From assembly GCA_040757205.1 (NCBI GenBank), contig JBFLXL010000013.1, positions 1 to 37,204 on the forward strand: 37,204 nucleotides of DNA, in the 5' to 3' direction. Under the pieces are notes generated by a model. The model did not search any database, was not told the origin of the DNA, and was given only the letters and a program-made list of their open reading frames with translations. Of this stretch, positions 1 to 37,204 are shown in pieces; within the stretch, counting starts at the first letter, position 1; each line of letters starts with the position of its first letter. Both the position numbers and the translations under genes were made by a program. The DNA comes from Bacillota bacterium. Its GTDB lineage: Bacteria > Bacillota > Desulfotomaculia > Desulfotomaculales > Desulforudaceae.

Positions 1-25
1 GTGTATACTTGGAGCACGGTTTCAG

Positions 26-119
26 GGGGTGACATTTTCTCAGGCCACTTTAACGATCTTAAGGGGTGACATTTTCTCAGGCCAAATTAGCGTGTTCTAA
101 GGTGACATTTTCACTGGCC
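26..119. repeat. Three direct repeats, probable insertion-sequence end
   Basis: Three near-identical copies of a unit reading GGGGTGACATTTTCTCAGGCC lie at 26-46, 63-83 and (diverged, ending CACTGGCC) 101-119, spaced 36-37 bases apart. A TTGACA follows directly at 121-126. IS21-family elements are known to carry several short repeats at their ends, and TGACATTTTC-type repeats of this look fit such an end. No transposase is visible in the window, so the element either lies to the left or is only a remnant. The family assignment is from memory and unverified. Confidence 0.45.
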
Positions 120-126
120 GTTGACA

Positions 127-292
127 GACTTACAGTCGTCGGCCGATCAGTCCTGAGGGGCGATTGATCGCCGGCCCGGGCGGTGGACTAACACATACTT
201 CCTTTGTTCCAGGAAGCCTTCCACAACCCGGGCGATGAGGGTAGCTTCCTCGAGTAGAGACCTCGCGCCGGGTTCTGATCGCGCTTTCCAGA
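127..292. other. Intergenic tail, no convincing gene
   Basis: Between the direct repeats and the flavoprotein gene there is no complete gene. A short minus-strand open frame of about 50 codons runs through most of it (ends near position 137) and contains EEATLIARVVEGFLEQRKYV. It overlaps the end of the flavoprotein gene and has no clear start, so it could be a gene remnant. I do not recognise it. Confidence 0.3.
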
Positions 293-880
293 TTATATCA
301 TCCGGCCCAGGCGCCGGGCTTGAGCCACAATACGGGCCGGAATCTGTTCCAGGTCCCGGGTGCCGGCCAGGGTGACCGTGCCCCGCCGGCGCATGCCCGC
401 CGCCCTGAAGACCATGTCCATGCTCCTGAGGGCCCCGGAGCTTTGCCTGAACAACACGTTGACGGGGCTGGGACTGGTACAGGCGGTGATCAGCACGTAC
501 TCCTGATTCCTGGACAGGCGCGGCCTTAAGCCGCGGCCCTTGGGGCTCTCCGCCACGTAACCCACGATCCGGTCAAAGAGGTTCTTGACGATCGCCGGCA
601 CGTTGGCCCAGTAGGTGGGAGCCGCCAGGACCACCACGTCCGCCGCCGTGATTTTGCGCGCCAGGGGGTCCAGGTCGTCGCCCATCCCGCAGCGGCCCGC
701 CGACCGGCAAGCCATACAGCCCCGGCAGTACCGGATGTCCAGATCGTACAGATGCACCAATTCCACAGTGTGGCCGCCGGCCGCCGCCTCCTCCAGCACC
801 TTATCCAGGAGCGTGCCCACCTTCCCGTGGCGGCGCGGGCTGCCCAGGATCCCCAACACGTTTTTAACCATTTTCCCCAT
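293..880 (-). CDS. NAD(P)H-dependent FMN reductase, iron-sulfur flavoprotein-like
   Basis: The 195-residue protein has a flavodoxin-like fold. The N-terminal phosphate-binding loop reads GILGSPRRHGKVGTLL (residues 10-25). The YWANVPAIVKNLFDR stretch is typical of NADPH-dependent FMN reductases and contributes to flavin binding. Cysteines 52, 55, 58 and 64 form a CX2CX2CX5C cluster, the compact motif that holds a [4Fe-4S] cluster in archaeal and clostridial iron-sulfur flavoproteins (Isf). A cytoplasmic electron-transfer role is therefore likely; the physiological partner cannot be read from sequence. The ATG at 880 has GAGG about 10 bases upstream; the ATG at 871, preceded by GGGG, is an alternative. 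It lies downstream of the M24 peptidase gene, separated by a terminator-like hairpin. Confidence 0.82.
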   Translation of the reverse strand: MGKMVKNVLGILGSPRRHGKVGTLLDKVLEEAAAGGHTVELVHLYDLDIRYCRGCMACRSAGRCGMGDDLDPLARKITAADVVVLAAPTYWANVPAIVKNLFDRIVGYVAESPKGRGLRPRLSRNQEYVLITACTSPSPVNVLFRQSSGALRSMDMVFRAAGMRRRGTVTLAGTRDLEQIPARIVAQARRLGRMI

Positions 881-951
881 TGCCTTAAGTCCTCTTCCCT
901 TTCGGCAGCGTCAGACATTCTTTGCCCACCGCTTTATTGCGGGGGGGCAAC

Positions 952-976
952 AAAGGGGACTGTCCTTTTTTTCTTT
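952..976. terminator. Terminator-like palindrome with T-run
   Basis: AAAGG and CCTTT arms flank a GGACTGT centre, followed on the plus strand by a long T-rich run. It lies between the M24 peptidase and flavoprotein genes. It belongs to the same class of A-run/GC-core/T-run palindromes seen at 7250, 15888, 16002, 16077 and 30948. Confidence 0.45.
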
Positions 977-1026
977 TGGGCTTCGGTTGGGCTTGGGCTA
1001 CCTTTCTTCGTTGCCGGCATCCACAA

Positions 1027-2223
1027 TTAGGCGAGTTCGATTATTTCGTCGGGGTAGTTGGTGAGCCGTTCGAGCCCGTCTTCCGTGATCACGAAGGTGT
1101 TCTCGATGCCGACCGCGCCGAGGCCCGGGAAGACGAACTTCGGTTCCACGGCGATGACCATGTTCGCCTCCAGCTTGTTTTCCCGGCCGGGGGCCAATAC
1201 CGGCAGTTCGTTAAGCTCCAAGCCCACCCCGTGTCCCACGAAGCGGACCGGGTTGTCATAACCCATGAAGTGGGGTGCCAGCCCGGCCTCCTCCGCCAGG
1301 GTCCGGGCCCGCTCGTACACCGCGGCGGTGGTCTTGCCGGGGCGGATCTCCGCCGCCAGCGTGTTCTGGATGTCCAGGGCGGTCCGGTGCGCCCGCTGCA
1401 GTGTTTCCGGCAGGGTGCCAGCCACGAAGATCCGGGTGATGTCCACGATGTAGCCGCGGAAGATGCCGGGGTAGTCCACCACCACCGGTTCGTCGCGGGC
1501 CAGCTTCTTGAAGGAGGCGCCGAAGCGGAACTCCGGGCCGACCCCCGCCCCACCCGTCGCGCCGTCGAAAAAGCCGGCCTGGGTAGCGGTCACTCCAGTC
1601 ATGAAGTGCCCCCAGAAGGTCTCGGCGTTCAAGCCCCGCATGCGCAAAAGCCCCTGGTGCCCCATGCGGCGGGCCACGGCCTCAAACAGGCCGGCCATCT
1701 CCACCTCGGAACGCCCTTCGCGGACGATGTCCGGCAGGGTGGCGAACATCGCGTCCGCCCGGCGCCCGGCGTCGCGCAGGAGAGCAAGCTCGTAGGGGGT
1801 CTTCACGGCCCGGAGTTCCTTGACGAGCGACGAGCAGTCGACCAGTTCGGCCTCCGGGAACACCTTCTGATAACGAAAGTAGGCCTGTACCGGCAGCACG
1901 TCCAGCTCCAGGCCGAGCCGCCCCGGCACGGGGCAACCCGCTTCCTGGATCAGTCCGGGCAGTTGGCTGAAACTCTGGATGGGGACCACGTCGTCCAGGG
2001 CGGCGTCGGCCCGGGCGGAGGCCCAGTCCCGGCGGACCATAAACCGGGGCGTGCCCTGGGCCGGCACGTATAGATGACCGTCCTGAAAAGTACCGGTGAA
2101 GTACACGAGGTCAGCGCTTTGTACCAGCAGGGCCCCGTCGATCCCGCGTTCCTGCAGCCGTTCCTGGAATTTCAACCACCGGGCCGCGAATTCGCCGGGC
2201 GGGCACAAAATCTCCGGCAACAA
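1027..2223 (-). CDS. M24-family Xaa-Pro aminopeptidase-like metallopeptidase
   Basis: This 398-residue protein has the two-part build of prolidase/creatinase proteins: an N-terminal creatinase-like domain (LLVQSADLVYFTGTFQDGHL) and a C-terminal pita-bread catalytic domain. All five expected metal ligands are visible: Asp in VVVDYPG, Asp in GYIVDITR, His in FVGHGVGLEL, Glu in AVEPKFVF and Glu in GIENTFV. It probably removes N-terminal residues before proline from peptides in the cytoplasm; the exact substrate is unknown. The start is TTG at 2223 with AGGGGGTG eight bases upstream. A candidate sigma-70 promoter lies just ahead, and the glgA terminator separates it from the upstream operon. Confidence 0.88.
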   Translation of the reverse strand: MLPEILCPPGEFAARWLKFQERLQERGIDGALLVQSADLVYFTGTFQDGHLYVPAQGTPRFMVRRDWASARADAALDDVVPIQSFSQLPGLIQEAGCPVPGRLGLELDVLPVQAYFRYQKVFPEAELVDCSSLVKELRAVKTPYELALLRDAGRRADAMFATLPDIVREGRSEVEMAGLFEAVARRMGHQGLLRMRGLNAETFWGHFMTGVTATQAGFFDGATGGAGVGPEFRFGASFKKLARDEPVVVDYPGIFRGYIVDITRIFVAGTLPETLQRAHRTALDIQNTLAAEIRPGKTTAAVYERARTLAEEAGLAPHFMGYDNPVRFVGHGVGLELNELPVLAPGRENKLEANMVIAVEPKFVFPGLGAVGIENTFVITEDGLERLTNYPDEIIELA

Positions 2224-2266
2224 TTCAATAACACCCCCTATGTGGCTTCAGCAAGGATTTCCACTA

Positions 2267-2295
2267 ATGCTACCGCCGAAACCACCCCCTGTCAA
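2267..2295 (-). promoter_or_regulatory. Candidate sigma-70 promoter for the M24 peptidase gene
   Basis: On the minus strand a perfect TTGACA (2295-2290) is followed by a 17-base spacer and TAGCAT (2272-2267; four of six matches to TATAAT). It lies about 45 bases upstream of the TTG start at 2223 and directly after the glgA terminator hairpin. Confidence 0.5.
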
Positions 2296-2303
2296 CATGG
2301 AAA

Positions 2304-2331
2304 GACGGCCGTCCCGGAGAGGACGGCCGTC
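2304..2331 (-). terminator. Terminator hairpin after glgA
   Basis: A perfect 11-bp stem (GACGGCCGTCC paired with GGACGGCCGTC) with a six-base loop lies 33 bases past the glgA stop. On the minus strand it is followed by only TTT, so it is a strong hairpin with a short T-run. Confidence 0.6.
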
Positions 2332-2363
2332 CTGTACGCACACAGCTTTGCGCCGCCCGGCTT

Positions 2364-3866
2364 TCAGGCGATGCGGATGCCTCTTTCCTCGCCGGCCTTT
2401 TCCATGGCGTCCCGGTACAACTGGAGGTATTCCACGGCCGAACGGGCCCAGGAGAAGTCCATCTCCATGGCGTTTCGCACCAACCGCCCCCAGGCTTGGT
2501 GGTCTTCCCGGCAGAGCTTCAGGGCCCGGGCGATGGCGCTGTATAGGGCCCGGGCGTCGTACTCCTTGAAGACGAAACCGTTGCCGCCGCCGGTGGCCGG
2601 ATCGTACTCGCTCACCGTGTCGGCCAGGCCGCCGGTTTCCCGCACGATGGGGATGGCTCCGTAGCGCAGGCTGATCAACTGCCCCAGCCCGCAGGGCTCA
2701 AAGCGGGACGGCATCAGGAACATGTCCGAACCGGCATAGATACGCTGGGCCAAAACGAGGTTGAAGCCGATGTGGGCGGCGATCTTCCCGGGATGCCGGA
2801 CCTTCATCTCCCGGAACATATCCTCGTAGTATTTGTCGCCCTTGCCTAGGACCACCAGTTGAATATCCAGGCGCATCAATTCCTCGCTGATCTCGGCGAT
2901 CAAATCCAGGCCCTTTTGGTCCGCCAGCCGCGTGATCAGCCCGATCACCGGGACGTCCCGGACCGGCAGGTTCATTTCCCGCTGCAGGGTGTATTTGTTC
3001 TCTTTTTTGTGTTCCCAATGGTCGGCGTCGTAGTTCCGGTGCAGGCGCGGGTCGGTTTTCGGGTCAAACTCGTGGTAGTTGATCCCGTTGACGATGCCGT
3101 AGAGTTCGTGCGCCCGCTGCCGCAGCACGCCCTCCATCCGCTGCCCGTATTCAGGGGTCTGGATCTCCCGGACGTAAGTGCGGCTTACGGTGGACAGCAC
3201 GTCGGCGTACTTGATCCCGGCTTTCATGAAGCTCACGCTGCCGTAGAACTCCAATTCCTCGGGCCGGAAGTACTCCTTGCCCAGGCCCAGCATGGGCAGC
3301 ACTTCCTTGGGGTAGTTCCCCTGGTACTGCAGGTTGTGAATCGTGAAAACGGTGGCGATGCGGCTGAAAAACGGGTCCCCGCGGTAGTGCGTCTTCAGAA
3401 ACAGCGGAATCGGCCCGCACTGCCAGTCATTGCAGTGGATGACGTCCGGCTGCCAGCCCAACCGGGGCAGCATCTCCAGCACCGCTTTGCTGAAGAAGCC
3501 GAACCGCTCGGCCTCGTCGTCGAAGTCGTAGATGCCGTCCCGGTAGTAGTACTGGTAGTTGTCGATCATGTACACCAAAACGGTGTGGTGCGCCCCCTGG
3601 AACTGAGCCTCGATTTCGCGCTGCCGGATGATCGCCTCGTGATTCTTGTCGGCGAACCAGACCGGAAAGTCGGTAACGTACCGGGTGTCCTCGATCATTT
3701 TGTAGCGGGGCATCGCCACCCGTACATCGTGATGCGGCAGCCCATGGTCGACAACGGTCGCGAGCGCCTTGGGCAAGGAACCGGCGACGTCGGCCAGGCC
3801 CCCGGTCTTGGCGAACGGAACCACTTCCGAGGAAACGAAGAGTATTTTCAGCGGACGGTCAAACAT
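2364..3866 (-). CDS. glgA: Glycogen/starch synthase (GT5 family)
   Basis: Glycogen synthase transfers glucose from ADP-glucose to a growing alpha-1,4-glucan. The 500-residue length is usual for bacterial GlgA. The N-terminus carries the GT5 signature KTGGLADVAGSLPKAL starting at residue 20, where the Lys contacts ADP-glucose. The C-terminal Rossmann domain has PSRFEPCGLGQL and RETGGLADTV, the donor-site loops with the EX7E-type glutamates. The ATG at 3866 is chosen because AAGGAGGTG sits at the right distance; the open frame runs further upstream only because it overlaps galT. It follows galT by 14 bases, so the two are probably one operon linking galactose/UDP-sugar handling with glycogen storage. 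No glgB or glgC is in the window. Confidence 0.95.
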   Translation of the reverse strand: MFDRPLKILFVSSEVVPFAKTGGLADVAGSLPKALATVVDHGLPHHDVRVAMPRYKMIEDTRYVTDFPVWFADKNHEAIIRQREIEAQFQGAHHTVLVYMIDNYQYYYRDGIYDFDDEAERFGFFSKAVLEMLPRLGWQPDVIHCNDWQCGPIPLFLKTHYRGDPFFSRIATVFTIHNLQYQGNYPKEVLPMLGLGKEYFRPEELEFYGSVSFMKAGIKYADVLSTVSRTYVREIQTPEYGQRMEGVLRQRAHELYGIVNGINYHEFDPKTDPRLHRNYDADHWEHKKENKYTLQREMNLPVRDVPVIGLITRLADQKGLDLIAEISEELMRLDIQLVVLGKGDKYYEDMFREMKVRHPGKIAAHIGFNLVLAQRIYAGSDMFLMPSRFEPCGLGQLISLRYGAIPIVRETGGLADTVSEYDPATGGGNGFVFKEYDARALYSAIARALKLCREDHQAWGRLVRNAMEMDFSWARSAVEYLQLYRDAMEKAGEERGIRIA

Positions 3867-3880
3867 GCCTTGACACCTCC

Positions 3881-4915
3881 TTAAGGAATAGTGTGCGCGT
3901 GGGGCGGCGCGAAAGCCTCTTCGAGCGCGTCCCGGAGCGCCTCGGCCGCCAGTTCCGGGGGCGTCGGGTTGATGAAGTACCCCGTCCCCAGCTCGTAGCC
4001 GGCCGTGATCGTCAACCGGGGCATGATTTCGAAGTGCCAGTGGTAGAATACGTCCCCGCCCACGTTGATGGGCGAGGTGTGGAGTACCAGGTTGTACGGC
4101 GGCCGGCACACGGCATCCGAGAGCCTGAGCAAGGCCCCCCGCAGGACCGGGGCCAGGTCGCGGATGCATTCCTCGCCGATCTGGGCGAAGTCGGCCTGAT
4201 GTTCCTTGGGTAGAATCCACATCTCAAACGGGTAACGAGCGGCGAAAGGCACCAGGCACACAAAACGCTCACTCTCCAGCACCACCCGGTCCCTTCCGGA
4301 CAGCTCCTGGCGAACCACGTCGCAGTAGGCGCACGCATTGCGGTGCCGCCGGTATTCGTGCAGCCCGGCCAACTCCTCGGCTACATCAGCCGGAACCATG
4401 GGGATGGCGATCAACTGGGAGTGCGTGTGCTCCAGAGACGCGCCCCCGGTGCGCCCCTTGTTCTTGAAAATTTGAACGTACTTCAGCCTGGTGTCGTGGC
4501 GGAGAGCCAGCGAACGGGCCCGCCAAGCCCAGAGGACCTCCTCCACCTGGCGGTCGGTCTGGTTGACCAAGTCCGGTTCGTGATCGGTGGATTCCACGAT
4601 TACTTCGTGGACGCCGATTCCGTTCATGCCCTCATAGATGCCGTCATGCCACGTATAGTGGCCCTCGTCGGGGCGAACGGCCGGAAATTTGTTCGGCACA
4701 ACCCGGATCCACCAACCCGGCTGGTTGGCGGGAGAGTTGGCCTCCCGGAAAGCCAGGATTTCCGGGGGGGTCTTATCCTCGTTACCGACACACAGGGGGC
4801 AGTTGCCCGGATTGAGCTGGTCGGAAGGGCACTTGAAATCGCGGGGACGCTTCGCCCTTTCGGTGGCGATGATCACCCAGCGGTCCACTACCGGGTCCTT
4901 GCGCCACTCCGGCAT
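3881..4915 (-). CDS. galT: Galactose-1-phosphate uridylyltransferase
   Basis: GalT exchanges UMP between UDP-glucose and galactose-1-phosphate in the Leloir pathway. The 344-residue protein begins with the usual MPEWRKDPVVDRWVII. Its active-site HxHxQ appears as SLEHTHSQL, where the second His becomes uridylylated. The C-terminal half contains FYHWHFEIMPRLT and the Gly-rich GYELGTGYFINP. CPLCVGNE and CAYC stretches give the Zn-binding cysteine pairs. The ATG at 4915 has AAAGGAGG just upstream. Some GalT-like proteins act on other sugar-1-phosphates, so the precise substrate is a family inference. It is the first gene of the galT-glgA pair, reading away from minC. Confidence 0.93.
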   Translation of the reverse strand: MPEWRKDPVVDRWVIIATERAKRPRDFKCPSDQLNPGNCPLCVGNEDKTPPEILAFREANSPANQPGWWIRVVPNKFPAVRPDEGHYTWHDGIYEGMNGIGVHEVIVESTDHEPDLVNQTDRQVEEVLWAWRARSLALRHDTRLKYVQIFKNKGRTGGASLEHTHSQLIAIPMVPADVAEELAGLHEYRRHRNACAYCDVVRQELSGRDRVVLESERFVCLVPFAARYPFEMWILPKEHQADFAQIGEECIRDLAPVLRGALLRLSDAVCRPPYNLVLHTSPINVGGDVFYHWHFEIMPRLTITAGYELGTGYFINPTPPELAAEALRDALEEAFAPPHAHTIP

Positions 4916-5077
4916 TGATTAGGCCTCCTTTCAAAACGGAGTCACGGCGAATCATGTTTTTCTACAGTAGAATGGTGCACTCGATCAGGTTTTTTTATGC
5001 CGCAGGGAGGAAAAAAGTCGTGGATGATCGAAATAACTATGGAAGGGCATACCCGGCAACATTAGGAAGGGATTGGC
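4916..5077. other. Divergent intergenic region between galT and minC
   Basis: This region must hold the promoters of galT (minus) and minC (plus), but I find no good -35/-10 pair. It does contain a very good SD (GGGAGG at 5005-5010) followed nine bases later by GTG at 5020. That opens a 41-codon frame ending at 5145, which overlaps the start of minC in another frame. It may be an upstream peptide or chance. Confidence 0.3.
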
Positions 5078-5698
5078 TTGTCGAGCGAAGTGCAAATCAA
5101 GGGTACCCGGCACGGACTGATGATCTTGTTGCCCCAGACGAGTGATTTTGACGAATTGAAAGATGTCCTGCGCCGAAAGATGGAGTCAGCAAACGGGTTT
5201 TTCCGCGGGGCACGCTTTTTCCTGCGGCCGGAGCAAGCTTCCTTGCCGGCGCATCAGCAGGAGGAGTTGGAGTTGATGCTGGTCGGGTACGGCATGGTGC
5301 CGGTCCGGGAGGCACGCGCCGCGCGCCCGCCTTCACGCCCCAAGCCGCCGGCGCCGTCCGGCGACCGCACACATATCGTTTGGCGTGCCATCCGGTCGGG
5401 CCAGCGAGTCCGAAATGATCTCGGCCACCTGGTAATCATGGGGAACGTGCATTCCGGCGCTCTGGCCGAGGCCGGGGGCCACGTTCTGATAATGGGCAGT
5501 TCGTCGGGTACGGTGCGGGCCGGGATATACGGCGACCGGCAGGCAAAGGTGGCCGGCCTGGACTTTCGCGGGGGAGTGGTTTCCATCGCGGACACCGTGG
5601 TGCTGATCGGGGAGTCAAAAACCAGTCCCCCGCCAGGACCGCACCAGGCCCTGCTGAAGGCCGAGGAAATGATCTTTGTGCCGTTTACGGCGAAGTAG
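5078..5698 (+). CDS. minC: Septum site-determining protein MinC
   Basis: MinC inhibits FtsZ polymerisation away from mid-cell, normally recruited to the membrane by MinD. The 206-residue protein has an N-terminal domain starting VQIKGTRHGLMILL. A Pro-rich linker follows (about residues 85-100). The C-terminal beta-helix domain is recognisable from IRSGQRV, GNVHSGAL, GGHVLIMG and GTVRAGIYGDRQAKVAGL. The start is TTG at 5078 with AGGAAGGG upstream. It stands alone, with no minD or minE beside it, and its end overlaps the convergent NUDIX gene by 14 bases. Confidence 0.88.
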   Translation: MSSEVQIKGTRHGLMILLPQTSDFDELKDVLRRKMESANGFFRGARFFLRPEQASLPAHQQEELELMLVGYGMVPVREARAARPPSRPKPPAPSGDRTHIVWRAIRSGQRVRNDLGHLVIMGNVHSGALAEAGGHVLIMGSSSGTVRAGIYGDRQAKVAGLDFRGGVVSIADTVVLIGESKTSPPPGPHQALLKAEEMIFVPFTAK

Positions 5699-6284
5699 GA
5701 CGGAAGGATGACCGCTCCGGACCGTTTGCACCCGTCCCGGACGGTTCTTTGGAGCCCAGTTCCCGCACCACGGTCAGCAATCCCACCAGTGATTTGCCGT
5801 CCCGGATCGTACCCTCGCCGATCATCGCCAGCGCCTTCTCCAGCGGAACAAGGTCCACCTCGATGAACTCGTCCGCATCCGCGGACGCCTCTTTGGGTTC
5901 GAGTTCCGTGGCCAGAAACACGTGCATCCGCTCACTGGTGAAGCCAGGCGTGGAATAATAACTGCACACCAGACGCCAATCCCGGGCCGCAAAACCGGTT
6001 TCTTCCAGCAGTTCCCGCCGGGCGCAGGCCAGCGGGTCCTCTCCAGCCTCCAGCTTCCCCGCCGGTATTTCGAGCAACTCCTCCCCCACGGGATAGCGGT
6101 ATTGGCGCACCAACACCACCCGGCCGAGGGCGTCCAGCGCAACGACGGCTACCGCGCCGGCGTACTCCACCACCTCGCGGGAGCCGGTGCGGCCGTCCGG
6201 CAGCAAGACCGTATCCACCCGGACGCGCAGAATATTGCCCTGGAAAACATATTCCGAAGACAGCCGCTTTTCTTTCAAGTCCAA
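5685..6284 (-). CDS. nudF: NUDIX hydrolase, ADP-ribose pyrophosphatase type
   Basis: The 199-residue protein has the complete Nudix box GKLEAGEDPLACARRELLEETGF (GX5EX7REUXEEXGU). It also has the flanks of ADP-ribose pyrophosphatases: LVRQYRYPVGEELLEIPAG before the box and YYSTPGFTSERMHVFLA after it. The likely reaction is hydrolysis of ADP-ribose to AMP and ribose-5-phosphate in the cytoplasm, a housekeeping detoxification. The start is uncertain: TTG at 6284 and TTG at 6278 are both possible behind an AGGCGG. Its stop overlaps the convergent minC end. The symbol is given by family resemblance. Confidence 0.88.
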   Translation of the reverse strand: MDLKEKRLSSEYVFQGNILRVRVDTVLLPDGRTGSREVVEYAGAVAVVALDALGRVVLVRQYRYPVGEELLEIPAGKLEAGEDPLACARRELLEETGFAARDWRLVCSYYSTPGFTSERMHVFLATELEPKEASADADEFIEVDLVPLEKALAMIGEGTIRDGKSLVGLLTVVRELGSKEPSGTGANGPERSSFRPTSP

Positions 6285-6444
6285 TTCCGCCTGAGTCCCC
6301 CCGTTTCTGTGTGCGGATCTATCTCCTTAACATAACCAGTTTTCGGTGTTCGGCCGGCGGTTCCCTGCCCCGGCGGTACATAATGGCGCCGGCCAGAAAC
6401 AATAATAAGAAGAAACAAGACGGTAACAGGAGGCAAACACAAAA

Positions 6445-6873
6445 ATGGGCCTTAGACGTTGGGATCCCCCCGAATTGGCGACCCTGCGCGAACAAATGAA
6501 CCGGCTGTGGGACACGCTGCGGACCGGCACGCGGGAGGCCGCCGCGCCGCGTATCGACGTGCACCAAACCGAGGACGAAGTAATCACGGTCGCGGAGCTG
6601 CCGGGCGTGCCGTCCAAAGACGACGTCGAAGTTCACGTCACCAAGGACTCCGTCTCCATCCGCGGGGAGATCAAGCGGGTGCATGATGTTCGTGAAGATG
6701 ACTACATCCACAGCGAGCGGTTCTACGGCAGTTTTTCGCGAACCGTGCCCCTTCCGGTCGAGGTGAAACCCAATGAGGCAAGGGCGCACTTCGAGAACGG
6801 CATCCTGGAGATTCGGATTCCCAAGACCGAAGCCGGCCGCAGACCCAAGGCGCACCGCGTGGACATCAATTAG
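6445..6873 (+). CDS. Small heat-shock protein, Hsp20/alpha-crystallin family
   Basis: This 142-residue ATP-independent chaperone holds unfolding proteins in the cytoplasm. The alpha-crystallin domain runs from about residue 35 to 132 and includes AELPGVPSKDDVEVHV, YIHSERFYGSFSRTVPLP and AHFENGILEIRIPK. The C-terminus lacks the exact IxI motif, having VDIN at its end. The start ATG is preceded by ACAGGAGG at good spacing. With minC it is one of only two plus-strand genes, and it converges on the candidate selenoprotein gene. No CIRCE-like element is visible in the 160-base upstream gap. Confidence 0.93.
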   Translation: MGLRRWDPPELATLREQMNRLWDTLRTGTREAAAPRIDVHQTEDEVITVAELPGVPSKDDVEVHVTKDSVSIRGEIKRVHDVREDDYIHSERFYGSFSRTVPLPVEVKPNEARAHFENGILEIRIPKTEAGRRPKAHRVDIN

Positions 6874-6881
6874 CCTTTTTG

Positions 6882-7211
6882 TTAGCCTTTGGGTGAGGGC
6901 CGGATCCCCAGCTCGGCGAGGTGGTCGATGATTGTTTGCAGGTCCAGCCGCCCCCGGAGGATAACCCTGCCGTTGACGGCCAAAGCCGGCAGCAGGAAGG
7001 CGTCGCGGCGCAAATCCGCGTCCGCGATGGTCTCGAGTTGCCGGTAGGCCACCATCACCCGGTCACCGTAGCGTAAACGCAGCACTTTTTGCAGCAGCCT
7101 GAACTGGGCGTCCACGGGGAGCACGTCCCCCATGCTGTCCGGCGGTCAGCAGGGCGCCTCAATGCCCTCGGCGGTTTCACCGATCACCCACACCAAGGCC
7201 TCCGCCGGCAT
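6882..7211 (-). CDS. Candidate thioredoxin-fold selenoprotein with in-frame UGA
   Basis: The plain open frame starts only at 7133 and gives an 83-residue protein without cysteines: the C-terminal part of a small thioredoxin-like fold (LPALAVNGRVILRGRLDL is the cis-Pro/beta-hairpin region). The same frame continues upstream through one TGA (7148-7146) to an ATG at 7211 or TTG at 7232. It supplies the missing first beta strand (EALVWVIGE) and an active site reading C-UGA-PPDSM. Read as Cys-Sec it gives a 109-residue protein of normal size and order: strand, redox motif, helix, strand (DRVMVAYRQLE), helix, cis-Pro. A SECIS-like hairpin follows the UGA. It lies 54-74 bases after hydA on the same strand, so co-expression with the hydrogenase is likely. 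Alternatives are a nonsense mutation, a sequencing error, or a truly short protein. Confidence 0.68.
7113..7134 (-). promoter_or_regulatory. Candidate bacterial SECIS hairpin
   Basis: Twelve bases after the in-frame UGA a stem begins: CATGGGG pairs with CCCCGTG (one G-U pair), with the eight-base loop GACGTGCT at +19 to +26 from the UGA. Bacterial SECIS elements lie directly downstream of the UGA, inside the coding region, with an apical loop about 16-37 bases away and a G near the loop's 5' side. All of this fits. Confidence 0.55.
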
Positions 7212-7249
7212 CCCGTTCCCGGTCCCGGTCAAACCTCATCACCCCCACC

Positions 7250-7268
7250 AAAAGGGGGACTGTCCCCT
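7250..7268 (-). terminator. Terminator-like palindrome between hydA and the selenoprotein gene
   Basis: On the minus strand GGGG-ACAGT-CCCC followed by CTTTT makes a small intrinsic-terminator-like hairpin just after the hydA stop. The T-run leads directly into GGTGGGGGTG, the SD-like sequence before the TTG at 7232. It may lower read-through from hydA into the next gene. Confidence 0.5.
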
Positions 7269-7285
7269 ATTCCACCGCCGGTCCC

Positions 7286-9037
7286 CTACTCGTTCTCGGC
7301 CGGCTCCGGGTGAGCCGACCGCGGCGTGTAGCTGGTATGCAAAAGCCAGTGCGACTTCTGGCCCAGGGGTTTGCCCAGGAATCGCTCGTAAAGCTCGATG
7401 ATCGCCGGATTCTCGTGGGATTTGCGCAACTGCATTCCCTTGTCCGCGCGGTAGATCCCGGCGGCGCGCCGCTGCCGGACTTCGGGATTGGTGCCGATCG
7501 GCTGGCCGCCCCCGCCGATGCAGCCGCCGGGGCAGGCCATCACCTCGATGAAGTGACAGTCCTTCAACTCGCCGGCAACAAGCCTTTCCATCAGCATCCG
7601 GGCGTGACCCAGACCATGGGCCACCATCACCTTGACCGGGCTGCCCTCCAGGTCGACATCCGCTTGCCGGACACCGTCCGGCCCACGCACCGCCTCGATG
7701 TCGATCCCGGGCAAAGGTTTCCCGGTAACCAGTTCGTAGGCCGTGCGCAGCGCCGCCTCCATCACTCCGCCGGTCGCGCCGAATATGGCTCCGGCTCCGG
7801 TCGAGAGGCCCAGCGGCCGGTCATACTCCTCGTCGGGCATATTGTTCAGGTCGATGCAGGCCTCGTGCAGCATTCGGACCAGTTCCCGGGTGGTGAGCAC
7901 CACGTCCACGTCCCGGTAACCGCTGGCGTTCATCTCGGGCCGGCCGGCCTCGAATTTCTTGGCCGTACAAGGCATGAGCGAAACCACCACGATATCCTTG
8001 GGATCGATCCCGGCCTGCTCCGCGTAGTAGGTCTTGGCCAGCGCCCCGAACATCTGCTGCGGCGACTTGGCAGTGGACAGGTGCGGCAAAAACTCGGGAT
8101 AGAAATGCTCGATGAACTTGATCCACCCCGGGCTGCACGACGTGATCATCGGCAGCGGCCCGCCTTTCGCGAGGCGGTCGATCAACTCGTTTCCTTCCTC
8201 GACGATGGTGAGGTCCGCCGCAAAGTCGGTGTCGAACACCCGGTCAAAACCGAGGCGCCGCAAGGCGGCCACCATTTTGCCGGTCACCAGCGTGCCCGGA
8301 GGCAAGCCGAACGCCTCGCCCAGGGTGACTCTGGTCGCGGGCGCGGTCTGCACCACCACGTGTTTGGCCGGGTCGGCCAGCGCCGCCCAAACGGCCCCCG
8401 TGTCGTCCCGCTCGTAGATAGCGCCCACGGGGCAGACCAGCGCGCACTGGCCGCAGTGCACGCAGACCGACTCACCCAGGGGCAGGTTGTACGGGGGAGC
8501 GATCACCGTGGCGAAGCCGCGCAACTGCGGCCCGATGGCGTGCACCGTCTGCACGTCGGCGCAAACCGTGACGCAGCGCCGGCAATAGATGCACTTCTGG
8601 GGCTCCCGGATGATCGCCGGACTGGAGTCATCCTTCTTGTAAAGGGTCCGGGAAACCCGCTGAAACCGGATCTCCCGGAGCCCCATCAGGTTTGCGGTCT
8701 CCTGCAATTCACAGCTGCCGCTCCGGATGCAGAGCAGGCACTCGTTCGGGTGGTCGGAAAGCATCAACTCCAGGATCATCCGGCGGGCATTCCGGATGCC
8801 GGGTGTGCCGGTCCGCACCACCATTCCCTCGGTGGCGGGGAGGGTACAGGAGGCCAGGTATGTGCGCGCGCCCTCGACCTCCACGATGCACATGCGGCAG
8901 GCCCCGACCCGGTGGTTCAGCTGCTTCAGGTAGCAGAGGGTCGGAACGGCGATGCCCAGGTGCCGGGCCGCGTCCAGCACGGTGGTTCCCGGTTCGACCG
9001 TTACGGGCCGGCCGTCTATGGTCAGAGTAACCGCCAT
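7286..9037 (-). CDS. hydA: [FeFe] hydrogenase catalytic subunit (NAD(P)-linked multimeric type)
   Basis: The 583-residue catalytic subunit interconverts protons and H2. The N-terminal [2Fe-2S] domain has C35, C47, C50 and C64. A His-Cys [4Fe-4S] site follows (H96, C100, C103, C109). Next are two [4Fe-4S] ferredoxin motifs (CIYCRRCVTVC and CVHCGQCALVC), then the H-cluster domain with TSCSPGW (L1, residues 299-305), MPCTAKK (L2) and ACPGGCIGGGGQP (L3), and the small-subunit-like C-terminal tail. The L1 motif has Ser where the textbook motif TSCCPxW has its second Cys. The ATG at 9037 has GGGAGGGAG upstream and overlaps the hydB stop (TGATG), so longer versions of the frame are not real. With HydB and HydC it should form a soluble NAD(P)H-linked, possibly electron-bifurcating complex. 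Confidence 0.95.
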   Translation of the reverse strand: MAVTLTIDGRPVTVEPGTTVLDAARHLGIAVPTLCYLKQLNHRVGACRMCIVEVEGARTYLASCTLPATEGMVVRTGTPGIRNARRMILELMLSDHPNECLLCIRSGSCELQETANLMGLREIRFQRVSRTLYKKDDSSPAIIREPQKCIYCRRCVTVCADVQTVHAIGPQLRGFATVIAPPYNLPLGESVCVHCGQCALVCPVGAIYERDDTGAVWAALADPAKHVVVQTAPATRVTLGEAFGLPPGTLVTGKMVAALRRLGFDRVFDTDFAADLTIVEEGNELIDRLAKGGPLPMITSCSPGWIKFIEHFYPEFLPHLSTAKSPQQMFGALAKTYYAEQAGIDPKDIVVVSLMPCTAKKFEAGRPEMNASGYRDVDVVLTTRELVRMLHEACIDLNNMPDEEYDRPLGLSTGAGAIFGATGGVMEAALRTAYELVTGKPLPGIDIEAVRGPDGVRQADVDLEGSPVKVMVAHGLGHARMLMERLVAGELKDCHFIEVMACPGGCIGGGGQPIGTNPEVRQRRAAGIYRADKGMQLRKSHENPAIIELYERFLGKPLGQKSHWLLHTSYTPRSAHPEPAENE

Positions 9038-10779
9038 CAGCTTCTCCCTCCCTGCTTCTTGGCATTGTCGGCCTGCGCCGGGCCGATGCGCATGGGACAG
9101 GCGCCGGTAGAACACTGTTTTTCGACCGCGTGCCGCTCGTATTCGTGCCGGTAGTGCCGGGTCGTGCTCAAAACCGGGTTCCCGGCGGTCTGGCCCAAGC
9201 CGCACAGCGCGGTCTTCCGGACGGTGTTGGCCAGTTCGATCAAAAGGTCCACGTCTTCCTTCCCCGCGCGGCCCTGGGTCAGCCGGGTGAGGATCTCCAG
9301 CATCCGCCTGGTGCCGATCCGGCACGGGGTGCACTTCCCACAGGACTCGTCCTGCACAAAATCCATGAAGAACCGCGCCACGTCGACCATGCAGCTGTCC
9401 TCGTCCAGGACGATCAAGCCGCCCGACCCCATGATGGAGTCAAGCGCGGCCAAAGCCTCGTAGTCGATCGGCGTGTCGATGTACGCCGCCGGGATGGCGC
9501 CCCCCGACGGCCCGCCGCTCTGGATCGCCTTCAAGCTTTTGCCGTTTTGTATTCCGCCGCCGATACCGTATACCACTTCCCGCAGGGTGGTGCCCAGGGG
9601 CACTTCCACCAGGCCGGTGTTGACGATCTTGCCGGCCAGGGCGAACACCTTGGTCCCCTTGCTCTTCCCGGTGCCGATGCCCGCGTACCAGTCGCCGCCG
9701 CGCAGGATGATCGGGGCGATGTTCGCCCACGTCTCCACGTTGTTGATTACGGTGGGCTTATCATAAAGGCCGCACTGGGCCGGGAACGGCGGGCGGGGGC
9801 GCGGTTCGCCGCGCTTGCCCGCGATAGAATGCAGGAGCGCCGTCTCCTCGCCGCACACAAAAGCGCCGGCGCCAACGCGGATCTCGACGTTGAAGCCGAA
9901 TCCCGATTCCAAAATGTCTATGCTCAGAAGACCCATTTCCCGGGCGCTTTTGATGGCCGCCTCGAAATTCTTGATCGCCAGCGGGTACTCCGCCCGGATG
10001 TAGGCGTAACCCTTAGACGCCCCCACGGCGTAACCGCCGATGATCATTCCCTCCAGTACCGAGTGCGGGTCACCCTCCAGTACGCTCCGGTCCATAAACG
10101 CTCCGGGATCCCCCTCATCACCGTTGCAAACCACGTACTTGAGCTCGCCTGGAGCCTGCAGGGTGAATTGCCATTTCAGGCCGGTGGGGAAACCCGCCCC
10201 GCCGCGCCCGCGCAGCCCGGACTTCTTCATCTCCTCGACGACCTGTTCCCTGGTCATTCCGTTCAACACCTGGGCCAGCGCCGCATACCCGTCCCGGCCG
10301 ATGTATTCCTCGATGGAAAGGGGATCGATGATCCCACAGTTGCGGAGCACAATCCGCTGCTGCCGGTTGAAGAAGGGAATCTCGGGCAGGCGCGCCAGCA
10401 CTTTGCCGGTGTCCGGGCACCGGTGCAGCAGGCGGTTCACCGGGCGCCCCTCCCGAAAGTGCCCGGCGACCAGGGATTCCACGGCGTGAGCGGCGACCTT
10501 CTCGTAAAAAATCCCGTCCGGGTAAACGGTGATCATCGGTCCCAGGTTGCACGGCCCCATGCAGCCGGTCTCAATCACCCGAACTTTCGCTTCCAGACCT
10601 TGTTTCCTGATTTCGTCAACGAGCGCGTTCTTCACGGACCTGCAACCGGAAGAGATGCAGCCAGTACCACCACAGACCAGAGCGTGGTGCTCGTACCCGT
10701 CAACCGGCCGTTCGTTCGCCCGCAGCCGCAGCGCCTCGCGCGCCTTGGTCCGCAACCTCGCCAGTCCGGCAGTGTTCAT
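9037..10779 (-). CDS. hydB: [FeFe] hydrogenase NuoF-like flavoprotein subunit
   Basis: This 580-residue subunit carries FMN and the NAD(P)H site. An N-terminal thioredoxin-like [2Fe-2S] domain has C36, C41, C73 and C77. The NuoF core begins near residue 150, with the nucleotide loop GLRGRGGAGFPTG (188-200) and the FMN region CNGDEGDPGAFMDRSVLEGD. A SLBB segment follows, and then the C-terminal [4Fe-4S] motif CGKCTPCRIGTRRM. The protein ends soon after, with a short CSTGAC tail. The extra 2x[4Fe-4S] ferredoxin domain at the C-terminus of Thermotoga-type HydB is absent. The ATG at 10779 has AGGGGGG upstream. It lies between hydC (22-base gap) and hydA (one-base overlap). Confidence 0.94.
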   Translation of the reverse strand: MNTAGLARLRTKAREALRLRANERPVDGYEHHALVCGGTGCISSGCRSVKNALVDEIRKQGLEAKVRVIETGCMGPCNLGPMITVYPDGIFYEKVAAHAVESLVAGHFREGRPVNRLLHRCPDTGKVLARLPEIPFFNRQQRIVLRNCGIIDPLSIEEYIGRDGYAALAQVLNGMTREQVVEEMKKSGLRGRGGAGFPTGLKWQFTLQAPGELKYVVCNGDEGDPGAFMDRSVLEGDPHSVLEGMIIGGYAVGASKGYAYIRAEYPLAIKNFEAAIKSAREMGLLSIDILESGFGFNVEIRVGAGAFVCGEETALLHSIAGKRGEPRPRPPFPAQCGLYDKPTVINNVETWANIAPIILRGGDWYAGIGTGKSKGTKVFALAGKIVNTGLVEVPLGTTLREVVYGIGGGIQNGKSLKAIQSGGPSGGAIPAAYIDTPIDYEALAALDSIMGSGGLIVLDEDSCMVDVARFFMDFVQDESCGKCTPCRIGTRRMLEILTRLTQGRAGKEDVDLLIELANTVRKTALCGLGQTAGNPVLSTTRHYRHEYERHAVEKQCSTGACPMRIGPAQADNAKKQGGRS

Positions 10780-10801
10780 CAGTCCACCCCCCTACATACA
10801 G

Positions 10802-11275
10802 CTACTTGTACTGCTCCAGAATTCCGGGCACCTTTTCCGGATCTACCCCGGCGTGCACATCCTCGTCCACCGTGACCACCGGCGCCAAGGCGCAGCAGCC
10901 GATGCAGCGGACCACGTCCAGCGAGAAGCGCCGGTCCGGCGTGGTGTCTGGGGCCTTGATCCCCAACTCCTGTTCCAAACGGGCTTTTACCGCGGCCGCA
11001 CCCTTGACGTAGCAGGCGGTGCCGTTGCACAGGGCGATGCCATGACGCCCGCGCGGCCGGAAGATGAAAAAGGCGTAAAAGGACGCCGTCCCGTAAACCT
11101 CGGTCAGGGAAAGCCCCAGTGCGTCGGCTGCCTCCACCAACACGGGCTTGGGCAGGTAACCCGCGGCCTGCTGGATCTGGGAGAGCACCTGGATCAGGCT
11201 GGCCGGCTCACCGCGGTGCGCCTCTATGTAGCTCGTCAACTGGTTATGGTCGTAAAGTGGTTCTTGCTGGGGCAC
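10802..11275 (-). CDS. hydC: [FeFe] hydrogenase NuoE-like subunit
   Basis: The 157-residue thioredoxin-like [2Fe-2S] protein corresponds to NuoE/HydC and passes electrons to or from the flavin subunit. The cluster ligands are visible as CNGTACYVKGA and CIGCCALAPVV. The N-terminal helical part (IQVLSQIQQAAGYLP) is typical of NuoE. I place the start at GTG 11275 because AAAGGGGA sits seven bases before it; the frame can be extended to TTG at 11299 without a good SD. It is the first gene of the hydCBA operon and is separated from hemL by a terminator-like hairpin. Confidence 0.92.
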   Translation of the reverse strand: MPQQEPLYDHNQLTSYIEAHRGEPASLIQVLSQIQQAAGYLPKPVLVEAADALGLSLTEVYGTASFYAFFIFRPRGRHGIALCNGTACYVKGAAAVKARLEQELGIKAPDTTPDRRFSLDVVRCIGCCALAPVVTVDEDVHAGVDPEKVPGILEQYK

Positions 11276-11402
11276 GGACGATTCCCCTTTCACTGCCAAT
11301 TGGTTATTACCGCTTTGTTCCCGCTGTTCACAGAAGTTTGACGGATACCGGGTTTTTCCTGCCTTTTCTTAATATAGAGAAAATTCAGACCCGAACCAGC
11401 CC

Positions 11403-11446
11403 AAAAAGACCGCCGGAAGGCGTACAGAAACCGAAAGGTCGGTCTT
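11403..11446 (-). terminator. Terminator hairpin after hemL
   Basis: On the minus strand AAGACCG and CGGTCTT arms enclose a 27-base loop that itself can fold (ACC-TTTC-GGT), and the right arm runs into TTTTT. It lies 50-90 bases after the hemL stop and ahead of hydC. An AT-rich stretch further on (TATATT near 11370) could hold the hyd promoter, but no clear -35 box is seen. Confidence 0.55.
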
Positions 11447-11496
11447 CCAGGCGCCGGCGGGTCACAAACGGCATCCAAGTTTAGATTATAGCGGTC

Positions 11497-12795
11497 CTAC
11501 CCGGAAAAAGCAAACCGAAAAGCTTCCTCGCAGGCCTCCAGGGTGCGGTCAAGGTGTTTGTCGGTGTGTGCCGTCGACAGGAACGACGCCTCGAATTGGG
11601 CCGGGGCGATGTACACCCCGCGCTCCAGAAGCGCCTGGAAGTAGCGGCTGTACCGGGCGGTGTCCGAACGCAGCGCGCCCGCAAAGTCGGTCACCGGGCC
11701 GGGCTGAAAGAATACGCACAGCATTGAGCCGGTCCGGGTGATGTGCACTTCGGCCCCGGTCAGGGCGGCGGCCTCTTCTAGTCCCCGCGCCAGCCGCATG
11801 GCCTTCAACTCCAGAGCCTCGTAAACGCCCGGCTCGGCCAGCACCTTGATGGTCGCGATCCCGGCGGCCATGGCCAGCGGATTTCCGGACAGGGTTCCGG
11901 CCTGGTAGACCGGCCCGGACGGAGCCACCTGTTCCATGATGTCGCGCCCCCCCCCGTAGGCCCCGACCGGCAACCCGCCCCCGATGATCTTCCCGAGGCA
12001 GGTGAGGTCGGGTTGGACGCTGTAAAGATTCTGGGCCCCACCGTAAGTCAGCCGGAATCCGGTGATCACCTCGTCGAAGATGAGCAGGGCGCCGTACGCC
12101 GCGGTCAGGTCCCGCAAGCCCTTCAGGAAGCCGGGGCGGGGCGGGACCAGGCCCATGTTCGCGGGCACCGGCTCGACGATCACCGCCGCGATCTCCTCCC
12201 CGCGCTGGGCGAAAAGCGCCTGCAGGCCTTCCAGGTCGTTGAAAGCGGCCACAATGGTGTTGCGGGCCGTGTCCTCCGGCACTCCGGGGCTGGTCGGCAC
12301 CCCCAGGGTGAGCGCCCCGGATCCGGCCTTGACCAAGAGCGCGTCGGCGTGTCCGTGGTAACAACCTTCGAATTTCACGATCTTTTCACGCTTGGTGTGG
12401 GCCCGTGCCAGCCGTAGCGCGCTCATGGCGGCCTCGGTGCCGGAATTGACCAGCCGAACCAGCTCCACGGAAGGCAGGGCCTCCACGAGGAGCCGCGCCA
12501 ACTCGATCTCGAGTTCGTTCGGCGCCCCAAAACTGGTCCCGAACTCGGCGCACTCCTTTACGGCCCGGATCACTTCCGGGTGGGCGTGCCCCAATATCAG
12601 GGGGCCCCACGAGGCTACGTAGTCGATGTACCGGTTGCCGTCCACATCGCACAGGACCGCTCCTTCGCCCCGCTGAAAGAACACCGGGTCGCCCCCCACC
12701 GCCTTGAAGGCGCGGACGGGGCTGTTCACGCCGCCCGGCATGTAGGTCTGGGCCCGGGCGAACATCTCGGCCGACCGGCGGTGCTTCCGCGTCAT
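11497..12795 (-). CDS. hemL: Glutamate-1-semialdehyde 2,1-aminomutase
   Basis: HemL converts glutamate-1-semialdehyde to 5-aminolevulinate, the second step of the C5 route. The 432-residue length is standard. The class-III aminotransferase marks are [11 protein letters not shown] (Asp contacts the PLP ring) and [17 protein letters not shown], whose Lys forms the PLP Schiff base. The N-terminal [13 protein letters not shown] motif is specific to this enzyme. The ATG at 12795 has AAAGGAGTG upstream; a longer frame to 12837 lacks an SD. It is the last heme gene in transcription order, after ahbB. The 86-base gap to ahbB holds a stem-loop but no T-run. Confidence 0.96.
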
Positions 12796-12842
12796 AACAT
12801 CACTCCTTTGGTTTTGCCGGCGTCGGTTTCCCGGCAACGATT

Positions 12843-12866
12843 TCCGGAATTAAGACCGATTCCGGA
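12843..12866. other. Stem-loop between ahbB and hemL
   Basis: An eight-bp perfect stem (TCCGGAAT with ATTCCGGA) encloses an eight-base loop. There is no T-run on either strand, so it is more likely an mRNA stability or processing structure than a terminator. Confidence 0.4.
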
Positions 12867-12881
12867 CCGCCTTTGTGTTTT

Positions 12882-13349
12882 CTACCGGAAATACTGCATG
12901 CTGCTCCGTTTCAGTTCGGCCTTGCTGAAAAGCACGACATATTCGCCGAGGCCGGCGGCGGCACTGATCTGCCGCACCAGTTCGCCGCACTCGGCCTCGG
13001 TGGGGCGGTGCACCATGGCGTAAAGGTTGTACGGCCAGCCGGGCGCGGGGGTTCGCTGGTAGCAGTGGGTCACTTCGGGGTAGGCGGCGACGGCCGGGCC
13101 GGCCCGCTCGATATCCGCGGGCGGCACCACCCAGGCCACCAGGGCGTTGCCGCCGTAACCGACATGCTGGTGCCGCAGGGCGGCCCCAAAGCGGCGCATC
13201 AGGCCCCGCTTGAGAAAATCCGCAGCCGTTTCCAGGAGCGCCTCTTCCATCACCCCGAGGCGCCGGGCCATCCCGGCGAAAGGACGGCTCTCGACCGGCA
13301 GGTCCCCCTGAAGCTCAAGAACGGCCTGCTTTTCGTAGTCACTCAGCAT
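12882..13349 (-). CDS. ahbB: Siroheme decarboxylase subunit AhbB
   Basis: AhbA and AhbB together remove two acetate carboxyl groups from siroheme to give 12,18-didecarboxysiroheme. The 155-residue protein has the Lrp/AsnC-like layout: an N-terminal winged helix (about residues 1-60) and an alpha-beta domain. Marks include MRRFGAALRHQHVGYGGNALVAW and THCYQRTPAPGWPYNLYAM, where His and Tyr/Trp residues typical of AhbB sit near the substrate. The ATG at 13349 has GAGGTGAAAG upstream and lies inside the end of ahbA (11-base overlap), implying translational coupling and a paired complex. Distinction from a transcription regulator rests on the neighbours and on these signature stretches. Confidence 0.92.
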   Translation of the reverse strand: MLSDYEKQAVLELQGDLPVESRPFAGMARRLGVMEEALLETAADFLKRGLMRRFGAALRHQHVGYGGNALVAWVVPPADIERAGPAVAAYPEVTHCYQRTPAPGWPYNLYAMVHRPTEAECGELVRQISAAAGLGEYVVLFSKAELKRSSMQYFR

Positions 13350-13812
13350 CTTTCACCTCGGGCACCTTGAACCGTACTTTGATCTTGAACACGCGTTCGG
13401 CCGGCAGGCTCAAGACGTGGCCGATCCCGGCCCGCGTTTTAATTTCTTCGATTATTCGCCGGACCGCCTCGGTGGACGGGGCCAGCACCGTGAACCACAT
13501 GTTGTACTCGTGGTCGCGGAGGTAGTTGTGGCTGACTTCAGGGTAGGAGTTGACCACCGCGGCCACCGCGTCGATCCGTTCGGCGGGGACCCGCACCGCG
13601 CAGAGCGTGCCGGTGTAGCCGAGTTTGCGCGAGTCGAAGAACCCGCCCATCCGCCGGATGATCTTGGCTTCCCGGAGCCGCGCCAAGCGGTTGAGGACCT
13701 CGGCTTCGTCCACACCGAGCGCGGCCGCGATCTCCAGATACGGCCGGGTGGAGAGCGGGATCTGTTGCTGGATCAGTTCCAGGAGCCGCCGGTCGGTATC
13801 GTCAAGCTTCAT
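13339..13812 (-). CDS. ahbA: Siroheme decarboxylase subunit AhbA
   Basis: This is the partner of AhbB, 157 residues, with the same Lrp/AsnC-like architecture. The N-terminal helix-turn-helix region is LDDTDRRLLELIQQQIPLS. The signature IRRMGGFFDSRKLGYTGTL and the stretch VSHNYLRDHEYNMWFTVLAP correspond to AhbA/NirD-G-like proteins. It acts in the cytoplasm on siroheme. The start at 13812 overlaps the end of ahbD by 11 bases, and its own end overlaps ahbB, so ahbD-ahbA-ahbB form a tightly coupled unit. Assignment as A rather than B follows gene order and the FFDSRKLGY motif. Confidence 0.91.
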   Translation of the reverse strand: MKLDDTDRRLLELIQQQIPLSTRPYLEIAAALGVDEAEVLNRLARLREAKIIRRMGGFFDSRKLGYTGTLCAVRVPAERIDAVAAVVNSYPEVSHNYLRDHEYNMWFTVLAPSTEAVRRIIEEIKTRAGIGHVLSLPAERVFKIKVRFKVPEVKDAE

Positions 13813-14806
13813 GCGCCGCCACCCGCCCCCCGCGATAGAGGCACCAGGGTTCCTCAGCCATGTAGTCTCCGTGGTAGAACTCGGCCCGCGCCCGGCAGCC
13901 GCCGCAGGTGTCGCTGTACTCGCAGGTCCCGCACTTCCCGGAGTAGCGCCGGGAACGCAGGACCCGGAACAGTTCGGCTTCCCGCCACATCTTTCCGAAC
14001 GAGGCCTCGCGCACGTTGCCGACGGCCTTGTCCAAGTAGGCGCACGCCTGCAGGTCGCCGACGGGGTTGATCAGGCCGTAGGCGATGCCGGCCAGGCAGC
14101 CGCGCGTGAACCGCGTTTTCACCCCGAGCTGGTCGGCCACCCGGATGAACTGCGGGGCGCAGGTCGGCTTCACTTCCAGGCCGGCCGTTTGCTGCTTCTT
14201 GAGGAGCCGGCGCAACAAACGCTCGTACTGCTGAGCGCGCAAGGTGGTGTGCTCGATGGCCAGAGCCCGGCCGGTCGGCACCAGGAAGAACACGTGGTGG
14301 GCCATGCCGCCCAACTCCACGACCAGGTCGGTCAGCCCCTCGACTTCTTCCTCGTTCCAGTCCATCACCGTGGTGTGCACCTGGAAGGGCAGACCGGCCG
14401 CGCGGCAGTTTTTCATCCCTTCCACCGCCGCCTGCCAGGAACCGCGCTCGGCCCGGAAGCCGTCGTGGGCGCCCGGGTCCACGCTGTCCAGGCTGATCCC
14501 GATCGCCCGCGCCCCGGCATGGACCAGCCGGCCGGCAACCTCCGGGGTGATCAGGGTGCCGTTGGAACCCAGCACCGGACGCAGCCCGCGGGACGCGGCG
14601 TAGGCGATGAGGTCGTAGATGTCGGGCCGTATCAGCGGCTCGCCGCCGGAGAAAATCATGATCTTGAAGCCGGCCGCGGCGATTTCGTCGATGAGCGCCT
14701 TGCCCTCGGCCGTGTTCAATTCGTCCTCGGCCTTTTGGCCCGCATCGCGATAGCAGTGAGCGCAGGCCAGGTTGCACATATTGGTGGTGTTCCAGGAGAC
14801 CAGCAT
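13802..14806 (-). CDS. ahbD: Radical SAM heme synthase AhbD (NirJ2-like)
   Basis: AhbD oxidatively decarboxylates the two propionates of Fe-coproporphyrin III to the vinyl groups of heme b. The 334-residue protein carries the radical SAM CX3CX2C motif at C11, C15 and C18 (CNLACAHC), the GGEP motif in FSGGEPLIRPD, and a C-terminal cysteine-rich SPASM-like region (CGTCEYSDTCGGC) for an auxiliary [4Fe-4S] cluster. The MLVSWNTTNMCNL start is characteristic of the NirJ2/AhbD branch, whereas AhbC in the same cluster has VVVWNSTRACNL. The ATG at 14806 has GAGGGA upstream. The short leader before it carries heptanucleotide and 14-bp repeats. Confidence 0.9.
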   Translation of the reverse strand: MLVSWNTTNMCNLACAHCYRDAGQKAEDELNTAEGKALIDEIAAAGFKIMIFSGGEPLIRPDIYDLIAYAASRGLRPVLGSNGTLITPEVAGRLVHAGARAIGISLDSVDPGAHDGFRAERGSWQAAVEGMKNCRAAGLPFQVHTTVMDWNEEEVEGLTDLVVELGGMAHHVFFLVPTGRALAIEHTTLRAQQYERLLRRLLKKQQTAGLEVKPTCAPQFIRVADQLGVKTRFTRGCLAGIAYGLINPVGDLQACAYLDKAVGNVREASFGKMWREAELFRVLRSRRYSGKCGTCEYSDTCGGCRARAEFYHGDYMAEEPWCLYRGGRVAAHEA

Positions 14807-14835
14807 TTCTATCCCTCACTCAGTCCTCAGGTTCC

Positions 14836-14863
14836 GGAAGAAGTAATATGGAAGAAGTAATAT
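14836..14863. repeat. 14-bp direct repeat, two copies
   Basis: GGAAGAAGTAATAT occurs twice back to back (14836-14849 and 14850-14863) in the hemB-ahbD spacer. The unit is twice seven bases, matching the seven-base period of the neighbouring repeat. Confidence 0.85.
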
Positions 14864-14878
14864 CATGACGTGCTTTAC

Positions 14879-14909
14879 TCAGTCCTCAGTCCTCAGTCCT
14901 CAGTCCTCA
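14879..14909. repeat. Heptanucleotide tandem repeat at the hemB 3' end
   Basis: TCAGTCC is repeated four times in a row (minus strand GGACTGA). The TGA of one unit is the hemB stop codon. A further partial copy lies at 14818-14830. It resembles the short tandemly repeated repetitive (STRR) heptamers described in cyanobacteria. Confidence 0.85.
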
Positions 14910-15859
14910 TTTTTTAGCCGGCGGGCGACGTCTATGGCGAAATAGGTCAAGATGATGTCGGCGCCCGCGCGCTTCATTCCGGTCAGCATCTCCAGGACCA
15001 GCGCCCGCTCGTCGATCCAGCCCTTCTGGGCCGCGGCCTTCACCAGAGCGTATTCGCCGCTCACGTTGTAGGCCGCCACCGGCACCTCGAACGCGTCCTT
15101 TACGCGCCGGATGACGTCCAGGTAAGCCAGCGCCGGCTTGACCATCACGATGTCGGCGCCTTCCTCCAGGTCCAGGGCCACCTCGCGCAGCGCCTCGAGC
15201 GCGTTGGCCGGGTCCATCTGATAGGTCCGGCGGTCGCCGAACTGCGGCGCCGACCCGGCGGCGTCCCGGAACGGGCCGTAGAAGGCGGACGCGTACTTGG
15301 CGGCGTAGGACATTACCGGCACCTCTGCAAAACCTTCGGCGTCCAGGAGCGTGCGGATGACCCCCACCCGGCCGTCCATCATGTCCGACGGGGCGACGAT
15401 GTCGGCACCGGCCCGCGCGTGGGACAGGGCGGTTTTGGCCAGGAGTTCCACCGAGGGGTCGTTCAGGACCACTCCGTTTTCCACCAGCCCGCAGTGGCCG
15501 TGGTCGGTGTAGGCGCACAAGCACACGTCGGTGATCACCAGGAGGTCCGGGTAACGCTCCTTGATCGCCGCCACGCCGCGCTGGACCACCCCGTCGGCGG
15601 TGTAGGCCCCGGAGGCTCTCGCGTCCTTGGCCGCCGGCACCCCGAACACGATGATCCCCGGAATCCCGAGGGCCGTGACCTCCTGCAGCAGGACGGTCAA
15701 GGTGTCCACCGAGTGGCGGTACACTCCGGGCATGGACGGCACCGGCTCAATCACCCCCCGGCCTTCCGTGATGAACACCGGCAGGATCAGGTCGTCCACC
15801 TCGAGCTTGGTCTCCCGGACCAGCCGCCGGATAACCGACCCCCGGCGCAGCCTCCGCAT
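14900..15859 (-). CDS. hemB: Delta-aminolevulinic acid dehydratase (porphobilinogen synthase)
   Basis: HemB condenses two 5-aminolevulinate molecules to porphobilinogen. Visible marks are the zinc-type metal site VCLCAYTDHGHCG, SDMMDGRVGVIR, the Schiff-base region MSYAAKYASAFYGPFRDAAGSAP with its Lys, and the second active-site Lys in DIVMVKPALAYLDV. I choose the ATG at 15859 (319 residues) because GGTGAGG lies six bases upstream and family members start close to RRLRR. The ATG at 15877 and a longer frame to 15904 read through a palindromic repeat and are less likely. The stop codon falls inside a heptanucleotide repeat. It lies between ahbC and ahbD. Confidence 0.94.
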   Translation of the reverse strand: MRRLRRGSVIRRLVRETKLEVDDLILPVFITEGRGVIEPVPSMPGVYRHSVDTLTVLLQEVTALGIPGIIVFGVPAAKDARASGAYTADGVVQRGVAAIKERYPDLLVITDVCLCAYTDHGHCGLVENGVVLNDPSVELLAKTALSHARAGADIVAPSDMMDGRVGVIRTLLDAEGFAEVPVMSYAAKYASAFYGPFRDAAGSAPQFGDRRTYQMDPANALEALREVALDLEEGADIVMVKPALAYLDVIRRVKDAFEVPVAAYNVSGEYALVKAAAQKGWIDERALVLEMLTGMKRAGADIILTYFAIDVARRLKNED

Positions 15860-15887
15860 TCTCGTCCTCACCCCCATACCCACCCCC

Positions 15888-15909
15888 AAAAAGGTGTCAG
15901 ACACTTTTT
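15888..15909. repeat. Palindrome immediately before hemB
   Basis: An A-run, a GTGTC-A-GACAC core and a T-run form a terminator-like palindrome. On the minus strand its T-run abuts GGGGGTGGG just before the hemB start region. A near-identical copy lies at 16002-16022. Confidence 0.7.
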
Positions 15910-16001
15910 GACTTTCCTTGACTTTCCCAAATGGAAACTGAAAGCACAGTGAATACGGGTTGGATAGTCAATAACATCCTGATTTATGTTACCCAGTTCA
16001 G

Positions 16002-16022
16002 AAAAGGTGTCTGACACCTTTT
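16002..16022. repeat. Palindrome between ahbC and hemB
   Basis: AAAAGGTGTC and its perfect complement GACACCTTTT are separated by one base, so the sequence can act as a small terminator in either direction. It lies 16 bases past the ahbC stop. Confidence 0.7.
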
Positions 16023-16037
16023 CACCAGAGGTTGCTT

Positions 16038-17423
16038 TTACACGCGCGGCAAAGCCGCTTTTCTATCTTCTCTGTGAAAAAGGGGCCTGGCCCCTTTCTC
16101 GGGTTGGATTTCGGCTTCGGTCAGGTAGCAGGCCGGGTCGGCCGCCCAGAAGTCGCCGCTCACCGCCTCGGCCCGCGGCCGAAAGTTGCCGTTGCAGATT
16201 TCCAGCCAGCGGCAGGCCGCACACCGCCCCTGCAAGAGCGGCCGGCGGTTTTTGAGCCCCGCCATAATCGGGTGTCCGGTATCGGTCCAGATCTCCCCGA
16301 ACTTGCGCTCCCGCACGTTGCCGAGGTCATGGTTCATGGTGAACTGATCCGGATGCACGTTCCCGTACCAGTCCACGGCCCCGATGGCGATGCCGCTCCG
16401 GTTGCCGCCGGACATCCTCAGCCATTCCCAGACCTGGGCGGCCCGCTCGGGCTGCTCGCGTTGTAGCCTCAGGTAGATGTAGGGGGCGTCGGCGTGGTTG
16501 TCGACGGTCAGGATTTCCTTCTCCAGCCCCCGCTCGAAAAGGTCTGCCGTCCGGTCGTAAATCCGGTCCAGGACCGCCCGCTTCTCTTCCGGCGGCAGGT
16601 CCTGTTCCACCAGCCGGCTCCCCCGGCCGGAATACACCAGGTGGTAGAAGCAGACTCGGTTCACTTCTTCGGCCTCCACCAAGTCGAAGATGGTGTCGAT
16701 CTCCCGGTAGTTGTCGCGCGTGATCGTGAACCGCAAACCCACCCGCTGCCCGACGGCCACGCAGTGGCGGATGCCCTCCAGCGCGGCCTCGAAGGCGCCG
16801 GTGTACCCGCGGATCGCGTCGTTGGTCTCTCGGATACCGTCGATGCTCACCCCCACGTAGCCAACCCCGGTCTCTTTGAGTTGCCAGGCCGTCTCCCGGG
16901 TGATGAAGGTGCCGTTGGTGGAGACCACGGGCCGCAGGCCCCGCTCCCGGGCGTAGGCCGCCAGTTCGTAGAAGTCGGGCCGCAAAAGCGGCTCGCCTCC
17001 GGAGAAGAGCAGCACGGGCACGCGAAACTCGGCCAGGTCGTCGATCAGCCGACGCGCTTCCGCCGTGGTCAGCTCGCCGGGATCCCGGGCGGCGGTGGCG
17101 CTGGCGTAACAGTGTATACACTTCAAGTTGCAGGCCCGGGTCGAGTTCCAGACCACCACCGGGCCCATTGCGCCCGACCCACTGGCGTGGGTGCCCCGAC
17201 TAACGTGGGTGCCCCGACCGGCGCAGGCACCCCCACCGACGTGAGTGCTCCTACAGCCATGGGCACCCTGATCTGCGTGGGTGTTCCGACTGGCGCATGT
17301 ACCCCCACTGACCTGCGTGCCCCCGCCGCCGGCCGGGGCACCCGCATCAGTGGGTCGGCACCGGTAGCGCAGGTGGTCCCCCGACTCGCTTTTCCCGGAC
17401 ACCATCTTGGAGATGCTAAGCAA
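16038..17423 (-). CDS. ahbC: Radical SAM AhbC (NirJ1-like) with hexapeptide-repeat insertion
   Basis: AhbC removes the two remaining acetate side chains of 12,18-didecarboxysiroheme to give Fe-coproporphyrin III. The radical SAM motif CNLKCIHC has C98, C102 and C105 in this numbering; GGEPLLRPD follows, and a C-terminal SPASM-like region has CAACRWLEIC and DPACYL. Between a short N-terminus and the radical SAM core (about residues 20-84) there is a low-complexity Gly/Thr/His/Cys-rich stretch of hexapeptides such as GTHVSR, GTHASG, STHVGG and GACAGR, encoded by an 18-bp DNA repeat. A palindrome (16077) lies inside the last codons and encodes KGARPLFH. I choose TTG 17423, with GGGAG upstream; GTG 17438 is possible. 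The start region overlaps the cobA-hemD end. Confidence 0.9.
   Translation of the reverse strand: MLSISKMVSGKSESGDHLRYRCRPTDAGAPAGGGGTQVSGGTCASRNTHADQGAHGCRSTHVGGGACAGRGTHVSRGTHASGSGAMGPVVVWNSTRACNLKCIHCYASATAARDPGELTTAEARRLIDDLAEFRVPVLLFSGGEPLLRPDFYELAAYARERGLRPVVSTNGTFITRETAWQLKETGVGYVGVSIDGIRETNDAIRGYTGAFEAALEGIRHCVAVGQRVGLRFTITRDNYREIDTIFDLVEAEEVNRVCFYHLVYSGRGSRLVEQDLPPEEKRAVLDRIYDRTADLFERGLEKEILTVDNHADAPYIYLRLQREQPERAAQVWEWLRMSGGNRSGIAIGAVDWYGNVHPDQFTMNHDLGNVRERKFGEIWTDTGHPIMAGLKNRRPLLQGRCAACRWLEICNGNFRPRAEAVSGDFWAADPACYLTEAEIQPEKGARPLFHREDRKAALPRV
16077..16098. repeat. Palindrome inside the ahbC 3' end
   Basis: AAAAAGGGGCC-TGGCCCCTTT is an A-run/GC-core/T-run palindrome lying about 40 bases before the ahbC stop, within the coding frame. 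It is close to the copy at 30948-30972. Confidence 0.7.
17175..17365. repeat. Degenerate 18-bp tandem repeat in ahbC
   Basis: About ten imperfect copies of an 18-base unit of the form GTGGGTGCCCCGACTAAC run in phase through the coding sequence, so each adds six residues. The core CCCACTnnnGTGGGTGCCCC is palindromic and recurs singly or in arrays at 20090-20201, 23187-23207 and 34171-34246, with a variant at 32978-32998. Confidence 0.8.
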
Positions 17424-18954
17424 TACCTTCACTCCCACCGAAGTAGTCCCGCACGGCCCGGACCAGGCCGTCGATCGTATACTCGCGGGCCACCGCCGCG
17501 ACCTCCAGCCCGAACTCCCGGGCGGTTTGCGCGGTCACCGGCCCGATGCAGATCACCGCCGCTCCTGACAACAGACCGGGCACGTCTTCCGCCCCCAGGG
17601 CGCCCACGAAGTTGCGCACCGTCGAGGAACTGGTAAAGGTCACCGCATGCACCCGCCCCTCGGCGAGCAGCCGACGCACCGGGCCTGCGTTCCCGTCCAC
17701 GGCCGCCGTGCGGTAGGCGGTGACGTCGCTCACCGCCGCTCCCGCCCGGGTCAACGCCTCGGCCAACTCCGGCGGCGCGATGTCGGCCCGGGGCATGAGC
17801 ACCCGCTCCCCGGGGCGCAAAAGTGCGCGCAGCCCGTCCGCGATCCGCTCGGCCCGGTATTCCTCCGGAATGTAGGCCACTTGAAACCCGCGGCCAACCA
17901 GCGCCTCCCGGGTGCGCGGCCCGATAGCGCAGAGCCGCGCCGGGCCGAGTTCCCGGATGTCCCGCTCCAGTTCGCGGAAACGGTTGAAGAAATAGTCGAC
18001 CCCGTTCACGCTGGTGAACACGATCCACTGGTAACTTCCAATCTCACCGACAGCCCGGTCCAGGGGGCCGTAGTCGTCCGGCGGGCGGATGGCGATGGTC
18101 GGAAACTCCAGGGCCTCGCCCCCCAGCCGGGTGATCCGCTCCGACAGCGCGGATGCCTGCTCCCGCGACCGGGTGACCAGGATCCGCCGCCCGAACAAGG
18201 GCTTTTGCTCGAACCAGCGCAGGTGCGGCCGCATCCGGCACACCTCGCCGACCACGATCACGGCCGGGTTCTTGAGTCCCGCCACCCGGACCCGTTCCAC
18301 GATGTCGTCCAGGGTGCCCTCCACCGTTTCCTGCTCGGGCAGCGTCCCCCAGCGGATGACGGCCACCGGCGTGGAAGCGTCCCGGCCGTGCCGCACCAGC
18401 CGCGCCACAATGTCGGGCAAGTTGGCCATGCCCATCAGGAACACGATGGTGCCGGCCCCGGTGCTGAGTTTGTCCCAGGCGATGGCGGTCTCGTCCTTGG
18501 CGGGGTCTTCATTCCCGGTGATCACGGCCACCGAGGCCGTGAAGTCCCGGTGGGTCAGCGGGATGCCCGCGTACGCGGGCGCCGCCACCGCCGAGGTCAC
18601 CCCGGGCACCACTTCGAACGGAATGCCCAGCTCCGCCAGGTATTCGGCTTCCTCGCCGCCGCGGCCGAAGACAAAGGGGTCGCCCCCTTTAAGCCGGGTC
18701 ACCGTCAGCCCGGCCCCGGCCCTGGCAGCCAACAAGCCGTTGATCTCGTCTTGGGTCAGGGTGTGCCCTTCCGGGGATTTCCCGGCAAAGACCAGTTCGG
18801 CTTCCGGCCGGGCGTGCACCAAAATCCGCGGGTTGACCAGGCGGTCGTACACCACCACGTCCGCTTCCCGGATGCAGGCCAAGCCCTTCAACGTCAACAG
18901 GCCGGCGTCACCCGGACCGGCCCCGACCAGGTACACCAAACCGTGAGCCGTCAC
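17416..18954 (-). CDS. cobA-hemD: Fused uroporphyrinogen-III C-methyltransferase / uroporphyrinogen-III synthase
   Basis: This fusion makes uroporphyrinogen III (HemD half) and methylates it twice with SAM to precorrin-2 (CobA half). The N-terminal half has VYLVGAGPGDAGLLTLKG, the loop LKGGDPFVFGRGGEEAEYL and the VPGVTSAVAAPAYAGIPLTH segment. The HemD half starts near GRRILVTRSREQASALSERI and includes VFTSVNGVDYFF, AIGPRTREAL and FTSSSTVRNF. Such fusions are common in Firmicutes. I choose GTG 18954 (512 residues), with GGAG nine bases upstream. The frame runs back to ATG 19005, which lies in a duplicated leader and lacks a good SD. It follows hemC and overlaps the start of ahbC. Confidence 0.93.
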   Translation of the reverse strand: MTAHGLVYLVGAGPGDAGLLTLKGLACIREADVVVYDRLVNPRILVHARPEAELVFAGKSPEGHTLTQDEINGLLAARAGAGLTVTRLKGGDPFVFGRGGEEAEYLAELGIPFEVVPGVTSAVAAPAYAGIPLTHRDFTASVAVITGNEDPAKDETAIAWDKLSTGAGTIVFLMGMANLPDIVARLVRHGRDASTPVAVIRWGTLPEQETVEGTLDDIVERVRVAGLKNPAVIVVGEVCRMRPHLRWFEQKPLFGRRILVTRSREQASALSERITRLGGEALEFPTIAIRPPDDYGPLDRAVGEIGSYQWIVFTSVNGVDYFFNRFRELERDIRELGPARLCAIGPRTREALVGRGFQVAYIPEEYRAERIADGLRALLRPGERVLMPRADIAPPELAEALTRAGAAVSDVTAYRTAAVDGNAGPVRRLLAEGRVHAVTFTSSSTVRNFVGALGAEDVPGLLSGAAVICIGPVTAQTAREFGLEVAAVAREYTIDGLVRAVRDYFGGSEGIA

Positions 18955-18967
18955 GTCCTTGAACTCC

Positions 18968-19104
18968 ACTCCTCCGAAAATAGAATCTTTGGATAATATT
19001 TTCATTCCCGGTGGCGACGAAGAATCGTCGTGAGCAACTCCTCCGAAAATAAAATCTGGACTCTATTTTCACCCTCGCCTGCGCGACGATGAATCGTCGT
19101 GAGC
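18968..19104. repeat. 68-bp tandem duplication ahead of cobA-hemD
   Basis: Two copies (18968-19035 and 19037-19104) share the ends ACTCCTCCGAAAATA and GAATCGTCGTGAGC with a diverged middle. Each contains the SD-like GGAGGAGT (minus strand) and a hairpin (CGACGA with TCGTCG). The leader between hemC and cobA-hemD is therefore duplicated. Confidence 0.85.
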
Positions 19105-19127
19105 GGCTCCCTTGCCGCCCCCCTGCG

Positions 19128-20057
19128 CTATGCCTCCGCGCGCACCCGGGCCAGGATCCCGGCGGCCCCCATCTCCAGAAGCCGCGCGGCCAGGCTGTCG
19201 CCCAGCGCCTCGGGCCGGTCCGCCGGGCCGGACTCTTGGGACCGCACCAGTTCCGTCCCGTCCAGGGAGGCCACCACCGCCTCCAATACCAACCGCCCGT
19301 CCCGGAGCCGCCCCAGGGCCCCGACCGGCACCTGGCAACCGCCCTCCAGCCGCCGCAACAACGTCCGCTCGGCCTGCACCGCCGCCCGCGTCGGCGCGTG
19401 GTCGACCATCCGCAGCATCTCCAGCACCTCGGTGTCGTCCGCGCGCGCCTCGATCCCCAGCGCCCCTTGGCCGACCGCCGGCAGGCACACGGCCACCGGG
19501 ATCTTGTGGGTGACTCTCTCCGTCAGGCCCAGCCGGAACATCCCGGCCCAGGCCAGCACCAGGGCGTCCACCACACCCTCGTCCAATTTCCGGAGCCGGG
19601 TCTGGACGTTGCCCCGGACCGGCACCACCCGCAGGTCGGGCCGGTAGGCCAGGAGCTGGGCCGTGCGCCTTAGGCTGCTGGTTCCGAGCACCGCCCCCCC
19701 GGGCAGTTCCTCCAGCCGCTCCCCGCCGCGGGAAATAAACACGTCGCCCGGATATTCCCGGATGGAAACCGCCCCGATGGCCAGGCCCTCCGGCAGCCTG
19801 GTGGGCAGGTCCTTCATGCTGTGCACCGCCAGGTCGATTTCCCGGTCCAGGAGCGCTTGCTCGAGTTCCTTGGTAAAAAGGCCCTTGTCGCCGATCTTGG
19901 CCAGGGCCGTTTCCAGGATATTATCCCCGGTGGTCCGGATTTCCTTGCGCACAAAGCTCACTCGCGGGTAGCGCGCCCGCAGGCGGTCGACGACCCAGTC
20001 GGCCTGCGCCAGGGCCAGCCGGGACGCGCGCGTGCCGACCACCACCTCCCGCCGCAT
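19128..20057 (-). CDS. hemC: Porphobilinogen deaminase (hydroxymethylbilane synthase)
   Basis: HemC polymerises four porphobilinogens to hydroxymethylbilane on a dipyrromethane cofactor. The 309-residue protein begins VVVGTRASRLALAQADWV, has the catalytic region VHSMKDLPTRLPEGL and the Arg-rich substrate site GTSSLRRTAQLLAYRPDL. It carries the cofactor cysteine in LEGGCQVPVGAL. The ATG at 20057 has GGGGAAGGGCGG upstream and overlaps the hemA stop as TGATG, so the two are translationally coupled. The longer frame to 20141 only reads through the hemA tail and is rejected. Confidence 0.96.
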   Translation of the reverse strand: MRREVVVGTRASRLALAQADWVVDRLRARYPRVSFVRKEIRTTGDNILETALAKIGDKGLFTKELEQALLDREIDLAVHSMKDLPTRLPEGLAIGAVSIREYPGDVFISRGGERLEELPGGAVLGTSSLRRTAQLLAYRPDLRVVPVRGNVQTRLRKLDEGVVDALVLAWAGMFRLGLTERVTHKIPVAVCLPAVGQGALGIEARADDTEVLEMLRMVDHAPTRAAVQAERTLLRRLEGGCQVPVGALGRLRDGRLVLEAVVASLDGTELVRSQESGPADRPEALGDSLAARLLEMGAAGILARVRAEA

Positions 20058-21472
20058 CAGCCGCCCTTCCCCTTCACGCAGTCCGACCCGACCCGCTGGC
20101 GCGGGTGCCCCGCGTGGGTGCCCCGACATTCGTGGGTACACCGACCCACTTGCGTGGGTGCCCCGGCGTGGGTACCCCCACCCACTGACATGGGTGCCCC
20201 GCTGTTCTCCGGCTCCAGGTTGAACAGTTTCCGCAGGGCGTCCGAGTAGAAGTGGCCCTCGGGCGTCAACGCCAATTTCTTGAGCCGGGTGATCGGCTCG
20301 TGCAGCAGTTGACTGACAATGGAATTGGCCATGGAACTGATCACCTTGAGCTCCCGCTCGGAGAGCTCACCCCCCAGCCGGTTCAACGCCCGCTCCAGCT
20401 CGGTCTGCTTGATCTCCTCGCCGCGCTTTTTCAAGGCCACCACGGTGGGGATGACGAAGCGCGACCCGAGCGCCAGCAGGAACTCGCGCACCTCAGCGTC
20501 GATGATCCGTTCCGCCGCCAGCGCGGCCCGCCGCCGTTCGGCCAGGTTGGCGTCGACCACACTTTGCAGGCTGTCGATGTCGTAGAGCACCACCCCGGGC
20601 AGGTGCCCCACTTCCGGGTCCACGTCGCGCGGCACGGCGATGTCGATGACAAAGATGGCCCGCCCCCCGCGCTCATCCAGAACGGACGCCATCGGCTCGG
20701 CGCGGATCACGTAATGGCTGGCCGCCGTGCAACTGATCACGATGTCGGCGTGTCCCATCCACTGGTACAATCCGTCGAAGCGGACCGCCCGCCCCCCGAA
20801 CTGGGCGGCCAACTCAACCGCCCGGGGGTAGGAACGGTTGGACACGATCACCCCGGCCACCCCGTGCGACAAAAGGTGCTTCACGGTCAACTCGCTCATC
20901 TTGCCGGCGCCGACGATCAGGACCTCCCGGCCCTCCAGGCTGCCCAGCGTCTGCCGCGCCAACTCCACGGCCGCGTAGCTGATGGAGACCGGGTTTTTGT
21001 CGATGCCGGTTTCCGTCCGGACCCGTTTCCCCACCGCCAGCGCCTGCTGGAAGGCACAGTTCAAAAGCCAGTTCACCGTGCCGACTTGCTGGGCGAACTG
21101 GTAGGCCTGCTTCACCTGGCCCAGGATCTGCGTCTCGCCCAGGACCATGGAGTCCAGCCCGGCAGAGACCCGGAACAAGTGACGCACGCTTTCCCCGAAG
21201 GAATAGTTGTAGGTGTGGTTCTTGATCGCCTCGACCGGGCTGCCGCAGCGTTCGGCCAGGAAGCGCTGGATATTCTGAAGGCCGTCCTCTTCCGAGAGCA
21301 CGGCGTACACTTCGGTACGGTTGCAGGTGGAGATAACCACGCAGCTTTCGACACCATCCCGGTCATTGAGGCCCCGCAGCACCTCTTTCAAGGTGTGCTC
21401 CGGAAAGGAAAGCTTTTCGCGCACGGCCAGCGGCGCCGTACGGTGGTTAAGGCCCACCACCGTAATCAACAA
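20057..21472 (-). CDS. hemA: Glutamyl-tRNA reductase with repeat-encoded C-terminal tail
   Basis: HemA reduces glutamyl-tRNA(Glu) to glutamate-1-semialdehyde, the first and usually controlled step of heme synthesis. The 471-residue protein has GLNHRTAPLAVREKLSF, the catalytic Cys in VISTCNRTEVYAV, the NADPH site VGAGKMSELTVKHL and the dimerisation domain (EEIKQTELERALNRL). Normal family proteins end near ALRKLFNLEP. Here about 45 further residues follow (about 425-462), rich in Gly, Thr, His and Cys (GGGTHA, GAPTQVG, RCTHEC), encoded by the same 18-bp repeat family as in ahbC. The TTG at 21472 or 21469 is the start, overlapping the sirC end by 26 bases. Confidence 0.95.
   Translation of the reverse strand: MLITVVGLNHRTAPLAVREKLSFPEHTLKEVLRGLNDRDGVESCVVISTCNRTEVYAVLSEEDGLQNIQRFLAERCGSPVEAIKNHTYNYSFGESVRHLFRVSAGLDSMVLGETQILGQVKQAYQFAQQVGTVNWLLNCAFQQALAVGKRVRTETGIDKNPVSISYAAVELARQTLGSLEGREVLIVGAGKMSELTVKHLLSHGVAGVIVSNRSYPRAVELAAQFGGRAVRFDGLYQWMGHADIVISCTAASHYVIRAEPMASVLDERGGRAIFVIDIAVPRDVDPEVGHLPGVVLYDIDSLQSVVDANLAERRRAALAAERIIDAEVREFLLALGSRFVIPTVVALKKRGEEIKQTELERALNRLGGELSERELKVISSMANSIVSQLLHEPITRLKKLALTPEGHFYSDALRKLFNLEPENSGAPMSVGGGTHAGAPTQVGRCTHECRGTHAGHPRQRVGSDCVKGKGG
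20087..20201. repeat. 18-bp-type repeat array in the hemA 3' end
   Basis: Several imperfect copies of the palindromic GTGGGTGCCCC/CCCACT unit occupy the last 115 bases of hemA before hemC. One full palindrome reads ACCCGCTGGCGCGGGTGCC at about 20090. Spacing is less regular than in ahbC. Confidence 0.75.
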
Positions 21473-22088
21473 TGCCTACCAGCTCCTTCACCCTGTCGTA
21501 GTCGCCTTTCGCCAGCGTGTCCAAGATCTCCGGCGCACAAAGCGCCTCCAGCAGTTGCTCTTTCTTGACCGGGTCGGACACGCTCCGAATGATATTATGG
21601 CGTATTCGGCCGATAAGTGCAAGGTAGTCCCCGTACAGGGGGCCGTACTCAAGCGCAAGCTTTTCCCGGAGCTTGCGGGCCAGCAAGGGGCTTTGGCCGC
21701 CGGTGGAGACGGCGATGGTGAGGTCGCCCCGGCGCACCGAGGCGGGTACGAAAAAGCTGCAGTTCTCCGGGTCGTCAACCGCGTTCAAGAGGATGCGCCG
21801 CGCCCGGCAGTCCGCGGCCACCAACCGGTTGGCCGCCGGATCGTTGGTGGCGCTGATCACCAGAAAGGCACCCTCCACGTCGCCGGGCCGGTATTCACCC
21901 CGCCGGTGTTCGATCTCCCCAGCGTCCGCCAGGGCCTGCAGGCCGGCGGTGAGCCCGGGGCTGATCACCCGCACCCGCGCGTGCGCTTCCAGCAGGGAGC
22001 GCACCTTGCGTTCCGCGACCCGTCCCCCGCCGATCACCAGGCAGGGTTCACCCTCAAGCTTGACCAGGACCGGATATAAGGCAGACAT
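21447..22088 (-). CDS. sirC: Precorrin-2 dehydrogenase (siroheme synthase N-terminal type)
   Basis: This NAD+-dependent enzyme oxidises precorrin-2 to sirohydrochlorin, after CobA. The 213-residue protein has the Rossmann loop CLVIGGGRVAERKV close to the N-terminus, VISATNDPAANRLVA, and NAVDDPENCSFFVPASVRRGDLTIAVSTGG split across the catalytic region. A small C-terminal helical domain resembles that of Met8p/CysG-N, so ferrochelatase activity is possible but unproven. The ATG at 22088 has GGGGGGAA upstream; an extension to 22148 reads through a simple repeat and is rejected. It is the first of the heme genes in transcription order and overlaps hemA by 26 bases. Confidence 0.92.
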   Translation of the reverse strand: MSALYPVLVKLEGEPCLVIGGGRVAERKVRSLLEAHARVRVISPGLTAGLQALADAGEIEHRRGEYRPGDVEGAFLVISATNDPAANRLVAADCRARRILLNAVDDPENCSFFVPASVRRGDLTIAVSTGGQSPLLARKLREKLALEYGPLYGDYLALIGRIRHNIIRSVSDPVKKEQLLEALCAPEILDTLAKGDYDRVKELVGIVDYGGGP

Positions 22089-22122
22089 TCGTTCCCCCCG
22101 ACCGGAGATTCGGCTTCCCCTC

Positions 22123-22146
22123 TCCGACTTCCGACCTCCGACCTCC
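22123..22146. repeat. Heptanucleotide-like repeat before sirC
   Basis: Three copies of a seven-base unit, TCCGACC or TCCGACT, run TCCGACTTCCGACCTCCGAC and on, in the short gap between the polyprenyl synthase and sirC genes. Confidence 0.65.
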
Positions 22147-22150
22147 ATTT

Positions 22151-23110
22151 TCAGTAGGTGCGCACCCGCACGAATTCGGCCACCCGGGCGAAATTCTCCC
22201 GGGCCGGGACGTCCGGCAGAATCCCCAAAAAGCCGTGCGTCTTGTCCAGGTACTTTTCGGCCACCTGAAACGCCAGGTCGACCCCGCCGTATTCCCTGGT
22301 CAGACGGATCGCTTCCTCGACGTCTTCGGCGGTTTTGTCGGTCTTGTTGACGAGGGCCGCGAGCCGGCCGTCACCGTCCGGACACCGGGCCAGCGCCAGC
22401 ATCACGGGGAGCGTGATGACGCCCTGGCGCAAATCCCCGCCGGTGGGCTTGCCCAGGCGTTTCTGGTCGGCCACCATGTCCAGGATGTCGTCCGTGATCT
22501 GGAAGGCCATACCCAGACAGTGGCCGAACCGCCCCAGCGGCTCGTACAGTTCACGGGGCGCCCCGGTGGCCACCGCGCCGAGCCGGCACGCGGCCTGGAT
22601 CAGAAGCGCGGTCTTGTACTTGATCCGCCGCAGGTAGTCCCGCAGGTCACACTGGTTTAAGCCGGCAAACTGGATGATTTCCCCCTCGCACATCTTCACG
22701 CAGGAGTGCGCCAGCATGCCGATGATCACCGGACTCCGGTAAACGGACACCAGGATCATGGCTTTCGCCAGCAGGTAGTCGCCGGTATGGATCGACACCT
22801 TGTTACCCCAGCGCGCTTTTACGGTAGGAATCCCCCGCCGCAGCTCGGCGCCGTCAACCACGTCGTCGTGGACCAGGGTGGCGAGGTGCACCAATTCCAA
22901 GGCCATCGCCAGGGGCAGGACCTTTTGCAGGTCATAATTGTAGAACTTGCCCGACAAAAGGGCGAGCGCCGGACGCAGCCGTTTCCCGCCGGCCCGGAAA
23001 AGGTGGTTGGATGATTCGGTCAACAGGTGATTGTCACTTTTCAGGACCGCGTAGAGTTCGCGCTCAACGATATCCAAATCATCCCGAACTACGTCCAGCA
23101 GGGGTTGCAT
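22151..23110 (-). CDS. Long-chain trans-polyprenyl diphosphate synthase
   Basis: This 319-residue E-type prenyltransferase condenses isopentenyl diphosphate onto allylic diphosphates, probably to the C35-C40 chain of menaquinone. The first Asp-rich motif is LVHDDVVD and the second is ITDDILDMVAD. FRAGGKRLRPALALLSG and RWGNKVSIHTGDYLLAKA are also diagnostic. Chain length cannot be fixed from sequence by eye, so hepS/ispB-type is a family call. I choose ATG 23110; ATG 23152 is also in frame but lacks an SD. The much longer frame upstream only shadows the zinc-finger gene. Confidence 0.92.
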   Translation of the reverse strand: MQPLLDVVRDDLDIVERELYAVLKSDNHLLTESSNHLFRAGGKRLRPALALLSGKFYNYDLQKVLPLAMALELVHLATLVHDDVVDGAELRRGIPTVKARWGNKVSIHTGDYLLAKAMILVSVYRSPVIIGMLAHSCVKMCEGEIIQFAGLNQCDLRDYLRRIKYKTALLIQAACRLGAVATGAPRELYEPLGRFGHCLGMAFQITDDILDMVADQKRLGKPTGGDLRQGVITLPVMLALARCPDGDGRLAALVNKTDKTAEDVEEAIRLTREYGGVDLAFQVAEKYLDKTHGFLGILPDVPARENFARVAEFVRVRTY

Positions 23111-23186
23111 GTTATAGCCAGCCTTCTCTCCAGCAACGGCGCTGCTTTCCATAAAGTTTCGCCCGTAACCCCCAAAATCCTTCCCC

Positions 23187-23207
23187 GGGGCACCCACGTT
23201 AGTGGGT
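23187..23207. repeat. Solitary copy of the palindromic repeat
   Basis: GGGGCACCCACGTTAGTGGG, a hairpin with a CCCAC/GTGGG stem, lies in the intergenic gap before the polyprenyl synthase gene. Its core is identical in reverse complement to part of the ahbC array near 17199-17215. Confidence 0.75.
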
Positions 23208-23240
23208 CCGCCGAAAGCCCCGGAACGCCAATGCCTCATT

Positions 23241-23864
23241 TTAACGACCAAATTCCCCGGTGTCGCCCCGCACCCGGGTGTTCTGGAAGAACACCCCGTC
23301 CTCCTTGACGTAGGGGATCGCGTCCACATCCTCGGTGTGGCCGCGGTCCTCTTCCTCCGAATTCTCGGTTTCGGTCGAAAGGCTGTCCTGCGACGCGTCC
23401 TGCCAGGCGTCCTCCCGGTCGTAGATCGTGCTCTCCTGGCCCGGCGGGGCCCAGGGGCGGGTGAACACCTCTTCCTCAACGGGGCGCGCCCGCTCATCCC
23501 GAACCTCGGCGTGGGCCTTGCAGTCCCGGCACTTGGTCGTGAACGGAACGGCCTCCAGCCGCTCAAGGCTGATCTTGGCCCCGCATTCGTCGCAACGGCC
23601 GTAAGTGCCCCGGTCGATCTTCGCCAAAGCGTCCTCAACCGCCAGCAGGCGGAACCGGGCGTTCTCCCGCAGGGCGAAGTCCTTGCTCCGTTCGAAAGCC
23701 TCGCCGGCGATGTCCGCCGGGTGGTTGTCGTAGGTGCTGAGTTCCCCGATGCTGTCCTCCAGTGCCACATCCATGGTCTGCTGGATGACGCTGATCTCCC
23801 GCCGCACCACGGCCCTTTCCCGGAGCAGCCGGGCCCGTAGTTGTTCGAGCTTGTCCGGGTCCAT
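23241..23864 (-). CDS. DksA/TraR-type zinc-finger protein, YteA-like
   Basis: The 207-residue protein has an N-terminal coiled-coil hairpin (about residues 1-60, rich in Arg/Glu) and a C4 zinc finger (CDECG ... CRDC) around residues 92-116. An acidic, low-complexity C-terminal part follows. This layout matches the YteA family of DksA-like proteins in endospore formers, several of which are linked to sporulation. It may bind RNA polymerase through the secondary channel, but that is inference. The ATG at 23864 has AAGGAGTGATAAC upstream. It lies between the DUF5665 gene and the polyprenyl synthase gene. Confidence 0.87.
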   Translation of the reverse strand: MDPDKLEQLRARLLRERAVVRREISVIQQTMDVALEDSIGELSTYDNHPADIAGEAFERSKDFALRENARFRLLAVEDALAKIDRGTYGRCDECGAKISLERLEAVPFTTKCRDCKAHAEVRDERARPVEEEVFTRPWAPPGQESTIYDREDAWQDASQDSLSTETENSEEEDRGHTEDVDAIPYVKEDGVFFQNTRVRGDTGEFGR

Positions 23865-23940
23865 GTTATCACTCCTTGATGTGGTATGCCGGAGCGTGAG
23901 TACGGCCCCCTGTACGCGGGTACCCGCCGGGTTTTACGGG

Positions 23941-24249
23941 TCAGGGGGCCAGGTTGATTTCCACGGCGCGGACGATTTGCGCAATGAAGTCACCGACCAG
24001 CGGCAGGTTCAGCATTACCAGCCGCTGGAGTACCAGGACCACCACCGCGCCCAGGATGGTGAAGCCGACCGCGATGCCGAGCCCCCGCGCGATGCCGGTG
24101 AGAAAGTTGATGTACAGCAAACGGTAGGGCCGTTCCAGCAGCGTTACGTATTCGGCCAGCCGCATCTTCTCCATGGCCACGCTCAGCTGGCGGACCTTTT
24201 GTTTCAGCTCCCACAAAACCCGGTTGTCAGCTTGCCTGACCATGCGCAT
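23941..24249 (-). CDS. DUF5665-type membrane protein
   Basis: This small protein of 102 residues has an amphipathic N-terminal half (LKQKVRQLSVAMEKMRLAEYV) and one or two hydrophobic segments (LYINFLTGIARGLGIAVGFTILGAVVVLVL, positions about 47-75). It matches the DUF5665 family of Firmicute inner-membrane proteins, whose function is unknown. The ATG at 24249 is chosen because AGGGGG lies six bases upstream; ATG 24270 is also in frame. A terminator-like hairpin precedes it. Confidence 0.78.
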   Translation of the reverse strand: MRMVRQADNRVLWELKQKVRQLSVAMEKMRLAEYVTLLERPYRLLYINFLTGIARGLGIAVGFTILGAVVVLVLQRLVMLNLPLVGDFIAQIVRAVEINLAP

Positions 24250-24286
24250 TCCCGGCCCCCTGCCAAACATTATTCACCGCGGCGTC

Positions 24287-24324
24287 AAAAAAAATAATGA
24301 AGCCTTTTAACGGCCAACGGCTTC
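24287..24324 (-). terminator. Terminator after the UPF0210 gene
   Basis: On the minus strand GAAGCC and GGCTTC form a hairpin with a 14-base loop, followed by ATTA and eight T residues. An overlapping hairpin (ACGGCTT with AAGCCGT, 24317-24333) would compete with it. The rest of the gap up to 24450 shows no gene. Confidence 0.6.
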
Positions 24325-24450
24325 CCAAGCCGTGACTGCCCCGTTGTCCATAACCGTTTGCACTTGGTCCGCAGGGAGAATCGTTTTGGGGATTGGGGTG
24401 CGGGAGGAGACCCAGGGGATTTGGGCGGTGAGCGGGTTGCCGGCCCCAGC

Positions 24451-25809
24451 CTAGTTGTTTAGGCTGCTGATCGGCGCGGGGATCCGCCCGCCGCGTCGCA
24501 CGAACCCGGCGGCGCCGAAACGGTTGACTGCCATTATCGGCGTCCGTCCTAAAAGGCCGCCGAACTCCACGAACTCCCCGGCCTTTTTGCCGGGCACGGG
24601 AATCAGCCGCACCGCCGTGGTCTTGTGGTTGACCACCCCGATGGTGATCTCGTCGGCGATCAGGGCGGCGATGGTCTCCGCCGGGGTGTCCCCCGGCAGG
24701 GCGACCATGTCGATGCCGACAGAGCAGACCGCGGTCATCGCTTCGAGCTTGTCCAGGCTCAAAGCGCCCGCCGCCACCGCCCGGATCATCCCGGCGTCTT
24801 CGCTGACCGGGATGAAGGCCCCGGAAAGGCCGCCGACGTGGGACGAGGCCATGGCCCCGCCCTTTTTTACGGCGTCGTTTAAAAGGGCCAGCGCCGCCGT
24901 GGTGCCGGGAGCGCCGCAGGCCTCGACCCCCAGCGCCTCGATGATCTCAGCCACGCTGTCCCCCACCGCCGGGGTCGGCGCCAGCGAAAGGTCCACGATG
25001 CCGAAGGGCACTCCGAGCCGCTTCGCCGTTTCCCGGCCCACCAGCTCCCCCATGCGGGTGACCTTGAAGGCCGTCTTTTTGATTTCCTCGGCCAGCGTGC
25101 CCAGGTCGGCGTCCGGCAGCCGGGCCACGGCGTTCTTGACCACGCCCGGCCCGCTGACCCCCACGTTGATCACGCACTCCGGTTCGCCGACCCCGTGAAA
25201 GGCCCCGGCCATGAAGGGGTTGTCCTCGGGCGCGTTCGCAAACACCACGAGCTTGGCGCACCCAATGGCGTCGCGGTCGGCCGTGCGGACCGCCGTTTCC
25301 TTGATGATGGCCCCCATCAGCCGGACGGCGTCCATGTTGATTCCGGCCTTGGTGGTGGCCACGTTCACCGAAGCGCACACCCGCTCGGTGGCGGCGAGCG
25401 CCTCCGGGATGGACGCGATCAATTCCCGGTCGCCCCGGGTGAAGCCCTTGTGGACCAGGGCCGAAAAACCGCCGATGAAGTTGACCCCGACTGCGGCCGC
25501 CGCCCCGTCCAGCGTCCGGGCCAGGGCCAGGCACCCGCCCGCGCCCGTCTCCCCGACGATCAAAGACACGGGAGTGACCGCGATCCGCTTGTTGACGATC
25601 GGAATCCCGTATTCGCGCTCAATCTGGTTGCCGACCTCGACCAGCCGCCCCGCCAGGCCCGTGACTTTGCCGAACACCTTTTCACAGAGCGCGTCGGGGT
25701 TGGCATCGGCACAGTCCTGCAGGCTGATGCCCATGGTGATGGTCCGGATGTCCAGGTTTTCCTCCTGGATCATCCTAACGGTCTGGATGATCTCGTCCAC
25801 GCCAAGCAT
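24451..25809 (-). CDS. UPF0210/DUF711 (PFL-like) family protein
   Basis: The 452-residue protein belongs to the widely conserved UPF0210 family, related in fold to pyruvate formate-lyase-like proteins but without a proven reaction. Recognisable stretches are [20 protein letters not shown] at the start, [29 protein letters not shown] and [12 protein letters not shown]. The ATG at 25809 has GGAGG ten bases upstream. In many Firmicutes and archaea this gene is paired with the ACT-domain gene found here directly upstream, suggesting a ligand-regulated function, perhaps in amino-acid metabolism. That role is inference. Confidence 0.9.
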
Positions 25810-25929
25810 TGTTTTGCGCCTCCGAATGGCAAGGCTGGTCAAGGACCACTGAAATAGCAATTTTTTTTAGTGTATACGGCCAAAACCGGCTTAAACTCAG
25901 TAATACCAGGCAGTTCTCCAATCAGTATC

Positions 25930-26020
25930 AAACTCACGCTGGATGCGGTGCATGCGGGGCGTGGAAATCGAATTCGCCGGCGCCACCAGCGCAGCAAACT
26001 CACGCTAGATGCGGTGCATG
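25930..26020. repeat. 25-bp direct repeat copying the ACT gene's 3' end
   Basis: AAACTCACGCTGGATGCGGT and the next five bases (25930-25954) recur with one mismatch at 25996-26020. The second copy covers the last codons and stop of the ACT-domain gene; the first lies 66 bases downstream in the spacer, with the stop codon position altered. Confidence 0.85.
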
Positions 26021-26295
26021 TAGGTAAAGGCGTCCTCGTGCTGAGCATCGATCCGGACGCCGAGTTCCCGGCCTTTTTCGCTGAGCCGCCCTTTGAGCGT
26101 GCCAAGGTCAACCTTGCTGCCGCGCATGTCGGCCACCATGATCATCACCAGGAACTCCTGCAGGATGGTCTGGCTGATGTCCAGGATGTTCACGTTGTTG
26201 TCGGCCAGCACTCGGGCGACGCCCGCGATGATTCCGACCCGGTCGGCGCCGATGACGGTGACGATGATGCGGTTGGTACCGGACATACCGGACAT
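26005..26295 (-). CDS. ACT-domain protein (UPF0237 type)
   Basis: The 96-residue protein is essentially one ACT domain, a small-molecule (usually amino-acid) binding fold. It has TVIGADRVGIIAGVARVLAD, then NVNILDISQTILQEFLVMIM, and ends EDAFTYMHRI. It is a likely sensor subunit for the UPF0210 protein encoded directly downstream, a conserved gene pair. The start is ATG 26295 with AGGGGG nine bases upstream; ATG 26286 is possible. The leader upstream contains a large stem-loop. Confidence 0.9.
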   Translation of the reverse strand: MSGMSGTNRIIVTVIGADRVGIIAGVARVLADNNVNILDISQTILQEFLVMIMVADMRGSKVDLGTLKGRLSEKGRELGVRIDAQHEDAFTYMHRI

Positions 26296-26374
26296 ATCTT
26301 CACGCCCCCTGTCAAAGGTTTGCCGCTTTTTGTTTGCTTTTGTTTAGTATCTGCTTCAAACCTCCCAAACACGG

Positions 26375-26449
26375 GTGCCCGCCCGCACTTCCCCCCGGAG
26401 GCCGGAGTACCCGGGGGGAAGTGCTTTAGCGGGTCAGCGGGTCGGGCAC
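26375..26449. other. Large nested stem-loop between secF and the ACT gene
   Basis: A perfect 14-bp stem (GCACTTCCCCCCGG with its complement at 26411-26424) is enclosed by an outer imperfect stem (GTGCCCGCCCGC with GCGGGTCGGGCAC). No T-run follows on the minus strand. It could be a terminator without a U-tract, a leader structure of the ACT gene, or a repeat. Confidence 0.55.
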
Positions 26450-26494
26450 AAAGCCGTGCTCAAGCTTAAAAGTCCAGGGCGGCCATTACCCGGC

Positions 26495-27376
26495 TCAGGC
26501 CCGGGCGCCGGCCGGCCGTTTCGGCCACGGCAGCCGCTTCCTCAAGTCCAGCCATAGCGGGCCGGCAATGCAGACCGAGGACCAGGCGCCGCTCACCACG
26601 CCGATCATCAGGGCCAGGATGAAGGTTTTGAGCGTCGCGCCGCCCAGGAAGAACAGCGCGAGCAACATGAACATCACCGTGGTCGACGTGTTGATCGAAC
26701 GGGCCATGGTGTCCCATAGGCTCCGGTTGACGACGTCCTCCAGCGGTTCAGTCTTCTTGGCGGTCTTGGTGTTTTCGCGGATCCGGTCAAAAATCACGAT
26801 GGTGGCGTTGATGGAATAACCGAGAATGGTCAGGATCGCCGCCACAAAGGCGCTGTCCACCTGGAGCCGGAACAGCGAGAAAATGCCCAGCGCAATCAGG
26901 GTGTCGTGCAGGAGCGCGACGATGGCGGCGAGCCCCTGTTTGAAATCAAAGCGCCACGATATATAGGCCACAATGGCGATTACAGTCGCCGCAAGCGCCC
27001 AGATCGCTCTTTGCACCAGTTCCTTGCCGATCACCGGGCCGACGGCCTCGTTCCGGAGCACGGTCAGAGCCCCGATTTCCCGGCCCAGGGACTCGACCAT
27101 CGCCTGGTTCTGGGTTTCCGAGATGACACCGGTGCGGATCAGCACCTGCCGGTCCCCGCTGGGCTGGATGACGCTCTGTTCCAGGCCGTGCCCGGCCAGT
27201 ACCGTGCGCACCTCCTCAACGCTCACCTCTTCCTGGAACCGGACCTCAACCATGCTGCCGCCCGTGAAGTCGATCCCCAGGTTCAAACCCCGGAACAGCA
27301 GGGAAACAAGCCCCGGGACGATGATCAAGAGCGAAATCAGATACCAGTACTTGCGATGCCGTACGATATGAAACAC
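26495..27376 (-). CDS. secF: Protein translocase subunit SecF
   Basis: SecF works with SecD in the inner membrane to drive late steps of Sec export using the proton gradient. The 293-residue protein has a first membrane segment (YLISLLIIVPGLVSLLF), the periplasmic P1-like domain starting GLNLGIDFTGGSMVEV, and five further membrane segments. Signature sequences are YISWRFDFKQGLAAIVALLHD and ILGYSINATIVIFDRIREN. The start is GTG 27376 with GGGGGAG upstream. It follows secD after a 143-base spacer holding a hairpin and a seven-base repeat. Confidence 0.96.
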   Translation of the reverse strand: MFHIVRHRKYWYLISLLIIVPGLVSLLFRGLNLGIDFTGGSMVEVRFQEEVSVEEVRTVLAGHGLEQSVIQPSGDRQVLIRTGVISETQNQAMVESLGREIGALTVLRNEAVGPVIGKELVQRAIWALAATVIAIVAYISWRFDFKQGLAAIVALLHDTLIALGIFSLFRLQVDSAFVAAILTILGYSINATIVIFDRIRENTKTAKKTEPLEDVVNRSLWDTMARSINTSTTVMFMLLALFFLGGATLKTFILALMIGVVSGAWSSVCIAGPLWLDLRKRLPWPKRPAGARA

Positions 27377-27443
27377 TGCCGCTCCCCCTTCAAATTCCTA
27401 ACCCGCCCTCAACCAGGCGGTTCTCCCGTCTCAATTCCCCTTA

Positions 27444-27462
27444 AAACCGCCCCCGGCGGTTT
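27444..27462 (-). terminator. Hairpin with short T-run between secD and secF
   Basis: AAACCGCC and GGCGGTTT form a perfect eight-bp stem with a three-base loop; on the minus strand TTTT continues from the arm. It could partly terminate secD transcription ahead of secF. Confidence 0.45.
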
Positions 27463-27470
27463 CTTTCCCG

Positions 27471-27525
27471 TCCGACTTCCGATTTCCGGCCTCTGACTTC
27501 TATTTCCGGCCTCCGACCTCTATTT
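27471..27525. repeat. Degenerate seven-base repeat at the secD 3' end
   Basis: On the minus strand variants of GGAAGTC, GGAGGCC and GAGGTCG follow each other with seven-base period for about 55 bases, overlapping the secD stop. Confidence 0.6.
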
Positions 27526-28752
27526 AAGGTACAGCCGGGGACTGTTTACTATCCCGCTGCCCACGAGCAGGTGGAGCATCCATCTGGTGAACGCCTGGGC
27601 GGTAAACATGCTGGCCAGGATGCCGATGCCCAGGGTCAGCGCGAACCCCTTGATCATCACCGGCGCGAACACGTACAGAATCACGGCCGCGATCAGGCCG
27701 GCGACATTCGCGTCCAAGACGGCCGCAAAGGCCCGCTGGAACCCGGCGTCCACCGCCGAGCGCAGTGACCGGCCGGTGCGCAATTCCTCCTTGATCCGTT
27801 CGAAGATGATGATGTTGGCGTCGATGGCCAACGCCAGCGAGAGCAGGAACCCGAAAAGACCGGCCAAGGTGAGCGTGGCGTTGAACGCCGCCAGCACCAG
27901 CAATATCAGGACGGCGTACACCGCCAGCGAAAAGGCGGACACCAGGCCGGGCAGGCGGTAGTAGGCCACCATGAACAGCAGGATGGCGCCGAAGCCGATC
28001 GCCCCGGCGGTGACCGAACGCTCCAGGGAATCCGCCCCCAATTGCGGGCCGACGGTGCGCTTCTCCATGATGTCCAGCTTGACCGGCAGGGCGCCGGAAC
28101 GCAGCAGTACGGCAATCCGGTTGGCTTCTTGCAGGGACGCGTAACCGGTAATCACGGCCTTGCCGTCCGGAATAGGCGATTGGATGACCGGGTCTTGCAG
28201 CAGGTTCCCGTCCAGGTAAATGCCCAAGGGCCGGCCCACGTGGGCGGCCGTCACTTCCGCGAAAGTCCTCGCCCCTTCCGGGTTCCAGGTCAGGTTCACT
28301 TCGGGCTGCCCGGTGTTCGGGTTGAGCGCTTCCCGGGCGTCGGACAGGTCGGCCCCGGTCAAGACCGTGGTACCGTCCTCGGTCCGGAACTCCAGGTAGG
28401 CCGGCCGGATGAGGTCGCGGACCACGGCGTCGGGATCGTCGACCCCGGCGATTTCGACGATGATCCGGTTCGTGCCCTGCTGCTGGATCACCGGTTCGGT
28501 CACCCCGAACTGGTTGATCCGTTCCTCCAGCATCCCGATCGACCGTTGCACCGCGTCCGGGGTCGCTTTCGCCTCCTCGGTGTCCACCGCTTCCAGGACC
28601 ACGTGCACCCCGCCGCGCAAATCCAAACCCAGGTTGATGTCCTGGGTCAGGGGCAGCCACGGCGCACCCCCCACCGGGTAAAAAGAGGCCAGGGAGATGG
28701 TGGCGGCGACTGCCAGGATCACGGCGACCTTAATTAAATTGCCCAACCTCAA
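27520..28752 (-). CDS. secD: Protein translocase subunit SecD
   Basis: The 410-residue SecD has an N-terminal membrane segment, the signature INLGLDLRGGVHVVLEA, a large extracytoplasmic P1 domain (about residues 45-230, with RINQFGVTEPVIQQQG), and a six-segment membrane half. That half includes VAYYRLPGLVSAFSLAVY, LALAIDANIIIFERIKEEL and SMFTAQAFTRWML. It uses the proton-motive force with SecF to pull exported proteins outward. The start is TTG 28752, strongly supported by GGGGGAGGAG seven bases upstream. The gene lies 15 bases after the HD-domain gene, so yajC-HD-secD-secF are probably one transcription unit. Confidence 0.96.
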   Translation of the reverse strand: MRLGNLIKVAVILAVAATISLASFYPVGGAPWLPLTQDINLGLDLRGGVHVVLEAVDTEEAKATPDAVQRSIGMLEERINQFGVTEPVIQQQGTNRIIVEIAGVDDPDAVVRDLIRPAYLEFRTEDGTTVLTGADLSDAREALNPNTGQPEVNLTWNPEGARTFAEVTAAHVGRPLGIYLDGNLLQDPVIQSPIPDGKAVITGYASLQEANRIAVLLRSGALPVKLDIMEKRTVGPQLGADSLERSVTAGAIGFGAILLFMVAYYRLPGLVSAFSLAVYAVLILLVLAAFNATLTLAGLFGFLLSLALAIDANIIIFERIKEELRTGRSLRSAVDAGFQRAFAAVLDANVAGLIAAVILYVFAPVMIKGFALTLGIGILASMFTAQAFTRWMLHLLVGSGIVNSPRLYLK

Positions 28753-28767
28753 TTTAAGCTCCTCCCC

Positions 28768-29427
28768 CTATAACAGTTTGGCACCGTTGATCACCAGCTC
28801 GAAATTCGAGTTCAAGAAGTTGGCGGCCCGGCGGCACAGGGCCATCCGGGTCAAAAAGATCTCGAAGTATTCCATTACCGGGCAGATCTCAATGTCGATG
28901 GTCAATTCCAGAGTAACCGCCCGCCGGTCCTCGTGCACCCACAGAAACGAATGCTCCGCCGCGTAGTTGACCCGGTCGTGGATGTCGAAGGTGGAGATGT
29001 CCGGATTCCGGACCCGGGAGCGGTGCACGTCCGACTTGTCGGCCAGGATCAGGGCGGCGGCCACCGTATTCACGGGCTGTCCATACTCTTCCTCGTGGTT
29101 GGCGATCGCCGAGAGCACCTTTGCCATCTCGTCCGGTTCCATCCCCATCTTCTCGAGCACCCGGAAGGCGATGAGGGCCCCGGAGATACCGTGCTGGCTC
29201 CGGCTCACCACGTTGCCAAGGTCATGCAGATAGCCGGCGATCGCCGCCAGTTCGGCCTCCCGCTCCGGATAGCCCAATCGCTCCAGGATATTCCGGGCGA
29301 TACTCGATACCAGGTTGACGTGGCGGTAGCTGTGTTCGGTAAAGCCCATCACGCCCAGGTACCTGTTCCCGTTGCGTATGAAACTGTCGACGATCGGGTT
29401 GGCTTTGACCTCCTGCAGCGTGATCAA
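28768..29427 (-). CDS. HD-domain phosphohydrolase
   Basis: The 219-residue protein has an HD superfamily metal-dependent phosphohydrolase domain. A metal-binding His occurs in TEHSYRHVNLV, the HD pair in IAGYLHDLGNVV, a further His in SAIANHEEEYG, and the closing Asp in ALILADKSDVH. The order H...HD...H...D fits a nucleotide- or phosphoester-cleaving enzyme; the substrate is unknown. The start is TTG 29427 with GGAGG eight bases upstream. It sits between yajC and secD, an arrangement I think is shared by related Firmicutes but cannot verify here. Confidence 0.88.
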   Translation of the reverse strand: MITLQEVKANPIVDSFIRNGNRYLGVMGFTEHSYRHVNLVSSIARNILERLGYPEREAELAAIAGYLHDLGNVVSRSQHGISGALIAFRVLEKMGMEPDEMAKVLSAIANHEEEYGQPVNTVAAALILADKSDVHRSRVRNPDISTFDIHDRVNYAAEHSFLWVHEDRRAVTLELTIDIEICPVMEYFEIFLTRMALCRRAANFLNSNFELVINGAKLL

Positions 29428-29452
29428 CCCGTGGTCCTCCTAAGCCGGCCCC

Positions 29453-29725
29453 TTAAGCATTGTCGTTCCTGCGCACCTGGGCGATGGCGGTCTTCAGAAA
29501 CTCGAGCTTGACGTTCTCGGCGACTTTCAGAATCACGGTGTCTTCCTTCAGCTTCACGACGACGCCGTAGACGCCGCCGACGGTGATCACCGGATCGTTG
29601 ACCTGCAGGTTCTTGATCATCTCCAGGTGCTTCTTCTGCCGTACCTGCTGAGGTCTGATCAGGAGGAAGTATAGTAGGGCAAAAAGCCCAATGATGTAGA
29701 TAACTGAAATCATTTCCCCGCTCAT
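29453..29725 (-). CDS. yajC: Preprotein translocase subunit YajC
   Basis: The 90-residue protein has one N-terminal membrane helix (VIYIIGLFALLYFLLIRPQQ), followed directly by the family's conserved RPQQxRQKKHLEMIKNL stretch. A small cytoplasmic beta domain follows (DPVITVGGVYGVVVKL, VILKVAENVKLEF). It is an accessory subunit of the SecDF complex. The ATG at 29725 has AAAGGAGGTC upstream. The tgt-yajC-secD-secF order is a classic bacterial arrangement. Confidence 0.95.
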   Translation of the reverse strand: MSGEMISVIYIIGLFALLYFLLIRPQQVRQKKHLEMIKNLQVNDPVITVGGVYGVVVKLKEDTVILKVAENVKLEFLKTAIAQVRRNDNA

Positions 29726-29795
29726 AACCGACCTCCTTTCTCTTTTCTCTTTTTACAGGATTGTTCGCTCAAGCCGGTTGTTTTCCTGTCTAGCC

Positions 29796-32037
<2,242 letters not shown>

Positions 32038-32140
32038 CTTGCGCACCACCGAACAGGCTTCAGAATGCACCCGTATACGCGGGAGGCACCGCCGGCCGCA
32101 TTACCGGCCGGAAACAATCATTCGTTTTCATCCGGCGCGC

Positions 32141-32365
32141 CTAACGCCGGATGAAAAGGTTCAGCACCACGGTAAGGACTATGCTGAGCAGGACGGCGGT
32201 GGCCAGCGGAAAGTAGAAGGTAAAGTTGCCCCGCTGGATGAGGATGTCGCCCGGCAGCCTCCCGAGGCCCGGTATCTTCGCCCCGAAGTACAGAAGCGCC
32301 CCCAGGACAACGATCAAGACCCCCGCGATGATGAGTGTCCTCCCAAACCACTCCAAGATCTCCAC
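32141..32365 (-). CDS. DUF2905 small membrane protein
   Basis: A 74-residue protein with two membrane helices (LIIAGVLIVVLGALLYFG and FPLATAVLLSIVLTVVLNLF) separated by the conserved GLGRLPGDILIQRGNFTFYFP loop that defines DUF2905. The function is unknown. The GTG at 32365 overlaps the queH stop (TAGTG), so it is translationally coupled to queH. The gene is often found near ruvB and queA in Firmicutes, as here. Confidence 0.88.
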   Translation of the reverse strand: MEILEWFGRTLIIAGVLIVVLGALLYFGAKIPGLGRLPGDILIQRGNFTFYFPLATAVLLSIVLTVVLNLFIRR

Positions 32366-32946
32366 TACCCCCGTTCCCCCTTACTGCGGCGCTCATGCCT
32401 CTCGCGTTCGCTGAATACACACCCGCAGTACTGCTGGCGGTAAAGGCCGATTTCCCGAGACCGTGCGGCCGCCTTCCGAAAACCCGGCCGAAAGTCCTCA
32501 TAGTAGAATGGTATGCCGTACTCGGCCGCGGCGGCCGCCCCCGCCTCCCGGATCAAATCGTGCTTTTGACGAGGGCTGACCAGAAGCGTGGTCGAAAAGG
32601 CCGCAAACCGGTCCCGCACCGCGAAGCGCGCCGTCTGCCGCAACCGCTGGGTGAAGCAGAACCGGCAGCGGTCCCCCTCCCGGTACGCCACCTCGCGGAA
32701 GTACTGCTCGAGCGGGTAGTCCGGCGCGAAAATTACCGGCCAACCTTCCTCCCGGGCGAACCCGGCCAGGGTCTCCTGCCGGCGCAGGTACTCCGCATAC
32801 GGGTGAATGTTGGGATTGAAGAAATAACCGTGCGGCTCGAACCCCTGCGCCCGCAACCGCTCCAGCGGGTGGATGGCGCACGGCCCGCAGCAAACGTGGA
32901 GCAGCAACAGCTTGCGGTTTCCGTCGTGCGCCCCCGGCTTCGCCAC
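32365..32946 (-). CDS. queH: Epoxyqueuosine reductase QueH
   Basis: QueH reduces epoxyqueuosine in tRNA to queuosine, the last step, as the non-B12 alternative to QueG. The 193-residue protein carries the metal-cluster cysteines in LLLHVCCGPCAIHPLERL, DRCRFCFTQRL and QQYCGCVFSE, and the family stretch YFFNPNIHPYAEYLRR. The start is GTG 32946 with GGAGTG upstream. It sits in the ruvB-queH-DUF2905-queA-tgt order, completing the late queuosine steps; the de novo preQ1 genes are not in this window. Confidence 0.93.
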   Translation of the reverse strand: MAKPGAHDGNRKLLLLHVCCGPCAIHPLERLRAQGFEPHGYFFNPNIHPYAEYLRRQETLAGFAREEGWPVIFAPDYPLEQYFREVAYREGDRCRFCFTQRLRQTARFAVRDRFAAFSTTLLVSPRQKHDLIREAGAAAAAEYGIPFYYEDFRPGFRKAAARSREIGLYRQQYCGCVFSERERHERRSKGERG

Positions 32947-32960
32947 CCCGCATCACTCCG

Positions 32961-34001
32961 CTACCAGATGGTCTCCTGGGGTACCCGCTTCAGCGGGTCT
33001 GCGTTCGCGGGCGGCGGGCTCCCCAGATGCCGGTAAGCCGAAGGGGTGGCCACCCGGCCCCGGGAAGTGCGGGCGATAAGACCGGACTGCAGAAGGTAGG
33101 GCTCGTACACGTCCTCCAGGTTCGCCGCCTCCTCGCCCGTGGCCGCCGCCAGAGTGTCCAGCCCGACCGGGCCGCCGCCGAACTTCTCGATCAGCACCGC
33201 CAACAGGTGCCGGTCGGTGTTATCGAGACCCAATTCGTCAACCCCCAGAAACTCCAGGGCCTCCGCCGCGTTGCCGGCGGTGATCATACCCTGGGCCCGT
33301 ACCTGCACGTAGTCCCGCACCCGTTTCAACAGCCGGTTCGCCACGCGCGGCGTCCCCCGGGCCCGGCGGGCGATCATGGCCGCCCCGGCCGGTTCGATAT
33401 CCACCCGGATGATGTCCGCGCCCCGGATCACTATGGCCAGGAGGTCCTCCGGGCTGTAAAACTCCAGCCGGCTGATCACCCCGAAGCGGTCCCGCAACGG
33501 CGACGTCAGCTGCCCCGCCCTGGTGGTCGCGCCCACCAGCGTGAACCGCGGCAGGTTAAGGCGGAGCGAGCGCGCTCCGGGGCCTTTTCCGATTACTATG
33601 TCCAGGGCGAAGTCTTCCATCCCAGGGTAGAGGATTTCCTCAACGGTCCGGGACAGGCGGTGTACTTCGTCGATGAACAGGATGTCGCCCGGACCCAGGT
33701 TGGTCAGAATCGCCGCCAGATCCCCCGGCCGCTCAATCGCCGGCCCGGACGTGACCCGGATGCTGCCGCCCATCTCCCGCGCGATGATGTGCGCCAGCGT
33801 GGTCTTCCCCAGGCCCGGCGGCCCGTAAAGCAGTACGTGGTCCAGGGCCTCGCCCCGGCGCCGGGCGGCTTCAATGCAAAGGGCCAGGGTTTCCCGGACC
33901 CTGGCTTGGCCGATGAACTCATCCAGGTAGCGGGGACGCAAGGTGACTTCGTCGACGTCTTCCACCTTTAGATCGGGCGCCACAATTCTCTGTTCCACCA
34001 T
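32961..34001 (-). CDS. ruvB: Holliday junction branch-migration helicase RuvB
   Basis: RuvB is the AAA+ motor that drives branch migration with RuvA. The 346-residue protein has Walker A GPPGLGKT (residues 60-67), Walker [11 protein letters not shown] (106-115), sensor [18 protein letters not shown] with the arginine finger region, and a C-terminal winged helix ending [16 protein letters not shown]. The last ten or so residues (DPLKRVPQ) are encoded by a variant of the palindromic repeat family. The ATG at 34001 has GGGGGGAAG upstream, 10 bases after ruvA. Confidence 0.97.
32978..32998. repeat. Variant palindromic repeat at the ruvB 3' end
   Basis: GGGGTACCCGCTTCAGCGGG matches the pattern of the 23187 copy (GGGGCACCCACGTTAGTGGG) with compensating changes in both arms (CCCGC/GCGGG instead of CCCAC/GTGGG). 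That is consistent with conservation of the hairpin. Confidence 0.6.
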
Positions 34002-34011
34002 CTTCCCCCCA

Positions 34012-34677
34012 TCACTGCTGTGCGCCCATCAGGCGCAAAGCCGCGTGGACCAAGCCCGTAGCGTCCAGCTTACGATCGGGCAGGCGGTCCAAGACCTCGC
34101 GTGCCTCCCGCGGCGTATAGCCGAGGCTGGTCAAGGCGGCCAGGGCTTCGTTTTCCGCCCAACCCGCTACCAAGGGTACCCCGGCTAGCGCACTTCCCCC
34201 GACTTCCGTGGGTACCCCGCCCGACCCACTGGTGTGGGCACCCCGCAGGTCCGCGCTCACGACCGAGTTCTGCTGTTTTTCAAGCCGGTCCCGCAATTCG
34301 ACCACGATGCGGCGGGCCGATTTGGCGCCGATCCCCGGTACGCTGGTCAGAACGCCGGTGTCTTCCCGCAGGATCGCGGCCCAAAGCCGGCGGGCGCCAA
34401 GACGCCCCACCACCGCCAGCGCCGTCCGCGGACCGATACCGGCCACACCCAGCAAGAGTACAAAGGCGGTGCGGTCCAATTCGCCGGAAAAGCCGAACAT
34501 CTCCAGCGCCGTTTCCTTCACGGAGAGGTAAGTATAAAGGAAGACCGTTTCCCCGGGTTCGGGCATACCGGCGGCCAGCGGCGGCGGCACCTGGACCCGG
34601 TAACCGATCCCCCCCACCTCGACCACAACGGCTTCCGGATGGACGGAAACCAGTTTGCCCTTCAGGAAGTCGATCAC
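34012..34677 (-). CDS. ruvA: Holliday junction protein RuvA with linker insertion
   Basis: RuvA binds four-way junctions as a tetramer and loads RuvB. The 221-residue protein is longer than the usual 190-205. The N-terminal OB domain is [12 protein letters not shown] to FGFSG. The two helix-hairpin-helix motifs are [17 protein letters not shown] and [16 protein letters not shown]. The C-terminal RuvB-binding domain is [17 protein letters not shown]. The extra length (residues about 145-170) lies in the flexible linker and is encoded by the GTGGGTACCCC-type repeat ([14 protein letters not shown]). The GTG at 34677 has GGAGG at good spacing and overlaps the ruvC stop. Confidence 0.95.
34171..34246. 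repeat. Palindromic repeat array in the ruvA linker
   Basis: Three degenerate copies of the GTGGGTRCCCC/ACCCACT unit, one with a full ACCCACTGGTGTGGGCACC hairpin near 34224-34242, lie in frame in the linker region of ruvA. Confidence 0.75.
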
Positions 34678-35162
34678 CGCAAAGCCTCCATCCGCCGGTG
34701 ATGGCAGTGGCATATGGCCACCGCCAGCGCGTCCGCGACGTCGTCGGGCCGGGGGGTTGCCGCCAGACCGAGGACCGTGCGCACCATGTACTGTACCTGC
34801 TTCTTATCGGCCCGGCCCGAGCCGGTAATACTCTGCTTGATCTGCAACGGGGTGTATTCAATGATCCGGGCGCCCGCCTGGGCGGCGGCCAGCAGGGCCA
34901 CGCCGCGCGCCTGCCCGACCTGCAAGGCGGTGGTCACATTCCGGTGAAAGAACAACTGCTCTACCGCCACTTCCCGGGGGCGGTAGCGCTCGTGAAGAGC
35001 AGTGAACAGCCGGTAGAGCAATTCCAGGCGGCCGGCGTCGGGCAGGCCGGCCGGGGTGCGCAGACAATCGTAGGCGATCACCTCGTAACTGCTGCCGGTA
35101 GTTAATAGCAGCCCGTAGCCGGTAACAGCCACGCCGGGGTCGAGCCCCATAACGACAACCAT
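34674..35162 (-). CDS. ruvC: Holliday junction resolvase RuvC
   Basis: RuvC cuts Holliday junctions as a dimer. The 162-residue protein has the RNase H-like core with catalytic acidic residues in MGLDPGVAVTGYGLL (first Asp), VAVEQLFFHRN (Glu) and the C-terminal pair in RPDDVADALAVAICH. The LQIKQSITGSGRADKKQVQYMV segment is typical. The ATG at 35162 has GGAGGAG upstream. It is the first gene of ruvCAB and follows bofC by 37 bases. Confidence 0.96.
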   Translation of the reverse strand: MVVVMGLDPGVAVTGYGLLLTTGSSYEVIAYDCLRTPAGLPDAGRLELLYRLFTALHERYRPREVAVEQLFFHRNVTTALQVGQARGVALLAAAQAGARIIEYTPLQIKQSITGSGRADKKQVQYMVRTVLGLAATPRPDDVADALAVAICHCHHRRMEALR

Positions 35163-35199
35163 GGCTCTCCTCCTGAGAGCCTATTCGACGACCACCATG

Positions 35200-35787
35200 C
35201 TAATCCTGCCGCAGTTCGTCCAGATTTTCCAGGGCCGCGTGCAAAGTAGCCTCATCCGGGAACTCCATTTCCTTGCGCAGACCGGCCTGGACTCCCTCGG
35301 GCTGCAGCCGGAACGCCATCGACTGCTCGAGCCGCTCACGGTAAAACTTGGACAGGTTCTCCACCGGGATGTCCGTCACCTGCGATACCGCGCCCCCCCC
35401 GCCCAGCGGCCCTTCATAGACGGCCACATAGCCCTCGAAGACGCCCAGGTGGCGGTAGGCGGCGTGCCGCGCGCAAAACAGGGTGCTTTGCCGGACCACC
35501 TCCAGTTCTTCAGGCAGGTTCGCAACCACGGACCATCCGTCCGCATCCGGAAAATGGAGCCTGATTCCCGCCGCGTCCAGTCCGTGGATCTCGGCCGGAG
35601 CGACACCCTGGGCTCCGGTCTCACGGTCGCCACAGGCGTAAACGATCGAGTGCCGGAAAGCGGTGTGCTCACCCACAGCCGGTTCCGGGTCCGCCCCGTC
35701 GACGGTCCCGCCCCAGATCCAGAAGCCAGCGACGGTCAGGATGGCCAGGAGTACCAGAAAGCCCGGCACCGTATAGCGTCTGTCCAC
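35200..35787 (-). CDS. bofC: BofC-type sporulation protein
   Basis: The 195-residue protein has an N-terminal signal or anchor (VPGFLVLLAILTVAGFWIWG). Its C-terminal region HLGVFEGYVAVYEGP ... VTDIPVENLSKFYRERLEQ matches the BofC C-terminal domain. BofC in Bacillus acts in the forespore intermembrane space to restrain the SpoIVB protease during sigma-K activation. The middle part is variable. GTG 35787 is chosen because GGGGGTG lies about six bases upstream; a TTG at 35802 is also in frame. Location directly before ruvC agrees with other endospore formers. Confidence 0.8.
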   Translation of the reverse strand: MDRRYTVPGFLVLLAILTVAGFWIWGGTVDGADPEPAVGEHTAFRHSIVYACGDRETGAQGVAPAEIHGLDAAGIRLHFPDADGWSVVANLPEELEVVRQSTLFCARHAAYRHLGVFEGYVAVYEGPLGGGGAVSQVTDIPVENLSKFYRERLEQSMAFRLQPEGVQAGLRKEMEFPDEATLHAALENLDELRQD

Positions 35788-35872
35788 TATCATCACCCCC
35801 AACTAGCCTGTTGTGATAGTAATTATTGCCAGCCGGGACGCTCCTGATACAGGCAGACCATAAAAAATATGA

Positions 35873-35894
35873 AAAGGACCGCCTTTGGTCCTTT
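35873..35894. terminator. Bidirectional-type terminator after nadE
   Basis: AAAGGACC and GGTCCTTT make a perfect eight-bp stem with a six-base loop; on the minus strand TCATATTTTTT follows. It ends the nadE transcript before bofC. Confidence 0.7.
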
Positions 35895-35943
35895 GCCGTG
35901 ATTTTCCTTCTTAAAGAATTGCTTTCCTGTACAGCGACCCGTC

Positions 35944-36669
35944 TTAGAACGGGGGTACCGCGGGCATCTCCCGTTTGTGCCGGTTGCGCCGGATCCACTT
36001 ATTGACGGCCGCTTTCACCTTGGCGGAACCCTCTCCGGCGGCCAAGTAGTCATCCAGTTCCTGGTAAGAAAAACCGAATTCGTCCTCGTCCACGTGGTCA
36101 TGCCAGAGACCGGCGGAAGGCGCACGGGCGATGATCCGTTCCGGCAGGTCCAGGTGCCTGGCCATATCCCAGACTTCGGTTTTCAAAAGGTTGGCCAGCG
36201 GCAAGAGATCGGCGCCCCCGTCCCCGTACTTGGTGAAAAAGCCGATCATGATTTCGCTGCGGTTTCCGGTGCCGGCCACCAGGTAGCTGTTCCGGGCGGC
36301 GTAAAAGTACAGGGTGGTCATCCGCAGCCGCGGCTTGATATTGGCCACGGTCAGGTCGCGCTCGTTGGAGGGGCTGTAATCCTCTCCGCACAGCTCCACC
36401 AGCAGATCGGCGAACACCCGGTCCAAGACGACTGTTTTGGTCGGCAGGTTCAGGTGCTCCGCCACCAGCCGGGCGTCTTCCGCGTCCTGAGGGCGGCTGA
36501 AACAAGGCATGATCACCCCCAGGGAGTTGTCGGGGAAAGCCCGCTTGGCCAAGGCCGCCACCACCGCCGAGTCAATCCCGCCACTCAATCCAAACACCAG
36601 GCCTTGCGCCCCGGCGCCGGCGACCTTGTCCTTCAACCAGTCGGTGAGTCTGGGAACCAGTTTGTGCAT
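35944..36669 (-). CDS. nadE: NAD+ synthetase, ammonia-dependent
   Basis: NadE amidates nicotinic acid adenine dinucleotide to NAD+ using ATP. The 241-residue protein has the PP-loop SGGIDS at residues 29-34 and the stretches TLYFYAARNSYLVAGTGNRSE, FFTKYGDGGADLLPLANLLK and RAPSAGLWHDHVDEDEFG. No glutaminase domain is attached, so it probably uses ammonia. The ATG at 36669 has only a distant GGGAGG. It lies between the rRNA genes and bofC, bounded by terminators on both sides. Confidence 0.95.
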   Translation of the reverse strand: MHKLVPRLTDWLKDKVAGAGAQGLVFGLSGGIDSAVVAALAKRAFPDNSLGVIMPCFSRPQDAEDARLVAEHLNLPTKTVVLDRVFADLLVELCGEDYSPSNERDLTVANIKPRLRMTTLYFYAARNSYLVAGTGNRSEIMIGFFTKYGDGGADLLPLANLLKTEVWDMARHLDLPERIIARAPSAGLWHDHVDEDEFGFSYQELDDYLAAGEGSAKVKAAVNKWIRRNRHKREMPAVPPF

Positions 36670-36845
36670 TGCTTCAACTCAAGCCTCCCATTCCAGTTTG
36701 CCGATAACATACTAACACTTTTCCGGGCTTGGGTAAATATCCAATCTTTTTTCGTGTTTTTGGTGGAACTTGCGCCCGGAAGCACCGATCTTCGCGATTG
36801 ACCGGGAGCACTTAGCCGGCGAAAACCGGCTAAAGGCCCCCAGGC

Positions 36846-36887
36846 AATGAGAAGACCCCGGCTGATCAAAGCCGGGGTCTTCTCATT
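36846..36887 (-). terminator. Terminator of the rRNA operon
   Basis: A perfect 18-bp inverted repeat (AATGAGAAGACCCCGGCT and its complement) with a six-base loop lies directly after the 5S rRNA gene on the minus strand. It is by far the strongest hairpin in the window. The rest of the 36670-36845 gap shows no gene. Confidence 0.85.
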
Positions 36888-36890
36888 AGT

Positions 36891-37007
<117 letters not shown>

Positions 37008-37013
37008 TTTTGG

Positions 37014-37077
37014 TCGTCGGTCGTCGGTCGTCCGTCGTCGGTGACTTTCCGACCACTGACCACCAACCACGGACCAC
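37014..37077. repeat. Heptanucleotide repeats in the 23S-5S spacer
   Basis: On the minus strand four GTGGTCN units are followed by four GACGACC/GACGACG units, both with seven-base period, filling most of the spacer between 23S and 5S rRNA. Confidence 0.75.
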
Positions 37078-37112
37078 TCAATATTCCCTCAAAACTGCAC
37101 AGCGTGGATTTT

Positions 37113-37204
37113 TAAGATCAAGCCCTCGACCGATTAGTACCGGTCCGCTGAACTGGTCGCCCAGCTTACACGCCCGGCCTATCTACCTGGTATTCTACCA
37201 GGGG
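37113..37204 (-). rRNA. rrl: 23S ribosomal RNA, 3' end (partial)
   Basis: The minus strand reads GGTAGATAGGCCGGGCGTGT, then GACCGGTACTAATCGGTCGA and GGGCTTGATCTTA, the conserved 3' end of bacterial 23S rRNA. The gene continues past the right edge of the window. The 3' end is placed by resemblance only. Confidence 0.92.

Follow-up and report, generated by a model that had tools for sequence, protein, structure and literature searches.

A YuzD/DUF1462-like gene of a Desulforudaceae bacterium in which an in-frame TGA very probably encodes selenocysteine

The question raised by this locus, a small gene on the minus strand of the window (the whole stretch of 37,204 nucleotides analyzed here), is whether the single TGA within its reading frame ends translation or is read as selenocysteine (Sec). 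We conclude with considerable confidence that this is a genuine selenoprotein gene, encoding a YuzD/DUF1462-like protein with Sec at residue 22 that most likely functions as a thiol/selenol oxidoreductase, although there is no protein-level proof and the redox chemistry is inferred. The coding sequence (7211-6882, minus strand) comprises 109 codons, including that of Sec22, plus the TAA at 6884-6882. The TGA lies at 7148-7146, preceded by TGC (7151-7149) and followed by CCG CCG GAC AGC, and no second in-frame stop is present between 7232 and 6885. Read with U at the TGA, the protein begins with MPAEALV, passes through EAPCUPPDS and ends in RPSPKG; Cys21 and Sec22 are its only redox residues, there being no other Cys. 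The preliminary description had followed the frame through this TGA and proposed starts at 7211 or 7232, and re-reading of the window confirmed the frame and recovered both an ATG at 7211 and a TTG at 7232-7230. The ATG coincides with the start position of most homologues, which align over the full length, and the TTG, with GGTGAT upstream, is conserved in the congener G046 (same genus, a single contig of 2,349,476 bp); the choice between them is undecided. A standard gene caller would be expected to report only the ORF 7133-6882 on the same strand, with 83 residues and no Cys.

Homologues are present in 40 of the 113 genomes of the order when a 12-row alignment is used as the query (12 of the 113 with the single window protein), and nearly all of them have a single TGA, which falls in the same column. 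This column is nearly invariant across the family alignment and is invariant as Sec in group A7. Among close relatives, the Sec site reads EAPCUPPDS in G046 and, in the MAGs of the same family group, GAPCUPPDG in UBA3572 (G044), GAPFUPPNG in Candidatus Desulfopertinax cowenii (G043) and EAPCUGPEG in Desulforudis sp. Kmv41 (G045); in most of the order it reads (R/K)PGUPPEGC or similar. Sec is therefore preceded by Cys in Desulforudis-type genomes and by Phe in Ca. Desulfopertinax; most of the order has Gly there. The Cys-UGA-Pro-Pro motif originally put forward for this locus exists in the window gene but is not a signature of the family, its first Cys being local to Desulforudis-type genomes. 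Since the separately assembled G046 carries the same TGA, it is already unlikely that resequencing would remove it. A related-loci query with a mixed alignment returned no conserved stretch.

The simplest objection is that the TGA is a true stop, with the ATG at 7133 starting an 83-residue protein and the upstream stretch being a leader peptide or a product of chance. An ORF of this kind does exist mechanically (7133-6882), but we give this reading almost no credence. Pairwise comparison of the 15 codons that precede the TGA gives 165 differences at first, 129 at second and 436 at third codon positions, so that third-position changes are in excess across groups of relatives (the count was made within nine groups, one of them invariant, and the pairs are not independent). 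Compared with the congener, NG86 estimates of dN/dS are 0.09/0.23 before the TGA and 0.10/0.45 after it. An in-frame TGA flanked by protein-level conservation on both sides is what is demanded of a selenoprotein, and the gene satisfies this criterion. The ATG at 7133, moreover, is replaced by GTG in G046 and is no start in either G043 or G044, which indicates that the 83-residue reading is not conserved. Truncation would also deprive the protein of beta strand 1 of its thioredoxin fold, judging by the AlphaFold2 model, and the TGA column is occupied by Cys in relatives devoid of TGA.

Such Cys-containing forms are found in distant members of the family; the close Desulforudis-type group showed just a Ser paralogue. 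Two pairs illustrate the exchange: SGGUGP of G226 against SGGCGP of the TGA-free G279 (34% identity), and CYGUANGR of G432 against CSGCQTGR of the TGA-free G490 (36% identity). When homologues were searched with the TGA read as U, as had been proposed at the outset, the upstream part thus proved to be conserved, with TGA, or Cys or Ser, at the site.

The capacity to decode UGA as Sec is evident in the genome of the window (2.03 Mb in 26 contigs, 97.5% complete), in which selA, selB, selC and selD, suggested earlier as a check, are all present. It has a tRNA-Sec scoring 77.5 bits, with the anticodon tca according to ARAGORN, a selB gene (344 bits) adjoining selA (625 bits) on contig 12, and two selD genes above cut-off (L148 and L149, on contigs 6 and 16). 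In both selD genes the catalytic loop itself contains an in-frame TGA (GGGUAAK and GSGUACK) which, together with the Sec machinery, makes it evident that UGA is read as Sec elsewhere in this organism. In the phylum sample, selA or selB accompanies the TGA form in 26 of 26 genomes vs 12 of the 21 genomes having only TGA-free forms (Fisher p 2e-4). This comparison is a hand count in which species are not independent and the selA match of G279 is partial. The nine sampled genomes that have a homologue and lack selA contain TGA-free forms only; G432, which could have been an exception as it combines a TGA form with the absence of selA, was ruled out because a full selB is present. In the selA-lacking genomes, a TGA-free branch (L128, L130, L133, L134 and L136) with ACC or SCG motifs, for example IIIIADGEATACCTEAPDL, matches the same profile, and its Cys pattern differs again.

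A candidate bacterial SECIS (bSECIS) hairpin follows the TGA at 7134-7113 on the minus strand, exactly as initially described: its 7-bp stem, CATGGGG (7134-7128) paired with CCCCGTG (7119-7113), begins 12 nt downstream of the TGA and encloses an 8-nt loop, GACGTGCT (7127-7120), starting 18 nt after it. Published limits for bSECIS elements are a stem of 4-16 bp, a loop of 3-9 nt, a free energy of -7.5 kcal/mol or lower and a G in the first two loop positions, 16-37 nt after the UGA (PMC13188914). The window hairpin lies within all of them, as its loop starts with G and its energy is -11.4 kcal/mol, a value equalled or bettered by one of 200 dinucleotide shuffles; if an inner G-U pair formed, the loop would be ACGTGC, with G in third position. 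Taken alone, this hairpin is only marginal against synonymous-codon randomization (p 0.067), and the strength of the SECIS evidence is thus collective, deriving from the gene set. For 51 TGA-bearing genes, the mean score of the best hairpin having G as its first or second loop base, near the published bSECIS spacing, is 15.0 vs 7.1 +/- 0.7 after synonymous-codon randomization, with none of 300 randomized sets reaching the observed value or exceeding 9.2. In the homologues of the order, a hairpin lies about 20 nt past the TGA and shows compensatory changes in five of six pairs; in 15 relatives aligned without gaps from the TGA, it has a 6-bp stem, a mostly GG loop and 85.6% pairing. Changes on both sides of the stem occur in 17 cells vs a shuffled mean of 5.6 (0/500), and the covariation score, computed also on a nine-row version of the alignment, is 0.551 vs 0.261 when shuffled (0/500), dropping to 0.146 or less when the stem is slid by one to three columns. 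The window hairpin, within published limits, has an equivalent that covaries among relatives. Matches to Rfam around the Sec site were no more than chance ones.

These data bear also on the possibility that the locus is a pseudogene with a nonsense mutation. Second copies do decay in relatives: the tandem copy of G044 (L085, 6362-6680; L030/L032) reads EAPU without Cys and has its frame broken further on, and that of G045 (L031) has an open frame with Ser at the Sec position (ASFSPPD). The window gene can hardly be of this kind, however, for the same TGA is retained in dozens of species whose frames are otherwise open, dN/dS is about 0.2-0.4 compared with the congener and the hairpin covaries. 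Homologues, Sec machinery and hairpin together support the original proposal of a 109-residue selenoprotein that gene callers would shorten to a Cys-free protein of 83 residues.

To what family does this protein belong? The AlphaFold2 model obtained with a 46-row alignment (mean pLDDT 83.8) has the order of elements b-a-b-a-b-b-a, which is thioredoxin-like, with low confidence in the active-site Sec loop (residues 19-28). The first match in Foldseek is PDB 1xg8 (E 3.7e-3), with thioredoxins close behind; with VIA, 1xg8 ties for the first place, with Z 8.2 over 89 residues and rmsd 2.9, a Z of 8 being middling by itself. The same structure is the best PDB sequence match of the family profile (E 4e-6). 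It represents DUF1462/YuzD (PF07315; S. aureus SA0798/SA0789), proteins of about 105 residues that share the thioredoxin-like fold and have two Cys in catalytic position corresponding to the Sec/Cys positions of the present family; YuzD has CxxC and no Sec, whereas the family has U-x4-C, C-x4-U, CxxU or CU. Of the 46 relatives, 19 match Pfam DUF1462 at E of 0.1 or less (best E 2.1e-8), but the window protein itself has no match to PF07315, and one relative reaches 24.4 bits vs the gathering cut-off of 25. The scores below cut-off combined with the YuzD fold indicate a relationship with PF07315 without inclusion in it. Computation thus supports the window protein as a Sec-containing branch of YuzD/DUF1462-like thioredoxin-fold proteins. 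The thioredoxin fold proposed initially stands in general terms, but thioredoxins in the strict sense have a CxxC (or UxxC/CxxU) site, and the window protein, with only CU, is not one of them.

Most relatives have a partner Cys five residues after Sec (U-x4-C), and a sister group has the mirror arrangement, C-x4-U. Profile-profile comparison joins the group of the window with the C-x4-U group (98.5%, E 3.5e-15), with Sec in either group aligned to Cys in the other at each of the two positions; the two groups consequently have the same two redox positions, between which Sec has moved. The profile of the C-x4-U group finds 1xg8 at 1e-7, its Cys and Sec falling on the cysteines of the YuzD CxxC. 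Further groups in the phylum sample include NCNRTGUGPVQSQ, ACNSGGUGPKQTQ, ECYSUGTLPTQ and FGUGPARSAGCGP, among others. Sister groups with the mirror C-x4-U or CxxU arrangement (L114, L116, L117, L119 and L122, NCxRTGUGPVQSQ; L140 and L143, CxSUGTLPTQ; L124; L141) also appear to be uncatalogued selenoproteins, several with strong hairpins (14 bp in G240). It is almost as easy to accept as to doubt that the window protein belongs to a large clan of YuzD-like selenoproteins, as yet uncatalogued, of which it would be only one tip. Sec and the partner Cys would have traded places within this clan (U-x4-C being the arrangement of this order, and C-x4-U and CxxU those found elsewhere), and the Desulforudis line would have lost the distant partner and come to use an adjacent Cys-Sec pair, with a different active-site chemistry.

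No model fits any of the 46 members in NCBIfam, the scan of which took in models named after the Haft selenoprotein families; the scores seen are far below curated cut-offs, the best for a selenoprotein model being HUIPC with 18.8 bits vs 105 in one distant relative. A 2026 review catalogues 119 families of prokaryotic selenoproteins (PMC13188914), none of which is YuzD-, DUF1462- or ArsD-like or has the present motif. Its thioredoxin-like entries (PF13192 Sec.1/Sec.2, HUIPC, SaoT, UXX-star, VPGUxxT, CC/Se motif and others) are likewise small proteins with Sec in the active site and mostly of thioredoxin fold, but differ in motif and family. A search of the open papers available for the pairing of selenoprotein with DUF1462 yielded nothing, and the deep-Sep paper gives other families. 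The absence from both NCBIfam and the catalogue leads us to consider this, by the evidence at hand, a new selenoprotein family that is present in many anaerobic Firmicutes-type bacteria.

The gene neighborhood is of little help in assigning a function. The gene converges on a small heat-shock-like gene, and there is synteny between families f1 and f2, but its surroundings are otherwise variable. Upstream in the window (7286-11299, minus strand) lie apparent genes for subunits of an NADH-dependent [FeFe]-hydrogenase (NuoE-, NuoF- and HydA-like by sequence reading). A tie to this hydrogenase was rejected, as it is the upstream neighbor only in G000 (the genome of the window), G045 and G046, whereas other genes take this place in G043, in G044 and in the f2 genomes that share the synteny. 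Neighboring families vary by lineage (M48 peptidase, GGDEF, Hdr-like Fe-S proteins, QueC, acyltransferase, ABC transporter, YchF, radical SAM), and a common pathway was likewise rejected; no neighbor was found to be conserved throughout the homologues among those examined, and hence no pathway is indicated.

Sec decoding, family and fold are supported by computation, but the redox chemistry and the part played by Cys21 are inferred, as follows. SelB and Sec-tRNA(Sec) would decode the UGA at 7148-7146 with the aid of the hairpin about 18 nt downstream, placing Sec in the loop that links strand 1 to helix 1, where thioredoxin has its nucleophile; the conserved Pro75 is likely to be the cis-Pro. 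From this position, fold and proline we infer a thiol/selenol oxidoreductase, in which Sec would attack a disulfide or another oxidized (or metal-bound) substrate and the resulting mixed selenosulfide would be resolved by a second thiol. In most relatives this is presumably the Cys five residues past Sec; for the present lineage it would be either Cys21, next to Sec, or an external thiol. Catalysis is not certain, since this lineage lacks the resolving Cys of most relatives. The main rival on mechanism accepts the selenoprotein but has Sec and Cys binding a metal or metalloid without disulfide exchange, as in an ArsD-like metallochaperone or other metal handling. We consider it rather unlikely but not dismissible: the Cys-Sec pair is vicinal, the 2026 review links many selenoproteins to metals and several relatives weakly match ArsD and VcpD profiles (ArsD best E 2.1e-5 in Pfam and 2.4e-5 in NCBIfam). 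These matches remain below curated cut-offs, however, with ArsD at 15 bits vs 90 where the score was seen; the window protein, with only Cys21 and Sec22, has no such match, YuzD is the nearer structure and no arsenic or metal-resistance gene is prominent among the neighbors examined.

The finding adds a widespread family of selenoproteins that neither NCBIfam nor the 2026 catalogue of 119 families contains, with carriers that include Desulforudis and relatives, organisms known from deep-subsurface life. Gene callers shorten such proteins and thereby remove their active site. The family offers a handle on YuzD, whose function is unknown. Within one fold, Sec and Cys have been exchanged at two fixed sites, a natural experiment on the purpose of Sec in thiol chemistry.
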